From Bacilli bacterium (GTDB taxonomy: Bacteria; Bacillota_I; Bacilli_A; RF39; UBA660): 64,000 nucleotides of DNA. A model generated the notes under the pieces. The model was not told where the DNA came from. It ran no database searches and saw nothing but the letters and a program-made list of their open reading frames with translations. Location: assembly GCA_017404385.1 (NCBI GenBank), contig JAFRCK010000023.1:1-64000 (forward strand). Reading direction: 5' to 3'. The translations under genes were made by a program, and so were the position numbers. This document shows positions 1-64,000 of this stretch, one piece after another. Position 1 is the first letter of the stretch. Every line of letters starts with the position of its first letter.

Positions 1-137
1 CAAAATATTCTGATGGAAGTGATGCATCTAGTGAAGTGGATATTGATAATTCAGTTGATACATCAAAGGCTGGGACTTATACAGTTACGTACTATGCAGG
101 AAATTCTGTAGTTATAAGAAGAGTTACTGTAGAATAG
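1..137 (+). CDS. C-terminal end of a surface protein (partial, Ig-like domain)
   Basis: An open frame runs from the left edge (first full codon at base 3) to TAG at 135-137 and gives 44 residues. The pattern SKAGTYTVTYYAGN followed by VVIRRVTVE resembles the last strands of bacterial Ig-like/DUF5011-type domains found in secreted or wall-bound proteins of Bacillota. It stops 9 bases before the next gene, so the two are probably co-transcribed and both act at the cell surface. No sorting motif is visible at this C-terminus. The rest of the gene lies outside the window, so its size and main function are unknown. Confidence 0.6.
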   Translation, partial: KYSDGSDASSEVDIDNSVDTSKAGTYTVTYYAGNSVVIRRVTVE

Positions 138-146
138 GAGGTTTAT

Positions 147-1826
147 ATGAAAAAGAAAATATTGTTTTTACTTCTTTTATTCTTAGCACCTTTAAGTAAA
201 ATAAATGCATTAGATATTAGTTATCAGTCTCACGTACAACAAAAAGGATGGATGGATTGGGTGCAAGAAGGAGAACTATCAGGTACCACAGGCCAAAGTT
301 TGAGAATGGAAGCAATTAAAATAAATGTGGAAAATGGTGAATTACCTGGGGATCTATTGTATCAAGTTCATGTACAACAAAAAGGATGGATGGACTGGGT
401 TAAAGGTGGAGAAATAGCAGGTACCACAGGCCAAAGTTTGAGAATGGAAGCAATTAGAATTAAACTTACAGGTGAATTAGCAGAAAAATATAAGATCATA
501 TATAGATCTCATGTACAACAAAAAGGATGGATGGATTGGGTAGAAGAAGGAGAACTATCAGGTACCACAGGTCAAGGTCTTAGAATGGAAGCGCTAGAAA
601 TAAAGTATATAGAAAAAAATTCAGTTTCTATTAATACTTCAATCCACAATGTAGATGGATGGACTAGTGATGTAAAAAATGGTGAAATAGCGGGTACCAC
701 AGGTCAAGGAAAAAGAATTGATTGTTTAAAAGTATCTTTAATAAATACTAGTAAATATTCAGGAGATTTAAATTATTCTTTATATACAAGTAAAAATGGT
801 TGGACTGATTATGCATTATCTAACCAAGACTTATGTAGTAATAACGAAAACATAGAAGCATTGAAATTTAAACTTACGGGTGAATTAGCAGATAATTATG
901 ATGTTTACTATAGAGTACATGTTGCCAATTTTGGTTGGTTAGATTGGACTAAAAATGATTTACCTTCAGGAACAGAAGGTTGGTTTAAACGAATAGAAGC
1001 TGTACAAATTAAAATAGTAGAAAAAACAAGTAATGAAATAACAACTGGACCAAATTCATTTAAAAAATGTGTTACAAAATTAACTTATCAATCACATGTT
1101 CAACAAAAAGGATGGATGGACTGGGTAAGTGATGGAGAATTATCAGGTACCACAGGTCAAGGTCTTAGAATGGAAGCATATAAGATAAATGTTTCTAGTG
1201 AAATGTCAGGTCAAGTTCAGTATAGTACTTATGTTCAAGGAATAGGATGGCAAGGTTTTATTTCTAGTTCAGATATATCCGGAACAACTGGCCAAGGTAA
1301 AAAAATAGAAGTTGTTGCTATTAAATTAACAGGTGAATTAGCAGTTAATTATGATATATATTATAGAGTTCATGTTTCACAAATTGGTTGGATGGGATGG
1401 ACTAAAAATGGTAATAATGCTGGTTCGATGAACTCTGATACAAGAGTTGAGGCTATACAAATTAAACTAGTTAGAAAAGATGATTATTTTGATACTGGTT
1501 CTAACAAAGCGTATGTTACAGGAAAATGGGAAGGTAACAAGTATATAGATTATTTTGGTAATATATCTACAGGCTTTAAATTTATTGATGGAATAAAATA
1601 TTATTTTAATTCAGAAGGAACATTATATGGTAAAAATGTTAAGAAGGTTATTGATGTTTCTACATGGCAAGGAACAATTGATTGGGATACTATAAAATCA
1701 AAACAAGATGTAGATGAGTCGATAATTAGAGTTGGATGGGGGACAGATGATGGAGCTCCATGTGGCACAGATAATTATTTTGATAGAAATATAAAAGAAG
1801 TTCAAATATTAAACATTCCATATTGA
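147..1826 (+). CDS. ChW-repeat surface protein with GH25 lysozyme domain, cut by in-frame TGA
   Basis: Residues 1-21 form a signal peptide ending in KINA. About nine ChW (clostridial hydrophobic with conserved Trp, PF07538-type) repeats follow up to about residue 455, with cores such as QQKGWMDWV and SGTTGQ-LRMEA. A short glucan-binding-like repeat (FKFIDGIKYYFNSEGTLYG) leads to a GH25 muramidase domain from about residue 499 (VIDVSTWQGTIDW). The frame ends at TGA 1824-1826 after NIPY, inside the GH25 domain, where relatives have Gly (IPYGIY). The rest of the domain continues in the same frame downstream. As written, the product lacks most of the catalytic domain. The start has a good GGAGG site. 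The ChW repeats probably bind the cell surface or sugars; that role is inferred from the family. Confidence 0.85.
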   Translation: MKKKILFLLLLFLAPLSKINALDISYQSHVQQKGWMDWVQEGELSGTTGQSLRMEAIKINVENGELPGDLLYQVHVQQKGWMDWVKGGEIAGTTGQSLRMEAIRIKLTGELAEKYKIIYRSHVQQKGWMDWVEEGELSGTTGQGLRMEALEIKYIEKNSVSINTSIHNVDGWTSDVKNGEIAGTTGQGKRIDCLKVSLINTSKYSGDLNYSLYTSKNGWTDYALSNQDLCSNNENIEALKFKLTGELADNYDVYYRVHVANFGWLDWTKNDLPSGTEGWFKRIEAVQIKIVEKTSNEITTGPNSFKKCVTKLTYQSHVQQKGWMDWVSDGELSGTTGQGLRMEAYKINVSSEMSGQVQYSTYVQGIGWQGFISSSDISGTTGQGKKIEVVAIKLTGELAVNYDIYYRVHVSQIGWMGWTKNGNNAGSMNSDTRVEAIQIKLVRKDDYFDTGSNKAYVTGKWEGNKYIDYFGNISTGFKFIDGIKYYFNSEGTLYGKNVKKVIDVSTWQGTIDWDTIKSKQDVDESIIRVGWGTDDGAPCGTDNYFDRNIKEVQILNIPY

Positions 1827-2231
1827 ATATATATTTATGCTTATGCTAATACAGTTCAATATGCTGAAATGGAAGCAGATTTTGTAGTAGCAAAAATGAA
1901 AGAATATAATATGCCTAAAGATACATGGGTATGGTATGATGCAGAATTAAAATATATATCTAGAGATACTTATAATAAAGTAATACCAGCATTTATTAAT
2001 AGAGTAAAAGCTGCGGGTTATAAAAATGTAGGTGTATATTCAGGAGTTAGTCAATTAGATACAACTAATGGTAATACAAATACATCAACTATTAGATCAT
2101 ATCCAATATGGGTAGCTCAATACTATAAACATCTACAATATACAGGTACTTATAAAGGATGGCAATTCTCATCACAAGAACACATTGATGGAATTGATGG
2201 AAATGTTGATGTTAGTATGTTTTTTAAATAA
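1827..2231 (+). pseudogene. Remainder of the GH25 lysozyme domain after the TGA
   Basis: This stretch is in the same frame as the ChW/GH25 gene and has no further stop until TAA at 2229-2231. It encodes IYIYAYANTVQYAEMEADF and then WVWYDAEL, which fits the beta-strand of GH25 enzymes carrying the catalytic Asp and Glu, and ends with WQFSSQ and GIDGNVDVSMF, the usual GH25 C-terminal motifs. The first ATG is at 1869, but no Shine-Dalgarno site precedes it, so independent translation is unlikely. With the TGA read as an amino acid, the joined protein would be 694 residues and complete. A GGA-to-TGA change is the simplest explanation; a sequencing error or recoding is possible. Confidence 0.8.
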
Positions 2232-2232
2232 T

Positions 2233-2265
2233 AAAAAGAGAAAACTGTTTTTTCTCTTTTTTTTT
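2233..2265 (+). terminator. Intrinsic terminator after the GH25 gene
   Basis: AAAAAGAGAAAA pairs with TTTTCTCTTTTT around a short loop, followed by a long T run. Confidence 0.85.
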
Positions 2266-2279
2266 ATTGTTTAAAATGG

Positions 2280-2285
2280 TATAAT
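2280..2285 (+). promoter_or_regulatory. Likely -10 box for the polysaccharide locus
   Basis: TATAAT lies 26 bases upstream of the ABC ATPase start and just after the preceding terminator. The -35 region is T-rich and not clear. It probably drives the tightly packed run of genes that ends at 9284. Confidence 0.5.
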
Positions 2286-2311
2286 TATTATGTATTATTT
2301 AGGAGGCTTAT

Positions 2312-3052
2312 ATGAAGCAAGATACAAAAGAAGCTATTAGAATAAGAAATCTTTATAAAGATTTTAAAATTAATACAGATAAACCTAGAACTTTAAAAGA
2401 AAGATTGCTTTTTTTTAAGAGAAATAAAGTTGAAAGAATAACTATCTTAAAAAATATTAATCTTGATATAGAAAAGGGAGAAACAGTTGCTTTAATAGGA
2501 ACAAATGGATCTGGTAAATCAACATTATTAAAACTAATGACAAAAATTATTTATCCTACAAAAGGTACTATTAAGACGCAGGGTAAATTAACTTCCTTAT
2601 TAGAATTAGGAGCTGGTTTTCATCCTGATTTTACTGGAAGAGAAAACATATATTTTAATGCAGCTATTTTTGGTCTAACTAAAGCTGAAATTGAAAGAAG
2701 ATTAGATCAAATTATTGAATTTGCTGAACTAGGAGATTTTATAGATAATCCAGTTAGAACATATTCATCAGGTATGTATATGCGACTTGCTTTTTCAATA
2801 GCTATTAATGTAGATGCAGAAATATTATTAATAGATGAAATATTAGCGGTAGGTGATCAACATTTCCAAGATAAATGTTTTGCAAAATTAGAAGAGTTAA
2901 AGAAAAGTGATAAAACAATAGTTATTGTTACTCATAATCTAGATCAAGTTAAACATTTATGTAATAGAGCAATATGGATAAAAGATGGAATTGTTGAAAT
3001 GGATGGTAAACCAAAAGAAGTTGTAGAAAAATATTTAGAGATATGTGGGTGA
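2312..3052 (+). CDS. Polysaccharide/teichoic acid ABC exporter, ATPase (Wzt/TagH-like)
   Basis: This 246-residue ABC ATPase powers export of a lipid-linked surface polymer. It shows Walker A GTNGSGKST (about residue 64), the family-typical LLELGAGFHPDFTGREN, signature YSSGMYMRLAF, and Walker B ILLIDEILAVGD with the H-loop THN. These features place it with Wzt/TagH/RfbB. It ends soon after the nucleotide-binding domain and lacks the C-terminal sugar-binding domain of long Wzt proteins, so export should not depend on recognition of a chain-end modification by this protein. It is the first gene of an operon-like run and is followed 6 bases later by its permease. It ends in TGA, and the permease ATG lies in the same frame two codons later. 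Confidence 0.93.
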   Translation: MKQDTKEAIRIRNLYKDFKINTDKPRTLKERLLFFKRNKVERITILKNINLDIEKGETVALIGTNGSGKSTLLKLMTKIIYPTKGTIKTQGKLTSLLELGAGFHPDFTGRENIYFNAAIFGLTKAEIERRLDQIIEFAELGDFIDNPVRTYSSGMYMRLAFSIAINVDAEILLIDEILAVGDQHFQDKCFAKLEELKKSDKTIVIVTHNLDQVKHLCNRAIWIKDGIVEMDGKPKEVVEKYLEICG

Positions 3053-3058
3053 TTAAAT

Positions 3059-3835
3059 ATGAGTTTATTTAAAGAGTTATTTCAATATAGAGAATTACTA
3101 AAAACTAATGTCCATAAAGAAATAAGAGGAAAATATAAAGGATCTATTTTAGGAGTATTATGGTCATTTCTTAATCCATTATTAATGGTTGCAGTTTATG
3201 CAATAGTATTCCCATATTTAATGAGAATGGAAGGAATGGAAAATTACTTAGTATTCTTAATTACAGGTGTAATACCTTGGGTTTTCTTTACAACAGTAGT
3301 AACAACTGGTTGTAATTGTGTGTGGATTAATGGTGGAATTATTAAAAAAGTTTATTTTCCAAGAGAAATATTACCTATTAGTGTAGTTATCGCAGGATTA
3401 ATAAATTTCTTGATTTCATGTGTGATTATTTTGTTATTTGCTATTTTTGGAGGAATCGGTATAGGTGTTAGTCTAGCTTGGCTTCCAGTTATAGCCTTGA
3501 TTCAAAGTGTATTTTCACTAGGATTATTATTTATATTATGTGCTATAAATGTATATATTAGGGACGTTGAATATATAGTTCAATTTATTATGAATTTAGT
3601 ATTCTATGCAACTCCAATTATCTATCAACCATCAATGTTACCAGAAAAATTTAAATGGATTTTATATATGAATCCTATGGCACAAATAATTGATGCATAT
3701 AGAAGTATATTCTATTATAAAACTTCACCAGATATTATTTCATTAATAGTTATGGCAGTTGTTGCTTTTGTCGTTTTAATTATAGGTTATGGTGTGTTTA
3801 AAAAATTAGAAAGAGGATTTGCGGAGGAAGTATAA
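3059..3835 (+). CDS. Polysaccharide/teichoic acid ABC exporter, permease (Wzm/TagG-like)
   Basis: A 258-residue ABC-2-type membrane protein with about six transmembrane segments. The N-terminal ELLKTNVHKEIRGKYKGSILGVLWSFLNPLLM is the characteristic coupling and first-helix region of the Wzm/TagG family (shown here in outline: KEIRGKYKGSILGVLW). Further landmarks are PWVFF and YIVQF-MNLVFYATPIIY. It forms the channel half of the exporter with the preceding ATPase and moves the finished polymer across the cytoplasmic membrane. The stop codon overlaps the next start by one base, which suggests translational coupling with the glycosyltransferase that follows. Confidence 0.93.
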   Translation: MSLFKELFQYRELLKTNVHKEIRGKYKGSILGVLWSFLNPLLMVAVYAIVFPYLMRMEGMENYLVFLITGVIPWVFFTTVVTTGCNCVWINGGIIKKVYFPREILPISVVIAGLINFLISCVIILLFAIFGGIGIGVSLAWLPVIALIQSVFSLGLLFILCAINVYIRDVEYIVQFIMNLVFYATPIIYQPSMLPEKFKWILYMNPMAQIIDAYRSIFYYKTSPDIISLIVMAVVAFVVLIIGYGVFKKLERGFAEEV

Positions 3836-4698
3836 TGAGTAAAATAAAATTAGCAGGTATGGTTACTTTGTATAATCCTACTGATGATGATATAAAAAAT
3901 ATAGATACTTATATAGATGATATAGATGTATTATATGTTATTGATAATACAGAGGGTAAAAGTAACGAAGATAGAATTCCTAAAAGTAAAAAGATAAAAT
4001 ATATTTTTAGAAATGAAAATGTTGGTGTGGCTACTGCACTTAATGAAGCCGCAAAGATGGCTTTAAAAGATGGTTATAAGTATTTATTAACTAATGATCA
4101 GGATACTACTTTTAGAAAAGGTGTTATTAAAGGATTAATTAAAGATATAGAAGAACATGATATGAAAGATATAGGTATCGTAACACCATGGCATAATACA
4201 AAGTTAATGGATAAAAAGCCAGATACTAGATTTGATGATCCACATGATGTTATGACATCTGGGAATATTTTAAATCTTGAAATTTGGAAGAAAATAGGTG
4301 GATTCAAAGATTGGTTTTTTATAGATGGTATTGATATTGAATATTGCATGAATTTACATAAAAATGGTTATAAAATATTGAGAGATAATAATTTGATTAT
4401 TGATCATAATCTAGGGGATTTATTTTATAAAAAGTTACCAGGAAGACTATATTTATGTACTAATCATGCTGCAATAAGAAGATACTATATTATGAGAAAT
4501 TATCATTACATTTTTGATATGTATTATAAATATGATAAGGAAACTAGTTATTGTTATTCTTTAATTGCTCAAAGACATAATATAGTTGGAGTTTTATTAT
4601 TTGAAAAAAAGGATAAGTTCAAAAAAATAAGAAATTATATAAGAGGATATAAAGATTATAAGAAGGGTATAAAAGGTAAATATCCATACAACAAGTAG
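3835..4698 (+). CDS. GT2 glycosyltransferase, rhamnosyltransferase-like
   Basis: A 287-residue cytoplasmic GT-A-fold transferase. The N-terminus KLAGMVTLYNP, the central NVGVATALNEAA and the acidic LTNDQDT motif (sugar-nucleotide and metal binding) match the rhamnosyltransferase-like branch of GT2. FIDGIDIEYCMNLHKNGYKI gives the conserved acceptor-side acidic loop. The substrate cannot be read from the sequence; rhamnose is a guess from similarity to RfbF/RgpB-type enzymes. It sits directly behind the ABC exporter, which supports a role in building the exported chain. Confidence 0.88.
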   Translation: MSKIKLAGMVTLYNPTDDDIKNIDTYIDDIDVLYVIDNTEGKSNEDRIPKSKKIKYIFRNENVGVATALNEAAKMALKDGYKYLLTNDQDTTFRKGVIKGLIKDIEEHDMKDIGIVTPWHNTKLMDKKPDTRFDDPHDVMTSGNILNLEIWKKIGGFKDWFFIDGIDIEYCMNLHKNGYKILRDNNLIIDHNLGDLFYKKLPGRLYLCTNHAAIRRYYIMRNYHYIFDMYYKYDKETSYCYSLIAQRHNIVGVLLFEKKDKFKKIRNYIRGYKDYKKGIKGKYPYNK

Positions 4699-4707
4699 GA
4701 GGTAAAC

Positions 4708-6885
4708 ATGAAATCAAGGGTAAAGGAATTATATAGAAAAACAAGACAAACATTTAAAAATGAAGGATTTGTTAATCTAGTAAAAAAGACAGGAAGATTT
4801 TTTAAATATAAAGTTACAAAAAGAAATAGAAAATATGATTATGGGTATAAAGATATTTTATTTATAAATGGTTGTAGTTTACCTCATCCTCAGAGATATA
4901 GAGTAACGCATCAAATAGAACAATTAGAATCTTATGGTGTTAGTTGTGATAGAATTGATTATGATAAATTAACTTTAGATTCTATTAAATATTATAGGGG
5001 TTTTGTATTTTATAGATGTCCAGTTTTACCTGTCATAGAAGAATTTACAAGAATAGCAAAAGAAAATAATAAAACTATTTTTTATGATATAGATGATTTA
5101 GTATATGATACAAAATACACTAATCAAATTAAATATTTGGATGAAATGTCTAAAGAAGAAAGAGAATTATATGATGATGGAGTTAACAGAATGGGAAGAA
5201 CTCTTGATTTGTGTGAGTATGGTATAGCAACGACTGAAAGATTACAAAAAGAAATGTCTAAGAGATTAAAAGATGTTTATATTAATAGAAATGTAGCTTC
5301 TGGAGAAATGGTTAAATATTCTCAAATAGCATTAGAAGAAGTAGAGAAAAATGATAGTAAAATTATTATGGGATACTTATCTGGTAGTATTACTCATAAT
5401 GATGACTTTAAATTAATTATGCCAGCAATTATTAAATTATTAAAAGAATATGATAATTTATATTTAAAAATAGTTGGATTATTAGATTTACCTAAAGAAA
5501 TGGAAGAAGTAAAAAATAAAGTATTGACTTCACCATTTGTAGATTATACTGAACTTCCTGCTTTAATTAGATCAATAGATATTAATTTAGCACCACTTGA
5601 AACAAGCATATTTAATGAAGCAAAATCTGAAAATAAATGGACAGAAGCAGCTTTAGTAAAAATACCTACTGTAGCTTCAAATACTGGCGCATTTAAAACA
5701 GAAATAAAGCATAATACTACAGGTGTTTTGGTAAATGATAATGATTGGTATAAAGAACTAAAAAGAGTAATAGATAGTAAAGAATTAAGAGAAGAATTAG
5801 CAAATAATGCTTATGAAGAAGTAATGAAAAATAGAATAACTTATAATAGTGGAAAAGGTATAGCAGAATTTATTAAAAGCAAACTAAGAAAAAACATTTT
5901 ACTTGTATTTCCATCAACTAATATATCAGGTGGAACAATGGTTGCCATTAAGCATGGTTTAATACTTAGAAAACATGGTTATGATGTAACTGTAATAAAT
6001 ATTGATAAAGAAACAGCTAGTATAGATAAAGTGTTTGAAGGAAATGAATTTCTTTATGTTGTAAGAAAAAGAAGAGTAGAGTTTTTACAAGAAGTAGATA
6101 CTATAGTTGCTACTATGTGGTTGACTTTAGATTTTGCAAGAAAGTATTATAATGCTAAAAATGTTAAATACTTAGTACAAAACATGGAAGCAAGATTTTA
6201 TGAAAATAACAGATATGAAAGAATAAAAGCAAATGCTACTTACAATAATATTCATGATGTAGAGTATATTACTATTTCTAAGTGGTGTGTTGATTTCTTG
6301 AAAGAGGATTTTGGAACAAAATCCACATATGCTCCTAATGGAATTGATTTAAAGTTATTTCCATATAAAGAAAGAAAATTTGAGGGTAAAATTAAAATAT
6401 TAATTGAAGGAAATTGTAAAGATAAATATAAAAATGTAGATGAATCTTTTAAAATAGTAGAAAAACTTGATAAATCTAAATTTGAAATAAATTATTTATC
6501 ATATCTACAAGAACCAAAAAAATGGTACTACGTTGATAACTTTTATCAAAAAGTACCTCATTCAGAAGTAGGTAAATTATATCAAGAAAACGATATTTTA
6601 ATTAAAACAAGTATATTGGAAAGTTTTTCATATCCTCCATTAGAAATGATGGCAACTGGTGGTTTGGCATTAGTTGTTCCTAATGAAGGAAATATAGAGT
6701 ATTTAAAAGATGGGTATAATTGTCTATTTTATAAACAAGGAAATATTGATGAAGCAGTTGAAAAAATTAACAAATTAGTTGAAGATAAAAAATTAAGAGA
6801 TAGTTTAATTAAAAATGGATTAGAAACTGCAAAGAAAAGAGAATGGAGTAATATAGAAAAGGAGATTATAAGTTTATATGAATAA
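4708..6885 (+). CDS. Two-domain glycosyltransferase (GT4-like halves)
   Basis: This 725-residue protein holds two glycosyltransferase units. The first (residues about 45-395) has YRVTHQIEQLESYG, FYDIDDLVYDT and a GT-B C-terminal half with EAALVKIPTVAS and NTTGVLV. The second (about 397-725) begins NILLVFPSTNISGGTMVA and has APNGIDLKLFP and ESFSYPPLEMMATGG, which includes an E-x7-E pair typical of GT4. Such bifunctional transferases add two successive sugars or act as polymerases in rhamnan and O-antigen loci dependent on ABC export. The start is set by AGGAGG nine bases upstream. It overlaps the next gene by 8 bases. Confidence 0.88.
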   Translation: MKSRVKELYRKTRQTFKNEGFVNLVKKTGRFFKYKVTKRNRKYDYGYKDILFINGCSLPHPQRYRVTHQIEQLESYGVSCDRIDYDKLTLDSIKYYRGFVFYRCPVLPVIEEFTRIAKENNKTIFYDIDDLVYDTKYTNQIKYLDEMSKEERELYDDGVNRMGRTLDLCEYGIATTERLQKEMSKRLKDVYINRNVASGEMVKYSQIALEEVEKNDSKIIMGYLSGSITHNDDFKLIMPAIIKLLKEYDNLYLKIVGLLDLPKEMEEVKNKVLTSPFVDYTELPALIRSIDINLAPLETSIFNEAKSENKWTEAALVKIPTVASNTGAFKTEIKHNTTGVLVNDNDWYKELKRVIDSKELREELANNAYEEVMKNRITYNSGKGIAEFIKSKLRKNILLVFPSTNISGGTMVAIKHGLILRKHGYDVTVINIDKETASIDKVFEGNEFLYVVRKRRVEFLQEVDTIVATMWLTLDFARKYYNAKNVKYLVQNMEARFYENNRYERIKANATYNNIHDVEYITISKWCVDFLKEDFGTKSTYAPNGIDLKLFPYKERKFEGKIKILIEGNCKDKYKNVDESFKIVEKLDKSKFEINYLSYLQEPKKWYYVDNFYQKVPHSEVGKLYQENDILIKTSILESFSYPPLEMMATGGLALVVPNEGNIEYLKDGYNCLFYKQGNIDEAVEKINKLVEDKKLRDSLIKNGLETAKKREWSNIEKEIISLYE

Positions 6886-7459
6886 GGTGAAAAAATATAT
6901 TATTCCATCTCTTTTTGTTATTGCTTTTATTCTTTGTTTAATATTTCCAATAAAAAAGTACTCAACTAAATCATTTGAAAGAAAAGATGTGTATTCATTT
7001 AATCTAGATTCAAGTAAAGAAATAGTTCAGGATTTTAAAGCAGATGCTGATTATGAATATGTAGGTTTTACTTATGCCAATTATGAAAAAATAATAAAAA
7101 AGGGTAGTTTAATAGTTACTTTAAAAAGTGATGAAAAGGAAATTATTTCAAAAAGTTTTAAAATTTCATCTTTACTAAATAATGTAACTATATACTTAAA
7201 CCAAAAAATTGAAAAAGGAAAAGATTATCAATTAGTTATAAAAAATTCTTCAAATGAAAATGTTGCAGTATATCTTACTAAATCAACAATAGATAATGCA
7301 AATTTATATTATGAAGGTGAAAGTGTTGATGATAATGCAATAGTTATTTTTAGAAATGAAAAAAAATCCTATAAACATTTATGGTATTATTTCATGGCAT
7401 TATCAATTTATTTGGTAATTATAGTTGTTAATAAGGGGGAAAAGAAAAATGTTCAATAA
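6878..7459 (+). CDS. Membrane protein of unknown function in the polysaccharide locus
   Basis: I do not recognise a family for this 193-residue protein. A transmembrane segment at about residues 8-24 and another at about 168-186 flank an extracytoplasmic beta-rich domain with KGSLIVTLKSDEKEI and DYQLVIKNSSNENVAVYL. This layout resembles the soluble loop of polysaccharide-associated DUF2142 partners. The 5' end overlaps the bifunctional transferase by 8 bases and the 3' end overlaps the DUF2142 gene by 11, so the three are very likely translated together. A role in polymer modification or assembly at the outer face of the membrane is inference from position. Confidence 0.7.
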   Translation: MNKVKKYIIPSLFVIAFILCLIFPIKKYSTKSFERKDVYSFNLDSSKEIVQDFKADADYEYVGFTYANYEKIIKKGSLIVTLKSDEKEIISKSFKISSLLNNVTIYLNQKIEKGKDYQLVIKNSSNENVAVYLTKSTIDNANLYYEGESVDDNAIVIFRNEKKSYKHLWYYFMALSIYLVIIVVNKGEKKNVQ

Positions 7460-9284
7460 AAAAAATATTAGATTTATTTTATTAACTGTTTTTATTTCAC
7501 TATTTGTTTCCTTTTTTATAGAAGTGTGTGTGTTTAATTTCAAGAATTTAACCAAAAAAAGTGATAGTTTTCCAGAAATTGTAGATTTGGATGTTAAAGA
7601 TGTTCAAGGGAATAATTATTTAGTTACTAAAGATTCATATATAGTAATTAAGAATAAAACTGGTTATATTAATTTTTTAAAGTTGAATTATAAATCAAGT
7701 AATCCTTTTTCATGGGGTATTATCACTAATAATGGCACAGTGGAAAAAATATATAAATCAGATTCAAAAAATATAAATACCGCTATTAAAAAAGTAGGGA
7801 CTAAAGATAGTACTATAAAAATAAAATTTTATGATGATGCCACTATCAGCAATATTTCGATTGATAATGACATTCACATATATTGGGAAAGATTCTTTTC
7901 AATACTATTTACTTCAATGCTATTAATATCAATAATAAAAAAAAGGTCCTTCTTTTTAGCAAATTTAGACAAATTATTTTTAATGAGTATTATTTGCATT
8001 GGAATTTCATTTATTCTATTAACTCCTAAGGCAGTATATGTTTCATATGATGATCAAATACATTTTAAAAATTCATTAAATATATTTCAAAAAGATGAGT
8101 ACAGATTATCATATGCAGAACAATTGATATTAGATGATTCAAGTGTTAAAGATAACAAAGTATATACAACTATTCTTGAAAAAAAAGAAGTATATAAATA
8201 TCTAAATAAAATTCATAAAGAATCTAAAGACAGGTTTATTAATTCAAATGATAAAGGTAATTTATATACTAGATTTATTTATTTACCATTTACAATAGGG
8301 TATAGAATTGCTGATTTTATTAATCTTAGTTTTACTTCATGCCTTTTTGTAGCAAAGTTATTTAATATGTTGGTATATGCATTTTTAATGTATTTAGCAA
8401 TAAAATTAGCAAAATATGGTAAAAAGATATTATTTGTATTTGCTTTATTCCCATCCAATCTTTATTTAGCTACTCATTTTTCATATGATCCAGGGATTAT
8501 AGCATCATTAACGTTAGCATCAGTATTATTTATAAATATAATAACTTCAGATAAGATTAATAAGAGATATTTAATTGGCTTTATGCTATTAGTAATATGG
8601 GCTTGTTTACCAAAGGCAATTTATTGTCCGTTACTATTATTACCATTATTTATAAGTAATAAGAAATATGATAGTAAAAAGCAAGCAATTATGTTTAAAT
8701 TAATGCTAGTGTTTATTACATTTTTATTACTGTTAACGTTTGTTTTTCCAGCAGTTTCTGGAAGCATGGCTGGAGATAATAGGGGTGGCAATACTTCTGT
8801 ATATGAACAATTACAATTTATTATGCATCGTCCCATTAATTATGTTAAAACATTTGCATTATATACATATTATAACTTAACAGATTATTTATTGGGATTA
8901 TATTCTTTTGTTGATATGAGATATATTTTAGAGGATAGTATTTATTTCCCATTATATTTTGTATTACTATTAAATTGGATTTATACCATTTTGACTAGTA
9001 AAACACCAAATCTTAATAAGAATAATAAAGTAATAATCTTTTTGGAGAGCGCTGCAATATGGATTCTAATTGGAACAGCATTTTATCTATCATTTACTCC
9101 AGTAGGATCAGGTGTGATACTTGGTGTTCAAAATAGATATTTCTTACCAATACTAGTATTGTTCTCATTATTATTTATTCCAAAAAACAATAAAGTAGAA
9201 AAAGATTCAATAACAAATATTCTAATACCTATTTTGGTTTTAGTTGTTTTATTGGGAATACTATCAATTAACGTTATTCCATAA
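7449..9284 (+). CDS. DUF2142-family multi-pass membrane protein
   Basis: A 611-residue protein with a first transmembrane helix, an extracytoplasmic beta domain (about residues 40-150) and about ten or more helices after it. VSYDDQIHF (equivalent to the PPDEPAHF element), YLPFTIGYRIA and the late QNRYFLPILVLF point to DUF2142, a GT-C-like family in surface polysaccharide loci. It could transfer a sugar from a lipid carrier outside the membrane, but that is family inference. The ATG at 7449 has GGGGG at 7435-7439; a longer in-frame start at 7425 lacks such a site. It is the last gene before a terminator. Confidence 0.82.
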   Translation: MFNKKNIRFILLTVFISLFVSFFIEVCVFNFKNLTKKSDSFPEIVDLDVKDVQGNNYLVTKDSYIVIKNKTGYINFLKLNYKSSNPFSWGIITNNGTVEKIYKSDSKNINTAIKKVGTKDSTIKIKFYDDATISNISIDNDIHIYWERFFSILFTSMLLISIIKKRSFFLANLDKLFLMSIICIGISFILLTPKAVYVSYDDQIHFKNSLNIFQKDEYRLSYAEQLILDDSSVKDNKVYTTILEKKEVYKYLNKIHKESKDRFINSNDKGNLYTRFIYLPFTIGYRIADFINLSFTSCLFVAKLFNMLVYAFLMYLAIKLAKYGKKILFVFALFPSNLYLATHFSYDPGIIASLTLASVLFINIITSDKINKRYLIGFMLLVIWACLPKAIYCPLLLLPLFISNKKYDSKKQAIMFKLMLVFITFLLLLTFVFPAVSGSMAGDNRGGNTSVYEQLQFIMHRPINYVKTFALYTYYNLTDYLLGLYSFVDMRYILEDSIYFPLYFVLLLNWIYTILTSKTPNLNKNNKVIIFLESAAIWILIGTAFYLSFTPVGSGVILGVQNRYFLPILVLFSLLFIPKNNKVEKDSITNILIPILVLVVLLGILSINVIP

Positions 9285-9314
9285 AAAGACTTATTGATAT
9301 AAGCCTTTTTTTTT
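9283..9314 (+). terminator. Intrinsic terminator after the DUF2142 gene
   Basis: AAAAAGACTTA and TAAGCCTTTTT form a stem with one mismatch, followed by a T run. It ends the first polysaccharide transcription unit. Confidence 0.8.
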
Positions 9315-9338
9315 GTTATAATTAATATAGGTGGTTTA

Positions 9339-10067
9339 ATGAAAAAAGATGATAAGGTATTAGTAGTAATACCAGCATATAATGAAGAAAAAAATATAGA
9401 AAAGGTGATTAATGATGTTAAAAAGAATATTAAATTTGCAGATATATTAATCATTAATGATAAATCAAAGGATAATACTTTAAATATAATTAAAAAATGT
9501 GATGTTAATTATGTTGATAACGTATTTAATTTGAAATATGCTCTTTCTATTCAAACAGGTATAAAGTATGCTAAAGAAAATGATTATGATTATGTTATTC
9601 AAATGGATGCAGATGGTCAACATCTAGCAATAGAAGCAGAAAAACTATATCAAACTGCTAAAAAGGAAAAATCTGATATTGTTATTGGATCTAGATATTT
9701 GGTGGATCTTGGTTATCCTTGTCCATTTTTTAGGAGAGTAGGAACAAAGGCTTTTGAAATATTAATTCGTTTGTTCTGTCATAAAAAAATTGTAGATCCA
9801 CTTTCTGGTTTTCAATGTATTAATAAAAGAGTTATAGATAGATATTCAAAACTAGGAGGATATCCAGAATTTCCTGATGCAAATTTGGTAATTGATATGT
9901 TATTATCCGGATATACAATTAAAGAAGTTCCTACAAAAATGAAAGTAAGAACAGATGGTGAGAGTATGCACTCAGGTATAATTAAACCAATTAAATATAT
10001 GTGTGTAATGTTTTATACATGTATTATAGTTTTAATTAAAAATATCGGAAAAAGAAAGGAAAATTAA
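9339..10067 (+). CDS. GT2 glycosyltransferase, dolichyl-phosphate mannose synthase-like
   Basis: A 242-residue GT2 enzyme of the DPM1/PpsA-like branch that makes polyprenyl-phosphate sugars. VLVVIPAYNEEKNIEKVI opens the GT-A fold and QMDADGQH carries the metal-binding DAD motif. IVIGSRYL and DPLSGFQCIN are further hallmarks. There is no C-terminal membrane domain, although a hydrophobic stretch near MCVMFYTCIIVLI is present. It has its own TATAAT upstream (about 9318) after the preceding terminator and is paired 2 bases downstream with a DUF2304 gene, a common arrangement for enzymes that charge a lipid carrier for extracellular glycosylation. Confidence 0.9.
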   Translation: MKKDDKVLVVIPAYNEEKNIEKVINDVKKNIKFADILIINDKSKDNTLNIIKKCDVNYVDNVFNLKYALSIQTGIKYAKENDYDYVIQMDADGQHLAIEAEKLYQTAKKEKSDIVIGSRYLVDLGYPCPFFRRVGTKAFEILIRLFCHKKIVDPLSGFQCINKRVIDRYSKLGGYPEFPDANLVIDMLLSGYTIKEVPTKMKVRTDGESMHSGIIKPIKYMCVMFYTCIIVLIKNIGKRKEN

Positions 10068-10069
10068 AA

Positions 10070-10405
10070 ATGAAAAATATATATTTTATTATATTATCAG
10101 TATTGGTTATTTTATATATTCTTTATTCTATTAGAAAAAATAAGATAAGTATTAAAACTAGTTTTAGTTGGATGATACTATGTATAATAATGTTATTCTT
10201 GTCAATATTCCCAAAATCTATAGATTTTGTTGCTGAACAATTAGGTGTTTATTATGCACCAACACTATTATTAACAGGATGTGTAGTTCTATTATTAATT
10301 AAAAATTTTAATAGTAGTAAAGAAATATATTATTTACAAGAGAAGGTTAATTATTTAGCTGAAGAAGTATCGTTATTAAAATCAAAAAAAACAGGTAAGA
10401 AATAA
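10070..10405 (+). CDS. DUF2304-family small membrane protein
   Basis: A 111-residue protein with three predicted transmembrane helices (about residues 3-20, 32-49 and 63-82) and a charged coiled-coil tail, LQEKVNYLAEEVSLLKSK. The size, helix spacing and coiled tail match DUF2304, a family that almost always neighbours DPM1-like GT2 genes. Its biochemical function is not established; it may anchor the upstream transferase or help flip the lipid-linked sugar. The two genes are separated by 2 bases and end at a shared bidirectional terminator. Confidence 0.85.
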   Translation: MKNIYFIILSVLVILYILYSIRKNKISIKTSFSWMILCIIMLFLSIFPKSIDFVAEQLGVYYAPTLLLTGCVVLLLIKNFNSSKEIYYLQEKVNYLAEEVSLLKSKKTGKK

Positions 10406-10416
10406 TGCCTGTTTTT
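10385..10416. terminator. Bidirectional terminator between convergent genes
   Basis: AAAAACAGG and CCTGTTTTT form the stem with an 11-12 base loop; A and T runs on both flanks let it serve the DUF2304 gene and the minus-strand GT4 gene. Confidence 0.85.
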
Positions 10417-11536
10417 ATTTTTTATAATTTTCTAAGAAATATAACCATTTTTTCAAAGCTTCCTTTTTTGAAAATGTATTATAGCTTTTATATGCGTTTT
10501 CAGAAAGTTTTTTTTGTAATTCTTCGTTAGTTAAAACTTCATTTATTTTTTTTACATATTCCTCATTATCATTGACAATAAATCCATCTACTTTGTTATT
10601 AATTACTTCCTTGACGCTTTCTCCCCAAACATTTGATATTGTTGGAATACCATTTGCTTTAGCTTCTATTATTGACATGGGTAGTCCTTCATATTTAGAT
10701 GTGACAAGTTGCAATGTGTATTTTGAATATATATTTTTATTTGTAGTAAAACCTTTCATATTAACTATGTTTTTAAGGTTTAATTCTTCAATTTTTTTCT
10801 TACAATCATTTAATAATGAACCATCACCATATATATCAAGTATAAAGTTTTTATTAATTTTTCGTAGATCATTTGCTATTGTTATTAGTCTTAAAGGGTC
10901 TTTTACATCTTCAATTCTTCCTACAAAACATATTTTATTTTTAATTAATGTTTTACTTCTTTTTGTATCTTTGTTATCGAAAAAATTATATATGTAATCT
11001 GGGTTAAGATATTTAGGAACATTTTCTGAATCATATTTTGTTCTAAACAATGTTAGAGTAGGTTTTGTCATCATTTTTCCTTGAAGTTTACCTAGAAAAT
11101 TGTTTCCAAAGAAATATTTATAACTTGTATGAATTTCTAGTATAAATTTTATACTTTTATGCATAAATATTCCTGCTGAGGGGCATGAAACAATTACTAA
11201 ATCTTCATCCTTCAATATTTTTTTAATTCTCTTTCGATTCATATGAATTGACAAAAAGTATATAAATAAACTTAGGATACTTTTTCCTACTTTTTTAAAT
11301 TTTAATGATTTTATATAAGAAAAGAATTTATAAAATCTATTATCAATTTTATAATTGTTTATTATATGGATTCTATTGTTATCAAATGTAGTAGTATTCT
11401 TTTCAAAATTAAAGACACTTATTATATGAATCTCATATTTTTCTTTTAACAAATTATATAAATTAATATATGAAGATATTAAACCACCTTCTTTAATATC
11501 AGGTAATTGATCGAAAACAAAATATAGTTTTTTCAT
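10415..11536 (-). CDS. GT4 glycosyltransferase (minus strand)
   Basis: A 373-residue GT-B transferase. Residues 1-25 (LYFVFDQLPDIKEGGLISSYINL) match the GG-containing N-terminal loop. The C-terminal half has KICFVGRIEDVKDPLRLI, DIYGDGSLL and SKYEGLPMSIIEAKANGIPTIS, which carries the E-x7-E nucleotide-sugar motif. It is the typical GT4 layout used for side-chain or backbone sugars of capsular polymers. It is convergent with the DUF2304 gene and divergent from the next GT2, so it forms a separate transcription unit inside the locus. AGAGGTG lies upstream of its ATG. The donor and acceptor are unknown. Confidence 0.9.
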   Translation of the reverse strand: MKKLYFVFDQLPDIKEGGLISSYINLYNLLKEKYEIHIISVFNFEKNTTTFDNNRIHIINNYKIDNRFYKFFSYIKSLKFKKVGKSILSLFIYFLSIHMNRKRIKKILKDEDLVIVSCPSAGIFMHKSIKFILEIHTSYKYFFGNNFLGKLQGKMMTKPTLTLFRTKYDSENVPKYLNPDYIYNFFDNKDTKRSKTLIKNKICFVGRIEDVKDPLRLITIANDLRKINKNFILDIYGDGSLLNDCKKKIEELNLKNIVNMKGFTTNKNIYSKYTLQLVTSKYEGLPMSIIEAKANGIPTISNVWGESVKEVINNKVDGFIVNDNEEYVKKINEVLTNEELQKKLSENAYKSYNTFSKKEALKKWLYFLENYKK

Positions 11537-11628
11537 TTATAACACCTCTTTTTAATTATATCATATTATTTGATTAATTATTTCTTATTCTGTGTTGTTA
11601 TGTTATAATTATATTAGGTGATGAGTAA

Positions 11629-12585
11629 ATGGATTTAGTGTCAATAATTATTCCTTGTTATAATGTTGATAAATATATTAAGAAATGCATTGATTCAGTA
11701 AAAAAACAAAAATATAAGAATATAGAAGTTTTACTTATAGATGATGAATCTACTGATAATACTAAAGATATTATAATAAAAGAAATAGAAAATGATAATA
11801 GATTTATTTACATAAGAAAAAAAAATGGTGGGGTTAGTGATGCTAGAAACTATGGATTGAAAAGAGCAAAGGGAAAATATATTTGTTTTATAGATAGCGA
11901 TGACTATGTACTTGAAGATTATATTTTAGAATTGTATAAAAGTATTAAAGGCAAAAAAAACACTATTTCAGTATGTTATTTTGATAGAGTGTATGATAAT
12001 AAAACAACTATTAATTATTTAGAAAATAATATTCCTTTTTTGATTAAGCATCCTGCAGTTTGGAATAAAATGTATAATTTTGATGAATTAAAAAGTATTG
12101 ATTTGAAGTTTTATAAAAATATTTGGTATGAAGATTTAAACTTTTTTTTAAAGTTAATAATCAATATTGATAAAATTGAGTTGGTTGAAAAAAGCTTATA
12201 TAAATATATACAAAATCCATCATCAATTATGCACAAATCTGATAATAGAATATTTCAAATTTTTGATTGTTTGGAAGATGTAGAAAAATATGCTAAAAAA
12301 AGAAATAAGTTTAATGACATATGTGATTATATTGAATTTGCATATGTATATCATGTTTTGGTAGGGACTATATTTAGAGCAAGTTTTTTTAAAGATTTTT
12401 CTAAAAAATATGTTGAAGATATAATAAAAAAAGTAGTAGATAAGTATCCTAATTGTTGGAAGAACAAATATATAAAATCTTTACCATTATCATTTAAATT
12501 ATATCTTAAACTATTAAGAAGAAAGTGCTTTAGAGGTATTATTTGCTTCTTGTTAAAGAGACTAAATAAGCACTTAAATATTTAA
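11629..12585 (+). CDS. GT2 glycosyltransferase (EpsJ-like)
   Basis: A 318-residue GT2 enzyme. The N-terminus LVSIIIPCYNVDKYIKKCIDSV, then IDDESTDNT, NGGVSDARNYGL and CFIDSDDYV (DSDD metal-binding motif) are classic for capsular and exopolysaccharide transferases. HPAVWNKMY and WYEDLNFFLK form the acceptor-side acidic motif. It is clearly a paralog of the gene at 14115, with which it shares the same N-terminal words and the C-terminal HVLVGTI block. AGGTGATG five bases before the ATG fixes the start. TATAAT at 11604-11609 is a likely -10 box. Confidence 0.9.
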   Translation: MDLVSIIIPCYNVDKYIKKCIDSVKKQKYKNIEVLLIDDESTDNTKDIIIKEIENDNRFIYIRKKNGGVSDARNYGLKRAKGKYICFIDSDDYVLEDYILELYKSIKGKKNTISVCYFDRVYDNKTTINYLENNIPFLIKHPAVWNKMYNFDELKSIDLKFYKNIWYEDLNFFLKLIINIDKIELVEKSLYKYIQNPSSIMHKSDNRIFQIFDCLEDVEKYAKKRNKFNDICDYIEFAYVYHVLVGTIFRASFFKDFSKKYVEDIIKKVVDKYPNCWKNKYIKSLPLSFKLYLKLLRRKCFRGIICFLLKRLNKHLNI

Positions 12586-12601
12586 TATGGAGTTGAGTTA
12601 A

Positions 12602-14122
12602 ATGAGAGTTAAGAATTCTTTTTTGAATGTCAGTTCAAATTTTATTATTATTTTTTTAAAGATTATTTTAGCTTTTGTAGTAAGGACAGTTTTTATTAAT
12701 AAACTAGGTGAAGAATACTTAGGTATTGATGGCTTATTTATTAATATTTTAAACATGATATCTTTGACAGAGTTAGGAATAGGAACGGCTATAAATTATT
12801 TATTATATAAACCTTTAGCAAATAAAGACTATAAAAAAGTATCAACCATAATGAGTTTTTTTAAAAGGACTTATTTTATTATAGGGTTAATAGTATCAGC
12901 AATTGGTATTATAATAATGTTTTTTATACCATCAATTGTTGGTAATATATCTATTGATGTAAATCTATATTTAATATTTGCTTTATATCTTATTAATACA
13001 GTATTTATTTATTTTATATCATATAAAGATACACTTATTTTGGCAGATCAAAAAAATTATAAATTAACAGGAATCTATGTTTCTATTAATATTTTAACAA
13101 GCATATTCCAAATAGTAGTATTATTCTTATATAGAAGTTTCATTTTATACTTAGTAGTTCAGCTAGTATTGAATTTTATACAAAGAATTATTATCAATAA
13201 ATATATAGGGAAGCTTTATACAGAAGTAGATTTCTATTCAAAAGAAAAAATGACAAAAAGTGAAAAGAAAGAAATAAAGAAAAACGTTGGGGCAATGTTT
13301 TTACATAAAGCTGGTTTTTATATAGTTAATAGTACTGATAATATTATAATTTCTACTTTTTTAAATGTTTCATTAGTTGGAATATATACAAATTATTTAT
13401 CATTAGTAAATATGGTAACAACTGCATTGAATACATTATTTATGTCTATAACATCAAGCTTTGGAAATCTAGTAGTTGCTGAAGGAAAAAGCACTCAAAA
13501 AAATACATTTAATGTTCTTAATTTTACAGCTTCAATATTATACGGTTATGTAACAATTGGATTTGCATTATTTATTAATAATTTTATTTGTCTTTGGATA
13601 GGTGAAGGTTATTTATTATCTACTGAAATAGTTCTTCTAATGTGTTTAAATTTTTATTTACTAGGTATGATTTCACCAATAGATATTGTAAGACAAGCTT
13701 CTGGCAAATATACAAAAGATAAATATGTATCTATATTACAAGCAATAAGTAATCTAATAATTTCAATTGTTTTAGTTAAACAAATTGGGTTAATAGGAGT
13801 AGTCATTGGTACGACAATAAGTACATTCTTTTTTCCAGTATTAGTAAAACCATATGTGATTTATAAATATGTATTTGAAAGTGATTTTAAGGAATACTAT
13901 TTAAATTATTTTATAAATCTAATTTTATTAGTTTTGACTTATTTAGGACTAAATTATTTATTTTCAAATATCTTGATAAATGTTTCATGGCTTAATTTCT
14001 TTATTAGGTTGATATTATATACAATTATCTATATGGCACTATATTTAGTATTGAATATTAGAAATAATAATTTTAAGTTTTACAAAGAATTAATTAAAAA
14101 TAGGAGAAAAAAACATGAGTAA
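12602..14122 (+). CDS. Polysaccharide flippase (Wzx-like, MOP superfamily)
   Basis: A 506-residue protein with about 12-14 transmembrane helices. The opening FLNVSSNFIIIFLKIILAF, followed by FINKLGEEYLGIDGLF and TELGIGTAI, is typical of Wzx-type O-antigen and capsule flippases in Bacillota. It should move undecaprenyl-linked repeat units across the membrane. It is bracketed by two paralogous GT2 genes and overlaps the second by 8 bases. No Wzy polymerase is obvious in the window, unless the DUF2142 protein or a distant gene fills that role. Confidence 0.92.
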   Translation: MRVKNSFLNVSSNFIIIFLKIILAFVVRTVFINKLGEEYLGIDGLFINILNMISLTELGIGTAINYLLYKPLANKDYKKVSTIMSFFKRTYFIIGLIVSAIGIIIMFFIPSIVGNISIDVNLYLIFALYLINTVFIYFISYKDTLILADQKNYKLTGIYVSINILTSIFQIVVLFLYRSFILYLVVQLVLNFIQRIIINKYIGKLYTEVDFYSKEKMTKSEKKEIKKNVGAMFLHKAGFYIVNSTDNIIISTFLNVSLVGIYTNYLSLVNMVTTALNTLFMSITSSFGNLVVAEGKSTQKNTFNVLNFTASILYGYVTIGFALFINNFICLWIGEGYLLSTEIVLLMCLNFYLLGMISPIDIVRQASGKYTKDKYVSILQAISNLIISIVLVKQIGLIGVVIGTTISTFFFPVLVKPYVIYKYVFESDFKEYYLNYFINLILLVLTYLGLNYLFSNILINVSWLNFFIRLILYTIIYMALYLVLNIRNNNFKFYKELIKNRRKKHE

Positions 14123-15077
14123 AGATTTAATTTCAATAGTAGTACCTTGTTATAATGTTGAAAAATATGTTAAACAATGTATTGATTCAATAAAAAAACA
14201 ATCATATGATAATATAGAAGTTTTAATGATTGATGATGGGGCAAAAGATAAGACTAGTGAAGTAATAAAGAGTAATATAAAAGATGATAAGAGGTTTAAA
14301 TATTATAAGAAGAAAAATGGTGGTTTAAGCGATGCTAGAAACTATGGCTTGAAATATATAAAGGGCAAATATGTATGCTTTATAGATAGTGATGACTGGG
14401 TAAAAAAAGATTATGTAAAAAAGTTATATGAGGCTGTATCAAAGGGTAATTATGATGTAGCAATATGTAATTATATTTCAAAGTTTGTAGATAAAGAAGA
14501 ATATAGTGATATTACAGATTATCATATTAAAAATTATATTACACCTAATGCTTGGAATAAAATATATAAGGCTGAAATATTTAAGGATATTAAATTTCCA
14601 GTAGGAAAGTGGTATGAAGATTTGGGAACTTTTCCGATAATAAATATGGAGTATCCAAAATTTACAATAATAAAAGATGCTTTATACTATTATAGACAAA
14701 ATAGTAATTCAATAATGAATCATGTTGATGATAGAATATATAATGTTTATGACGACATTGATGGAGTAGAAAAATACGCAAAAAATAAAAATTATTTTGA
14801 AAAATATAAAGATCATTTAGAGGTCATGAACATATATCATGTTTTAGTTGGGACTATTTATAGAAAGAGTTACGATAAAAATTTTAAAATTAAAGATATT
14901 AAAGAAATAAAAAAATATGTTGTTAATAAATATCCAAAATGGTATAAATCAAAAATAATGAAGAAAAACTTTAGTAAAGGTTACAAGATTTATTTGTTCT
15001 TTTTAAACTATAAAATGTATTTAGTAGTATATCTATTCTTACTAAAATTAAGGAAGAGAAATTTGAGAAGGTGGTAA
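14115..15077 (+). CDS. GT2 glycosyltransferase, paralog of the 11629 gene
   Basis: A 320-residue GT2 enzyme. LISIVVPCYNVEKYVKQCIDSI, IDDGAKDKT, NGGLSDARNYGLKY and CFIDSDDWV give the nucleotide and metal site; TPNAWNKIY and KWYEDLGTFPIINMEY are on the acceptor side. Residues are shared with the 11629 product along the whole length, including HVLVGTIYRKSYDKNF, so the two arose by duplication and probably add related sugars. AGGAG precedes the ATG, which lies within the flippase gene. The next gene starts 2 bases after its stop. Confidence 0.9.
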   Translation: MSKDLISIVVPCYNVEKYVKQCIDSIKKQSYDNIEVLMIDDGAKDKTSEVIKSNIKDDKRFKYYKKKNGGLSDARNYGLKYIKGKYVCFIDSDDWVKKDYVKKLYEAVSKGNYDVAICNYISKFVDKEEYSDITDYHIKNYITPNAWNKIYKAEIFKDIKFPVGKWYEDLGTFPIINMEYPKFTIIKDALYYYRQNSNSIMNHVDDRIYNVYDDIDGVEKYAKNKNYFEKYKDHLEVMNIYHVLVGTIYRKSYDKNFKIKDIKEIKKYVVNKYPKWYKSKIMKKNFSKGYKIYLFFLNYKMYLVVYLFLLKLRKRNLRRW

Positions 15078-15078
15078 A

Positions 15079-16179
15079 ATGGTTAATGCAATAAAAAATG
15101 TTGTTTTATCTATTTTTGATTATATAACACACGTTTTTAAAGTTAAAGATAATCGTGTTATATGCAGTAATTTTAATGGTAGAAAATATGATGGAAATAG
15201 TAAATTTATGTGTGAGGAAATAAAAAAGTATTATCCTAATATTGAAATATACTGTTTAGGTAAAAAAAATGAAATTATTGATAATATTAATTATGTAAAA
15301 TTTCCTAGTTTCAAAGCATTTTATATATTTTCAACATCTAGATTATGGATTAGTAATGTAAGATTACCTATTTGGCTAAAGAAAAAAAAGAGTCAGTTTT
15401 ATATTCAAACTTGGCATGGAAAAGGGCCTTTTAAGAATGTTGAAAAACTAGCTATAGATTCTTTAGATAAGAATTATATTAAAACCGCAATTTCTGATTC
15501 AAAAAAGATGGATTTATTAATAGCACCAGATAAATATAATGCTGATTTTTTAAGAAGTTGTTTTTGGTATGATGGTGAAATTGTTGAGTATGACTTAAGT
15601 TATAGTTTGAAAATAGATTTTAAAAATAATTCAAAAGAAATAATTAAAAAAATTAAAGAAAAATATAATATCAAAGAAAAAGAAAAAATAATTCTTTATG
15701 CACCAACTTTTAGAAAATATGATTATAATTATGATTTTAATTTAAAAAATATTTCTTCTGACTACAAAGTATTAATTAAGTTACACCCAGGAATTAAGAA
15801 TTATAATATAACTGGAAAAAATATAATAAATGTTTCTGATTATAGTAGTCTAGATGAATTATTAGTTGCAAGTGATATATTGGTTAGTGATTATTCAAGT
15901 GTTGTTTATGATTATTTATTCTATAATAAAGAAGTATATTTATACGCACCTGATTATGAAGAATATAAGAAAGATAGAGGCTTTTATGTTGATTATAAAA
16001 ATATGCCTTTTCCAATTTCATATAGTATTGAAGAATTAGAAAAACAAATAAAAAATAAAGAATTTAAAAAATATGAGAAAAAAATAGAGGATTATATAAC
16101 TAGTAACTCTTTTTATAAAGATAATAGAAAAAATATAAAAATTATTATTGATAGATTGAGTAAGGTATTAAAAAAGTAG
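15079..16179 (+). CDS. CDP-glycerol glycerophosphotransferase family (TagB/TagF-like)
   Basis: A 366-residue enzyme expected to transfer glycerol-phosphate (or a related polyol-phosphate) from CDP-glycerol to a membrane-linked acceptor. The conserved QTWHGKGPFKN at about residue 110 contains the catalytic His, and the C-terminal LLVASDILVSDYSSVVYDYL and LYAPDYEEYKKDRGFYVDY segments (each part of the family signature) bind the nucleotide. The length matches single-domain TagB-type proteins rather than the larger TagF polymerase. With TagD downstream, it points to glycerol-phosphate in the polymer. It is the last plus-strand gene before a bidirectional terminator. Confidence 0.92.
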   Translation: MVNAIKNVVLSIFDYITHVFKVKDNRVICSNFNGRKYDGNSKFMCEEIKKYYPNIEIYCLGKKNEIIDNINYVKFPSFKAFYIFSTSRLWISNVRLPIWLKKKKSQFYIQTWHGKGPFKNVEKLAIDSLDKNYIKTAISDSKKMDLLIAPDKYNADFLRSCFWYDGEIVEYDLSYSLKIDFKNNSKEIIKKIKEKYNIKEKEKIILYAPTFRKYDYNYDFNLKNISSDYKVLIKLHPGIKNYNITGKNIINVSDYSSLDELLVASDILVSDYSSVVYDYLFYNKEVYLYAPDYEEYKKDRGFYVDYKNMPFPISYSIEELEKQIKNKEFKKYEKKIEDYITSNSFYKDNRKNIKIIIDRLSKVLKK

Positions 16180-16203
16180 TATTTTAAATACTACTTTTTT
16201 TTG
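16171..16203. terminator. Bidirectional terminator
   Basis: AAAAAGTAGTAT pairs with ATACTACTTTTT around TTTAA. The hairpin covers the stop of the CDP-glycerol transferase and the end of the convergent GT61 gene. Confidence 0.87.
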
Positions 16204-17354
16204 TAATAATTATATAATTCTTTTTTATTAACAAATTTGTCTTTTGCTATTCTTAATCTATTTATTTTTAGGTATTTTAAAATATATTTTATATTTTCTA
16301 TTCTCCATTTTTTATTAATTAGATTGAAACTATATTTATAATTATTATCTTCAGAATATTTTTTTAATTGATCAGTTTCTTTTATGATAAAAGGACCAAG
16401 ACCATATAATACAGGTAGAATTGATTTATGTGTGTCGATAAATATACAATTACATTTGGATGCTTGGTTAATTAAAAATTGATGCATATTTAGAGCGTAT
16501 GTTTTATTTAGAATAATTATTTTTGTATTTTCTTTAGAAAAAAGAATATTATGTGGTAATGTGCCGCTCATACATGCAATTTCTTTTGCATTATAAATAT
16601 ATGATATTTGTTCTTGTAATGATAGTTTTTCCATGTGAATTGGTTTAAATCCATTATTTATAAAAAAATCTTCTATTCTTTTTTCTCCAGTTTCTTTATT
16701 TGCATTAAGAAGTTGTCTAGATAAATAAATTTTTGGTTCATTAGTTTTTTTAATTTTACAATTTTTAATAACAGTTTTAAAAGTATTAATATATTCTTTT
16801 GTATAATATTTACCAGGATAAATTGAGTTTTCAGGAATAATTATTTTTTTAAATTTAGTTGGTTGATTTATTATAATTATGTCTTCTTTTTTTAACCCAG
16901 ATAATTCAATAAAATCTAAAAAAGAACCTTTTAATTCCATTTCACTATTTAAATCTGTAGTTAAAACATACTTTGTATTATCTTTTCTATACCATAATCT
17001 TCCAATAACATCTATCAAAAAGTGACCCCAATGATTAATATAATGATTTAAATATACAACTGTTTCATCAATATATTTAACAGTATCTTTATTAAAATTA
17101 TATTTTCCATTTAATCTATCGCTCATGTTATATCCCAATTGTGCTGATTGTTCTACATAGTTTAAATCGCAATCCAAAACGCCACCATTTCCACATAAAG
17201 GTTCTCTTTGCATGAATCTTTTTTTTGCTGGTAATATAAATCCATTTTTTATTTCAATTGTGCTCAGTTTTTTATTATTTAAATAATCTTTACTTATATA
17301 TTTTTTATATTGATTTATCATTGGTTTATCAATATATAATTTTGTTGCATTCAT
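16191..17354 (-). CDS. GT61-family glycosyltransferase (DUF563)
   Basis: A 387-residue protein. NHWGHFLIDVIGRLWY at about residue 133, PKIYLSRQLLNANKETGEKR and the C-terminal ACMSGTLPHNILFSK are the three recognisable blocks of GT61/DUF563 proteins. Bacterial members lie in capsule and LPS clusters, but their substrates vary. It is read from the minus strand, convergent with the CDP-glycerol transferase and divergent from tagD. The ATG follows GGTGAT. Together with the minus-strand GT4 gene it looks like a later insertion into a plus-strand locus. Confidence 0.85.
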   Translation of the reverse strand: MNATKLYIDKPMINQYKKYISKDYLNNKKLSTIEIKNGFILPAKKRFMQREPLCGNGGVLDCDLNYVEQSAQLGYNMSDRLNGKYNFNKDTVKYIDETVVYLNHYINHWGHFLIDVIGRLWYRKDNTKYVLTTDLNSEMELKGSFLDFIELSGLKKEDIIIINQPTKFKKIIIPENSIYPGKYYTKEYINTFKTVIKNCKIKKTNEPKIYLSRQLLNANKETGEKRIEDFFINNGFKPIHMEKLSLQEQISYIYNAKEIACMSGTLPHNILFSKENTKIIILNKTYALNMHQFLINQASKCNCIFIDTHKSILPVLYGLGPFIIKETDQLKKYSEDNNYKYSFNLINKKWRIENIKYILKYLKINRLRIAKDKFVNKKELYNYYKKK

Positions 17355-17434
17355 TTTTTATCACCAATTTAATTTTAACATATTTTTTGTATAAATAAAA
17401 TGTGTTATAATGAATAAAACAGGGGATGATGAAG

Positions 17435-17893
17435 ATGGTTAGAGTATTAACATATGGTACATATGATTTATTACATTATGGGCATATAAGATTATTAAAA
17501 AGAGCAAAAAAATTAGGTGATTATCTAATCGTTGCTTTATCAACAGATGAGTTTAATGAAATAAAGGGTAAAAAAGCATATCACGATTATAAAACTCGAA
17601 AAGAGATGTTAGAGGCAATTAGATATGTTGATTTAGTAATACCAGAAAATGATTGGGAACAAAAAATTGATGATGTAAAAAAATATTTTGTAGATGTAGT
17701 TGTTATGGGTTCAGATTGGGTTAATAATGAAAAATTTGAATGTTTAAGAGATTATTGTGAAGTAGTATATTTACCTAGAACTGAAGGTATTTCAACTACT
17801 AAAATTAAACAAGATTTAAATTTAACCGAACCAATTAATGGGTTGAATCAAATCCCTGAAGTAAAAAAAATAGTATTTAAAAAGCAAGTGTAA
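17435..17893 (+). CDS. tagD: Glycerol-3-phosphate cytidylyltransferase
   Basis: Makes CDP-glycerol from CTP and sn-glycerol-3-phosphate, the donor for wall or lipid-linked glycerol-phosphate polymers. The 152-residue product has TYGTYDLLHYGHIRLL (HxGH CTP-binding signature), STDEFNEIKGKK, and EGISTTKIK (the RTEGISTT signature). AGGGG at 17421-17425 is nine bases from the ATG at 17435, so I prefer it over in-frame ATGs at 17426 and 17429. It supplies the substrate for the CDP-glycerol transferase at 15079. TATAAT at 17406-17411 is its likely -10 box; the -35 is weak. Confidence 0.93.
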   Translation: MVRVLTYGTYDLLHYGHIRLLKRAKKLGDYLIVALSTDEFNEIKGKKAYHDYKTRKEMLEAIRYVDLVIPENDWEQKIDDVKKYFVDVVVMGSDWVNNEKFECLRDYCEVVYLPRTEGISTTKIKQDLNLTEPINGLNQIPEVKKIVFKKQV

Positions 17894-17909
17894 AATACTT
17901 GATTTTTTA
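17885..17909 (+). terminator. Intrinsic terminator after tagD
   Basis: CAAGT and ACTTG form a short stem around GTAAAAT, followed by ATTTTTTATTT. Confidence 0.65.
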
Positions 17910-17910
17910 T

Positions 17911-17943
17911 TTGACAAAGAGGCTGATATAGGCGTACGCTTAT
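17911..17943 (+). promoter_or_regulatory. Promoter with overlapping palindromic operator
   Basis: TTGACA at 17911-17916 is a consensus -35. The best -10 at 18-base spacing is TACGCT (17935-17940), which keeps only the A2 and T6 positions. It lies inside the near-perfect 16-base palindrome ATAGGCGTACGCTTAT (17928-17943; core GCGTACGC). The core is unusually GC-rich for this AT-rich sequence. This fits a repressor- or activator-controlled promoter for the tandem gene pair; the regulator is unknown. Confidence 0.5.
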
Positions 17944-17958
17944 TATAGGAGGAGAAAT

Positions 17959-18621
17959 ATGGAAAATACAAATAAGAAAAGTGGAAAAGGTTTGGTTATA
18001 ACTTTAGTAATATTTATGTTAGCGTTTGCAGCATGTGCAGCACTATTATTTACTGGTGTAGTAAAGAGTCCGATGGTTAAAGAAAAAGATTGTAAAGAAA
18101 CCAAGTGTGATACTACAACAAAAAATGATACAAAGAAAACAGATACAAAAACATCAACAACAGCAGATGAAAGATATAAAGAATATATTTCTAATTTAGC
18201 AGCATCAATTAAAGAAAATTCAAAATTTGAAGAAGATCCAATGACACAAGGATTAGTAGGTATCTTTTTTGAATCATATAAAAATGAAGTTTTTGGAAGT
18301 GAGGTTAAATACTATAGTGTTGAATTAACCAAAGATTTAGAATTAGTATATTCATATGGAGATACTAAAAGACAAAAAGTTGCAGATAATGTAGTATCAT
18401 ATTATAGAATTCATGTAGGTAATGGTGATAGTTATCGATTCTATTATATTACTACTGATGGAACTATACATAGTGTTAATTTAGAAGAAACTATATATCT
18501 TGGAAAAACTCTTGATGTAAAAGATTTAGAATATAAAAATATTGTTGAAGTTAGACAAGGATCAACAGTAGCAGGATTTCCTGTTTTTGTAGATATAGAA
18601 GGTAAAATATTTAAAAATTAA
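17959..18621 (+). CDS. Membrane-anchored protein of unknown function, first of a tandem pair
   Basis: A 220-residue protein with a short basic N-terminus, one transmembrane helix (about residues 11-33) and a low-complexity Thr/Lys/Asp linker (about 38-70) leading to an extracytoplasmic domain starting DERYKEYI. The domain contains ADNVVSYYRIHVGNGDSYRFYYITTDGTIHSV in outline (core words: ADNVV, YYITTDG). It ends with VDIEGKIFKN. I know no family for it. The sequence AACAALLF could look like a lipobox, but no Cys is correctly placed after a signal. AGGAGG gives a strong start. It is 15 bases from its paralog. Confidence 0.75.
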   Translation: MENTNKKSGKGLVITLVIFMLAFAACAALLFTGVVKSPMVKEKDCKETKCDTTTKNDTKKTDTKTSTTADERYKEYISNLAASIKENSKFEEDPMTQGLVGIFFESYKNEVFGSEVKYYSVELTKDLELVYSYGDTKRQKVADNVVSYYRIHVGNGDSYRFYYITTDGTIHSVNLEETIYLGKTLDVKDLEYKNIVEVRQGSTVAGFPVFVDIEGKIFKN

Positions 18622-18636
18622 GGAGGAAAAGAAAAA

Positions 18637-19320
18637 ATGGAAAATAAGAAAAGTGGAAAAGGTTTAATTATAACTTTAGTAGTATTATTGATAGCGTTTG
18701 CAGCATGTGCAGTATTATTATTCACTGGTGTAGTAAAGAGTCCAATGGTGAAATGTGAAGAAAAGGTAGTTGAAAAAACAAGTACAAAAACAGATGATGA
18801 TGCAAAGAAATCATCTACTACTGAAAAAACAGCTGATGAAAGATATAAAGAATACGTTAGTAATTTAGCTTCAGAAATAAAAGCTTATTACAATAATTCT
18901 AAAGGAAGAACTACATCATTAAGTTCATATGCATCTGATTCATTTAAAGTTTATTATGATGTATATAGTGGATTTGGATCATATAGATTATCAATTAGTA
19001 ATAATTTAGAATTATTAATGGATGCATCTAATCCAAATAACGAAGAACTATATAGTAAATATAAACTAGCTGATAATGTAGTAGCTTATTTTGTAAAACA
19101 TCTTGGTAATGGTGTTCCAAGTACACTTTACTACATAACTTCAGATGCTAAATTACATAGTATTGAAGTTGAAACAACTTTAAGTCAAGGATCAAAAGAT
19201 TTTACAGCTAAAGATTTAGATAAGAAGAATATAGTTAATATTGAACAAGCAACATTTGTTGATGCCGGTGGAGAAGACGTATTATTTATAGACATTGATG
19301 GAAATGCTATAGGTAGATAA
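18637..19320 (+). CDS. Membrane-anchored protein of unknown function, second of a tandem pair
   Basis: A 227-residue paralog of the 17959 product. The anchor (KKSGKGLIITLVVLL, TGVVKSPMVK) is nearly the same in protein and DNA, while the extracytoplasmic domain has diverged except for ERYKEYVSNLA, ADNVVAYFVKHLGNG and YYITSDAKLHSIEVE. It has a Lys/Thr-rich linker and ends IDIDGNAIGR. AGGAGG lies upstream of the ATG. The two genes share the promoter at 17911 and end at a terminator at about 19369. Cell-surface location is inferred; the function is unknown. Confidence 0.75.
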   Translation: MENKKSGKGLIITLVVLLIAFAACAVLLFTGVVKSPMVKCEEKVVEKTSTKTDDDAKKSSTTEKTADERYKEYVSNLASEIKAYYNNSKGRTTSLSSYASDSFKVYYDVYSGFGSYRLSISNNLELLMDASNPNNEELYSKYKLADNVVAYFVKHLGNGVPSTLYYITSDAKLHSIEVETTLSQGSKDFTAKDLDKKNIVNIEQATFVDAGGEDVLFIDIDGNAIGR

Positions 19321-19343
19321 TAAGAGAGGATAATAAAAACATT

Positions 19344-19369
19344 AAAATACAAGCAATGCTTGTATTTTT
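19344..19369 (+). terminator. Intrinsic terminator after the tandem pair
   Basis: AAAATACAAGC and GCTTGTATTTTT form a strong stem around AAT. Confidence 0.87.
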
Positions 19370-19373
19370 CTTA

Positions 19374-19402
19374 TGTACAAAAGTGTTTATTTATGTTATA
19401 AT
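19374..19402 (+). promoter_or_regulatory. Possible promoter of a small RNA
   Basis: TGTACA (19374-19379) and TATAAT (19397-19402) are separated by 17 bases. No gene begins behind them before the terminator-like hairpin at 19451-19491. Confidence 0.5.
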
Positions 19403-19408
19403 TTAATT

Positions 19409-19495
19409 AGTTAAGATAGTCTAAGGACTTGATATTGGAATAAAAAGGGTGAAAAATGTAAAATAAGTGTTAGAACTAATTTACATTTTTCTTTT
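19409..19495 (+). ncRNA. Candidate small RNA or leader upstream of parE
   Basis: A stretch of about 85 bases between a good promoter and a hairpin. It contains a small stem AGTC-TAAG-GACT (about 19417-19429) and a 12-base-pair stem GAAAAATGTAAA/TTTACATTTTTC (19451-19462 with 19480-19491), which has an inner TTAG/CTAA pair and a T-rich tail CTTTTG. No real ORF fits, but AAGGGTG is followed by ATG directly joined to TAA (19456-19461). I recognise no known RNA family. parE has its own promoter downstream, so the RNA is likely independent, if it is made. Confidence 0.4.
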
Positions 19496-19501
19496 GTTTG
19501 C

Positions 19502-19530
19502 TTGTAAAAACCAAGCATTTTTGTTATAAT
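19502..19530 (+). promoter_or_regulatory. parE promoter
   Basis: TTGTAA (19502-19507) and TATAAT (19525-19530) are 17 bases apart, 31 bases before the parE ATG. A small stem TGCTTG/CAAGCA (19499-19517) overlaps the -35. Confidence 0.65.
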
Positions 19531-19560
19531 TCTTATGTTTGATACTAAAGGAGGATGTAT

Positions 19561-21474
19561 ATGGCAACTAAGTACGATGAACATTCAATAAAAATTTTAG
19601 AGGGATTAGAAGCTGTTAGAAAAAGACCTGGTATGTATATTGGTTCTACTGATAAAAGAGGTCTTCATCATCTTGTTTGGGAAATAGTAGATAACTCAAT
19701 AGATGAAGTTATGAATGGCTATGGAGATACTATTAAAATAACTCTTCATAAAGATGGATCACTTAGTGTAGCGGATAATGGTCGTGGTGTTCCAGTAGGT
19801 AAACATGAATCAGGTAAAAGTACAGTAGAAGTTATATATACAGTATTACATGCTGGTGGTAAATTTGAAGAAGGTAACTATAAAGTATCAGGTGGATTAC
19901 ATGGTGTTGGTGCATCCGTAGTTAACGCATTATCTAGTTTTATGATAGTTAATTCAAGAAGAGATGGTAAAGAATATACTATTAGCTTTAAAGATGGTGG
20001 TAAGGTTGCTTCTAAATTAACTGAAGTAGGTACTACTAATAGAACTGGTACATTAGTTAGATTTACTCCTGATAAAGAAATGTTTAGTACAACAGAATTC
20101 TCTTATAGTGTTATATGTGAAAGAATGCAAGAATCAGCTTTTTTACTTAAAGGATTAACAGTAGAAGTAGTTGATGAAATAAATAATAGATCTGAAAAAT
20201 ATCATTATGATAATGGTATTAAGTCATTTGTTGAATATATTAATGAAGATAAAACTCCAATAAATAATGTACTTCATTTTAAAGGAAGTAAAGATGGTAT
20301 TGAAGTTGAAATAGCAATGCAATATACAGATTCTTATAATGAAAGTATAGTATCATTTGTTAATAATGTTAAAACAGGTGATGGTGGATCTCATGAAGTA
20401 GGTTTTAAGAGTGCTTTGACAAAAGCATTTAATGATTATGCTAGAAAGAATAATTTCTTAAAAGCAAAAGATAAGAATTTTGAAGGTGGAGATGTTAGAG
20501 AAGGTTTAACTGCGGTTATATCTTTAAGAATACCTGAAGCATTACTCCAATTTGAAGGACAAACTAAAGGTAAACTTGGTACTCCAATTGCTAAAACAGT
20601 TGTAGAAAATATTACTTTAGAAAATATTCAATTCTATTTAGAAGAAAATAAAGATAGTGCAGTTAATATAATTAATAAAGCTTTAAAAGGAAAGATGGCA
20701 AGAGATGCTGCTAGAAAAGCAAGGGATGAAGCTAGAAAATCTACTGGTACTAAGAAAGAAAAAAATATTTCAGATAAACTAGCGCCAGCATCTAGACATG
20801 ATTCATCTAAAAATGAATTATTCATAGTCGAAGGTGATTCAGCTGGTGGTTCAGCAAAATCAGGAAGAGATAGAACATATCAAGCAATACTTCCATTAAG
20901 AGGTAAAGTATTAAATACTGAAAAAGCATCTTTAGAAGATGCATACAAGAATGCAGAAATAAATACACTAATATATACAATTGGTGCGGGTGTTGGAGAA
21001 GACTTTAATATAAAAGAGTGTAATTATGATAAAGTAATTATAATGACCGATGCCGATGTTGATGGATGTCATATTCAAGTATTATTAATTACATTCTTCT
21101 ATAGATATATGAAACCATTAATAGAAGAAGGAAGATTATATATAGCTTGTCCTCCTTTATATAAATGTACATTTAATAAGAAAGAATCTATGTATGTTTA
21201 TTCAGATGAAGAATTAAAAGAAGTTACTAAAGGTAAGAATTTAGAAGACTTACAAAGATATAAAGGACTTGGAGAAATGGATGCTGAACAATTATGGGAT
21301 ACAACTATGGATCCATCTAAAAGAACTCTTATTAGAGTTAATTTAACAGATGCAGTACTTGCCGAAAAGAGAGTATCTGTTCTTATGGGAGAAAAAGTAG
21401 AACCTAGAAAGGTATGGATTGAAGAAAATGTTGAATTTTCTTTAGAAGATAATTATCAAATTAATAAGAAGTAG
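19561..21474 (+). CDS. parE: DNA topoisomerase IV subunit B
   Basis: ATPase subunit of topoisomerase IV, which decatenates daughter chromosomes and removes positive supercoils as a ParC2E2 complex. The 637-residue protein has the GHKL ATPase domain (GLEAVRKRPGMYIGST, EIVDNSIDE, DNGRGVPV, GGLHGVGASVVNAL) and the TOPRIM domain with EGDSAGGSAKSGRDR near residue 423 and TDADVDG near 496. AAAGGAGG ends at 19554, so the ATG at 19561 is preferred over ATG 19555, which touches it. It is followed by parC after 8 bases. The C-terminal QRYKGLGEMD region is intact. GyrB is the alternative, but the ParC partner decides. Confidence 0.93.
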   Translation: MATKYDEHSIKILEGLEAVRKRPGMYIGSTDKRGLHHLVWEIVDNSIDEVMNGYGDTIKITLHKDGSLSVADNGRGVPVGKHESGKSTVEVIYTVLHAGGKFEEGNYKVSGGLHGVGASVVNALSSFMIVNSRRDGKEYTISFKDGGKVASKLTEVGTTNRTGTLVRFTPDKEMFSTTEFSYSVICERMQESAFLLKGLTVEVVDEINNRSEKYHYDNGIKSFVEYINEDKTPINNVLHFKGSKDGIEVEIAMQYTDSYNESIVSFVNNVKTGDGGSHEVGFKSALTKAFNDYARKNNFLKAKDKNFEGGDVREGLTAVISLRIPEALLQFEGQTKGKLGTPIAKTVVENITLENIQFYLEENKDSAVNIINKALKGKMARDAARKARDEARKSTGTKKEKNISDKLAPASRHDSSKNELFIVEGDSAGGSAKSGRDRTYQAILPLRGKVLNTEKASLEDAYKNAEINTLIYTIGAGVGEDFNIKECNYDKVIIMTDADVDGCHIQVLLITFFYRYMKPLIEEGRLYIACPPLYKCTFNKKESMYVYSDEELKEVTKGKNLEDLQRYKGLGEMDAEQLWDTTMDPSKRTLIRVNLTDAVLAEKRVSVLMGEKVEPRKVWIEENVEFSLEDNYQINKK

Positions 21475-21482
21475 GTGAAAAT

Positions 21483-24032
21483 ATGCCAAAGAAGAAACAA
21501 ACTGAAGAGATATTACAAAAGATTAATGATTATGCCTTAGAAGAAATAATGGGTGATAGATTTGGTAGATATGCTAAAGAAATAATTCAAGATAGAGCAA
21601 TACCAGATGTCAGAGATGGTCTTAAACCTGTTCAAAGAAGAATTCTATATGGTATGTATAAGAGTAAAAATACATATGATAATAAATATAGAAAATCAGC
21701 TAGAGCTGTTGGAGAGATCATGGGTAAATACCATCCACATGGAGATTCTTCTATATATGAAGCAATGGTTAGAATGAGTCAAGATTGGAAGATGATGACT
21801 CCATATGTAGATATGCATGGTAATAATGGATCTATGGATGGAGATTCAGCTGCAGCAATGCGTTATACAGAAGTTAGACTTTCTAAGATTGCAGGTGAAA
21901 TACTTAAAGATATAGAAAAAGATACTGTAGAGATGGCACCTAATTATGATGATACAGAATTAGAACCAACAGTGCTTCCTTGTAAGTTTCCTAATCTTTT
22001 AGTTAATGGATCTACTGGTATATCTGCAGGGTATGCAACTGATATACCTCCTCATAATTTAGGAGAAATAATTGATGCTACTGTACTTAGAATAGATAAA
22101 CCTAATTGCAGTATAGATGATATTCTTGAAGTAGTACAAGGACCAGATTTTCCAACTGGTGGTACAGTTGAGGGTAAAGATGAAATTAGAAAAGCAATGG
22201 AAACTGGTAAAGGTAAAATTGTTGTTAAATCTAAATACAGTATTAATAATGAAAAGGGAAAGAATCAAATAATTATTACTGAAATTCCTTATGAAGTAAA
22301 TAAATCATTATTAGTTAAAAAAATAAATGATATAAGAATAGAAAAGAAAATAGATGGTATTAATGAAGTGATAGATTCTTCATCTCGTGGTGAATTAATA
22401 ATAACAATAGATCTTAAAAAAGATGCTAATACTGAATTAATATTAAATTATTTACTTAAAAATACTGATATGCAAGTAACATATAGTTATAATATGGTTG
22501 CTATAGTTAATAGAAGACCTATGGAAGTAGGTATTATAACTATATTAGATGCATATATAAATCATCAAAAAGAAGTAATAACAAGAAGAAGTAGATTTGA
22601 TTTAGCTCACGCTAAAGCTAGATATCATATAGTTGAAGGACTTATGAAAGCTATATCTATTTTAGATGATGTAATTAAGACTATTAGAGCATCTAAAAAT
22701 AGAGCGGATGCTACTGAGAATTTAGTAAAAGAATATGATTTTACTTTTGAACAAGCAGATGCTATTGTTAAATTACAATTATATAGATTAACAAATACAG
22801 ATATACTTTCTCTTCAGCAAGAACTAGAAAATTTACAAAAAGTAATCGAAGGATTAGAAGCTTTGCTTTCTGATGAAAAGAAATTATTAAAACAAATTAA
22901 GAAAGAATTACTTGATATAAAGAAAGAATATGCTATTGATAGAAAAACTGTTATTAAAGATGAAATAACAGAAATAAAAATAGATCAAGAAGCATTAATA
23001 GTTAAGGAAGATGTAATTGTCGCAGTAACTAAAGAAGGTTATGTTAAACGTACACCAAAGAGAAGTTATAATTCTTCTAATGATGAAGATTTAACTTTAA
23101 AAGAAAATGACTATTTAATTGGTCTATATGAAATGAATACTATTGATACTTTATTAGTATTTACTAATTTAGGTAATTATTTATATATTCCAGTTCATGA
23201 ATTACCTGATATGAAATGGAAAGATATGGGTAAACATATAAGTAATATAATAACTATTAAAGATGAAGAAAAGATAGTTTATTCTATGCCAGTTTATGAC
23301 TTTAACCAAAAAGAAGTAATAACTATATTTAGTAAAAATGGTATGGTAAAACGTTGCACTTTATCTGATTTTAAAGTTCAAAGATATAATAAACCAATTA
23401 CATGTATGAAACTTAAGTATGATGATGAAATTGTTAGTGTAACAAATAGTCCTTATACAGAAGTATTCATTGCTACTAATAATGCATATGGTTTATGGTA
23501 TAGTGCTAATGAAATACCTATAGTAGGTGTTAGAGCAGCTGGTGTTAAGGCAATTAAATTAGATAATGACTTTGTCGTATCTGCTGAAATATTTGATAAG
23601 ACTGCCGAATACATAACAGTATTTACGGATAAACAAACTGCAAAGAGAGTTAAATTAACTGAATTAGAAAAATCTAGTAGAGCTAGAAAAGGATTATTAT
23701 TAGTTAGATTAGTTAAGACTAATCCACATAAGATAATAAGTGCTTATATAACTAATTCAAAAGAAAAGATTGGCATAGTTAATTTAAAAGGAATAGATGT
23801 TATTAAGAATACTGAAATAACAATTGGAGATAGATATTCAACTGGTAGTAATATTTCTTCAACTAGAATAATAACTACATTTATATGTAAAGAACTAGAG
23901 AATAAAGATCAAAAAGTTGAAGTGTTAGAGATGCCAGAAGAACAACCTGTTAAACCTGAGGTTAGTCTTCAAGAAATAGATGAAGAAATATTAACTATAG
24001 ATGATTTTCTAGATGATTTTAAAATAGAATAG
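21483..24032 (+). CDS. parC: DNA topoisomerase IV subunit A
   Basis: Cleaves and rejoins DNA in topoisomerase IV. This 849-residue protein has YGMYKSKNTYDNKYRKSAR, KYHPHGDSSIYEAMVRMSQDW (quinolone-sensitive region with Ser and Glu in GDSSIYE) and the catalytic Tyr at about residue 128 in AMRYTE. The middle carries coiled-coil segments, and the C-terminal part (about 500-800) has beta-pinwheel blades such as KRTPKRSY, MVKRC and AKRVKLTE. The HGNNGSMDGD element is typical of ParC/GrlA rather than GyrA. It is co-transcribed with parE and ends in a palindromic terminator. Confidence 0.93.
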   Translation: MPKKKQTEEILQKINDYALEEIMGDRFGRYAKEIIQDRAIPDVRDGLKPVQRRILYGMYKSKNTYDNKYRKSARAVGEIMGKYHPHGDSSIYEAMVRMSQDWKMMTPYVDMHGNNGSMDGDSAAAMRYTEVRLSKIAGEILKDIEKDTVEMAPNYDDTELEPTVLPCKFPNLLVNGSTGISAGYATDIPPHNLGEIIDATVLRIDKPNCSIDDILEVVQGPDFPTGGTVEGKDEIRKAMETGKGKIVVKSKYSINNEKGKNQIIITEIPYEVNKSLLVKKINDIRIEKKIDGINEVIDSSSRGELIITIDLKKDANTELILNYLLKNTDMQVTYSYNMVAIVNRRPMEVGIITILDAYINHQKEVITRRSRFDLAHAKARYHIVEGLMKAISILDDVIKTIRASKNRADATENLVKEYDFTFEQADAIVKLQLYRLTNTDILSLQQELENLQKVIEGLEALLSDEKKLLKQIKKELLDIKKEYAIDRKTVIKDEITEIKIDQEALIVKEDVIVAVTKEGYVKRTPKRSYNSSNDEDLTLKENDYLIGLYEMNTIDTLLVFTNLGNYLYIPVHELPDMKWKDMGKHISNIITIKDEEKIVYSMPVYDFNQKEVITIFSKNGMVKRCTLSDFKVQRYNKPITCMKLKYDDEIVSVTNSPYTEVFIATNNAYGLWYSANEIPIVGVRAAGVKAIKLDNDFVVSAEIFDKTAEYITVFTDKQTAKRVKLTELEKSSRARKGLLLVRLVKTNPHKIISAYITNSKEKIGIVNLKGIDVIKNTEITIGDRYSTGSNISSTRIITTFICKELENKDQKVEVLEMPEEQPVKPEVSLQEIDEEILTIDDFLDDFKIE

Positions 24033-24055
24033 AATGCATATATGCATTCTTTTTT
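24032..24055 (+). terminator. Intrinsic terminator after parC
   Basis: GAATGCATATATGCATTC is a perfect palindrome followed by six T. Confidence 0.85.
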
Positions 24056-24080
24056 CATATTATTAATTAGAGGTAATAGT

Positions 24081-24434
24081 ATGAAAGAAGAATTTAAATT
24101 ATTTGTAAGTTCACATCCAGAACTAATCAAATATGTTAATAAAAATGAAATGACTTGGCAAAAGTTTTATGATATGTATTCACTTTATGGTGATAAAAGT
24201 GAAGTATGGAATGATTATATATTTAAAAAAAATAAAACAGAAGAAAAAAAAGAAACGAGTTTATCATCTTTAACAGAAATAGTTGATGCCTTAAAAAAGG
24301 TTGATATGGATTCTGTACAAAAAAATATATCTACTATTAATAAAGCACTAACTTTAATTGGATCACTTTTATCTAAAGATGAAGAAAAAGTGAATTATGA
24401 ACCGAGACCCTTATATAAGAAGTTTGAGGATTAA
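24081..24434 (+). CDS. ylbD: YlbD-like protein
   Basis: A 117-residue cytoplasmic protein. The N-terminal half FKLFVSSHPELIKYVNKNEMTWQKFYD (key words: SHPELI, TWQ-YD) followed by YGDKSEVWNDYI matches YlbD, described in Bacillus as a putative spore coat protein. A short charged linker leads to a predicted helix with VDALKKVDMDSVQKNI. The gene order ylbD-ylbE-ylbF-rsmD supports the name. ATG 24081 follows AGAGG; an in-frame start at 24042 lies in the terminator. Its function is not known in detail. The stop overlaps the next start by one base. Confidence 0.82.
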   Translation: MKEEFKLFVSSHPELIKYVNKNEMTWQKFYDMYSLYGDKSEVWNDYIFKKNKTEEKKETSLSSLTEIVDALKKVDMDSVQKNISTINKALTLIGSLLSKDEEKVNYEPRPLYKKFED

Positions 24435-24655
24435 TGAAATTAGATACAATAATTAAAATAAATAGTGATCCAAATTTAAAAAGGTATTTGCATGAACACT
24501 CTTATTGGTATAAAATATTAAACAGACATCCTGATATGATTGATAAAATGACTGAGGAAATGAAAAAAGAATATAAATTAACATTTAGTGATAAGATTGA
24601 TGATATAAATGGTAAAATGAATTTAATAAAAGCATTTATGGATGCGATAAAGTAG
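24434..24655 (+). CDS. ylbE: YlbE-like protein
   Basis: A 73-residue protein with DPNLKRYLHEHSYWYKILNRHPD, containing the YWYKxLxRxP core of the YlbE family. It is small, charged and without a membrane segment. The family is conserved next to ylbD and ylbF in Bacilli, but its function is not established. The ATG overlaps the ylbD stop, and the next gene begins 8 bases downstream, so the three are probably one transcript. Confidence 0.82.
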   Translation: MKLDTIIKINSDPNLKRYLHEHSYWYKILNRHPDMIDKMTEEMKKEYKLTFSDKIDDINGKMNLIKAFMDAIK

Positions 24656-24663
24656 GTGAAATT

Positions 24664-24972
24664 ATGATTGAAAAAAAACAAAAAGAAATAATTGAAAAAA
24701 TAGATAGTTCAAGCAAAATAAAAAGATTTAAAGAATTAGAAAATTTAATTAAAAACAATAAAGAGTACATTAAATTAAAAAAAGAATTTGATGATAATAA
24801 AGAAATATATGAAAAAGAAAATAGATTAAATGAAGAAATTATTAAATATAGAAAGAGATTATTTGAAATAGAAGGCGTTAAAGAGTATTCAAAACTTGAA
24901 AATGAAATTAGATTATTATCTAAAAAGGTAAGTAAAACTATTTCTTCAATTGTTGAAAAAGATAAATGTTAA
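24664..24972 (+). CDS. ylbF: YlbF-family regulator
   Basis: A 102-residue all-helical protein (FKELENLIKNNKEYIKLKKEFD, then a long charged coiled coil). This pattern is the YlbF/YmcA (DUF964) family. In Bacillus subtilis YlbF acts with YmcA and YaaT in the Y-complex, which affects RNase Y activity, sporulation, competence and biofilm formation. That role is known for the family; whether all partners exist here cannot be seen. AGGTG lies before the ATG. Confidence 0.8.
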   Translation: MIEKKQKEIIEKIDSSSKIKRFKELENLIKNNKEYIKLKKEFDDNKEIYEKENRLNEEIIKYRKRLFEIEGVKEYSKLENEIRLLSKKVSKTISSIVEKDKC

Positions 24973-25010
24973 TTAAAGAATAATATGATATAATTATGAT
25001 AGGTGGTAGT

Positions 25011-25445
25011 ATGAAAAAATTATTAATTTATTTTAGTATGACTGGTAATGGAGATTATGTAGCCAAGTATTATAAAGATCATAATTATGATATAAGAAAA
25101 GTTATTACTAAAAAGAAATATCCAAAACATAAATTTTTTATGATGATGACAGGTGGCTTTAGAGCGGGATTTGGTTTAAAAGATAAATTAATTGATTTTG
25201 ATAAAAGCGTTGATTCATATAAAGAAATAGTAATTGGTTCACCAATATGGTTTGATAGATTAAGTCCAGCTATTAATTCAGTGCTTAATCAAATTAATAT
25301 AGATGATAAAAAAGTAACGTTTGTTTTATATAGTGCAAGTGGAGTAGCGAATAAAGCAACTGAAAAAATAAATAAACTTTATAAGGGTAAAGTTATTGTT
25401 TTAAAAGAACCAAAGAAAAATAAAGAAGAGATAAAGAAATTATGA
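25011..25445 (+). CDS. Flavodoxin-like protein
   Basis: A 144-residue flavoprotein. KKLLIYFSMTGNGDYVAKYY gives the phosphate-binding loop that holds FMN (S-M-T-G-N-G), and EIVIGSPIWFDRLSPAIN matches the flavin-side loop of flavodoxins. The middle, FFMMMTGGFRAGFGL, resembles menaquinone-dependent and flavodoxin-domain proteins. It would carry electrons in the cytoplasm; the partner is unknown. ATG 25011 follows AGGTGG and is preferred over ATG 24996. It ends in TGA, overlapping the rsmD start ATGA. Confidence 0.8.
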   Translation: MKKLLIYFSMTGNGDYVAKYYKDHNYDIRKVITKKKYPKHKFFMMMTGGFRAGFGLKDKLIDFDKSVDSYKEIVIGSPIWFDRLSPAINSVLNQINIDDKKVTFVLYSASGVANKATEKINKLYKGKVIVLKEPKKNKEEIKKL

Positions 25446-25984
25446 GAATTATTAGTGGAATATTAAAAGGAAGAGTAATAAAAGGGTATGAAATAGAAGG
25501 TACAAGACCTACTATGGATAGAGTAAAAGAATCTATATTTTCTAGTATTCAAAATTATATACCTGATTCAGTAGTATTAGATTTATTTGCAGGTTCTGGT
25601 AATCTTGGTTTTGAAGCAATAAGTAATTATGCTAATAAGTGCTATTTTGTAGATAAGAATAAAAAATGTACAGATATGATTAATGAAAATATTAAACTAT
25701 TTAAAATAGATAATGCTTCAGTCATTACTTCTGATTATAAAGAAGCTTTAATTAAATTTAAAGATACTAAATTTGATATAGTATTCTTGGATCCACCATA
25801 TAAAAATAATGATTATATAGATTATTCTGTTAAATATATTATAGATAATAATATGCTTAATAAAAATGGAATTATTATTTGTGAATATGATAATAATATT
25901 ATTACTGATTATGATAATTTAGAGATAATAAAAGAAAAAAAATATGGTGATAAATTTGTATTAATATTTAAAAATAAATTATAG
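25442..25984 (+). CDS. rsmD: 16S rRNA (guanine966-N2)-methyltransferase
   Basis: Methylates G966 of 16S rRNA during assembly of the small ribosomal subunit. The 180-residue protein opens with MRIISGILKGR, a family signature, and TRPTMDRVKESIFSSI. The SAM-binding loop is LDLFAGSGNLGFEA at about residue 45, and the catalytic motif FLDPPY is at about 117. It is the ylbH position of the Bacillus cluster, adjacent to ylbF. The start overlaps the flavodoxin stop (ATGA), showing coupling. It ends before a strong terminator. Confidence 0.92.
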   Translation: MRIISGILKGRVIKGYEIEGTRPTMDRVKESIFSSIQNYIPDSVVLDLFAGSGNLGFEAISNYANKCYFVDKNKKCTDMINENIKLFKIDNASVITSDYKEALIKFKDTKFDIVFLDPPYKNNDYIDYSVKYIIDNNMLNKNGIIICEYDNNIITDYDNLEIIKEKKYGDKFVLIFKNKL

Positions 25985-26003
25985 TATAATTTATTTTTTT
26001 TTC

Positions 26004-26030
26004 GACACTTTTTAAGTAAAGTGTCTTTTA
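26004..26030 (+). terminator. Intrinsic terminator after rsmD
   Basis: GACACTTT and AAAGTGTC form the stem, followed by TTTTA. Confidence 0.82.
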
Positions 26031-26050
26031 TACTTATATTGGTGATGAAA

Positions 26051-26821
26051 ATGAAAGTCTATATAGATATTATTCTTATTATTAATTTCATATTTGATTT
26101 TATTGTTTTATTAGGTACAAGTATTATTTTAAAAAGAAGAGTAAAACTATATAGAATTATTCTTGGAAGTTTAGTTGGATCTTTATCTATGCTTGTTCTT
26201 TTTATTAGATTTAACACAATATCCTTATTCTTTTTTAAAATAATTATTGGTTCTTTAATGATTCTAACAACTTTTAATTATAAAGATATAAGATATTTTA
26301 TAAAAAATACGTATTATTTTTATTTAATAAGTATAATCTTAGGTGGAATATTATACTTTTTTAATAATCAATTTATGGTATCAAATGATTTGATGTTTAA
26401 AAGTTGTTACAAATATAATGTGATCATTGGTATAGTCATATCTGTTATCGGATTAATTATATATTTAAAAAATATTAAAGATTTAAGAAATAATTATAAT
26501 AAGTATTTAAAAGCTACTATTTATTTTAAAAATTATAAGATAGATGTTAATGCTTTTTTAGATACAGGTAATAAGTTAAAAGATCCATATTTATTTAGAC
26601 CAATTATATTAGTTAAAGAAGAATGTATTAGGGATAAAGAACATGTTTTATTAGTGCCTTTTAATACATGTAATAATGATGGAATACTTGAATGTATAAA
26701 AGCTGAAAAAATATATATAGATGGTTATGGTTATAAGAAAAATTTTTTAGTGGGTTTATCAAATAATATTTCTTTAGATGGAATAAGTTGTATTTTAAAT
26801 GAAAGATTATTGGAGGGATAA
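26051..26821 (+). CDS. spoIIGA: Sporulation sigma-E processing protease
   Basis: SpoIIGA is a membrane aspartic protease that cuts the pro-sequence from sigma-E in the mother cell when signalled by SpoIIR. The 256-residue product has about five N-terminal transmembrane helices (starting VYIDIILIINFIFDF) and a soluble C-terminal domain with FLDTGNKLKDP, whose Asp lies in codon 171. This DTG motif is the SpoIIGA catalytic signature. ATG 26051 is spaced six bases from GGTG. The gene is next to sigE with only a base between them, which is the Bacillus arrangement. Confidence 0.92.
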   Translation: MKVYIDIILIINFIFDFIVLLGTSIILKRRVKLYRIILGSLVGSLSMLVLFIRFNTISLFFFKIIIGSLMILTTFNYKDIRYFIKNTYYFYLISIILGGILYFFNNQFMVSNDLMFKSCYKYNVIIGIVISVIGLIIYLKNIKDLRNNYNKYLKATIYFKNYKIDVNAFLDTGNKLKDPYLFRPIILVKEECIRDKEHVLLVPFNTCNNDGILECIKAEKIYIDGYGYKKNFLVGLSNNISLDGISCILNERLLEG

Positions 26822-26822
26822 T

Positions 26823-27515
26823 ATGATTAATTTAATAAAAAGGATTATAAGATGTATTGTTGGTAAATATAATGAAGTGTTTTTTGTAGGTAGTACTGAT
26901 AAATTACCAGAACCACTTTCTAAAGAAGAGGAAGAAAGATTAGTTAATGAATTTCATAATGGTAATTTAAAGGCAAAAGAAAAACTTATTGAACATAACT
27001 TAAGATTAGTAGTTTATTTATCTAAAAAATATGAGAATACAAAGATAGATTTAGAAGACTTAGTATCAATAGGTAGTATAGGTCTTATAAAGGGAATTAA
27101 TACATATAAAGGGGATAAGAATATAAAATTAGCAACTTATGCATCAAGGTGTATAGATAATGAAATACTTATGTATCTAAGAAAAAACAAAAAAAGAAGA
27201 GCGGATGTTTCATTAGATGAATCTCTTAGTTATGATAAAGAAGGTAATGAACTTACTTTGGAAGATGTATTAGGAACTGAAGAAGATATAGTTACAAGAG
27301 GATTAGAGGAAGAAGATACTAAGAAATTGATGCTTGAGGAAATTGATAAATTAAAGAAAAGGGATAAAGAAATTATGATAATGAGATATGGATTAGATGG
27401 CAAAGAGGAATTAACTCAAAAAGAAGTTGCGGATAAATTAGGTATATCACAGAGTTATATTTCTAGAATTGAAAAGAAAGTTATAAAAGAAATTGGTAAT
27501 TTAATTCGTATTTGA
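26823..27515 (+). CDS. sigE: RNA polymerase sigma-E factor (sporulation)
   Basis: Early mother-cell sigma factor of sporulation. It is 230 residues long, with an N-terminal stretch (INLIKRIIRCIVGKYNEVFF) that corresponds to the pro-sequence removed by SpoIIGA. Region 2 is seen in NLRLVVYLSKKYENT, EDLVSIGSIGLIKGI and ATYASRCIDNEILMYLR, and region 4 in LTQKEVADKLGISQSYISRIEKK. GGAGGG ends five bases before ATG 26823. The stop is TGA followed directly by TAG. The neighbour in Bacillus would be sigG; here an ABC gene follows instead. Confidence 0.93.
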   Translation: MINLIKRIIRCIVGKYNEVFFVGSTDKLPEPLSKEEEERLVNEFHNGNLKAKEKLIEHNLRLVVYLSKKYENTKIDLEDLVSIGSIGLIKGINTYKGDKNIKLATYASRCIDNEILMYLRKNKKRRADVSLDESLSYDKEGNELTLEDVLGTEEDIVTRGLEEEDTKKLMLEEIDKLKKRDKEIMIMRYGLDGKEELTQKEVADKLGISQSYISRIEKKVIKEIGNLIRI

Positions 27516-27526
27516 TAGGGGAATTA

Positions 27527-27555
27527 TTGTTATAGATGGAGAATATTATAATTAG
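27527..27555 (+). promoter_or_regulatory. Possible promoter for the MacB-like gene
   Basis: TTATTG and TATAAT lie 17 bases apart in the 52-base gap after sigE. The -35 matches only partly. Confidence 0.4.
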
Positions 27556-27567
27556 GGGGATTATAAT

Positions 27568-29412
27568 ATGATTCTAAGAATAGATAGTTTAACGAAAGAA
27601 TATGGAAAAGGAATTAGTTATCAAAAAGTTCTTGATGATATTAATTTGGAATTTAAGAGTGGAGAATTTGTTTGTATACTTGGTGAAAGTGGAAGTGGTA
27701 AATCTAGTTTATTAAATATAATTGGAGGACTAGATAATAATTATAAAGGAAGTATTAATATTAATAATAGAAATTTAAAATATATTGATTTAGATGAATA
27801 TAGAGGAGATAAATTAGGTTTTATTTTTCAAAATTTTAATTTAATTCCTAGTTTATCTATATTAGATAATATTATTCTTCCAATAGAAAAAGTAAAAGAA
27901 AATTATAAAGAAAAAAAGAATAGAGCATTTCTTTTACTTAAAAAACTAAATATATATTCAATTAGAAATAAAAATATTAATGAATTGTCTGGTGGTCAAA
28001 AGCAAAGAGTAGCAATCGCAAGAGCACTTATAAATGAACCAGAAATAATAATTGCGGATGAACCAACAGGAGCATTAGATGAAAAAAATAGTATAGTTAT
28101 ATTAGACATATTAAAAGAAATACAAAAGATGGGTAAACTTGTTATAGTTGTTACTCATTCAGAAAGAGTTAAAGACTATGCGACAAGAGTTATAACTATT
28201 AAAGATGGAAAAATAGATAGTGATAAAAAACTAAAAAGGGTTAAAGAAAAAGATAATAGTAAGATTGAATTTAAAAAGAATAATAGGTATTATCTATTAA
28301 AATATGGAATTAGAAATATACTTAATAATAAAAAAAGAAATCTATTTATAACACTCGCATCATCTATTGGTTTAGTAGGTATTATACTAAGTTTATTTGT
28401 TGGAAGTGGAATTAAAAATTATATGCATAATTTAATAATAGATAAAGTAGATCCACTTATTTATAATATAGAAAAGATAGATAATTCTAATTTGTATTTT
28501 AATGAAGAAGAAATTGAAGATATAGAAAAAATAAACCATGTTAATAAAACAATAAAAAATATTAGTTATCAAGTATCTAAAATAACAATTGATGATAAAG
28601 ATTATAATATTGATTATTTTGATTCTTTTAATGATATAGATATAGAAAAAGGTAATACAGATGGTCTTGTTGTTAATAATTATTTAAATAATAAATTAGG
28701 GTTATTAGATAATGAAGTTTCTATTTCTATAATAGATAATTATAATGTAATTAATTTTGATATAGATGTAACAGGTATAAGTAAAGAATCTGGTTTGTCA
28801 TTAGTTGATGATAGTAAACAAGTTTATATTAGTTATGATAAATTAAAAGAGATTTATTCTAATAATAAATTAGAACTTGAACCAACTAATTTAAGCATTA
28901 AAATAGATGATACTGAAAATATAGAATATGTTAAAAGAGAATTAAAGAAACTAGGTTTTAAATGTATAAACAATATAGATTTATATAATGAATTAAATAC
29001 ATATTTAGATATAGCAACTTTTGTTTTATCTATGTTTTCATTTATCTCATTAATAGTTAGTATAATAATGATTAGCATAATAACTAATATCACTATTATA
29101 GAAAGAACAAAGGAAATAGGTATACTTAGAAGTATAGGATTTTCAAAAATGAATATAAAACATATATTTAATACAGAAGCTATATTACTTGGTTTTGTAA
29201 TAGGGTTAGTTTCCATAAATATATCTAAATATGTTATAAAAATTGTTAACAATATGTTAAATAAAAAGTTTGACATAATATTAAATGTATCAGTTACTAA
29301 ATATTATTTATTTGGTATGATTCTTAGTGTTTCTTTATTATATTTATCTACTTATTTTTCATCTAAAAAGGCATCTAACTTAGATCCTATTATATCTTTA
29401 AGATATGAATAA
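27568..29412 (+). CDS. MacB-like ABC transporter, fused ATPase and FtsX permease
   Basis: A 614-residue fusion. Residues 1-225 are an ABC ATPase of the LolD/MacB type: GESGSGKSSLLN (Walker A), QNFNLIPSLS, LSGGQKQRVAIARAL and IIADEPTGALD (Walker B). After a first transmembrane helix at about 258-278 comes an extracytoplasmic domain (about 285-480) and three helices with TIIERTKEIGILRSIGFSK, the FtsX-domain signature. Relatives act as mechanotransmission exporters of peptides or lipoproteins rather than as classic importers. The ATPase-first order in one chain matches MacB. The substrate is unknown. It ends shortly before lspA without a clear terminator. Confidence 0.88.
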   Translation: MILRIDSLTKEYGKGISYQKVLDDINLEFKSGEFVCILGESGSGKSSLLNIIGGLDNNYKGSININNRNLKYIDLDEYRGDKLGFIFQNFNLIPSLSILDNIILPIEKVKENYKEKKNRAFLLLKKLNIYSIRNKNINELSGGQKQRVAIARALINEPEIIIADEPTGALDEKNSIVILDILKEIQKMGKLVIVVTHSERVKDYATRVITIKDGKIDSDKKLKRVKEKDNSKIEFKKNNRYYLLKYGIRNILNNKKRNLFITLASSIGLVGIILSLFVGSGIKNYMHNLIIDKVDPLIYNIEKIDNSNLYFNEEEIEDIEKINHVNKTIKNISYQVSKITIDDKDYNIDYFDSFNDIDIEKGNTDGLVVNNYLNNKLGLLDNEVSISIIDNYNVINFDIDVTGISKESGLSLVDDSKQVYISYDKLKEIYSNNKLELEPTNLSIKIDDTENIEYVKRELKKLGFKCINNIDLYNELNTYLDIATFVLSMFSFISLIVSIIMISIITNITIIERTKEIGILRSIGFSKMNIKHIFNTEAILLGFVIGLVSINISKYVIKIVNNMLNKKFDIILNVSVTKYYLFGMILSVSLLYLSTYFSSKKASNLDPIISLRYE

Positions 29413-29444
29413 ATTATGATATAATTAAAACTGGAGTGAGATAT

Positions 29445-29885
29445 ATGAAGAAATTTTATATTATTGTTATATTAGGCATATTAATAGATAGAATATTAAA
29501 AATATTAATATCTTCTTTTGTAACTGAACCTATTCATATTATAAAAAATTTCTTTTATATAACATATGTTAAAAATGATGGAGCTGCTTTTTCTATATTA
29601 GAAGGACATCAATTATTATTTGTTATTATAGCTTTGATAGCGCTTGCATTAGTATTTTATTATGTAAAAAAGAATAATATAAAGAATATTGGATATGCCA
29701 TGGTATTTAGTGGAATAATAGGTAATTTAATAGATAGATTATTCTTTGGATATGTTATTGATTTTATAGGATTTAATCTCTTTGGTAGAAGTATGCCTAT
29801 ATTTAATTTTGCTGATATACTTATAGTAATTGGAGCAGTTATAGCGTTATTAGGAAGTGATAAAAATGAAGTTAGTAGTAACTAG
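29445..29885 (+). CDS. lspA: Lipoprotein signal peptidase
   Basis: Signal peptidase II, an aspartic membrane protease that removes the signal peptide from diacylglyceryl-modified lipoproteins. The 146-residue protein has four transmembrane helices. The catalytic Asp residues lie in GNLIDR (about residue 89) and NFADILI (about 118), and VKNDGAAFSIL is a conserved family block. ATG 29445 sits after GGAGTGAG; a GTG at 29436 is within that ribosome site. The gene overlaps rluD by 20 bases, the usual Bacillota arrangement. Confidence 0.93.
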   Translation: MKKFYIIVILGILIDRILKILISSFVTEPIHIIKNFFYITYVKNDGAAFSILEGHQLLFVIIALIALALVFYYVKKNNIKNIGYAMVFSGIIGNLIDRLFFGYVIDFIGFNLFGRSMPIFNFADILIVIGAVIALLGSDKNEVSSN

Positions 29886-30765
29886 TGAAAATGTTAATGA
29901 AAGATTAGATGCTTTTTTATCAGGTGTTGAAGAATTAGATTTAACTAGAAGTAAGATTCAAAATTTAATAAAAACTGGTAATATAAAAGTAAATGGTAAA
30001 GAAACTAAAAATAGTTATAAATTAGAAGAAAATGATGAGATAGAAATAAATGTTGTTAGAGAAAACTTAGATATACTTCCAGAAGATATACCTCTTGACA
30101 TAGTATATGAAGATGATGATGTATTAGTTATCAATAAAAAGAGTGGAATGGTAGTTCATCCAGCGCCAGGGAATAGTTCTGGTACTCTTGTTAATGCATT
30201 AATGAATTATAGTAAACTTAGTTCTGGTTCTGAAGAATTTAGACCAGGTATAGTTCATAGAATTGATAAAGATACTAGTGGTTTACTTTTAGTTGCGAAA
30301 AATGATAAAGCACATTTATTTTTAGAAGAAGAATTAAAGATGCGAAAAATAAATAGAACATATATTGCTTTAGTTAGTGGAGTAATAAAACATGATTCTG
30401 GTGAAATTGACGCACCAATTGGAAGAGATAAATTTGATAGAAAAAAAATGGCTGTTACTAGTAATAACTCTAAACCAGCAATTACACATTTTAAAGTACT
30501 AGAAAGATATAAAAATGCTACTTTAGTAGAATGTAAACTAGAAACAGGAAGAACTCATCAAATAAGAGTACATATGAAGTATATAGGTCATCCAATAATA
30601 AATGATCCTATGTACTCTAGAGGAAAAAATATAGATGGTTATGGACAAATGTTACATGCCAAAAGTATTTCTTTTACACAACCTACTAGTAAAGAAAGAT
30701 TAACATTTACTTGCGAAGTTGATAAAGAATTTGATAAAATATTAAGTATGTACAAAGATGAATAG
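29866..30765 (+). CDS. rluD: Pseudouridine synthase, RluD family
   Basis: Converts uridines to pseudouridine in 23S rRNA. It is 299 residues long, with an N-terminal S4 RNA-binding domain (LDLTRSKIQNLIKTGNIKVNG in outline) and a catalytic domain with HRIDKDTSGLL at about residue 135 (catalytic Asp) and GRTHQIRVHMKYIGHPI. ATG 29866 follows GGAAGTGAT and is inside lspA. Exact target sites cannot be told from sequence; RluD-type is the best call, YlyB in Bacillus nomenclature. Confidence 0.9.
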   Translation: MKLVVTSENVNERLDAFLSGVEELDLTRSKIQNLIKTGNIKVNGKETKNSYKLEENDEIEINVVRENLDILPEDIPLDIVYEDDDVLVINKKSGMVVHPAPGNSSGTLVNALMNYSKLSSGSEEFRPGIVHRIDKDTSGLLLVAKNDKAHLFLEEELKMRKINRTYIALVSGVIKHDSGEIDAPIGRDKFDRKKMAVTSNNSKPAITHFKVLERYKNATLVECKLETGRTHQIRVHMKYIGHPIINDPMYSRGKNIDGYGQMLHAKSISFTQPTSKERLTFTCEVDKEFDKILSMYKDE

Positions 30766-30775
30766 AGGTGAATAA

Positions 30776-31927
30776 ATGAACGAACATAATCAAAAAGATT
30801 TATTTGTTATGAAAGTAATACATTACTTTATGACAAAAAAGAATTATTCACCAATAATAATAAAAGGAATAGAAAATGAGATTTGGTTAGATAATCCAAA
30901 AGAGGAATTTAGAATTATTAGAATTATTACTAAAAGTATTTATAATGATGAACAATTTGAATTTGATACTTTTAAAATGAAAAATATCATTAGTCAAATA
31001 AGAAGAAAAACTTTAAATCCTTTTGTGGATGTACTAACAATTTATACATCAGTTGGAGATAATTTTAATAAAAAAATAGAAAATAATAAAAAGTATAAAT
31101 ATATAGTTGCTTCTAATGAAGAAGAGTTGCTTAATAATGAAATAATTAAAAAGTATTATAAGGATATTGAAGAAGGTCTTAAATTTGAAGAAGATGGATT
31201 TCCATTATTAGGTAAAATAGCAACAGATATAGGAAAAAAGAATATAGAAGAGAATGTGAGGTATAATGATATGTTTCAACCTAAAAAACCGTATATAACT
31301 TATTTATTGATAATTGTTAATGTTATAATATTTGTATTAATGTATATTTTTGGAAATGGTAGTGAAGATAATAATACATTAGTAAAATTTGGAGCTATTG
31401 TTCCAGAGTTAGTTAGAAGTGGAGAATACTATAGACTTATTACTAATGCTTTCTTACATATAGGAATATTACACTTAATATTTAATATGTATTCATTATT
31501 TATTTTAGGACCTAATATAGAGCATTTATTTGGTAAAGGTAAATATATATGTATATATTTGTTTAGTGCGATTATGGGGTCATTATTTACATTAGTATTA
31601 CAAGGATCTAATACAATATCCGCAGGTGCATCTGGAGCTATATTTGGTTTATTAGGATCTTTATTATATGTAGGTTATAATTATAAAGGATATTTTGGAA
31701 ATAGAATAATAGGTCAAGTATTACCGGTTGTTATAATAAACTTAATTATTAGTTTTACAATGCCTGGTATTAGTTGGTCAGCACATGTAGGTGGGTTACT
31801 TGGTGGTATAGCTGTTTCATATATGCTTGGAACTGGTGATGAAAAAGATAACTATAAAAGAATAACTGGATTAATATTTACATTAGTATTAACTGGATTT
31901 ATGGTATGGATGGCATTCTTTAAATAA
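30776..31927 (+). CDS. Rhomboid intramembrane serine protease (GluP-like)
   Basis: A 383-residue protein with an N-terminal cytoplasmic domain of about 175 residues and a six-helix rhomboid core. The catalytic Ser is in SAGASGAIFG at about residue 285 and the His in WSAHVGGLLGG at about 335; HLIFNMYSLFILG is the conserved helix with the HxxxN motif. The fused N-terminal domain makes it similar to GluP/YqgP of Bacillus, which cuts membrane proteins and assists their degradation by FtsH. The terminator beyond it is shared with rnhC. Confidence 0.9.
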   Translation: MNEHNQKDLFVMKVIHYFMTKKNYSPIIIKGIENEIWLDNPKEEFRIIRIITKSIYNDEQFEFDTFKMKNIISQIRRKTLNPFVDVLTIYTSVGDNFNKKIENNKKYKYIVASNEEELLNNEIIKKYYKDIEEGLKFEEDGFPLLGKIATDIGKKNIEENVRYNDMFQPKKPYITYLLIIVNVIIFVLMYIFGNGSEDNNTLVKFGAIVPELVRSGEYYRLITNAFLHIGILHLIFNMYSLFILGPNIEHLFGKGKYICIYLFSAIMGSLFTLVLQGSNTISAGASGAIFGLLGSLLYVGYNYKGYFGNRIIGQVLPVVIINLIISFTMPGISWSAHVGGLLGGIAVSYMLGTGDEKDNYKRITGLIFTLVLTGFMVWMAFFK

Positions 31928-31930
31928 AAT

Positions 31931-31956
31931 AAAAAATCCTTAATTAAGGATTTTTT
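31931..31956. terminator. Bidirectional terminator
   Basis: AAAAAATCCTTAATTAAGGATTTTTT is self-complementary over 26 bases between convergent genes. Confidence 0.88.
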
Positions 31957-32866
31957 CTGTGTTCTTAAAATTAAGTTTAGCTATTTTATTAAGAACTTCT
32001 TTTCCATATTTATTAACTAATTCTTTTCCTTTATCATCAACTATAGTACTAGCACCTAATGGCAGAACAGTATTAACAGTTTTTCCAAGTTTATCCATTT
32101 CATTTATAAATATATATCTACTAATAATAGATGAACATCCAACTGATAAACATTTATCTTCTGCTTTAGTTGTAAATGTTATTTTTCTAAATACATTTTC
32201 ATTAACATCTTTTAAATAACCAAAATAATTTCTTGGTGGAGTAAACTGATCTATTACAACCATATCATATGAAAAATTATTTTGTTTTAATAAACCTAGA
32301 ATAACTCTATTATGTAATATAGACTTTATTTTATTCATGTTGTATCCTTTTTTTTGCCATTCATTATATTCTTCATTACTTAGTATATAAGTAAAATGAG
32401 GAATTTTTTTTATTATTTCAGGAGCTATTTTCATAATTTTATCATCAGTTACTTTTTTAGAATCACGTACTCCTAATTCTTCTAAGAATGTAATATCATT
32501 TTTATTAACATATGATGCAGTAACAATAATAGGTCCAAAATAATCACCAGTACCAACTTCATCAGAACCAATAGAACTTATAAAATAATAATCAGTATTG
32601 TCTTCTTTTTCTTCTTTCTTATTCTTTTCTTTTTCTTCAGGCATAGAACCAGTTAATATTTTTTCTGTTTCTTTCCAAAACTCTGCATCTATATCCGCAG
32701 AAACACCTTGAAATACTACTTTACCAGATTCATATAAAGTAACAACTGTATCTTCTTCATCTGCTTGGAATATTGCATAAGCAGGAGTTTTTTCTCTTTT
32801 TAAATCTTGAAAATGCTCAATCATTTTTTCTTTAGTCACATCACTAACTTTAAAAGAAATAGTCAT
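31940..32866 (-). CDS. rnhC: Ribonuclease HIII
   Basis: Degrades the RNA strand of RNA-DNA hybrids. The 308-residue product has the N-terminal TBP-like substrate-binding domain of RNase HIII (about 1-85) and the catalytic core starting IGSDEVGTGDYFGP, with Asp and Glu of the active site, followed by LGVRDSKK (third Asp region) and the C-terminal CSSIISRYIF. A Lys/Glu-rich linker (MPEEKEKNKKEEKE) separates the domains. ATG 32866 follows AGGTGA; a GTG three codons upstream lies in that site. It is on the minus strand, divergent from cvpA. Confidence 0.92.
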   Translation of the reverse strand: MTISFKVSDVTKEKMIEHFQDLKREKTPAYAIFQADEEDTVVTLYESGKVVFQGVSADIDAEFWKETEKILTGSMPEEKEKNKKEEKEDNTDYYFISSIGSDEVGTGDYFGPIIVTASYVNKNDITFLEELGVRDSKKVTDDKIMKIAPEIIKKIPHFTYILSNEEYNEWQKKGYNMNKIKSILHNRVILGLLKQNNFSYDMVVIDQFTPPRNYFGYLKDVNENVFRKITFTTKAEDKCLSVGCSSIISRYIFINEMDKLGKTVNTVLPLGASTIVDDKGKELVNKYGKEVLNKIAKLNFKNTEKILN

Positions 32867-32945
32867 AATAATCACCTAATAATATTTTATCATAGATTCT
32901 TTATTTTTTGTAAAAAATATAATATAATTAAAATGGAGGTAACTT

Positions 32946-33641
32946 ATGAGTATATTAGACATAATTATAATTGTTTTTATAGGTTTAGGATTCTTTGCTG
33001 GTTTTCAAAGAGGTATAATAAAACAAGGAGTATTAACAGTTGGTACAGCTTTAGTAGTGTTCTTTGCATTTTTATTTAAAAATTCTCTTTCTATGTTTAT
33101 GTATCAACATTTTCCATTTCTTACATCTGGTATACTAAAGAATTATTCTATATTAAATATATTAGTTTATGAATTAATAGCATTTTTTATATTAGTTGCG
33201 ATATTTGGTTTGATACTAGCAATAGTAGTAAAAATAAGTGGTGTAGTAGAAAGGTTAGTACGTGCGACTGTAATATTAGCTTTACCATCTAGAATATTAG
33301 GAGGACTTCTTGGTGCGATTGAAATGTATATTTATACATTTATTATTCTGTTTATAGTAACTATGCCAATATTTAGTGTAAGTAAATCTGATTTTATAAC
33401 TAAATCTAAATTAAAAGATGGAATATTAAAAAATACTGTTCTATTATCTCATTATAGTAATGATGTAAACAATAGTGTTACTGAAGTTAATGATCTTTTA
33501 AAATCAAAGAACAAGTTAGGAACAGAAGAATTCAATTGTAAAGCATTAAATATATTTTATAAACATAAGATTATTAATGATGAATCAATAGATTATTTAA
33601 AAGAAAATGATAAAATAGATAAAGCTTGTAAAGTAAAATAA
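32946..33641 (+). CDS. CvpA-family membrane protein
   Basis: A 231-residue protein with four N-terminal transmembrane segments. LDIIIIVFIGLGFFAGFQRGIIKQ and the GGLLGAIEMY block match the CvpA/colicin V production family. The family is widespread and its exact role is uncertain; in Bacillus the relative YshB lies near mutS2 and zapA, whereas here it is next to rnhC, which is also YshB-adjacent in Bacillus. GGAGG precedes the start. The soluble C-terminal tail of about 70 residues is not recognisable. Confidence 0.82.
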   Translation: MSILDIIIIVFIGLGFFAGFQRGIIKQGVLTVGTALVVFFAFLFKNSLSMFMYQHFPFLTSGILKNYSILNILVYELIAFFILVAIFGLILAIVVKISGVVERLVRATVILALPSRILGGLLGAIEMYIYTFIILFIVTMPIFSVSKSDFITKSKLKDGILKNTVLLSHYSNDVNNSVTEVNDLLKSKNKLGTEEFNCKALNIFYKHKIINDESIDYLKENDKIDKACKVK

Positions 33642-33665
33642 ACACATATGTGTTTATTTTTTTTG
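33640..33665 (+). terminator. Intrinsic terminator after cvpA
   Basis: AAACACATATGTGTTT is a perfect palindrome followed by a T-rich tail. Confidence 0.82.
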
Positions 33666-33710
33666 TATTTTAATTATTTTTTGGTATAATGTCTTTTGTG
33701 GTGATGTTTT

Positions 33711-34226
33711 ATGAGAACTGTTGTACATAATCATGATAATCTAACTTATCAAGATATTGATGAAGTTGTATTACGTGCAAGAGCAGTTATGATTAATTCT
33801 AATAATGAGTTATTACTAGGTTATTTAGATAATACTTATCAATTTCCAGGTGGTCATGTTGAAAAGGGAGAAAGACTTGCGGAAACACTTTATAGAGAAG
33901 TATTAGAGGAAACAGGTATTAATATAGAAAGAAAAGATTATGTTCCTTTTTATCAAATAAAGTATTATTCTAAAAATCATGATGGAACAGGTATTAATAG
34001 ATATATTGAGTTTAATTATTATTTAATTTATACTGATAAGAAATTTAATTTAAAAAAGAGAAAACTAGATCAATATGAAATAGATAATAATTATACTTTA
34101 AAATATATTAAATTAGATGAATTATTTGATGTACTTGATAAAGGTATGAAAGATAATGAGAGAAATGTTAGAGTATATGATGATTTAAAAAATGTAATAA
34201 ATTATTATTATGAAAAATATCAATAA
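33711..34226 (+). CDS. NUDIX hydrolase
   Basis: A 171-residue pyrophosphohydrolase. The NUDIX box GGHVEKGERLAETLYREV-LEETGI lies at about residues 47-70 and holds the REVLEE metal-binding core. The preceding RARAVMINSNNELLLGYL is the usual first strand pair. The substrate (nucleotide diphosphate type) cannot be inferred. It stands alone between terminators. Confidence 0.85.
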   Translation: MRTVVHNHDNLTYQDIDEVVLRARAVMINSNNELLLGYLDNTYQFPGGHVEKGERLAETLYREVLEETGINIERKDYVPFYQIKYYSKNHDGTGINRYIEFNYYLIYTDKKFNLKKRKLDQYEIDNNYTLKYIKLDELFDVLDKGMKDNERNVRVYDDLKNVINYYYEKYQ

Positions 34227-34254
34227 AAAAACCAATCAATGATTGGTTTTTTTA
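34225..34254. terminator. Bidirectional terminator
   Basis: AAAAAAACCAATCA and TGATTGGTTTTTTT pair fully; convergent NUDIX and def genes share it. Confidence 0.87.
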
Positions 34255-34800
34255 TATTGCTCTATATTTATCAGCGTTTTTAAATGGATTTTTCTTATCT
34301 ATATGATCGTAGAATAGTATTCCGTTAAGGTGATCATATTCATGTTGGAAGACAATTGCTAATTCTTCTCTAAATCTCATAGTTTGTTTATTACCATCAA
34401 TATCATAGTATTCAACCCTTATTCTTGCTGATCTTGGAACTATTCCTTCAATAGGTCTATTTATACTAAGACATCCTTCTCCTTCTTCAACATATATTTT
34501 TTCTTCAGATTCACTAATTATTTTTGGATTTATTACTACATAATTTTCAAATTTTCCTTCTTCAACTTCGTAAACTATAACAAACCATCTTTTTGTTATA
34601 CCAAGTTGAATAGCGGATAATCCCATTCCTGGTCTTAAATTATATTTTTCAGCTTCTTCTTCTATTTGACTTAGTCTAAGCATTTCTAAAGAATCATTTA
34701 TATATTTTTTAGTTTTATCATCTAGTGGAAAAGATACATCGTTACTAACTTTTCTAATTCTACTATCAAATTCATCAATAATATCTTTAGTTTTAATCAT
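34252..34800 (-). CDS. def: Peptide deformylase
   Basis: Removes the formyl group from the initiator Met of new proteins. The 182-residue metalloenzyme has the three family motifs GMGLSAIQ (about residue 60), EGCLS (metal-binding Cys) and QHEYDHLNG (HExxH with both His). A long N-terminal extension, with VSFPLDDKTKKYI, is typical of the type 2 enzymes of Gram-positive bacteria. ATG 34800 follows GAGGTGA. TTGATT and TAGAAT, 16 bases apart in the gap to the upstream yjcZ-like gene, may be its promoter. Confidence 0.93.
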   Translation of the reverse strand: MIKTKDIIDEFDSRIRKVSNDVSFPLDDKTKKYINDSLEMLRLSQIEEEAEKYNLRPGMGLSAIQLGITKRWFVIVYEVEEGKFENYVVINPKIISESEEKIYVEEGEGCLSINRPIEGIVPRSARIRVEYYDIDGNKQTMRFREELAIVFQHEYDHLNGILFYDHIDKKNPFKNADKYRAI

Positions 34801-34854
34801 ACTATTCACCTCAAAACCAAATATATTCTAACATATTTTTAATAAAAATCAAAA

Positions 34855-35028
34855 TTAATTACCAAAGAATCTAGAACCAATAACAATAACAAGTAATATA
34901 AATAATACTAAAATGATTGCGCTTCCATATCCAGTACCTGATCCATAACCATATTGTGGATATACTGGATAACTTTGACAACAAGGGTTATTATAACCAT
35001 AACCTCCTGAATAACCGTAGTAATACAT
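34855..35028 (-). CDS. YjcZ-like small sporulation-associated protein
   Basis: A 57-residue protein. The first 36 residues are rich in Gly and Tyr (MYYYGYSGGYGY, then PQYGYGSGTGYG) with a CC pair at 16-17, and the rest is one hydrophobic helix, IILVLFILLVIVIGSRFFG. This is the layout of the YjcZ family, small membrane peptides linked to sporulation in Bacilli. AAAGGAGG lies upstream of the ATG, and the stop TTA on the plus strand is at 34855-34857. Its role is unknown. The hydrophobic C-terminus and Gly/Tyr head suggest attachment to a spore layer. Confidence 0.82.
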   Translation of the reverse strand: MYYYGYSGGYGYNNPCCQSYPVYPQYGYGSGTGYGSAIILVLFILLVIVIGSRFFGN

Positions 35029-35151
35029 AAATATACCTCCTTTTATAATATATATTACTCAGCTTGTAAATAAAGTGTTATTTAATATACCCAATAGTAG
35101 TTTAAAAACTATTTTTATGATATTATTATATGTGTAAAGGTAGAGGATTTT

Positions 35152-36297
35152 ATGACAAGATTATTAAATAAAATGGATAAAATTTTGTTAATACTTGCTA
35201 TTGTAATGTTTATATTTGGTCTATTCATGATTTTTGATGCTTCGTCAATGAAATCATTTATGGAATATGGAACAAATACAAAATATTTTACAAAGCAATT
35301 GGTTATATTAATTGTTAGTTTAATAATTTCTGTTCTGATAATATTTACTCCTTTAAAAAGGTATAAAAAGATAGTACCGGTCGCGTGTATAGTAATAACC
35401 ATTTTTTTATTATATTTAATTGTTAGCGGTGTAGAAACAAGTGGCGCAAAGAGTTGGGTTTATATTGGTTCATTTGGTTTACAACCTAGTGAGTTTGCTA
35501 AAATAGGTATAATTCTTTTTGCTGGATTTTATTATAGATCTAATTTAAAATATTTAAATACATATTTAGCTTCATTAATACCAGTAGCTGTAGGCGCAGT
35601 ATTTACTTTTTTAACTTTATTACAACCAGATGGTGGAACAGGTTTAATAATATTTTTAATAACAATGTTAATGTTTTATGCTTCTCCAGTTAAGAAAGAA
35701 ATAAAAATTAAAACAACAGCATATGGAACTATTTTCGTAGTTATAGTAGTTTTAATATTAATGATAAGCGGAAAAAATATTTTTTCAGCTACTCAACAAA
35801 GTAGATTTAATTTCTTAAAACCATGTACTAGGTATGAAGAATCAACTGGTTATCAAGTATGTAATGGTTATATAGCAATTAATAGTGGTAAATTATTTAG
35901 TATATCCCCTGGGAATAGCAATCAAAAGTTTTTATATCTACCTGAAGCATTTACTGATTTTATATTCCCGATTATTGTAGAGGAATTTGGTCTTATCATA
36001 GGAATACTAGTAATATTATTTTATATGATAATAATATATCGAGTCCTCCTTATTGCAAAAAAGAGTGTAAATGTTTGTAATGCTCTTATATGTTATGGGG
36101 TTGCGTGTTATATAGGATTACATGTAATTATTAATTTGGTTGGAGTACTAGGTTTATTGCCATTAACAGGTGTACCATTACCATTCTTAAGCTATGGTGG
36201 TTCATTTGCATTAACTTTAGCTATAGCTTTATCAATAGTTCAAAGAATTTCTATTGAAAATTATAATTATATGCAAAAAAAAGTTTTAGAAAAATAG
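35152..36297 (+). CDS. ftsW: Cell division lipid-linked PG polymerase FtsW (or SpoVE/RodA)
   Basis: A SEDS-family glycosyltransferase of 381 residues with ten transmembrane helices that polymerises lipid II. YIGSFGLQPSEFAKIGII and the C-terminal PLTGVPLPFLSYGGS are SEDS hallmarks, and the long loop with SPGNSNQKFLYLPEAFTDFIF carries the conserved acidic site region. FtsW, RodA and SpoVE are hard to separate; the loop wording leans to FtsW. It is followed by a hairpin that also overlaps the comEA start. AGAGGA precedes the ATG. Promoter elements upstream are weak. Confidence 0.87.
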   Translation: MTRLLNKMDKILLILAIVMFIFGLFMIFDASSMKSFMEYGTNTKYFTKQLVILIVSLIISVLIIFTPLKRYKKIVPVACIVITIFLLYLIVSGVETSGAKSWVYIGSFGLQPSEFAKIGIILFAGFYYRSNLKYLNTYLASLIPVAVGAVFTFLTLLQPDGGTGLIIFLITMLMFYASPVKKEIKIKTTAYGTIFVVIVVLILMISGKNIFSATQQSRFNFLKPCTRYEESTGYQVCNGYIAINSGKLFSISPGNSNQKFLYLPEAFTDFIFPIIVEEFGLIIGILVILFYMIIIYRVLLIAKKSVNVCNALICYGVACYIGLHVIINLVGVLGLLPLTGVPLPFLSYGGSFALTLAIALSIVQRISIENYNYMQKKVLEK

Positions 36298-36305
36298 GGG
36301 AAAAA

Positions 36306-36346
36306 ACACATCCTACGGAGAATATTATAGTAGGAGGTGTTTTTTT
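36306..36346 (+). terminator. Hairpin between ftsW and comEA covering the comEA ribosome site
   Basis: ACACATCCTAC (36306-36316) pairs with GTAGGAGGTGT (36330-36340), with one mismatch, followed by seven T up to the comEA ATG at 36347. It works as an intrinsic terminator and also hides the AGGAGG of comEA inside its 3' arm. Confidence 0.75.
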
Positions 36347-36979
36347 ATGTATAAAAAATTAAAAACAATTAGTTTTATAGTCGCAATATTTATGTTTATT
36401 ATAACTATTTATTGTGCATTTGATAGTACGGATACTAATGCTAGAGAAAATGTTAATAATGAATATAGTGATACTGTGTATGCAGATGTTAAAGGGGCTG
36501 TTAATTCTCCTGGGGTATATGAACTTGATAAAGGAGCTAGAGTAATTGATATGATAAAAGCAGCAGGTGATTTAAGGGATGATGCCGATACTAGTATAAT
36601 TAATCTTTCAAAAGAAGTTAAAGATGGTATGTACATAATAATATATACTAAGGAGGAGATTAAGGCTTTTAAAGATAAAATAATTCCTTCAAAAAAAATA
36701 ATTAAAGAAATTGAAAATAAAATAATATGTCCTGATACTGATAATGATGCATGCATTACTTCAAATGATAAGGTTGATTTAAATGAAGGACTAGTAAATA
36801 TAAATGAAGCAAGTGAAGAAGAACTAACTTCTTTATCAGGAATAGGATCTAATAAGGCTAAAAAGATTATTGAATATAGAGGAACTAATCCATTTGAAAA
36901 AATAGAAGATATCAAGAATGTAGAAGGTATTGGAGATTCTTTATATGAAAAAATTAAAGATAGTATTACTACAGAATAG
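36347..36979 (+). CDS. comEA: Competence protein ComEA
   Basis: A membrane-anchored DNA receptor for transformation. It has 210 residues: a TM anchor (7-23), an SLBB-type domain with VYADVKGAVNSPGVYELDKG, DMIKAAGDL and IIYTKEEI, a linker, and a C-terminal helix-hairpin-helix domain (VNINEASEEELTSLSGIGSNKAKKIIEYR in outline; GIGSNKA and EGIGDSL are the hairpins). The DNA-binding domain hands DNA to ComEC. The ribosome site is inside a terminator-like hairpin (36306-36340), so its expression is probably controlled at that point. Its 3' end overlaps comEC by 35 bases. Confidence 0.92.
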   Translation: MYKKLKTISFIVAIFMFIITIYCAFDSTDTNARENVNNEYSDTVYADVKGAVNSPGVYELDKGARVIDMIKAAGDLRDDADTSIINLSKEVKDGMYIIIYTKEEIKAFKDKIIPSKKIIKEIENKIICPDTDNDACITSNDKVDLNEGLVNINEASEEELTSLSGIGSNKAKKIIEYRGTNPFEKIEDIKNVEGIGDSLYEKIKDSITTE

Positions 36980-38969
36980 ATATACTATACTTGTTTTACT
37001 ATCAGTTCTTTTTGCATTTATATTTTATGGTTCGTATCATTCTAAATTAAAAGGGAATGAAAAAGAAATTATTGGGTATATTAGAAAAATAACTATAGAT
37101 GGAGATAAACTATCTTTAATAATTAAAACAAAAGAAAATATGATTGTTAATTATTATTTTAAATCAGAAAAAGAAAAAGATAATCTTGATTTAGAGTTAA
37201 ATGATGAAGTAAAAGTAAGCGGTTCTATTAAAGAACCAAATAATAATACTGTTTTAAATACATTTAATTATAGAGATTATTTATATTCTAAAAAAATATT
37301 TTATATATTTAACGCAAAAAAAATAGGGCTTATTAATAAAAATAATAATATTTATTACTCAATTAAAAATCATATATTTAGTAAAACTAATAATTTATTA
37401 TCAAAAGAATACATAAATGCATTTATATTAGGTGATAAAACAGATATAAGTTCTAGTGAATATGAAATATATAAAAATTTGGGTATAATTCATATATTTA
37501 GCATATCAGGAATGCATATTTCTTTTATAATACTTATATTAAAAAGAATAAAAACTAATAATATTATAACAATTCTATTTTTGATTTTTTATTTATTGTT
37601 AATAGGACCACAGGTATCAGTTATAAGATCTATTTTTATGTTTATATTATCAGTTTTTATTAATAATATAAAAAAGATAGATTTATTAAAAATTTGTTTT
37701 TCAATTATGTTAATTATTAATCCATTATACTTATATGATATTGGTTTCATATTTACATTTATCATTACATATGGAATATATTATTTTAAAGATATATTAA
37801 ATAAAAATTATTTATTAAATTTAATAATAATATCTATAATAACTTTTTTATGTTCCTTACCAATTGTTATTAATACAAATTATAGTGTTAATGTATTATC
37901 TATATTAATAAATATAATATATATTCCAATATTTACATTTGTTATTTTCCCGTTAAGTATAATCACTTTTTTTGTACCAGTTTTTGATAGTGTTTTAGCT
38001 AATATCATGAATATATTTAAAAATATATCCTTCATAATTAATGAGTATACATCTACTATTTCTTTTTCTAAAATCCCAGTTTATTTTTATATTATTTATT
38101 ACGCATTGTTATTTAATAAAAATATTAGAGTTAAGATTATACTTATTATTTTGATTATTTTTTTCTATTTTTACAATTATTATCTATTTAATTCTTATAT
38201 ATATTATTTAGATGTAGGGCAAGGCGATAGTTCATTAATCAGAATTAATAATAAAAATGTATTAATAGATACTGGTGGTAAAACAGAATATGTTAAGGAA
38301 GAATGGCAAAAGAAAAAACACAACTACAATCTAATAGATAATAGTATTTTGTTTTTTAAATCTATTGGTATTAAAAAAATAGATTATCTTATATTAACTC
38401 ATGGAGACTACGACCATATGGGAGAAGCTATTAACTTAGTTAATAATTTTAAAGTAGATAAAGTTATATTCAATTGTGGAGAATACAATGATTTAGAAAA
38501 AGAATTAATTAAAGTATTGGATAAGAAAAGAATAAAATATTATTCATGTATTAAAGAATTAAATATAGATAATAACAAGTTGTATTTTTTACAAACTAAA
38601 GAATATGATAATGAGAATGATAATTCAAATGTTATTTATATAGAGCAAAACGGATATAAATTTATGTTTATGGGAGATGCATCAGTGACTACCGAAAAAG
38701 AAATAATGAATAAATATAATTTGCCTAATATAGATGTATTAAAAGTGGGACATCATGGATCTAAGACAAGTAGTGGTAAAGAGTTTATTAATGAAATTAA
38801 TCCTAAATACAGCATAATTAGTGTTGGAAAGAATAATAGGTATGGTCATCCAAATAAAGAAGTATTAGATAATTTAAATAATTCAAAAATATATAGGACA
38901 GATGAAAATGGCAGTATTATGTTTAAAATTAAAAATAATAAATTGAGGATTGATTATTGTGAACCATAA
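36945..38969 (+). CDS. comEC: Competence protein ComEC/Rec2
   Basis: Channel and nuclease for DNA uptake, 674 residues. It has an N-terminal OB-like domain (DUF4131), the competence transmembrane core with IHIFSISGMHISFI, and a C-terminal metallo-beta-lactamase domain: YYLDVGQGDSS, LIDTGG, LTHGDYDHMGEA (HxHxDH-type motif, here HGDYDH) and VGHHGSKTS. The frame can start at TTG 36930, but ATG 36945 with GGAG nine bases upstream is preferred. It overlaps comEA and ends before a promoter-like TATAAT. A decayed copy of part of the lactamase domain lies at 39498-39635. Confidence 0.92.
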   Translation: MKKLKIVLLQNRYTILVLLSVLFAFIFYGSYHSKLKGNEKEIIGYIRKITIDGDKLSLIIKTKENMIVNYYFKSEKEKDNLDLELNDEVKVSGSIKEPNNNTVLNTFNYRDYLYSKKIFYIFNAKKIGLINKNNNIYYSIKNHIFSKTNNLLSKEYINAFILGDKTDISSSEYEIYKNLGIIHIFSISGMHISFIILILKRIKTNNIITILFLIFYLLLIGPQVSVIRSIFMFILSVFINNIKKIDLLKICFSIMLIINPLYLYDIGFIFTFIITYGIYYFKDILNKNYLLNLIIISIITFLCSLPIVINTNYSVNVLSILINIIYIPIFTFVIFPLSIITFFVPVFDSVLANIMNIFKNISFIINEYTSTISFSKIPVYFYIIYYALLFNKNIRVKIILIILIIFFYFYNYYLFNSYIYYLDVGQGDSSLIRINNKNVLIDTGGKTEYVKEEWQKKKHNYNLIDNSILFFKSIGIKKIDYLILTHGDYDHMGEAINLVNNFKVDKVIFNCGEYNDLEKELIKVLDKKRIKYYSCIKELNIDNNKLYFLQTKEYDNENDNSNVIYIEQNGYKFMFMGDASVTTEKEIMNKYNLPNIDVLKVGHHGSKTSSGKEFINEINPKYSIISVGKNNRYGHPNKEVLDNLNNSKIYRTDENGSIMFKIKNNKLRIDYCEP

Positions 38970-39012
38970 ATATAAATATATGTGATATAATAATTATAGG
39001 AGTGTGATATAT

Positions 39013-39441
39013 ATGAAAAGTAAGCATATTTTGATATTAGTAGTGGTGTTATGTCTATTGGTATTTACTGGCTGTAACAAAAACGATAAAACTAAACTTA
39101 GAGATGGAGTTGATTATAAAATAAATGGTGAATTTACAGGTAAATATCTAGATATATCAAAAAGAGGGTATTATATAGATACTTTGAATCAACCTAATGC
39201 ACCATATCTTTATATCATATGCATGGGTCAAAAAAATACTGGAGGATATAGTTTAAAAGTTAAAGAAGTAAATTCAATTGATGGAAAAACTGAAATAATA
39301 GTAGAGGAAATTATTCCAGATAAAGGTGATAGTGTTACAATGGCAATTACTAATCCTACTATTATTGTAGAATTTTCAAAATATCAAGAAAACATTATAA
39401 TAAAAAACACAGAAGGTCAAATATTTGAAAAATTAAATTAA
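39013..39441 (+). CDS. PrcB-domain lipoprotein
   Basis: A 142-residue secreted lipoprotein with signal LVVVLCLLVFTGC, whose lipobox Cys is about residue 21, and a C-terminal beta domain with YLYIICMGQKNTGGYSLKVKEV. The MGQKNTGGYS core matches the PrcB C-terminal (PF14343) domain, found in proteins that regulate proteases. The function here is unknown. ATG 39013 is preferred over GTG 39004, which lies in the GGAGTGTG ribosome site. It lies right after comEC, with TATAAT near 38986. Confidence 0.78.
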   Translation: MKSKHILILVVVLCLLVFTGCNKNDKTKLRDGVDYKINGEFTGKYLDISKRGYYIDTLNQPNAPYLYIICMGQKNTGGYSLKVKEVNSIDGKTEIIVEEIIPDKGDSVTMAITNPTIIVEFSKYQENIIIKNTEGQIFEKLN

Positions 39442-39448
39442 ATTATAT

Positions 39449-39482
39449 AAAAAGAAATTACGATTTTGTAGTTTCTTTTTTT
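39449..39482 (+). terminator. Intrinsic terminator after the PrcB lipoprotein
   Basis: AAAGAAA and TTTCTTT close a longer loop with an inner TAC/GTA pairing, followed by T. Confidence 0.65.
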
Positions 39483-39497
39483 GATGTTTAAATTCGT

Positions 39498-39635
39498 ATG
39501 CATAAACGTATGTCACCACATGGAGACTTTGATCATATGGGTGAATCTGTTAATTTAGTTAATAATTTTAAAGTAGAAAAGGTAATCTTTAATTGTGGAC
39601 CATATAATGATTTTGAAAATGAATTAATTAAATAA
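39498..39635 (+). pseudogene. Decayed comEC metallo-lactamase fragment
   Basis: The frame from ATG 39498 to TAA 39633-39635 encodes 45 residues that match the ComEC segment around HGDYDHMGEAINLVNNF, here HGDFDHMGESVNLVNNF, and NCGEYNDLEKELIK, here NCGPYNDFENELIK. It ends where the comEC frame continues. No ribosome site fits the start. The DNA differs mostly at silent or mild positions, so it is an old partial duplicate of comEC, or a remnant of a second copy. The rest of this 327-base gap (39442-39768) is simple AT-rich sequence, including ATAA repeats near 39658-39676, plus the next gene's signals. Confidence 0.82.
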
Positions 39636-39768
39636 TTAAACAAATAAAAACAAATTAAATAAATAAATAAATAAAATATTTAATACTAAAAAAAATTATT
39701 TGATTTTAAAAAGACTTTTCTAATTATGAAAAATATGATATATTTATAATAGAAAGAGAGGTGTAACG

Positions 39769-40227
39769 ATGACAAAGAGAAAAGTATTTAGTATTATTGG
39801 GTTAGTTTTAACAGTTTATTTAATTGTAAATATGTTTTTACCATTATTAAAGAGCGATTATACATCGTTGTCAACATGGGAATATTTTGATAAGAATGAC
39901 GCTATGCATGTTAATATTATAATTCTAGTTGAATTAATAGTAGCAGCTTTATTCTTTATTTTACAACTATGTGGAGCAATAAAAAATGCTACTTTTTCAT
40001 TATTTGTAATAGGATTTTATGTAACATATTTCGATTTAATTTATTTTATTACATTTGCTAAAAACGATTATCTTCAATATTCATCATTTGGATTCTGGTT
40101 AGGATTTGTTATGTCTATAGTTTTATTCGTAGTTACAGCAATAGGATCTGTAGTAAGTAATGAAAAAAAATATGTAGCTGGTCCAGTTCAATATGATCCA
40201 ACTACAGGACAACCAATTAATCAATAA
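39769..40227 (+). CDS. Hypothetical four-helix membrane protein
   Basis: A 152-residue protein with four transmembrane segments at about residues 8-28, 48-68, 76-95 and 105-128, and a C-terminal tail GPVQYDPTTGQPINQ. The tail resembles those of other small uncharacterised Bacillota membrane proteins, but I cannot name a family. AGAGAGGTG precedes the ATG and a clear hairpin terminator follows. It is convergent with lexA. Confidence 0.72.
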   Translation: MTKRKVFSIIGLVLTVYLIVNMFLPLLKSDYTSLSTWEYFDKNDAMHVNIIILVELIVAALFFILQLCGAIKNATFSLFVIGFYVTYFDLIYFITFAKNDYLQYSSFGFWLGFVMSIVLFVVTAIGSVVSNEKKYVAGPVQYDPTTGQPINQ

Positions 40228-40234
40228 TACTAAA

Positions 40235-40265
40235 AAAAATATGTGTTAAAACACACATATTTTTA
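40235..40265 (+). terminator. Intrinsic terminator
   Basis: AAAAATATGTGT and ACACATATTTTT pair around a TAAAACAC loop. Confidence 0.85.
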
Positions 40266-40290
40266 TTTTGTTTGCATATACTATTATTGT

Positions 40291-40308
40291 ACACAATAAT
40301 TATTGTGT
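40291..40308. repeat. Perfect 18-base palindrome
   Basis: ACACAATAATTATTGTGT equals its own reverse complement. It lies between the terminators of two convergent genes. A protein site or an extra hairpin is possible; no gene start is near. Confidence 0.4.
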
Positions 40309-40318
40309 TTATATAGAT

Positions 40319-40347
40319 AAAAGGAACTAAGATAATAGTTCCTTTTT
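40319..40347 (-). terminator. Intrinsic terminator of lexA
   Basis: AAAAGGAACTA and TAGTTCCTTTTT pair; it can act in both directions. Confidence 0.78.
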
Positions 40348-40957
40348 ATATTTTTCTATATAAACCAATTGCTTTTCCAATTATATAAACTTTGTCTAGT
40401 ATAATTGGATTCATAGTATCATTTTCAGGTTGTAATCTAAAATATCCATCTTCTTTATAGAAAGTTTTAAGCGTTACTTCATTGTCTTCAGTCATAGCAA
40501 CAACAATTTCACCGTTTCTAGCTGTAGATTCCTTTTGTACTATAACTATATCTCCATCATGAATACCAGCATTAATCATAGATGTTCCTTGTACTCTTAA
40601 AGTGAATACTTCTTTCTTTGGTGGAATTAAATATGCAGGTAATGCAAAAAATTCATCTGGCATTTCAATTGCTTCAATAGGAGAACCAGCTGTTACTTTA
40701 CCTAATAGTGGAACATCGACTATTTGCTTTTCTTCATATTCGTTGTCTACAAGAAGTTCAATAGCTCTATTTTTAGAATCTCCTCTTTTAATATATCCTT
40801 TTTCTTCTAGTGTATCAAGATGAACTTGTACGGTAGCAGGTGAAGATAATCCCATAGCTTTACCAATTTCTCTAACAGTAGGTGGGTATCCATTAGCTGC
40901 TATACTTTGCTTTAAAAAATCAAGTACATTTTGTTGCTTTGAAGTTAATTTTTCCAT
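40346..40957 (-). CDS. lexA: SOS repressor LexA
   Basis: Represses DNA-damage genes and cleaves itself when RecA filaments form. The 203-residue protein has an N-terminal winged helix (TVREIGKAMGLSSPATVQVHL), the cleavage bond Ala90-Gly91 in KVTAGSP, the catalytic Ser126 in GTSM and Lys164 in TLKTFY. ATG at 40957 follows AGGAGG; longer frames up to 41008 run through the promoter and operator, so they are not used. It is divergent from a small gene that shares the LexA operators, and it is autoregulated through the box at 41006-41019. Confidence 0.95.
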   Translation of the reverse strand: MEKLTSKQQNVLDFLKQSIAANGYPPTVREIGKAMGLSSPATVQVHLDTLEEKGYIKRGDSKNRAIELLVDNEYEEKQIVDVPLLGKVTAGSPIEAIEMPDEFFALPAYLIPPKKEVFTLRVQGTSMINAGIHDGDIVIVQKESTARNGEIVVAMTEDNEVTLKTFYKEDGYFRLQPENDTMNPIILDKVYIIGKAIGLYRKI

Positions 40958-40979
40958 TTTTATCCTCCTAACTAAATTA

Positions 40980-41008
40980 ATAATAACACAAAAAATGTAA
41001 AATGTCAA
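40980..41008 (-). promoter_or_regulatory. lexA promoter
   Basis: On the minus strand, TTGACA (41003-41008) and TATTAT (40980-40985) are 17 bases apart. The first LexA box overlaps its -35. Confidence 0.75.
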
Positions 41009-41019
41009 ACAATTGTTCG
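41006..41019. promoter_or_regulatory. LexA operator (SOS box 1)
   Basis: CAAACAATTGTTCG matches the Bacillota SOS box CGAACNNNNGTTCG at all but one flanking base (A for G). It overlaps the lexA -35 box, fitting autoregulation. Confidence 0.85.
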
Positions 41020-41027
41020 AAAAATAA

Positions 41028-41056
41028 TTGACGCAAACAAGTGTTCGTAGTAAGAT
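41028..41056 (+). promoter_or_regulatory. Promoter of the SOS micro-gene
   Basis: TTGACG (41028-41033) and TAAGAT (41051-41056) are 17 bases apart. The second LexA box fills the spacer between them. Confidence 0.8.
41034..41047. promoter_or_regulatory. LexA operator (SOS box 2)
   Basis: CAAACAAGTGTTCG follows CGAACNNNNGTTCG with one difference. It lies exactly between the -35 and -10 of the plus-strand promoter, a position that blocks RNA polymerase. Confidence 0.85.
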
Positions 41057-41076
41057 TAAATCATGAGGTGAGTAGT

Positions 41077-41220
41077 ATGAATAAATTATTTAAAATTGTA
41101 ACTATTTATATAATAGGAATTGTTTGTGTTTTTACTTTAATTTGGAGAGTTAATACTATTGATGAACATAGTAATAAAATTGTATGTGCAGAAGATACGA
41201 AGGTTGTTTGCAATAATTAG
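41077..41220 (+). CDS. SOS-regulated small membrane protein, SosA/YneA-position
   Basis: A 47-residue protein: short basic head MNKLFK, one transmembrane helix (about residues 6-23, IVTIYIIGIVCVFTLIW) and a short extracytoplasmic tail with two Cys. Its promoter carries a LexA box in the spacer and it is divergent from lexA. Genes in this position in Bacillus (yneA) and Staphylococcus (sosA) encode membrane-anchored division inhibitors; YneA has a LysM domain, but this protein does not. GAGGTG precedes the ATG. A DNA-damage checkpoint role is inferred from position and regulation; direct homology is not visible. Confidence 0.75.
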   Translation: MNKLFKIVTIYIIGIVCVFTLIWRVNTIDEHSNKIVCAEDTKVVCNN

Positions 41221-41246
41221 ACTATTGTTTAATAGTTTTTTTATTT
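41221..41246 (+). terminator. Intrinsic terminator of the SOS micro-gene
   Basis: ACTATT-GTTT-AATAGT stem followed by a T run. Confidence 0.82.
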
Positions 41247-41310
41247 TTTTCTTTTATTATTTCTTTTTTTTTGTTATAATTAATAATGAATAATAAGGGT
41301 GTGAAAGAAT

Positions 41311-43302
41311 ATGGATCAAAAAGCAATAAATGTTATTAGGAATTTAGCTCTAGATATAATGCAAAATTCAGGTGCTGGGCACCCAGGGATAACTATGAGT
41401 TCCGCTCCTATTTTATATACACTTTTTACTAAAAATCTTAATATTAATCCGGCAGTAACAGATTGGATAAACAGAGATAGATTTGTTATGTCTGCAGGAC
41501 ATGGTTCTGAACTTTTGTATGCAACTATGTTTTTATGTGGATATTCATTAATGCTTGATGATCTTAAACAATATAGAAAATATGATAGTAAAACCCCAGG
41601 ACATCCAACATTAGGTATTACTCCAGGAGTGGACTTGACTACAGGTTTATCTGGTGAAGGATTAGCAACTGCTGTTGGTATGGCTCTTGCTGAAAAAATA
41701 TATGAAAGCAAATATAACTATAAAAGTAAAGGTTTATTTGATAAAGTAAAATTAGGCAAACTATTTGATTATTATACTTATGTTTTAGTTGGTGATGGCG
41801 ATCTAATGGAAGGTGTTTCTTATGAAGCAGCTTCATTTGCTGGCACATATGGACTTAGTAAACTAATTGTTTTATATGATGCAAATAATGTTAGTGTTGA
41901 TGGAAGTTTATCTAAAACATTTACAGAAGATGTTTTATCCAGATTTTCATCTTTAGGATGGGATACTCATTTAGTTAAAAATGGTAATTCAGTTGGTGAA
42001 ATTGATAGAGCTATTAAAAAAGCAAAACAAACAACTAAGCCATCTATTATTAAAATAAATACTGTATTAGGTGATGGTTTGAAAAATCAGGGCGATAGTA
42101 TTTTACACAATAAACCTTTATCAAAAGAGGTATTAAATGAATATAAAGAAAAAATAGGTGCTGGACAAATACCGTTTACAGTTTTAAAAGAACCAGCTTC
42201 TTATATTAGAGAACAAGTTGTTAATAAAGGTATAAAGACATATGATTATTGGCGCAATTTGTATGAAGAATATAAAAAGATATTAGAACCAGTACAGTTA
42301 AAAGAAATTGAAAATATAAATATTAATAGTTTTTCATATGATATGAGTAAATTAGATTTAAATATAGATTATGAAAATAAAGAACTTCTTAGAGATAGTA
42401 ATCATAGAGTAATGAATATAATTGCCTCTAATTTATATAGTTTTATTGGAGGTAGTGCAGATTTAACTAGATCAACTAGAGTTTATTTAGATAATATGGG
42501 TGATTTATCCGCAACAAATCTAAGCGGAAGAAATATCTCGTTTGGAGTTAGAGAACATTTAATGGGAGCAGTTTTAAATGGTTTAGCTATTTCAGGATTT
42601 AGACCATTTGGTTCAACTTATATGGCTTTTTCAGATTATCTTAAACCATCTATTAGAATGAGTGCATTAATGAATTTACCTGTTACTTATATACTTACTC
42701 ATGATTCAATTACTATAGGTAGTGAAGGACCAACTCATCAACCAGTTGAACAATTAGCTACGTTAAGAGCTATTCCTAATCTTTATGTATTTAGACCTGC
42801 TGATATAAAAGAAGTACTTGGTGTTTGGAATGTTATTGTTAATAATAAAATTCCATCTGTCATATCACTTCCTAAAACTGAAATAAAAGCAGAACAAGGA
42901 ACAAGTGTAGGAGAAGTAATTAAAGGTGCTTATATAGCAGGTAGGGAACAGGCTATAGTTAATGCAGTAATAATAGCAACAGGCGCAGAAGTACAAGTTG
43001 CTAAATCTATACAAGTTAAATTATTACATGAAGGAATAGATGTTAGAATAATTAGTATGCCATGTATGGAGTTATTTAATGTTCAATCACCATCATATAA
43101 AAGTGAATTATTTCCAGAGGGAGTACCAATATTTGTTATAGAATTTGCTTCAAGTTATGGTTGGGAAAAATTTGTTCCAAGTTCAGATTATTTATTTACA
43201 CTTGATAGATTTGGTGTAAGTGCATCTAAAGATGATGTTTTAAAATACTGTGGTTTGGATTCAGAAACAATTATAGAAAAAATAAAAAGTTTACTTAAGT
43301 AA
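41311..43302 (+). CDS. tkt: Transketolase
   Basis: Thiamine-diphosphate enzyme of the pentose phosphate pathway, 663 residues. The start has SGAGHPGITMSSAPILYTLF, the cofactor-binding motif GDGDLMEG-x-YEAASFAG at about residue 165 and the pyrimidine-domain block FGVREHLMGA. HDSITIGSEGPTHQPVEQLA is a signature of transketolase rather than DXS. The gene lies in the lexA-yneA-tkt-sirA order of Bacillus. The ribosome site is AAGGGTG. A few family positions differ (for instance GVDLTTGLSGEGLA for the usual GPLGQG), so it is a diverged member, but complete. Confidence 0.9.
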   Translation: MDQKAINVIRNLALDIMQNSGAGHPGITMSSAPILYTLFTKNLNINPAVTDWINRDRFVMSAGHGSELLYATMFLCGYSLMLDDLKQYRKYDSKTPGHPTLGITPGVDLTTGLSGEGLATAVGMALAEKIYESKYNYKSKGLFDKVKLGKLFDYYTYVLVGDGDLMEGVSYEAASFAGTYGLSKLIVLYDANNVSVDGSLSKTFTEDVLSRFSSLGWDTHLVKNGNSVGEIDRAIKKAKQTTKPSIIKINTVLGDGLKNQGDSILHNKPLSKEVLNEYKEKIGAGQIPFTVLKEPASYIREQVVNKGIKTYDYWRNLYEEYKKILEPVQLKEIENININSFSYDMSKLDLNIDYENKELLRDSNHRVMNIIASNLYSFIGGSADLTRSTRVYLDNMGDLSATNLSGRNISFGVREHLMGAVLNGLAISGFRPFGSTYMAFSDYLKPSIRMSALMNLPVTYILTHDSITIGSEGPTHQPVEQLATLRAIPNLYVFRPADIKEVLGVWNVIVNNKIPSVISLPKTEIKAEQGTSVGEVIKGAYIAGREQAIVNAVIIATGAEVQVAKSIQVKLLHEGIDVRIISMPCMELFNVQSPSYKSELFPEGVPIFVIEFASSYGWEKFVPSSDYLFTLDRFGVSASKDDVLKYCGLDSETIIEKIKSLLK

Positions 43303-43310
43303 ACTTTTTT
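43284..43310 (+). terminator. Intrinsic terminator after tkt
   Basis: AAAAAGTTTACTTAAGTAAACTTTTT is a full palindrome followed by T. Confidence 0.87.
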
Positions 43311-43357
43311 TGACAATTTTTTTTTATAATTAACTATATAATAAAATAGGTGATTAT

Positions 43358-43783
43358 ATGAGAACATTTTATATATTTAAAATAAATACTATATTAAATC
43401 CTATTTATAAAACAAATAAAACTGCTGTTTTTAAGATATTATCTAATATTAATAAATATAGTTCTAAAGAATATAAGCTAGCTAAGAGAATATATCATAA
43501 GATAATTATTCCTATTGATAAAGATAAAATAAATAATTACATTTTAAATATGCATTTAAATGATATTTATTATAAAAAAGAATTAAATAAACATATATTA
43601 GATTCTTCTTTAGAAAAAAGTGTTTTAATAATTAATAATACTTATATTAAGATACAAACTTCAAATAATATATCTTCGTTTTTTAAAGATTTAATACCAA
43701 TTTGTAATGATATGTTTTGTATTGACTTTAAATCAATTGATTATTTTTATTTAAAAGATTTAGGGTCAAAAGTCCTTGTATAA
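43358..43783 (+). CDS. sirA: SirA-like inhibitor of replication initiation
   Basis: A 141-residue protein. RTFYIFKINTILNPIYKTN at the start and the C-terminal FFKDLIPICNDMFCIDFKSIDYFYLKD resemble SirA (YneE), which binds DnaA domain I at the start of sporulation and blocks new rounds of replication. It lies between tkt and yneF exactly as in Bacillus. The middle is divergent and Lys/Ile-rich. AGGTGA gives a good start; TTGACA at 43310-43315, in the tkt terminator, may be part of its promoter. SirA is the best call but depends on synteny plus weak similarity. Confidence 0.78.
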   Translation: MRTFYIFKINTILNPIYKTNKTAVFKILSNINKYSSKEYKLAKRIYHKIIIPIDKDKINNYILNMHLNDIYYKKELNKHILDSSLEKSVLIINNTYIKIQTSNNISSFFKDLIPICNDMFCIDFKSIDYFYLKDLGSKVLV

Positions 43784-43828
43784 ATCTATATTTTTTATTA
43801 TAATATTATTGTTAAGGAGGAATGAGAT

Positions 43829-44044
43829 ATGTCTTTAGGTCATGATATATTAATGATTGTAATAGGATTAATTCCAGGTTTAATTATTGGATTCTTTATA
43901 TCAAAAACAGTTATGAAAAAATATTTACAAAAGAATCCACCAATTAATGAACAAATGATAAAAATAATGATGAGTCAAATGGGTAGAACACCAACTCAAA
44001 AACAAATTAATCAAATGATGAAAGCAATGAATAATGCAAAATAA
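43829..44044 (+). CDS. yneF: UPF0154-family protein YneF
   Basis: A 71-residue membrane protein: one transmembrane helix (about 9-28, IVIGLIPGLIIGFFISKTVM) and a cytoplasmic tail KKYLQKNPPINEQMIKIMMSQMGRTPTQKQINQMM in outline, of which NPPINE and MGRTPTQKQINQMM are the UPF0154 hallmarks. The gene order sirA-yneF supports the name. The function is unknown. AGGAGG precedes its ATG and a strong terminator follows. Confidence 0.9.
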   Translation: MSLGHDILMIVIGLIPGLIIGFFISKTVMKKYLQKNPPINEQMIKIMMSQMGRTPTQKQINQMMKAMNNAK

Positions 44045-44067
44045 AAATACCATATTGGTATTTTTTT
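44043..44067 (+). terminator. Intrinsic terminator after yneF
   Basis: AAAAATACCATATTGGTATTTTTTT pairs throughout. Confidence 0.85.
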
Positions 44068-44095
44068 GATATAATAAAAAGGTAAGAGGTGCTTT

Positions 44096-45751
44096 ATGGG
44101 GGATTATAATAATAGAAAAAGAAATAAAGGTAGAAAAAGAAAACTAGTATATAAAGCAAAAAAGGATTTTGATGATGAAAAAATAAAAAAGATGAATAAA
44201 ATTAAGTATAACGAAAGAATAGGTAATTATGATAAAGCAATCAGCTTAAACAAAGATTTTATCGAAGAATATCCTGATGATAATTACGCTCATATATATT
44301 TAGCTAAATTATATCAAAAGAAACAAGATTATAATATGGAAAAACAATTATTGATGAAAATCTTAGAAGAAAGAACTTTGAATAAAAAAGAAGCTTCTTT
44401 TGTTAATTTTTTATATGGAGGATTACTAGCTATTGAAGAAAATTTTGATCTAGCTATAGAATTTTTTAAAGAAGGAATAAAAGATAGTGATGGTTTAGAG
44501 TTAGTTGCTAGAAAAGATTTAGCTGGTATATATGTAAGAAAACATGACATTAATAATGCTTTAGATGTTCTTACTATTGATGCATTTAATAATCAGTTTT
44601 TGAATAATGAAAGAGCAAGAGTATATAGTAGGTTTAATAAACATAAATTAGCCTTAAAAGCATTAGATTCACCTGTTTATAATGATAGAGATATTACAGT
44701 TGTAGAAAATTTTGATGATTCGTTTGTTGAACAAGATAAAAAATATATAAAAGGGCATTGTTTATTTAAATTATATAAATATGATGAATCAATAGAAGAA
44801 TTGGGAGGGGCATTAACATATAAAACAAGAGATGTATATTATCAATCTTGTATTGATTTAATTAGAATATTTCTTGCTAAAGGTAAATTAGATAGAGCTA
44901 GTTTATTATGTGAGGAATCTTTAAAAAGTGATTTAATAAGAGATAAATATGCAGATACTATAAAAAAATTAAATGCTGCTATATATCAAAAAGCACAAAA
45001 TTATGAAAAAGCATTAAATTTATATAGTAATCCAATGTCACCAAGTGATAGCGTTAATTTAGCTTATATATTATATAATTCAGGAAGATTAGAAGAAGCA
45101 GAAAAACTATATGAATCAGTTAATATTACTAGTTTACCAATTGACGATTTTTATGAAGCATATTTAAAATATGCTTTAGTTGAAACTACATTAGGTAAAC
45201 ATGATAAATCTAATGAAATTATAGAATACTTACTTAATAGCAATAATAAAAGTCTTAAAGTCGAAAGAATAGCTTATATATTGAAAAGATTAAAAGTATT
45301 AAATGATACTGTATTAGGTAATGAAATGGAAGAAAGAGATTATTCTTATTCAGAAAGACAAATGATAAATTATAGTGAAGAAGAAGCAATTAAACATATT
45401 TATGAACATCATTTTTTAGTAGATTCTTTTACGAATTTTAATACAGATATTGAATGTAGAAGTATCTTTGAATTTGCTAAAGAAAAAATAATTAATATGG
45501 AACCTGTTCATGAAGAGATATTTGATAGATATATAATAGATTATGAAGATATAGGTTATTCTGTTGAATCTGGTGAAAAATTAAATCAATTAGAAGTAAT
45601 AACTATTTTGAATACTAAAAAAATTATAACTTTGTACCCATCTAAATTTGTAAAGGTTCGTATGTATGAAGAAGATGATTATGCTTCTAAAAAAACAGTT
45701 AAAAAAATGAGCCGTGTTGAATGGTTTAAAACAAAATATGGAATTGAATAA
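44096..45751 (+). CDS. Tetratricopeptide-repeat protein of unknown function
   Basis: A 551-residue protein. A Lys/Arg-rich start (NRKRNKGRKRK) is followed by about ten degenerate TPR-type helix pairs (for example YDKAISLNKDFIEEYPDD, AHIYLAKLYQKKQDYNME, EKALNLYSNP), then a C-terminal region without repeats, with HEHHFLVDSFTNFN-like and FVKVRMYEEDD segments. TPRs usually hold protein partners. No enzymatic motif is visible. It precedes dnaB-dnaI with about 64 bases between and its own SD. A role connected with replication is possible only by position. Confidence 0.72.
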   Translation: MGDYNNRKRNKGRKRKLVYKAKKDFDDEKIKKMNKIKYNERIGNYDKAISLNKDFIEEYPDDNYAHIYLAKLYQKKQDYNMEKQLLMKILEERTLNKKEASFVNFLYGGLLAIEENFDLAIEFFKEGIKDSDGLELVARKDLAGIYVRKHDINNALDVLTIDAFNNQFLNNERARVYSRFNKHKLALKALDSPVYNDRDITVVENFDDSFVEQDKKYIKGHCLFKLYKYDESIEELGGALTYKTRDVYYQSCIDLIRIFLAKGKLDRASLLCEESLKSDLIRDKYADTIKKLNAAIYQKAQNYEKALNLYSNPMSPSDSVNLAYILYNSGRLEEAEKLYESVNITSLPIDDFYEAYLKYALVETTLGKHDKSNEIIEYLLNSNNKSLKVERIAYILKRLKVLNDTVLGNEMEERDYSYSERQMINYSEEEAIKHIYEHHFLVDSFTNFNTDIECRSIFEFAKEKIINMEPVHEEIFDRYIIDYEDIGYSVESGEKLNQLEVITILNTKKIITLYPSKFVKVRMYEEDDYASKKTVKKMSRVEWFKTKYGIE

Positions 45752-45766
45752 AATTATTCTATTTTC

Positions 45767-45795
45767 TTGAAAATAACTATCTATTATTTTATAAT
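45767..45795 (+). promoter_or_regulatory. dnaB promoter
   Basis: TTGAAA (45767-45772) and TATAAT (45790-45795) are 17 bases apart, just upstream of the GTG start. Confidence 0.7.
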
Positions 45796-45815
45796 TATAT
45801 AAAGAAGGTGATAAA

Positions 45816-47099
45816 GTGACTAATATTTTACCAGCTGATACTTATGTTGTTATTAATAAAACAATACTAAGTGAAAGTGATAGAAGAATAATTACTATGC
45901 TTTATCAACCAATTATAGGTGGAATAGCTACCAATTTATATTTTACACTATGTATGGATTTAGATAAAAATGAATTTATGTCTGAAGAAATGTCTCATCA
46001 TCATTTAATGACAATTTTAGGTTTATCATTAGATGAATTAAAAATATCTAGAGAAAAATTAGAGGCAGTAGGATTATTAAAAACTTATTTTAAAGAAAGA
46101 GAAGAAGTAAATAATTATATATATGAACTATTTTCTCCATTATCAATTAATGAGTTTTTTACTCATCCAGTATTAAATGTTGTTTTATATAGTGTAGTAG
46201 GTAAAAAAGAGTATGAAAGAGTTACTAATTATTTTAAAATACCTAAATTAAATATTTCTGATTATGAAGATATAACTAAATCATTTTCAGATGTATTTAA
46301 CAGTAGTCCATCTACAGTATTTGAAAATACATTACAAAATATTAAGGATATAAATAAACTTGGAATTAATATAAATAATAAGATAGATTTTGATTTTTTA
46401 ATATCATCTATACCTAAAGAGACTATTAATGAAAAAACATTTAATAATGATAATAGAAAACTAATTGAGGATTTATCATATATTTATAATTTAAATGTAG
46501 AGGAAATTAAGAATATAGTCTTAAGTTCTTTAAATGATAGATTAATGATTGATAAAACAATGTTAAGAAAAAATGCTAGAAACTATTATTTATATCAGAA
46601 TAATGGTAAATTACCTAGTGTAGTATATAAAAATCAACCAGAATATTTACGTAGTCCGATTGGTAAAGATAGTAATCGGGCTAAAATGATTTATACTTTT
46701 GAAACTACATCCCCATATAATTTCTTAAAAAGTAAGAATAAAGGAACTAAACCTACTGAAAGAGATATGAAACTAATTGAAAGTTTAAGTATAGATTTAC
46801 GATTACAACCAGCTGTTATTAATGTATTAATTGATTATGTTCTTAGAATAAAAGATAATAAATTAGTTAAGAGTTATGTAGAAACAATTGCGGGTCAATG
46901 GAAAAGATTAAATATAGAAACGGCAGAAGAAGCAATGAATCAAGCTGTTAAAGAATCTAAAAAAATAAATAAAACAAAGACAACTTATAAAAAGAAAGAA
47001 AAAGAGTTGCCAGAATGGTTTGATCAAAAAATAGAAAAACAAGAAGTAACTATAGAAGAAGAAAACGAAATGAAAGACTTATTAAAAGATTTTAAATAG
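45816..47099 (+). CDS. dnaB: Replication initiation protein DnaB (Bacilli type)
   Basis: The 427-residue primosome protein that, with DnaD and DnaI, loads the replicative helicase at oriC; it is not the DnaB helicase of Escherichia coli. The N-terminal domain begins LPADTYVVINKTILSESDRR and contains LYQPIIGG. The C-terminal DnaB/DnaD (DDBH2) domain has LQPAVINVLIDYVLRI and YVETIAGQWKR-LNIETAEEA. It starts with GTG at 45816, six bases after AAGGTG. It is followed directly by dnaI, its partner. Its end overlaps the SD of dnaI. Confidence 0.9.
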   Translation: MTNILPADTYVVINKTILSESDRRIITMLYQPIIGGIATNLYFTLCMDLDKNEFMSEEMSHHHLMTILGLSLDELKISREKLEAVGLLKTYFKEREEVNNYIYELFSPLSINEFFTHPVLNVVLYSVVGKKEYERVTNYFKIPKLNISDYEDITKSFSDVFNSSPSTVFENTLQNIKDINKLGININNKIDFDFLISSIPKETINEKTFNNDNRKLIEDLSYIYNLNVEEIKNIVLSSLNDRLMIDKTMLRKNARNYYLYQNNGKLPSVVYKNQPEYLRSPIGKDSNRAKMIYTFETTSPYNFLKSKNKGTKPTERDMKLIESLSIDLRLQPAVINVLIDYVLRIKDNKLVKSYVETIAGQWKRLNIETAEEAMNQAVKESKKINKTKTTYKKKEKELPEWFDQKIEKQEVTIEEENEMKDLLKDFK

Positions 47100-47107
47100 A
47101 GGTGCCT

Positions 47108-48010
47108 ATGAAAGATATTTCTAAGATTAAAAATTTAAAAACTAATAATAAAGAGTTAGAAGAAGAATTTTTTAAAGCTAAAAAAGATCCTACTTTTAAA
47201 GAAATAGTAGATAGAATAGATCTAGATGATAATGAATTAATGAAATATACTTCTAAATTAAAACAAGCTTCTGTAGAACTTGATAATTCAAAAAAAGATA
47301 AAAATTGTTTGTTAAATGAAATTCCAGGTTTTATATTTACTCCATATTTAGTTGATGGTGTACTAAATTTTACATATAAAGCTTCTAAAGAAAAAGAAAA
47401 AGAATTAAATGAAATAGATTATATTAAAAATGGATATAGATTTGAAGTAGCTAAGAATATTAGAAATGCTAGAATGAGTGATATATATACAAATGATAAA
47501 AATAGAATAACTTTAATTAAATGGATTACAAAGTTTATTAAAGAATATAAAAAAGGCGTTGCTTTTAAGGGACTATATTTAAGTGGTAATTTTGGTTCTG
47601 GTAAAAGCTATATAATATCAGCTATGATTAATGAACTTGTTAAAGATGGATATACAGCTGCTTTAGTGTATTATCCAGAATTTCTTAGAATACTTAAATC
47701 ATCATTTAAAACGGATTTTGATGAGCAATTTGATTATGCTAGAAAAGTAGATATATTACTATTAGATGACATAGGAGCTGAAAACTTAACTAGTTGGTCT
47801 AGAGATGAAATATTAGGCCCAATTCTTCAATATAGAATGGATAACAAACTTGCTACTTTTTTTACATCTAATCTTTCTTTAGAAGAATTAGAAGTACATT
47901 TAAGTGAAGGCAAAGAGTCTGTAGATAAATTAAAAGCTAAAAGAATAATTGAAAGAATTAATTATTTAACAGAAGAAATAAAATTAGTTAGTGAAAACTA
48001 TAGAAAATAA
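47108..48010 (+). CDS. dnaI: Helicase loader DnaI
   Basis: AAA+ ATPase that loads the replicative helicase onto DNA, 300 residues. The N-terminal domain (about 1-140) binds the helicase. The ATPase domain has SGNFGSGKSYIISAM (Walker A) and VDILLLDDIGAENL (Walker B), then TSWSRDEILGPILQYR and TSNLSLEEL (sensor 1). GAGGTG is five bases before ATG 47108; a GTG at 47102 lies in it. Together with dnaB it forms a conserved Bacilli primosome operon. Confidence 0.92.
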   Translation: MKDISKIKNLKTNNKELEEEFFKAKKDPTFKEIVDRIDLDDNELMKYTSKLKQASVELDNSKKDKNCLLNEIPGFIFTPYLVDGVLNFTYKASKEKEKELNEIDYIKNGYRFEVAKNIRNARMSDIYTNDKNRITLIKWITKFIKEYKKGVAFKGLYLSGNFGSGKSYIISAMINELVKDGYTAALVYYPEFLRILKSSFKTDFDEQFDYARKVDILLLDDIGAENLTSWSRDEILGPILQYRMDNKLATFFTSNLSLEELEVHLSEGKESVDKLKAKRIIERINYLTEEIKLVSENYRK

Positions 48011-48027
48011 TCAGTGGGGTATGTAGT

Positions 48028-49599
48028 ATGTATGAAATAATAAGTTTATTCAAAAAAGATGTTCCAAGACAAAGAAAAGTTTATCAAGAATATAATAATT
48101 ATTCAAAGATAAAGAATCTTTCTTATGCCAATTTTAAATCACTAAATATTGCTTTTATTGAGATAAAGGATTATATCGCAAGTTTAGATGAATATTATTA
48201 TTTGTCTGAAAATCAAATAGATAATATGTTTGATTATTTAAAAGAGAATATTAGTATAAGTAGATTTACTCAAATGAAAAAATTATTTAAGCAGGTAAAT
48301 GAATTAAGTGAACTTTTGAGTAATAAATATAATAGTTATGGATGTTTACACGGTGAACAATCAAGAAATAATTGTTATAGAATAATTAATAAAATTAATA
48401 GTTTAAAAGATATATTAGCTATGAAGTATTATAAAATGCCTGCTATGAAAATAGAGCAAATATCTATTTTTGAAAGTATAACTGGTCAATTATTAAATCC
48501 CAAGAACATGAATTTTGAAGAACATTTATTATTTTTAATTACTAACGCTGAAGTGTTAAATTATCATAACAGAAATGGATCTGATTTTAATAAAATATTT
48601 TGTAAACATGTAGAAACAGCAAAAATAAATAGAGAAAATACTAAACTAAATTATTATAAAAAACTATATTTATATTTATCTAGTGTTAATTCTTTTAATC
48701 TAGATACTGAATATCTAGATAGTTTATTTGAATTAAATAGAATTGAAATACAAAGAAATGTTTTAAGTAAGAAAATAGATTCTATGAAATATCATCCTAA
48801 AACAGGCAAAAGAATTGTTGATAACTTTATATTATCAATAGATAATAATGAAACTAAAAAGATAGATGATGCATTTTCAATCGAAAAAGTAGATGATGCA
48901 TATATAGTAGGTATACATATTGCTGATGTTTGTTCATTAGGTTATTTTGAAGAAAATGATTTTACTATTGGACCAAAACATAATGTTAAAAAGAAAGATG
49001 CATCTTTAACAAGAAATAAAGAAAGAGATGCAATTAGTTTATTTGTTTTAATAGATAGTAATGGGATAATTAGGGGATATAGAAAACTAGCAACTACACT
49101 TGTAAATGATGTTAATTTAGTATATGATGATATTCCTAAAATACTTGCTAATCGTGATCCATCAAATTACTATTTGTTACAAAGTGTATATAACTTAATA
49201 TCAGTTTATAATTTACTTGAAAATGATAGATTTCCTTCATATCCTACAGTTAGTAACTTAGGCTATGTAATTGTAAGTAAATTAATGGTACTTTGTGGTG
49301 CTATATATTCTTTTGAACTAGCTAAGAATAATGCTCCTGCGATATATATATGTGGTGATGATGATTGTAAACATTACTCAATTGAGGAATTAGAGTTTAG
49401 AACAGGATTTGATGGTTATAATAATTATGCAAGAGTCACATCACCTATAATAGATAGATTATCGTTAATAAATCAGTTTTTTATACGTACGTGCTTGTTT
49501 GGTAATATGACTGAAGAACAAAAGGGTAAAGCAGTTTTAAAGCTAAGACCAATAGTTGATAAATTTAATAAGAGTAAAGATAAAAAAGAATTATATTGA
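48028..49599 (+). CDS. Divergent RNB-domain (RNase II-like) protein
   Basis: A 523-residue protein of which residues about 265-500 resemble the RNB exoribonuclease domain: SIDNNETKKIDDAFSIE, GIHIADVCSLGYF and a late VTSPIIDRLSLINQFF. In RNase II the four acidic residues D201, D207, D209 and D210 bind metal; here D272, D280 and D281 fit, but the D207 position is Lys278, and the TSPIR motif has Ile instead of Arg (471-475). The N-terminal 250 residues have no CSD or S1 domain that I can see. It lies between dnaI and thrS, where Bacillus has ytxC. It ends in TGA, inside the thrS promoter. Confidence 0.8.
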   Translation: MYEIISLFKKDVPRQRKVYQEYNNYSKIKNLSYANFKSLNIAFIEIKDYIASLDEYYYLSENQIDNMFDYLKENISISRFTQMKKLFKQVNELSELLSNKYNSYGCLHGEQSRNNCYRIINKINSLKDILAMKYYKMPAMKIEQISIFESITGQLLNPKNMNFEEHLLFLITNAEVLNYHNRNGSDFNKIFCKHVETAKINRENTKLNYYKKLYLYLSSVNSFNLDTEYLDSLFELNRIEIQRNVLSKKIDSMKYHPKTGKRIVDNFILSIDNNETKKIDDAFSIEKVDDAYIVGIHIADVCSLGYFEENDFTIGPKHNVKKKDASLTRNKERDAISLFVLIDSNGIIRGYRKLATTLVNDVNLVYDDIPKILANRDPSNYYLLQSVYNLISVYNLLENDRFPSYPTVSNLGYVIVSKLMVLCGAIYSFELAKNNAPAIYICGDDDCKHYSIEELEFRTGFDGYNNYARVTSPIIDRLSLINQFFIRTCLFGNMTEEQKGKAVLKLRPIVDKFNKSKDKKELY

Positions 49600-49624
49600 C
49601 ATATTTAAAAAAAAGATATAAAAT
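49596..49624 (+). promoter_or_regulatory. thrS promoter
   Basis: TTGACA (49596-49601) and TAAAAT (49619-49624) are 17 bases apart. The -35 overlaps the TGA stop of the RNB gene. Confidence 0.8.
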
Positions 49625-49631
49625 CAATTTG

Positions 49632-49826
49632 TAAATCTTATTTGAAGACGAGATTATTTAATGATTCTTTATAGAGAGTTAACGTTTGGTGGAAGTTAAT
49701 AGATAGTTAAATAGTTACTACTTCAATAGAGGAATAATAATTCCCGGTTAAAAGCCGTTATCTAATTAAGTTAAATAAAGGATGGTACCGCCATTATGGC
49801 TCCTTGGTAACCATTCTTTTTTTTAT
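49632..49826 (+). ncRNA. T-box leader of thrS
   Basis: A tRNA-sensing riboswitch that permits transcription of thrS when uncharged tRNA-Thr binds. Visible parts are the stem I AGAGAG and TTTGGTGGAAG elements (49674-49695), the probable specifier ACT at 49717-49719 (Thr), the T-box AAGGATGGTACCGCC at 49778-49792 and a terminator made of ATGGTACC/GGTAACCAT followed by a long T run (49815-49825). The antiterminator uses the T-box sequence instead. The specifier choice is my reading; ACT is repeated, so its exact place is not certain. Confidence 0.87.
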
Positions 49827-49843
49827 TATAAGGAGGAGATAAT

Positions 49844-51601
49844 ATGATTAATTTTAAAGAAGATGAGTATTTACACAATTTAAACCATAGCTGTGCGCAT
49901 ATGCTTGCGCAAGCTGTAAAACATTTATATCCAAATGCTAAATTTTGGGTAGGACCAGTAATTGAAGAAGGTTTCTATTATGATATGGATTTAGGTGATA
50001 AAGTTATTACTGAAGAAGATATTCCAGTTATAGAAAAGGAAATGAAAAAATTAGCTAAAGATGGTAAAAGAATAGTAAGACATGAATTATCAAGAAAAGA
50101 AGCATTAGAAATGTTTAAAGATGATCCATATAAAGTAGATTTAATTAATAATATGCCAGAAGATGAAATAATATCTGCATATTCACAAGGAGATTTTACT
50201 GATTTATGTAGAGGTGGACATGTTGATACATTAAAAGAATGTAAAAATTTTAAATTAGTTAAGTTTTCAGGAGCATATTATAAAGGTGATTCAAATAATA
50301 AAATGCTTCAAAGAATATATGGTGTTTGTTTACCAACTCCAGAAGAATTAGAAGCACATTTAAAAGAATTAGAGGAAGCTAAAGAAAGAGATCATAGAAA
50401 AATAGGTAAGGATCAAAACTTATTCTTTACTCATAAATTAGTAGGAGCAGGACTTCCATTATTTACTCCAAATGGAGCAACTATAAGAAGAGAACTTGAA
50501 AGATATATTCAAGATAAAGAAATAAAACAAGGATATAAACATGTTTATTCACCAGTACTTGCTACTACAGAAATGTATAAGATAAGTGGTCACTGGGATC
50601 ATTATAAAGATGATATGTTTCCTATTATGAAACTAGATAATGAAGAATTAGTTTTAAGACCAATGAACTGTCCTCATCATGCATTAATATATAAAAATGA
50701 TTTACACTCATATAGAGATTTACCTTTAAGAATAGGAGAAATCGCTAATGTATTTAGATATGAAGCAAGTGGAGCAGTATGTGGTCTTGAAAGAGTTAGA
50801 GAAATATGTCAAAATGATGCACATTTATTTGTTAGACCTGATCAAATTAAAGATGAAGTAGGGAATGTTATTAAATTAATATTTGAAACTTATATAGATG
50901 ATTTTGGTTTCTCAAAAGACTGCTTTAAATTTAGATTATCTAAAAGAGATAAAGATAAGGCTAAATATATAGATAATGATGAAATGTGGGAAACAGCAGA
51001 ATCTCAGTTAAAAGCAATCATGGATGAATTAGAACTTGATTATTATGAACAAGAGGGCGAAGCAGCATTCTATGGACCAAAGATTGATATTCAAATAAAA
51101 ACTGCTTTAGGACATGATATAACAATTCCAACTTGTCAATTAGATTTCTCTTTACCAGAAAGATTTGATTTGACTTATGTAGATGAAAATGGTAATAAAG
51201 TAAGACCAGTTGTTATTCATAGAGCGATACTTGGTTCATCTGAAAGATTTATGTCATTCTTACTTGAAGAAAAGAAAGGTATACTTCCTTTATGGCTAGC
51301 GCCAGTTCAAGTTAATATAGTACCAGTAAATAATGAATATCATTTAAGATACGCAAAAGAAATAGAAGAATTATTACAAAAGAATTTAATAAGAGTAGAA
51401 CTAGATGATAGAGATGAAAAATTAGGTTATAGGTTAAGAAAATCTGTTATTAAAAAGATTCCTATTACTTTAATTCTAGGTGATAAAGAAAAAGATAATG
51501 AACAAGTGTCATTTAGAAGATATGGTTCAGAAGAAACAATAACTGTTTCAAAAGATGATTTTGTTACATTAATTAAAAATGAAATAAATAATAAGAAATA
51601 A
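49844..51601 (+). CDS. thrS: Threonyl-tRNA synthetase, without TGS domain
   Basis: Charges tRNA-Thr with threonine and edits misacylated Ser-tRNA. The 585-residue protein begins with the editing domain (HSCAHMLAQAVKHLYP, DFTDLCRGGHV with the zinc-like CRGGH), followed by the class II catalytic core with FRYEASGAVCGLERVRE-type motif 2 and MNCPHH, and the anticodon-binding domain near the C-terminus. Most bacterial ThrRS proteins have an extra N-terminal TGS domain of about 60 residues; it is absent here and the AGGAGGA site fixes the start. It is controlled by the T-box upstream. Confidence 0.93.
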   Translation: MINFKEDEYLHNLNHSCAHMLAQAVKHLYPNAKFWVGPVIEEGFYYDMDLGDKVITEEDIPVIEKEMKKLAKDGKRIVRHELSRKEALEMFKDDPYKVDLINNMPEDEIISAYSQGDFTDLCRGGHVDTLKECKNFKLVKFSGAYYKGDSNNKMLQRIYGVCLPTPEELEAHLKELEEAKERDHRKIGKDQNLFFTHKLVGAGLPLFTPNGATIRRELERYIQDKEIKQGYKHVYSPVLATTEMYKISGHWDHYKDDMFPIMKLDNEELVLRPMNCPHHALIYKNDLHSYRDLPLRIGEIANVFRYEASGAVCGLERVREICQNDAHLFVRPDQIKDEVGNVIKLIFETYIDDFGFSKDCFKFRLSKRDKDKAKYIDNDEMWETAESQLKAIMDELELDYYEQEGEAAFYGPKIDIQIKTALGHDITIPTCQLDFSLPERFDLTYVDENGNKVRPVVIHRAILGSSERFMSFLLEEKKGILPLWLAPVQVNIVPVNNEYHLRYAKEIEELLQKNLIRVELDDRDEKLGYRLRKSVIKKIPITLILGDKEKDNEQVSFRRYGSEETITVSKDDFVTLIKNEINNKK

Positions 51602-51629
51602 AAAAAGAAGCAATTATGCTTCTTTTTTT
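51601..51629. terminator. Bidirectional terminator after thrS and rpmB
   Basis: AAAAAAGAAGCA pairs with TGCTTCTTTTTT around ATTA; the L28 stop codon is in the loop. Confidence 0.87.
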
Positions 51630-51793
51630 GCATTCTTTTTAAAAGTTCTTGCTTCTCTAGCTGTAGTTACAACAGTAACTCCATCTATAGTAGTTTTTTG
51701 ATAATTTAATTTTTGAACTTTATTTGTTCTTATATGAGAATGTGATACTTTTTTAGCAGCGTTATTTCTTTTACTAGTTATTTTATTAGCCAT
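51614..51793 (-). CDS. rpmB: Ribosomal protein L28
   Basis: A 59-residue basic protein of the large ribosomal subunit. NNAAKKVSHSHIRTNKVQKLNYQ and TIDGVTVVTTAREARTF match the L28 core (key words VSHSH and TTAREART). The N-terminal zinc-type CxxC that many L28 proteins carry is missing, so this is a Cys-free version. AAAGGAGG lies upstream of the ATG. The gene is on the minus strand, convergent with thrS. It was short enough to miss in a length-limited search. Confidence 0.87.
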   Translation of the reverse strand: MANKITSKRNNAAKKVSHSHIRTNKVQKLNYQKTTIDGVTVVTTAREARTFKKNAKKEA

Positions 51794-51914
51794 ACTTCTT
51801 CCTCCTTTAAAACACGTCTTAATAACTTTAACATATTATTTAACTTTAGTCAATCAAAAAACTAGTAAAAATAAAGAAATCTGTTGTATAATGGGTATAT
51901 AAGGGAGGGATAAT

Positions 51915-54776
51915 ATGTATATACCATTATGTGTCAAAACTGATTATTCACTCCTATCGTCTTTAATAAAAATAGAAGATTTAATTGCTAAAGTAAAGGA
52001 ATATGGTTTTACCGGAGTAGGAATAGTCGATGATAATTTATCTTATGTGATGGAGTTTTATAATATAGCAATTAAAAATGAAATTAAACCAATAATAGGT
52101 TTAGAAGTAGTATTAGATAATAAAAAGATATATCTTTATGCGAAGAGTTATATTGGGTATCAGAATCTTTGTTATATTTCTAGTAATGAAAAGACTATTG
52201 ATAATATTAAGAATAATTCTATAGATTTATTATGTATTATTCCGTATGAATCTATATCTCTTTATGATGAATTAAATATACCTGATACTTTTGTAGGTTA
52301 TGGTAATAAAGACGAAATAGATGATAAATATAAGAATATATTTATAAATGAAGCAAGATGTTTTAAGGAAGAAGATAATGAATATTTAAGATATTTGACT
52401 TTAATAAAAGAGGGTAAAACTATAGATGATAAGATAGAAGATTATAAAAATAGTGTTCTTTTAGATAAAGTAGATATAAATGTTAAAGAAAAAGAATATT
52501 TTGAAGAAATATATAATTTATGTAATGTAAAGATTGAAAAGCAAGATTTACTTCCTAAATATAGTGATGATAAAGAATTTAATGAAAATGAATACTTAGA
52601 AAAATTAAGTAAAAAGGGATTACTTAAAAGATTTAATAATAAAGTTCCAATCAAATATGCAAAAAGGTTAGAAAAAGAATTAGATATTATTAAAAACATG
52701 GGATTCTCTAATTATTTTTTAGTAGTATGGGACTATGTTAAATTTGCCAAAAAGAATGGAATACTAGTAGGACCTGGAAGAGGATCAGCTGCAGGCTCTT
52801 TGGTTAGTTATTCTCTTGGTATTACAGATATAGATCCTATTAAATATGATTTGTATTTTGAAAGGTTTTTAAACCCAGAAAGAGTAACTATGCCTGATAT
52901 AGATATAGATTTTGAATCAACAAGAAGAGATGAAGTAGTGGATTATGTTACCAGTAAATATGGTAGTAAAAGAGTATGTGAAATAATAACATATGGTACT
53001 TTAAAAGCAAAAATGGTTTTAAGAGATATTGCTAGAGTATTTAATATGGATAATAAAATAGATTCTTTTATTAAAATGTTTGATAGTAATTTATCTTTAG
53101 AAGATAATTTAAAAAATAATAATATAAAAGAAGTAGTAAAAAAAGACACATTATTATCTAGAATATGTAAAATATCATTAAAATTAGAAGGATTAAAAAG
53201 ATTAACTTCTGTTCATGCAGCTGGTGTAGTTATCAGTAATAAAGAATTAGATAGATATATACCTATATATAAAAATGGTGAAAATTATTTATCAGGTTAT
53301 ACAATGAATTATATTGAATCTTTAGGATTATTAAAGATGGACTTTTTAGCATTAGATAATTTAGTTTTAGTGAGTAATTTATTAAACGAAATAGATGGAT
53401 TAGATATAAAGAATATTCCTTTAGATGATAAAAAGACACTAGATATATTTAGGAATGTAAAAACAGATGGTATATTTCAATTTGAATCTTCTGGTATGAA
53501 AAATGTTCTTAGAAAGTTTCCGTTAAAAGATTTTAGAGATTTATCTGTAATATTAGCATTGTTTAGACCAGGACCAATGGATAGCATTGATACATATATT
53601 AAAAGAATGAATGGCAAAGAGAAGATAGATTATATACATGAAGATTTAAAACCGGTATTAGAAGAGACATATGGAATAATAGTTTATCAAGAACAAATAA
53701 TGAGAATAGCTAATATTATGGCTGGTTTTAGTTTAGGAGAAGCTGATGTATTAAGAAGAGCTATGAGTAAAAAATCAGAAAAACTAATGCAGGAACAAAA
53801 AGTAAAATTTATAGATGGTGCATTATCAAAAGGATATAAAGAAGATATAGCTAATAAAACATTTGATTATATTTATAAATTTGCTTCATATGGATTTAAT
53901 AAAGCACACTCAGTTAGTTACTCACTTATATCATATCAAATGGCTTATTTAAAAGCACATTATAGTAATCATTATATGAAATATTTATTATCAATGGTTA
54001 TAGGTAGAGAAGAAAAGACTAAAGAGTATATTAATGAATGTAAATTAAATAAAATAAAGATTTTAAAACCAGATATTAATATAAGTACTGATACATATTT
54101 AATAGAACATGAAGATATTAGATTCCCACTTACATGTATTAAAAATGTGGGACAAGTAGCGTGTAAAACTATAATAGAAGAAAGAAAAAAGAAAAAATTT
54201 GTTGATTTTCTTGATTTTATAGGAAGAACTTATAATAAAGGTATTAATAGAAAAATACTAGAACAATTAATTTATTCAGGTGCTTTTGATAGTATTAGTT
54301 CTAATAAAAAGACACTTATTAATAATTTAGATATATCTATTAATTATGCAGAATTAATTAATGATTTAGATCCTTCTTTTGTAGAAAAACCAGAATTTGT
54401 TGATTATGAAGAGTTTACAAAAGAAGAATTAACTAATATAGAATTTAATACTTTTGGATTTTATTTATCAAATCATCCGGTTCAAAAATATAGACAAAAT
54501 AATATTACTACTCAAAATATAAAACAATATTTTAATAGAGTAATAACTATATATTTATTAGTTGATAGAAAAAATGAAATTGCTACTAAAAAGAAAGATA
54601 AAATGGTATTTATAACAGCATCTGATGAGTTTTCTAGTATTGAGTTAGTTGTATTTCCAAAAGTATATGAAAGATTCTATAATATATCAAGAGGAGAAGT
54701 ATATAAATTTATTGCTAAAGTAGAAAAAAGAGGTAGTGAATACCAATTAATTGTGAATAATATTGAAAAGTTATAG
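51915..54776 (+). CDS. dnaE: DNA polymerase III alpha subunit, DnaE type
   Basis: A C-family DNA polymerase of 953 residues. The N-terminal PHP domain begins CVKTDYSLLSS, where catalytic PHP domains have HxHS; the two His are replaced, so metal-dependent proofreading or pyrophosphatase activity is unlikely. The polymerase core has VGPGRGSAAGSLVSYSLGIT and the catalytic Asp pair in PDIDIDFE, then KMDFLALDNL (third Asp) and FRPGPMDSI. A helix-hairpin-helix and an OB domain follow. It is shorter than typical DnaE (about 1100), partly at the C-terminal end. GGGAGG precedes the start. In Bacilli DnaE extends primers and PolC does bulk synthesis; PolC is not in this window. Confidence 0.9.
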   Translation: MYIPLCVKTDYSLLSSLIKIEDLIAKVKEYGFTGVGIVDDNLSYVMEFYNIAIKNEIKPIIGLEVVLDNKKIYLYAKSYIGYQNLCYISSNEKTIDNIKNNSIDLLCIIPYESISLYDELNIPDTFVGYGNKDEIDDKYKNIFINEARCFKEEDNEYLRYLTLIKEGKTIDDKIEDYKNSVLLDKVDINVKEKEYFEEIYNLCNVKIEKQDLLPKYSDDKEFNENEYLEKLSKKGLLKRFNNKVPIKYAKRLEKELDIIKNMGFSNYFLVVWDYVKFAKKNGILVGPGRGSAAGSLVSYSLGITDIDPIKYDLYFERFLNPERVTMPDIDIDFESTRRDEVVDYVTSKYGSKRVCEIITYGTLKAKMVLRDIARVFNMDNKIDSFIKMFDSNLSLEDNLKNNNIKEVVKKDTLLSRICKISLKLEGLKRLTSVHAAGVVISNKELDRYIPIYKNGENYLSGYTMNYIESLGLLKMDFLALDNLVLVSNLLNEIDGLDIKNIPLDDKKTLDIFRNVKTDGIFQFESSGMKNVLRKFPLKDFRDLSVILALFRPGPMDSIDTYIKRMNGKEKIDYIHEDLKPVLEETYGIIVYQEQIMRIANIMAGFSLGEADVLRRAMSKKSEKLMQEQKVKFIDGALSKGYKEDIANKTFDYIYKFASYGFNKAHSVSYSLISYQMAYLKAHYSNHYMKYLLSMVIGREEKTKEYINECKLNKIKILKPDINISTDTYLIEHEDIRFPLTCIKNVGQVACKTIIEERKKKKFVDFLDFIGRTYNKGINRKILEQLIYSGAFDSISSNKKTLINNLDISINYAELINDLDPSFVEKPEFVDYEEFTKEELTNIEFNTFGFYLSNHPVQKYRQNNITTQNIKQYFNRVITIYLLVDRKNEIATKKKDKMVFITASDEFSSIELVVFPKVYERFYNISRGEVYKFIAKVEKRGSEYQLIVNNIEKL

Positions 54777-54792
54777 AAATATAACTTTTTTT
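54766..54792 (+). terminator. Intrinsic terminator after dnaE
   Basis: AAAAGTTAT and ATAACTTTT pair around AGAAA, with seven T behind. Confidence 0.82.
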
Positions 54793-54820
54793 GTTGTATA
54801 ATTATACTAGGTGAATGCGT

Positions 54821-56239
54821 GTGAATAAGACAAAGATGATTAGTACCATAGGTCCTAACTCTTCGGATTATGCTATAATCAAGAACATGATCGCATCAGG
54901 GGTTGACGTTATTAGAATTAATATGGCATATGCAAAATTTGATTTTGCTAGAGATGTTATATTAAATGTAAGAAAAATAAATAACGAAGAAAATGTAACA
55001 ACGGGTATTATGCTTGATACAGTTGGTCCTGAACTTAGAATTTGTGGTCTAGAGAAACCAGTTATTTCATTAGAAAGAGGTAAACTAATAAGAATAGTTT
55101 CAACAGGTATTATTGGTAATTCTGATATTATTTCTGTTCCATATAAAGAAATAATTGATCATACTAAAGTAGGAGATTTTATTTATTTGAATAATGCTAC
55201 TGTAAAATTACAAGTAACTGCTAAAAATGATGATACTTTATTATGTCAAATTCATAATACTGGAAAGATTATTTCTGAATCTACAATAAATATCCCAAAT
55301 GCAGATTTTAATATTAAATTTTTATCAAAATACGATGAGGAAGTTATAAAATTTGCTTTACAAATGCAGGTAGATTATCTAGCTCTATCTAATGTTAGAG
55401 AAGAATCTGATGTACTTGATGTAAATGATTTACTAATTAATTTAAATGATAATAATATACAATTATTAAGTAAAATAGAAAATAGACACGCACTAGATCA
55501 AATAGAAAAAATATTAAAAGTAAGTGATGGAATAATAATATCAAGAGGAGATTTAGCTCTAGATATGAATATTGAAAAAGTTCCTAATATACAAAAAACA
55601 TTAACTAAGTTAACAAAAGAAAAAGAAAAAATAGTAATAATATCGACAGATATATTGGCATCTATGGAAAATAATGATACTCCAACAAGAGCAGAGGTAT
55701 CTGATATAGCAAATGCTATTATAGATAATGTTGATGCCTTGATACTGGGCTCAGAAACAGCAATAGGCATTTATCCTGTAACAACAGTTAAAACTATGAA
55801 CAAGATAATTGATGAAATAGAAAATAATATAAATTATAACAATCTATTACATGAAATTACAAGAAACGAAAACATACAAATTTCTAAAGCAATAGCGTAT
55901 TCTACGGTTGATTCTGCTAATAGAGTTGGGGCTAAAGCTATTATTTGCTCGACAATGTCTGGTTCTACTGCTAGAGATATTAGTAATTATAGACCCAGTT
56001 GCCCAGTAGTGGCAATTTCACCAAATTCTAAAGTAGTAAGAGGCTTAACAATTAATTATGGTATTATACCTCATATTGTTGGTATGGCAGAAAATACTGA
56101 TGAATTGGTTGAATTATCTTTACAAGCTGTTAAAAAGATACTAAAACTAGAAGCAGGAGATAAAGTTGTTATAGCTGGATCATTTCCATTAGAATCTGTT
56201 AATTATACTAATTTTATGAAAATAGAGGAGATTAAGTAA
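54821..56239 (+). CDS. pyk: Pyruvate kinase-like protein
   Basis: A 472-residue protein with the full pyruvate kinase fold: N-terminal TIM barrel KMISTIGPNS, MLDTVGPELRI, SKIENRHAL (catalytic Lys, Glu), ISRGDLALDM (Asp for metal), TRAEVSDIANAI and a C-terminal domain. Some active-site positions differ from the family: the RLNFSHG loop is RINMAYA (Ser and His replaced) and DTKGPE is DTVGPE (Lys replaced). It probably still folds and may still act, with changed potassium or nucleotide handling. GTG 54821 is seven bases after AGGTG and is preferred over ATG 54815. It follows dnaE as in many Bacilli. Confidence 0.85.
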   Translation: MNKTKMISTIGPNSSDYAIIKNMIASGVDVIRINMAYAKFDFARDVILNVRKINNEENVTTGIMLDTVGPELRICGLEKPVISLERGKLIRIVSTGIIGNSDIISVPYKEIIDHTKVGDFIYLNNATVKLQVTAKNDDTLLCQIHNTGKIISESTINIPNADFNIKFLSKYDEEVIKFALQMQVDYLALSNVREESDVLDVNDLLINLNDNNIQLLSKIENRHALDQIEKILKVSDGIIISRGDLALDMNIEKVPNIQKTLTKLTKEKEKIVIISTDILASMENNDTPTRAEVSDIANAIIDNVDALILGSETAIGIYPVTTVKTMNKIIDEIENNINYNNLLHEITRNENIQISKAIAYSTVDSANRVGAKAIICSTMSGSTARDISNYRPSCPVVAISPNSKVVRGLTINYGIIPHIVGMAENTDELVELSLQAVKKILKLEAGDKVVIAGSFPLESVNYTNFMKIEEIK

Positions 56240-56240
56240 T

Positions 56241-56768
56241 ATGAATATGGATGAAGTTATAAAGAATAATCCTAATTTCTTTGATGAATATCCAATATTT
56301 GAAATAGAGTATAATAGAGATGGAACAAGAAAAAACTTTTATACATTAGCAAGTGAAAGAGACATAAAGGAAACACAAATTAAAAGTGATGAAAATGAAT
56401 TAGACTTTTTATTTAGTCAAAATAAAATATCTAAAGATGAATATGATTCAAAGAAGAAAGTACTAGAAGAAAAATTAGAAAACCAAAATTATGTATATAA
56501 TGATATAATTTTTGACATTATATCTAATCAAGAATTAACAGAATTAAAAAAAGAAATAAAAGAAGCTAATTTGAATGATATAGATTTAAAAAGATTAGCT
56601 AGTTCATTAGCATCTATTGCTGAAGAGAAGATAAGTGATTTTCAACAAAACAACAAGGAGTTTAGAGAACAAAATTTATCTGAATGGAATGAAAAATATA
56701 ATATAATTGCAAATAGTTATGCTAAAACGAGGGAATTAGAAAGTTTTATTCTTAGTTTAATAGAATAA
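56241..56768 (+). CDS. Hypothetical coiled-coil protein
   Basis: A 175-residue, highly charged, helical protein. The opening NPNFFDEYPIFEIEYNRDGT and then FFLSQNKISKDEYDSKKKVLEEKLE-like helices give no known family. The middle resembles SHOCT-type hairpins (KISKDEYDSKK) followed by long coiled coils. No signal peptide or membrane segment is present. It starts one base after pyk with GAGGAG inside pyk, so it is co-transcribed. Function unknown. Confidence 0.62.
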   Translation: MNMDEVIKNNPNFFDEYPIFEIEYNRDGTRKNFYTLASERDIKETQIKSDENELDFLFSQNKISKDEYDSKKKVLEEKLENQNYVYNDIIFDIISNQELTELKKEIKEANLNDIDLKRLASSLASIAEEKISDFQQNNKEFREQNLSEWNEKYNIIANSYAKTRELESFILSLIE

Positions 56769-56806
56769 TTCTTTTTTTTATGCTATTATAAAAGTGGTGG
56801 TTTGTT

Positions 56807-57298
56807 ATGAAAGAATTATTGATATTGTATGGAACAAATGTAGTGTCATCGATAATATATAATACGGGCATATATTATAAGTTACATAGAGATGCAAGAA
56901 AGAAAACAATGAGAAAATTAAAGTATAAAGGTGATATTTCAAAAGCTACAAAAAAAGAACTTAGAACTATTAATAAAGATTTTAGAGAAATTTCATGGGA
57001 TGGAATAAAGCAATCTTTTATTCCGTTAATAAATATTTTATATACAATGCAAAACATAGATGCGTATGATGATTTTAAAGAAGAATTTGAAAATGAATAT
57101 GAAGAGATAGTTGAAAGAGCAAATGAAAAAGAAGAATTAGCAAGACAAATATATTTAGAAATGTTAAGACAATATAAAGATGATCTTGATATTGATGAAA
57201 CTATGAAAAATAAAATAGATGATGATAATTATAGACCAAGTAAAAAAGAATTTGTTAAAACACTAAAATATTTAAAACCTGAAGCGGAAATAAAGTAA
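56807..57298 (+). CDS. Hypothetical protein with N-terminal hydrophobic segment
   Basis: A 163-residue protein. The first 25 residues (LLILYGTNVVSSIIYNTGIYY) are hydrophobic and may form a membrane helix; another moderately hydrophobic part is IKQSFIPLINILYTMQNI. The rest is a charged helical tail rich in Glu and Lys. I recognise no family. TATAAT-like sequence at about 56785 and GGTGG before the ATG suggest a separate unit with a terminator behind it. Confidence 0.62.
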   Translation: MKELLILYGTNVVSSIIYNTGIYYKLHRDARKKTMRKLKYKGDISKATKKELRTINKDFREISWDGIKQSFIPLINILYTMQNIDAYDDFKEEFENEYEEIVERANEKEELARQIYLEMLRQYKDDLDIDETMKNKIDDDNYRPSKKEFVKTLKYLKPEAEIK

Positions 57299-57314
57299 CT
57301 ATTGTTACTTTTTT
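57292..57314 (+). terminator. Intrinsic terminator
   Basis: AAAGTAAC-TATT-GTTACTTT stem followed by a T run. Confidence 0.8.
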
Positions 57315-57360
57315 TATTGTAAATAATAACTAATTATTATATAATTATAATGGTGATGGT

Positions 57361-58134
57361 ATGAGAAAAAGGTTAGTTAGCGCATTTATACTGTTATTAG
57401 TTTATGCACCTATAATTGTAATAGGTGGTAATCTCTTTAAAGTGGGTATTACTTTAACAGCAATTTTATGTTATAGAGAAATCTTTAATTTAATAAAGAA
57501 GGACAATAATATTCCAATAGCAATTGAAATATTATCCTATGTACTAACTGGCTCAATAGTATTATGTGGGGAATATATAATTCAAGCTATTGCTGCTACA
57601 TTTATCTTAATGTTCATACCATTAATATTATATAAAACTAAAGAATATAGTTATGATACAGCTAGTAAAATGACACTAAGTGTTTTAATGATAGGATTTG
57701 CATTTTATGTTTTAAACTCGGTTAGAATGGAGTCTTTACATGTTTGTATTTATTTAATATTAATAACTATTTTTACTGATACTTTTGCTTTTTTAGGTGG
57801 TAAGTTTTTAGGTAAACATAAACTTATTCCTAGAGTTTCACCAAATAAAACAATAGAAGGAACATTATGTGGTTTTGTAATAGGTTCATTAGTTCCAACT
57901 GTCTATTATGTGACAATGGTTGATCAGAGTGAAGGTTTCTTTGATATTCTGGTTGTTAGTATGATTTATAGTATTTTTGCCGTTATAGGTGATTTAGTGT
58001 TTAGTGCTACCAAACGAAGATTTGATATTAAAGATTTTTCTAATACTATTCCAGGTGTAGGTGGTTTGTTAGATTTATTTGATAGTTTAATATTTACATG
58101 TATTACTTATTCAATAGTTAGTATATTATTATAG
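57361..58134 (+). CDS. cdsA: Phosphatidate cytidylyltransferase
   Basis: Makes CDP-diacylglycerol from phosphatidate and CTP, the source of bacterial phospholipids. The 257-residue multi-pass protein has the family signature ending in SPNKTIEGTLCGFVIGS and the conserved TDTFAFLGGKFLGKH with Asp for metal. The C-terminal DLVFSATKRRFDIKDF and GLLDLFDSL complete the CdsA signature. It is next to rseP, but the dxr gene that usually sits between them in Bacilli is absent. GGTGATGG is the ribosome site. Confidence 0.92.
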   Translation: MRKRLVSAFILLLVYAPIIVIGGNLFKVGITLTAILCYREIFNLIKKDNNIPIAIEILSYVLTGSIVLCGEYIIQAIAATFILMFIPLILYKTKEYSYDTASKMTLSVLMIGFAFYVLNSVRMESLHVCIYLILITIFTDTFAFLGGKFLGKHKLIPRVSPNKTIEGTLCGFVIGSLVPTVYYVTMVDQSEGFFDILVVSMIYSIFAVIGDLVFSATKRRFDIKDFSNTIPGVGGLLDLFDSLIFTCITYSIVSILL

Positions 58135-58143
58135 GAGGATAAA

Positions 58144-59235
58144 ATGACATTAATTTTATTTATATTGATATTAGGTTTAATAATTTTTATACACGAACTA
58201 GGACATTTTATATTTGCCAAAAAGGCAGGTATATATGTTTATGAGTTTTCGTTAGGTTTTGGGCCAAAATTATTTTCTTTTAGAAGAAAAAATGATGAAA
58301 CAGAGTATATGATTAGACTTATACCACTTGGTGGTTATGTTGCTTTAGCGGGTGAAACATATGAGGAAGAAGAACCTGCTGAAAAAGAAGAAAAAAAAGA
58401 TAAGAAAAGTAAAAAAGAAGATACTAAAGAAGAAATTGTAGTGCCAGAAGATAAGAAATTATATAACAAAAGTTTTTTAAGACAGTTTTCAGTAATGGTC
58501 GCAGGTGTATTTAATAACTTCTTGCTTGGATTATTATTACTATTTATAATTGGTTTAGCATATGGATCATCTTTTAGTACAAATGAATTAATTGGATTAA
58601 AAGAAGGGTATCCTTTATATGAACTTGGTGCTAGAGATGGAGATAAAATAACTAAGATTAACGGAAAGAGTATATCTGATTTTGATGATGTTTTAACTCA
58701 AATAGCTATATCAGGTGAAGGAAAAGAAATAACAGTTACTTATTCATCAAATGGCAAAGAAAACACTAGTAAATTAAAACCAACATATGATAAAAAAGAA
58801 AAAAAATACTTTTATGGAATTGCCACTAAAACAATTAATGAAACAGGTCCAATTTCTGCATTAAAATATGCATTCTATAAATTTAAGTCTATATTTAAAC
58901 AATTAATTATAATTATTATTAGTTTATTTACTGGTAAACTAGGAATAAATAGCTTATCTGGACCAGTTGGTATATATCAAGTTGTTGGAATAGCTAAATC
59001 TAGTATGGAATCATTATTATATTTGACAGCTTATTTATCTATAAATGTTGGATTTATGAATATTCTTCCATTCCCAGCATTTGATGGTGGAAGAGCATTC
59101 CTTCTTATAATAGAAAAAATTACTAAGAAGAAAGTACCACTTAAAGTAGAAACCATTATTAATAATATAGGATTTATATTATTAATGGGATTAATGGTAT
59201 ATATAACAATAAAAGATGTGTTAAATCTATTTTAA
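58144..59235 (+). CDS. rseP: Site-2 zinc metalloprotease RseP/RasP
   Basis: Intramembrane protease that cuts anti-sigma factors and remnant signal peptides. The 363-residue protein has HELGHFIFA with the HExxH zinc site at about residue 18, a PDZ domain at about 175-240 (EGYPLYELGARDGDKITKINGK) and the third metal ligand in NILPFPAFDGGRAF near 318. An acidic/Lys insert (EEEEPAEKEEKKDKKSKKEDTKEE in outline) sits between the first helix pair and the PDZ domain. It is 9 bases after cdsA. Confidence 0.92.
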   Translation: MTLILFILILGLIIFIHELGHFIFAKKAGIYVYEFSLGFGPKLFSFRRKNDETEYMIRLIPLGGYVALAGETYEEEEPAEKEEKKDKKSKKEDTKEEIVVPEDKKLYNKSFLRQFSVMVAGVFNNFLLGLLLLFIIGLAYGSSFSTNELIGLKEGYPLYELGARDGDKITKINGKSISDFDDVLTQIAISGEGKEITVTYSSNGKENTSKLKPTYDKKEKKYFYGIATKTINETGPISALKYAFYKFKSIFKQLIIIIISLFTGKLGINSLSGPVGIYQVVGIAKSSMESLLYLTAYLSINVGFMNILPFPAFDGGRAFLLIIEKITKKKVPLKVETIINNIGFILLMGLMVYITIKDVLNLF

Positions 59236-59246
59236 TACATCTTTTA
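59211..59246 (+). terminator. Intrinsic terminator after rseP
   Basis: AAAAGATGTG and TACATCTTTT pair with a T tail; the rseP stop is in the loop. Confidence 0.6.
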
Positions 59247-59273
59247 TTTTGATATAATGAGATTGGTGATATT

Positions 59274-60212
59274 ATGGATAAAATTAAAGTTATATATATG
59301 GGAACACCAGAATTTAGTGTTAAACCACTAGAAGAAATAAATAAATTATGTGATGTATTACTCGTTGTAACACAGCCAGATAAATTAGTGGGTAGAAAAC
59401 AAGAAATAAAATATTCTCCAGTAAAGGAATATGCTTTAAAAAATAATATTGAGGTTTTTCAACCAGCTAAAATAAAAGACGATTATCAAAGAATAATAGA
59501 TTTAAAACCAGAATTAATTATTACATGTGCATATGGACAAATAATACCAAAAGCTATATTAGATTTACCAAAGTATAAATGCATTAATATTCATGCATCA
59601 TTACTTCCTAAATATAGAGGAGGAGCACCAATTCATCATGCGATTATTAATGGAGATAAAGAAACTGGTGTTACTATTATGTATATGGATGAAAAAATGG
59701 ATTCTGGTAATATTTTATATCAAAAAAATATTCCTATTGAAGAAATTGATAATGTTGGTACAATGTTTGAAAAACTAAGCGTTTTAGGATCTGAAATGAT
59801 AAAAGAATTCTTGCCTAGGTTTATTTCAGGTGATTTTAAAAGTATCAAACAAGATGAATCACTTGTTACTTATGCATATAATATATCAAAAGAAGATGAA
59901 TTAATTAGTTTTAATAATACAACTATAAATATTTTTAATAAGATTAGAGGTCTTAATCCTTTTCCAGTTGGATATACATTGTTAGAGGGAAAAAGGGTAA
60001 AACTATATAGTTCTAGAATAGGTACTTTAAATAAAGGATATATTGGTGAAATTATTAATATATATCCTGATGGTTTAGGAGTTAAAACTTGTGATGGAGA
60101 AATAATAATTACTGAATTACAATTTGAGGGAAAAAAAAGAACTAGTGTTAAAGATTATTTAAATGGAATTCAAAACAAAAATGAACTGTTAGGGAAGAAA
60201 TTTACAGAATAG
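59274..60212 (+). CDS. fmt: Methionyl-tRNA formyltransferase
   Basis: Formylates initiator Met-tRNA using formyl-tetrahydrofolate. The 312-residue product has the hydrolase-like folate site INIHASLLPKYRGGAP at about residue 105 with the catalytic Asn/His pair, TGVTIMYMDEKMDSGNIL, and a C-terminal OB domain with NPFPVGYT and FTE end. It complements the def gene elsewhere in the window. It stands alone with TATAAT near 59251 and a terminator overlapping its stop. Confidence 0.93.
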   Translation: MDKIKVIYMGTPEFSVKPLEEINKLCDVLLVVTQPDKLVGRKQEIKYSPVKEYALKNNIEVFQPAKIKDDYQRIIDLKPELIITCAYGQIIPKAILDLPKYKCINIHASLLPKYRGGAPIHHAIINGDKETGVTIMYMDEKMDSGNILYQKNIPIEEIDNVGTMFEKLSVLGSEMIKEFLPRFISGDFKSIKQDESLVTYAYNISKEDELISFNNTTINIFNKIRGLNPFPVGYTLLEGKRVKLYSSRIGTLNKGYIGEIINIYPDGLGVKTCDGEIIITELQFEGKKRTSVKDYLNGIQNKNELLGKKFTE

Positions 60213-60233
60213 TGTAAACTATTCTTTTTTTTT
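60207..60233 (+). terminator. Intrinsic terminator after fmt
   Basis: GAATAGTGTAAACTATTC palindrome followed by nine T. Confidence 0.87.
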
Positions 60234-60252
60234 GAATTTTTTTTCAAGTTTA

Positions 60253-60281
60253 TAGACAAATTTTATTGAATATTATATAAT
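60253..60281 (+). promoter_or_regulatory. mraZ promoter
   Basis: TAGACA (60253-60258) and TATAAT (60276-60281) are 17 bases apart, 46 bases before the mraZ ATG. Confidence 0.78.
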
Positions 60282-60292
60282 TAAAATAACCA

Positions 60293-60318
60293 GTGGAGAA
60301 AAGTGGTTGATTGTGGGG
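60293..60318 (+). promoter_or_regulatory. MraZ operator, three GTGG repeats
   Basis: GTGGAG, GTGGTT and GTGGGG start at 60293, 60303 and 60313, exactly 10 bases apart. This is the direct-repeat pattern bound by MraZ upstream of the division cluster. The third repeat overlaps the mraZ ribosome site GGGGG. Confidence 0.85.
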
Positions 60319-60326
60319 GATGAAAA

Positions 60327-60752
60327 ATGTTCATGGGAGAGTTTCATCATAGTATTGATGAAAAAGGAAGACTTATTATTCCTTCAAAGTTTCGTAATGA
60401 ACTTGGTAAAAAGTTTATTGTTACTAGAGGAATAGAAGAATGTTTATTTGTTTATTCTCTTGAAGAATGGAATAATATGGTTTCAACTTTAAAAGAACTT
60501 CCATTTACAAGAAAAGATGCCCGTACATTTATGAGAATGTTTTTATCAGGGGCCACTGAGTGTGAACTTGATAGTAATGGCAGAATTAATATTCCAAGTC
60601 CATTAATTAATTATGCATCTATGAAAAAAGATTGTGTAGTTATTGGAGTTAATGACAGATTAGAAATATGGTCTAATGACAAATATGAAGAATTCTTTAA
60701 TACTAATATTGAAAGATTTGATGAGATAGCGGAGAACTTATTTAATGAGTGA
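60327..60752 (+). CDS. mraZ: Transcriptional regulator MraZ
   Basis: DNA-binding protein (141 residues) with two AbrB-like swapped-hairpin domains: FMGEFHHSIDEKGRLIIPSKFR at the start and SGATECELDSNGRINIPSPLI in the middle. It binds GTGG repeats in its own promoter and represses the cluster. It starts at ATG 60327 (MFMGE, as in relatives) and ends in TGA, overlapping the rsmH start by 8 bases. Confidence 0.94.
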   Translation: MFMGEFHHSIDEKGRLIIPSKFRNELGKKFIVTRGIEECLFVYSLEEWNNMVSTLKELPFTRKDARTFMRMFLSGATECELDSNGRINIPSPLINYASMKKDCVVIGVNDRLEIWSNDKYEEFFNTNIERFDEIAENLFNE

Positions 60753-61668
60753 AAAACACTATAGCGTATTACTAGATGAATCAATAGAAAACTTAAATAT
60801 TAAAGAAGACGGAATATATGTAGACTGTACACTTGGATATGCTGGCCATAGTTCACAAATATTGAAACGAATAACAAGGGGTTGTTTATTCGCCTTTGAT
60901 CAAGATGGGGAAGCGATTACCTATAGTCGTAGGATTCTTGATCAAATCAATGATAATTATGAAATTATTAATTCTAATTTCGTAAATATAAAATCTGAGT
61001 TAAATAAACGAAACATTAATAAAGTTGATGGAATTTTATTTGACTTAGGAGTTTCATCACCTCAATTAGATGAAACTGAAAGGGGATTTTCCTTTCATAA
61101 AGATGCAAAACTGGATATGAGAATGAATCAGAATCAAAAATTAAGTGCATATGAAGTGGTTAATAATTATTCTGAATCTGAATTAACAAGAATTTTTTAT
61201 GAATATGGAGAAGAAAAATTTGCTAAAAAAATTGCTTCTGGAATAGTAAAGGCTAGAGAAGAAAAAAAGATTGAAACTACCTTAGAATTAGTTGAACTGA
61301 TTAAAAATAATGTCCCTGAAAAATATAGAAGGGAGCATCATCCAGCTAGAAAAGTATTTCAGGCAATTAGAATTGAAGTGAATGATGAACTAAATGTATT
61401 TGAGAAAGCACTGAATGATTCGATAGACCTACTTGCTACCGGAGGAAGATTATGTGTTATTACTTTTCACTCGCTTGAGGATAGAATTTGTAAAAATACA
61501 TTTAAAAGATTAAGTGAAGTAGATAAGGTATATAGAGGATTACCTTTTATACCTGATGAATATAAACCTAAGATTAAGCTAATAGGTAAATATAAACCTA
61601 GTAAAAAAGAATTAGATGAAAATAATAGATCTAGAAGCGCAATATTAAGAGTTATAGAAAAGGAATGA
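60745..61668 (+). CDS. rsmH: 16S rRNA (cytosine1402-N4)-methyltransferase
   Basis: Methylates N4 of C1402 in 16S rRNA. The 307-residue SAM enzyme has HYSVLLDESIENL, the SAM loop DCTLGYAGHSSQIL at about residue 28, DGILFDLGVSSPQLDE, ERGFSFHKDAKLDMRM and the C-terminal ITFHSLEDRICKNTFK. It is the usual second gene of the mraZ cluster. It ends TGA followed by TAA, and ftsL starts 5 bases downstream. Confidence 0.94.
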   Translation: MSEKHYSVLLDESIENLNIKEDGIYVDCTLGYAGHSSQILKRITRGCLFAFDQDGEAITYSRRILDQINDNYEIINSNFVNIKSELNKRNINKVDGILFDLGVSSPQLDETERGFSFHKDAKLDMRMNQNQKLSAYEVVNNYSESELTRIFYEYGEEKFAKKIASGIVKAREEKKIETTLELVELIKNNVPEKYRREHHPARKVFQAIRIEVNDELNVFEKALNDSIDLLATGGRLCVITFHSLEDRICKNTFKRLSEVDKVYRGLPFIPDEYKPKIKLIGKYKPSKKELDENNRSRSAILRVIEKE

Positions 61669-61673
61669 TAAAT

Positions 61674-61976
61674 ATGAAAAAAAAGAATAAAAAGAATATT
61701 TCAAGATTAGTAAAATTTCAAAGAAAGTTTACAATTATTGGAGCAATTGCTTTGTTTGCCATTTGGGGAATTAGTTTTTTTGCTAAGAATTCATTATCAT
61801 CTCTTAATATAGAAGTTGAAAGATTATCTAGAAATGTAAAAGAACAAAAAGAGACAAATCAAAGTCTAACTATGAAAATAAATGAACTTGCATCACTAGA
61901 AAATATAAATACAGTTGCAAGTAAATCAGGATTGGCGTATAATAATGATAATATAAGAATAGTTAATGAAAGATAA
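61674..61976 (+). CDS. ftsL: FtsL-like cell division protein
   Basis: A 100-residue bitopic membrane protein: basic cytoplasmic head (KKKNKKNISRLVKFQRK), one transmembrane helix (about 22-42) and an extracytoplasmic coiled coil (LNIEVERLSRNVKEQKETNQSL in outline) with a short tail. Sequence is not conserved in FtsL, but the layout and location between rsmH and the penicillin-binding protein are decisive. FtsL bridges FtsB/DivIC and the septal synthase. ATG 61674 is nine bases from AAGGA; an in-frame ATG 61665 touches the ribosome site. Confidence 0.85.
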   Translation: MKKKNKKNISRLVKFQRKFTIIGAIALFAIWGISFFAKNSLSSLNIEVERLSRNVKEQKETNQSLTMKINELASLENINTVASKSGLAYNNDNIRIVNER

Positions 61977-62002
61977 TTATTTGAAGATAAGGGAGTGCAA
62001 TT

Positions 62003-64000
62003 ATGAAAAAATCTACTAGTAAGATACACATAAGTAAATTTGTTTTCATAGGTGGACTTCTTTTATTTTGCGTAATAATAGGAAGATTAATATATTTGAA
62101 TTTAGCCGATAGTATAGACGGGGTTAATTTAAAAGAATTTGCTAAGAATAGAAATACTACTAAAGAAACACTGTATGCAACTAGAGGTACTATATTTGAT
62201 AAGAATAATGAAATACTAGCAGAAACAGTTGATTCTTATACTGTTATTGCTTTTTTAGATAGTAGTAGAAGTAAGAATTCAAAAACACCTAAACATGTTG
62301 TTGATAAGAGAGAAACTGCTAAAGCATTATCTCCTTTAATAAATATGACTGAGGATCAAATATATAATCTATTAAACCAAGATGGATTATACCAAGTAGA
62401 ACTAGGACCAGGCGGAAGAGGTTTAACAGAATTACAAAAAGATGCAATTGCTAAATTAAATTTACCTGGTATAGATTTTATAGCATCTAGTAAAAGATAT
62501 TATCCAAACCAAGATTTTGCATCGTATATACTTGGTTATGTAACAACAGATGATGAAGGAAATAATGTTGGAGAAATGGGAGTTGAATCTAAGTATAATG
62601 ATGAATTAAATGGTGTTAATGGATCAGTAACATATCAAAAAGATGCTAGTGGATATAAATTAGTTAATATACCAGAAATAAGAATTGAAAAAGAAGATGG
62701 TTTTGATATATATTTAACGATTGATAATAATGTTCAATTGATGGTTGAAAGAGCACTTAAAAATGCAGTGGAAGCATCTCATCCAGAAAATGCTATATTC
62801 GTAGTTGCGGATGCTACCACAGGTAAAGTTATCGCTAGTGCTACTTATCCAAGTTTTGATCCTAATGAAAAAAATATTTCTAATTATTTAAACCCACTTG
62901 TTTCAGTTGCTTTTGAACCAGGAAGTACTATGAAGATTTATACATATATGGCAACTATGGAAAAAGGTAATTATGATGGAAATGCTACATATATGTCTGG
63001 TAGTATGACAGTAGATAAATGGACTATTCGAGATTGGAATGGTTGGGGTTGGGGAGAAGTAACCTACGATTATGGTCTTACTATGAGCTCTAATATAGGT
63101 ATAGCAAATATAATGACTCATTATTTAACAGGTGATGAGTTAAGAGCATATTTACAAAAATTAGGATTTGGCCAAAAGACTGGTATAGAATTAGAAGGAG
63201 AAGTACCAGGTACAATGGATTTTAAATATGAAATAGAGGTTATTAATGCAGGATTCGGTCAAGGTTTAATAACAACAACTCCAATACAACATATACAAGC
63301 TTTAACTTCTATCGCAAATAATGGTTATTTATTAAAACCAACTATAGTAGAAAAAATAGTTGATCCTAATACTAATGAAGTAATATATGAATCTAAAAAA
63401 CAAAAGGGTACTAAAGTAGCATCACAAGAAACTGTTAATCATATAAAAGATTTAATGGATCAAGTTGTTAATGCTGGAGATAGAACAGGTACTGATTTCC
63501 ATCTTGATGGATATGATATTATTGGTAAAACAGGAACAGCTGAAATATATGATGAATCTTCTGGTGATTATTTCGCAACTTCATATAAATCATATAGATC
63601 TTTCTCTGGAATATATCCAAAGGATAATCCAAAATATGTATTTTATTCAGCTTTTAAAAATATAGAATCAAGTTCTTATATAGGAGATGCTGTTAAAGCT
63701 GTTATACAAGATTTAGAAGCTTATTATAATTTAACAAATGTTAGAACTAACACGAAGGAAACTTATAAAGTAGAAAATTATTTGAATAAAGATACTAATT
63801 CAGTTAAAGATATATTAAATGCTAATGGTGTTAAATATGAGGTTATTGGTGATGGTCAAAAAGTTATAAATCAATATCCAGAAGAAGGGGCATATGTCAA
63901 TGGTAAAATACTTCTATTAACTAATGGAAACTTTACAGAAACTAATCTAATTGGAATGTCTAGTAAAACTATTAAGAATTATTGTGATATGATTAGTATT
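62003..64000 (+). CDS. Penicillin-binding protein, SpoVD/PBP2B-like (partial, runs off window)
   Basis: Septal peptidoglycan transpeptidase, 666 codons seen and no stop before the window ends. It has a single N-terminal transmembrane helix, a dimerisation domain (ATRGTIFDKNNEILAE), and the transpeptidase domain with SxxK at GSTMK (Ser about 311), SSN (MSSNIGIAN) and KTG (GKTGTAE at about 508). A PASTA domain begins at about residue 597 (VKDILNANGVKYEV) and a second appears to start at the right edge. GGGAGTG lies upstream of ATG 62003. The PASTA tail makes it SpoVD/PBP2B or PBP2x-like. The gene continues past 64000. Confidence 0.92.
   Translation, partial: MKKSTSKIHISKFVFIGGLLLFCVIIGRLIYLNLADSIDGVNLKEFAKNRNTTKETLYATRGTIFDKNNEILAETVDSYTVIAFLDSSRSKNSKTPKHVVDKRETAKALSPLINMTEDQIYNLLNQDGLYQVELGPGGRGLTELQKDAIAKLNLPGIDFIASSKRYYPNQDFASYILGYVTTDDEGNNVGEMGVESKYNDELNGVNGSVTYQKDASGYKLVNIPEIRIEKEDGFDIYLTIDNNVQLMVERALKNAVEASHPENAIFVVADATTGKVIASATYPSFDPNEKNISNYLNPLVSVAFEPGSTMKIYTYMATMEKGNYDGNATYMSGSMTVDKWTIRDWNGWGWGEVTYDYGLTMSSNIGIANIMTHYLTGDELRAYLQKLGFGQKTGIELEGEVPGTMDFKYEIEVINAGFGQGLITTTPIQHIQALTSIANNGYLLKPTIVEKIVDPNTNEVIYESKKQKGTKVASQETVNHIKDLMDQVVNAGDRTGTDFHLDGYDIIGKTGTAEIYDESSGDYFATSYKSYRSFSGIYPKDNPKYVFYSAFKNIESSSYIGDAVKAVIQDLEAYYNLTNVRTNTKETYKVENYLNKDTNSVKDILNANGVKYEVIGDGQKVINQYPEEGAYVNGKILLLTNGNFTETNLIGMSSKTIKNYCDMISI

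Follow-up and report, generated by a model that had tools for sequence, protein, structure and literature searches.

Introduction

RNase II and RNase R are exoribonucleases in which OB/cold-shock domains precede the RNB domain and an S1 domain follows it. The active site of RNase II consists of Asp201, Asp207, Asp209 and Asp210 together with Arg500, and a D209N substitution abolishes its activity (PMC3293843). The yeast protein Ssd1 is a pseudonuclease with an RNB fold that has lost all four acidic residues, a loss that accompanies the loss of activity, and that retains cold-shock and S1 domains with blocking insertions (PMC8934651). RNB pseudoenzymes have thus been described from fungi, and we found none from bacteria in the open-access literature searched.

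Here we describe a gene located within a 64,000 nucleotide stretch (hereafter the window) of contig JAFRCK010000023.1 of a Bacilli bacterium (assembly GCA_017404385.1; GTDB lineage RF39; UBA660). Its product shares the RNB fold, the motif IDxxxxxxxDDA, the TSPI motif and three of the four active-site aspartates with RNase II and RNase R. Unlike those enzymes, it has no OB, cold-shock or S1 domain, its RNB domain is shortened and preceded by an all-helical N-terminal region, and its gene lies behind dnaI in a genome that encodes a normal RNase R separately. We use the label RNBx, coined here, for proteins with an all-helical N-terminal region and an RNB domain, without cold-shock or S1 domains, and encoded mostly directly behind dnaI; the window protein has all of these features, gene position included.

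Genomic context of the window gene

The open reading frame that a preliminary description had reported at this locus is real (plus strand, ATG start, 523 amino acids) and its coordinates are exact. The gene and its neighbourhood are annotated as follows.

45767..45795, + strand: promoter-like site TTGAAA-17-TATAAT before dnaB (a consensus match only; the surrounding region is overall not enriched)
45816..47099, + strand: dnaB, helicase-loading/DNA-remodelling protein, upstream of dnaI (NCBIfam 2.7e-85, under the curated cut-off)
47102..48010, + strand: dnaI, helicase loader (NCBIfam primosomal protein DnaI, above cut-off), ending 17 nt before the RNBx gene
48028..49599, + strand: RNBx gene, helical N-terminal region plus degenerate RNB domain
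48028..48810, + strand: N-terminal region, aa 1-261; modelled by AlphaFold2 as all alpha, without a Pfam family, pI 9.15
48811..49572, + strand: RNB domain, aa 262-515, shorter than that of RNase R
48841..48870, + strand: metal-site motif D272-NNETK-K278-I-D280-D281, with K278 at the Asp207 position
49438..49455, + strand: TSPIID motif, aa 471-476, with I475 at Arg500 and D476 at Arg/Lys501
49636..49807, + strand: T-box leader of thrS (Rfam RF00230, 60.8 bits, E=4e-13; the gathering score of 93 is not reached)
49844..51601, + strand: thrS, threonyl-tRNA synthetase (NCBIfam TIGR00418, above cut-off)

Since a T-box leader precedes thrS, the unit to which the RNBx gene belongs would end before thrS. 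The positions of the promoter-like site and of the T-box leader would be consistent with dnaB, dnaI and the RNBx gene forming one unit. The T-box leader is clear despite scoring under the Rfam gathering score; the genome is AT-rich.

The gene had been thought to replace ytxC between dnaI and thrS. This cannot be upheld for this class, because YtxC was absent from all 60 relatives searched (the B. subtilis control was positive). The window protein has no match to the YtxC Pfam family (PF08812). In genomes without RNBx the slot is never occupied by YtxC; it holds M23 peptidases, a tRNA-guanine transglycosylase, a glycosylase, a serpin and others. In the congener G038 the gap between dnaI and thrS contains two ORFs of 361 and 337 amino acids without Pfam matches (L042:1417-3525), and ORFs of similar sizes are found in the slot in several further congeners.

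The N-terminal region of B. subtilis DnaI is a zinc-binding helicase-interaction domain. In the window's genus, none of the 12 DnaI proteins (including that at 47102-48010) has the N-terminal CxxC motif, which is present in 86 of 87 DnaI proteins from other genera of the same family. The Pfam DnaI_N model has no match anywhere in the window genome.

Domain architecture and predicted fold

RNB (PF00773; 2.8e-12, 47 bits against a cut-off of 29.3) is the only credible Pfam match in the window protein, and the RNB profile matches 36/36 relatives. The NCBIfam RNase_R equivalog model (TIGR02063) matches at 1.1e-10 with 40.4 bits, against a curated cut-off of 597.85. Neither a cold-shock nor an S1 domain is detectable in the window protein, as had been noted from the sequence for its N-terminal region, and Pfam finds both in the RNase R of the same genome, which served as a positive control. 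That RNase R, whose existence had been posed as a question, is a normal protein of 708 amino acids encoded on another contig, C26 (L040:3827-5953); it has OB, CSD2, RNB and S1 domains (Pfam) and carries the four aspartates and the arginine.

An AlphaFold2 model of the window protein, built from 36 relatives and of moderate confidence (pLDDT 78, pTM 0.56), is entirely helical over residues 1-250 and RNB-like over the remainder. The structural comparison proposed earlier gave Foldseek probabilities of 1.00 to RNase R, RNase II, Dis3L2 and Ssd1, and Rrp44 was also matched. Measured over the whole query, TM scores were 0.3-0.4, since nothing in the matched structures corresponds to the N-terminal half. 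A relative with glutamate at position 207 (RNase II numbering; hereafter Glu-type) yielded a better model (pLDDT 86, pTM 0.72) and an identical Foldseek list. The helical region itself belongs to no Pfam family, has no Foldseek match outside the RNB part and has no match to PDB sequences above coiled-coil noise; no profile backs a faint ankyrin-like resemblance. Judged by its domains, residues and scores, the window protein belongs to the RNB fold family and lies outside RNase R and RNase II.

Active-site residues

Alignment with RNase II of E. coli MG1655 bears out the residue assignments made previously: D201, D209 and D210 correspond to D272, D280 and D281, D207 corresponds to Lys278, and the arginine of TSPIR (Arg500) corresponds to Ile475. 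The window protein therefore lacks both the complete set of four aspartates and the Arg500 that characterise RNase II and RNase R exoribonucleases. The loss extends beyond positions 207 and 500. R501, D504 and two RNB histidines are gone in the window lineage, and the window protein itself has lost R501, D504, H463, H533 and H543 (histidines in the numbering of its own RNase R). All 26 RNase R controls (10 from the window's family and 16 from other bacteria) keep the four aspartates and the arginine, and also keep the other catalytic positions lost in the window lineage. Among 85 RNB columns that are invariant in RNase R, the window protein retains 38% and Glu-type RNBx members 55% on average.

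RNBx is a family encoded mostly behind dnaI

A protein search of 145 genomes from the window's family gave two clear homologues, each encoded behind dnaI, and peptide patterns derived from the window protein alone found no close homologues in the genome contigs searched. We then used dnaI as an anchor, inspected 84 dnaI loci and built a profile from the proteins found. Of these loci, 36 have an RNB gene within -22 to +88 nt of dnaI; one of them (L086) encodes a full RNase R-like protein, leaving RNBx at 35/84. In a class-wide sample of 296 genomes, matches that span the model into the N-terminal region were confined to the window's family, and matches outside it were limited to the RNB part of RNase R. 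The relatives with names are MAGs of uncultured Bacilli, found chiefly in the guts of ruminants and rabbits, and dnaI is directly upstream of RNBx at 39/39 of their loci; these 39 were found with a pattern from Glu-type members, so the residue proportions given below for the family are biased towards that type. We found no description of such a bacterial family in the open-access literature searched, and RNBx, which comes from uncultured gut bacteria, is apparently an undescribed family.

Not all RNBx genes are next to dnaI: at least eight have another genomic location (L035, L238, L240-L243, L247 and L249). Neighbours of about 460 amino acids initially suggested a link to replication genes, being DnaA-like by length only; they are FAD oxidoreductases, a MiaB-type radical SAM protein and an HD-domain protein. 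Two of the relocated genes (L242:1483-3420 and L243:2104-4095) encode the sole two RNBx proteins with Asp at position 207, and each is directly upstream of an FAD-dependent oxidoreductase gene. A 794 amino acid protein encoded 5 nt behind dnaI (L064:1445-3829) matches the RNBx profile at 2e-7 and no Pfam family, and is possibly an extremely diverged member. L083:2217-4724 (835 aa) and L086:3110-5437 (775 aa) encode second RNase R-like proteins with four aspartates and the arginine and no convincing cold-shock or S1 domain. Their genes lie 913 nt and 20 nt behind dnaI, respectively; with intact sites and a place on the RNase R side of the tree, they may represent a second recruitment of an RNase R-like gene to this position.

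Variation of the active site across the family

We surveyed the active site in 79 distinct RNBx proteins. Position 207 is Glu in 43, Asp in two and a gap in two, and the other 32 carry 14 different residues. D201 is present in 79/79, position 209 is Asp in 71 and Glu in eight, D210 is Asp in 73 and R500 is Arg in 74. The remainder of the site is intact in the 43 Glu207 members, which are possibly active, judging by their residues. Glu-type members such as L117 (1448-3391) and L036 resemble the window protein in being encoded next to dnaI and in combining a helical N-terminal region with an RNB domain without cold-shock or S1 domains, and they match the window group at the profile level (E=2.3e-37) in the RNB domain and the last part of the helical region. 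They differ from it in having a longer RNB domain and the full D201-E207-D209-D210-R500-R501-D504 constellation. Given that this constellation is kept, the family probably descends from an active ancestor.

Members without an acidic residue at 207 have often lost further site residues too. In a deduplicated set, an acidic 207 goes together with retention of R500, R501 (or Lys), D504, D209 and D210 in 25/25 proteins, and among the 31 without it R501 is kept in 11 and D504 in 10. The pattern is two-state, with sites either intact or decayed. The association of the loss of 207 with the loss of 501/504 always runs in one direction; when kinship is respected, it comes down to three supported independent pairs and is not significant.

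A tree was inferred by a quick search with the catalytic columns excluded. L083 and L086 fall with the RNase R proteins in a group that has 99% support and excludes the window protein. RNBx requires two changes on this tree, one being still allowed, and a single origin is likely. Terminal branches are several times longer in RNBx than in RNase R. Within RNBx the tree requires at least eight switches between acidic and non-acidic residues at position 207, so this change is a repeated one on this tree, in which many branches are weak. Several RNBx branches thus seem, from their residues, to have turned from enzyme into non-enzyme. The window protein is not a single deviant but one branch of a repeatedly decaying family.

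The window branch

In the congeners G724 and G725, orthologues occupy the position of the window gene, and the window protein clusters with G105 and G093 (96-97%). A search for the same substitutions in relatives had been suggested, and Lys at 207 indeed recurs in G724, G725 and G105. G093 has Val there and is 267 amino acids long, with nearly all of the N-terminal region missing. The R500 position is Ile in the window protein and G724, Trp in G725, Tyr in G105 and Thr in G093. D272, K278, D280 and D281 are invariant in four orthologues, two of which are just 33-34% identical to the window protein. This branch is among the most altered of RNBx. Between the window and G724, dN/dS is 0.35 (bootstrap 0.27-0.47), a rough figure because dS is about 0.94 and near saturation, and identity is 59% for RNBx, 85% for DnaI and 95% for ThrS. 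The window gene is therefore constrained but fast-evolving. Nine of 12 congeners have other genes or none at the dnaI locus in place of RNBx, so a gene of this type is dispensable.

Discussion

We conclude, with a probability of roughly 60%, that the window gene is a real, selected gene encoding an RNB-fold pseudoenzyme. Catalytic residues are lost and the fold is retained, as expected of a pseudoenzyme of the RNase II family. The preliminary description had left open whether the protein is a pseudoenzyme, an RNA-binding protein or a nuclease with different metal use. The pseudoenzyme reading is the best supported, given Lys at 207, the varied residues at 500 and the loss of R501, D504 and the histidines against 26/26 intact controls; different metal use fits the window protein poorly and is a real possibility for the 43 intact-site Glu207 relatives.

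An active nuclease, in which D272, D280 and D281 hold metal and another basic residue replaces Arg500, is nonetheless worth weighing: the three aspartates are kept in every orthologue of the window branch, an Arg lies two residues past I475 in the window protein and G724, and Glu-type relatives have the complete constellation. The nearby Arg is not conserved at that position in G105 or G725, however, and we found no conserved replacement. A lysine at a metal-ligand position disfavours metal binding, and the further catalytic residues have been lost as well, which makes this explanation improbable, even if the three remaining aspartates could conceivably form a residual or altered metal site. 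That the protein is simply a divergent RNase R with a misjudged alignment is refuted. The RNase_R match noted above is the one point in its favour, and it falls far short of the cut-off (40 against 598 bits); the absence of cold-shock and S1 domains, the complete RNase R encoded separately and the supported RNase R group that excludes the window protein all count against it.

The gene might instead be a relaxed and useless leftover of a formerly active RNBx enzyme, heading for loss. Its fast evolution relative to DnaI and ThrS, the dnaI loci of congeners that lack it, and truncated or fragmentary copies elsewhere (the short G093 protein and a 248-aa remnant in G072) are what such decay would produce. 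Yet dN/dS is clearly below 1, the reading frame is intact in five genomes, and in the window branch invariant columns are more frequent in the RNB half (66/250) than in the less conserved N-terminal half (25/235). Moreover, the altered D-K-DD motif is itself conserved while most of the protein has changed, which argues against plain decay, and we consider this explanation unlikely.

As a selected pseudoenzyme, the window protein would no longer degrade RNA processively, going by what is known of RNase II. Lys278 may occupy the space of a metal-binding carboxylate or neutralise one, and D272, D280 and D281 may persist as a structural salt-bridged remnant. The protein might now act by binding RNA, DNA or another protein, coordinated with the DnaB/DnaI helicase-loading operon, a suggestion drawn from gene order. 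A functional link between RNBx and DnaI is weakened because some RNBx genes lie away from dnaI and the gene is often lost. The closest analogue appears to be Ssd1 (Foldseek match to the window model at 2.6e-7), which lost all four acidic residues and kept cold-shock and S1 domains (PMC8934651), whereas the window protein keeps three aspartates and has neither domain. One protein is eukaryotic and the other bacterial, and apart from their membership of the RNB family nothing points to a shared origin.

More broadly, and tentatively, RNBx could be a new RNB subfamily that partners the dnaB-dnaI operon in one uncultured Bacilli family, in which Glu-type members are E-for-D nucleases without cold-shock and S1 domains and several branches, including that of the window, have independently become pseudonucleases with a non-catalytic role at replication initiation; we consider this wider proposal possible but less likely than not. 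The family offers many branches between possible enzyme and likely non-enzyme at the same gene position, and so allows one to ask what outlasts catalysis. Being tightly coupled to dnaI, it also points to a connection, open to testing, between an RNB protein and helicase loading in small-genome bacteria.
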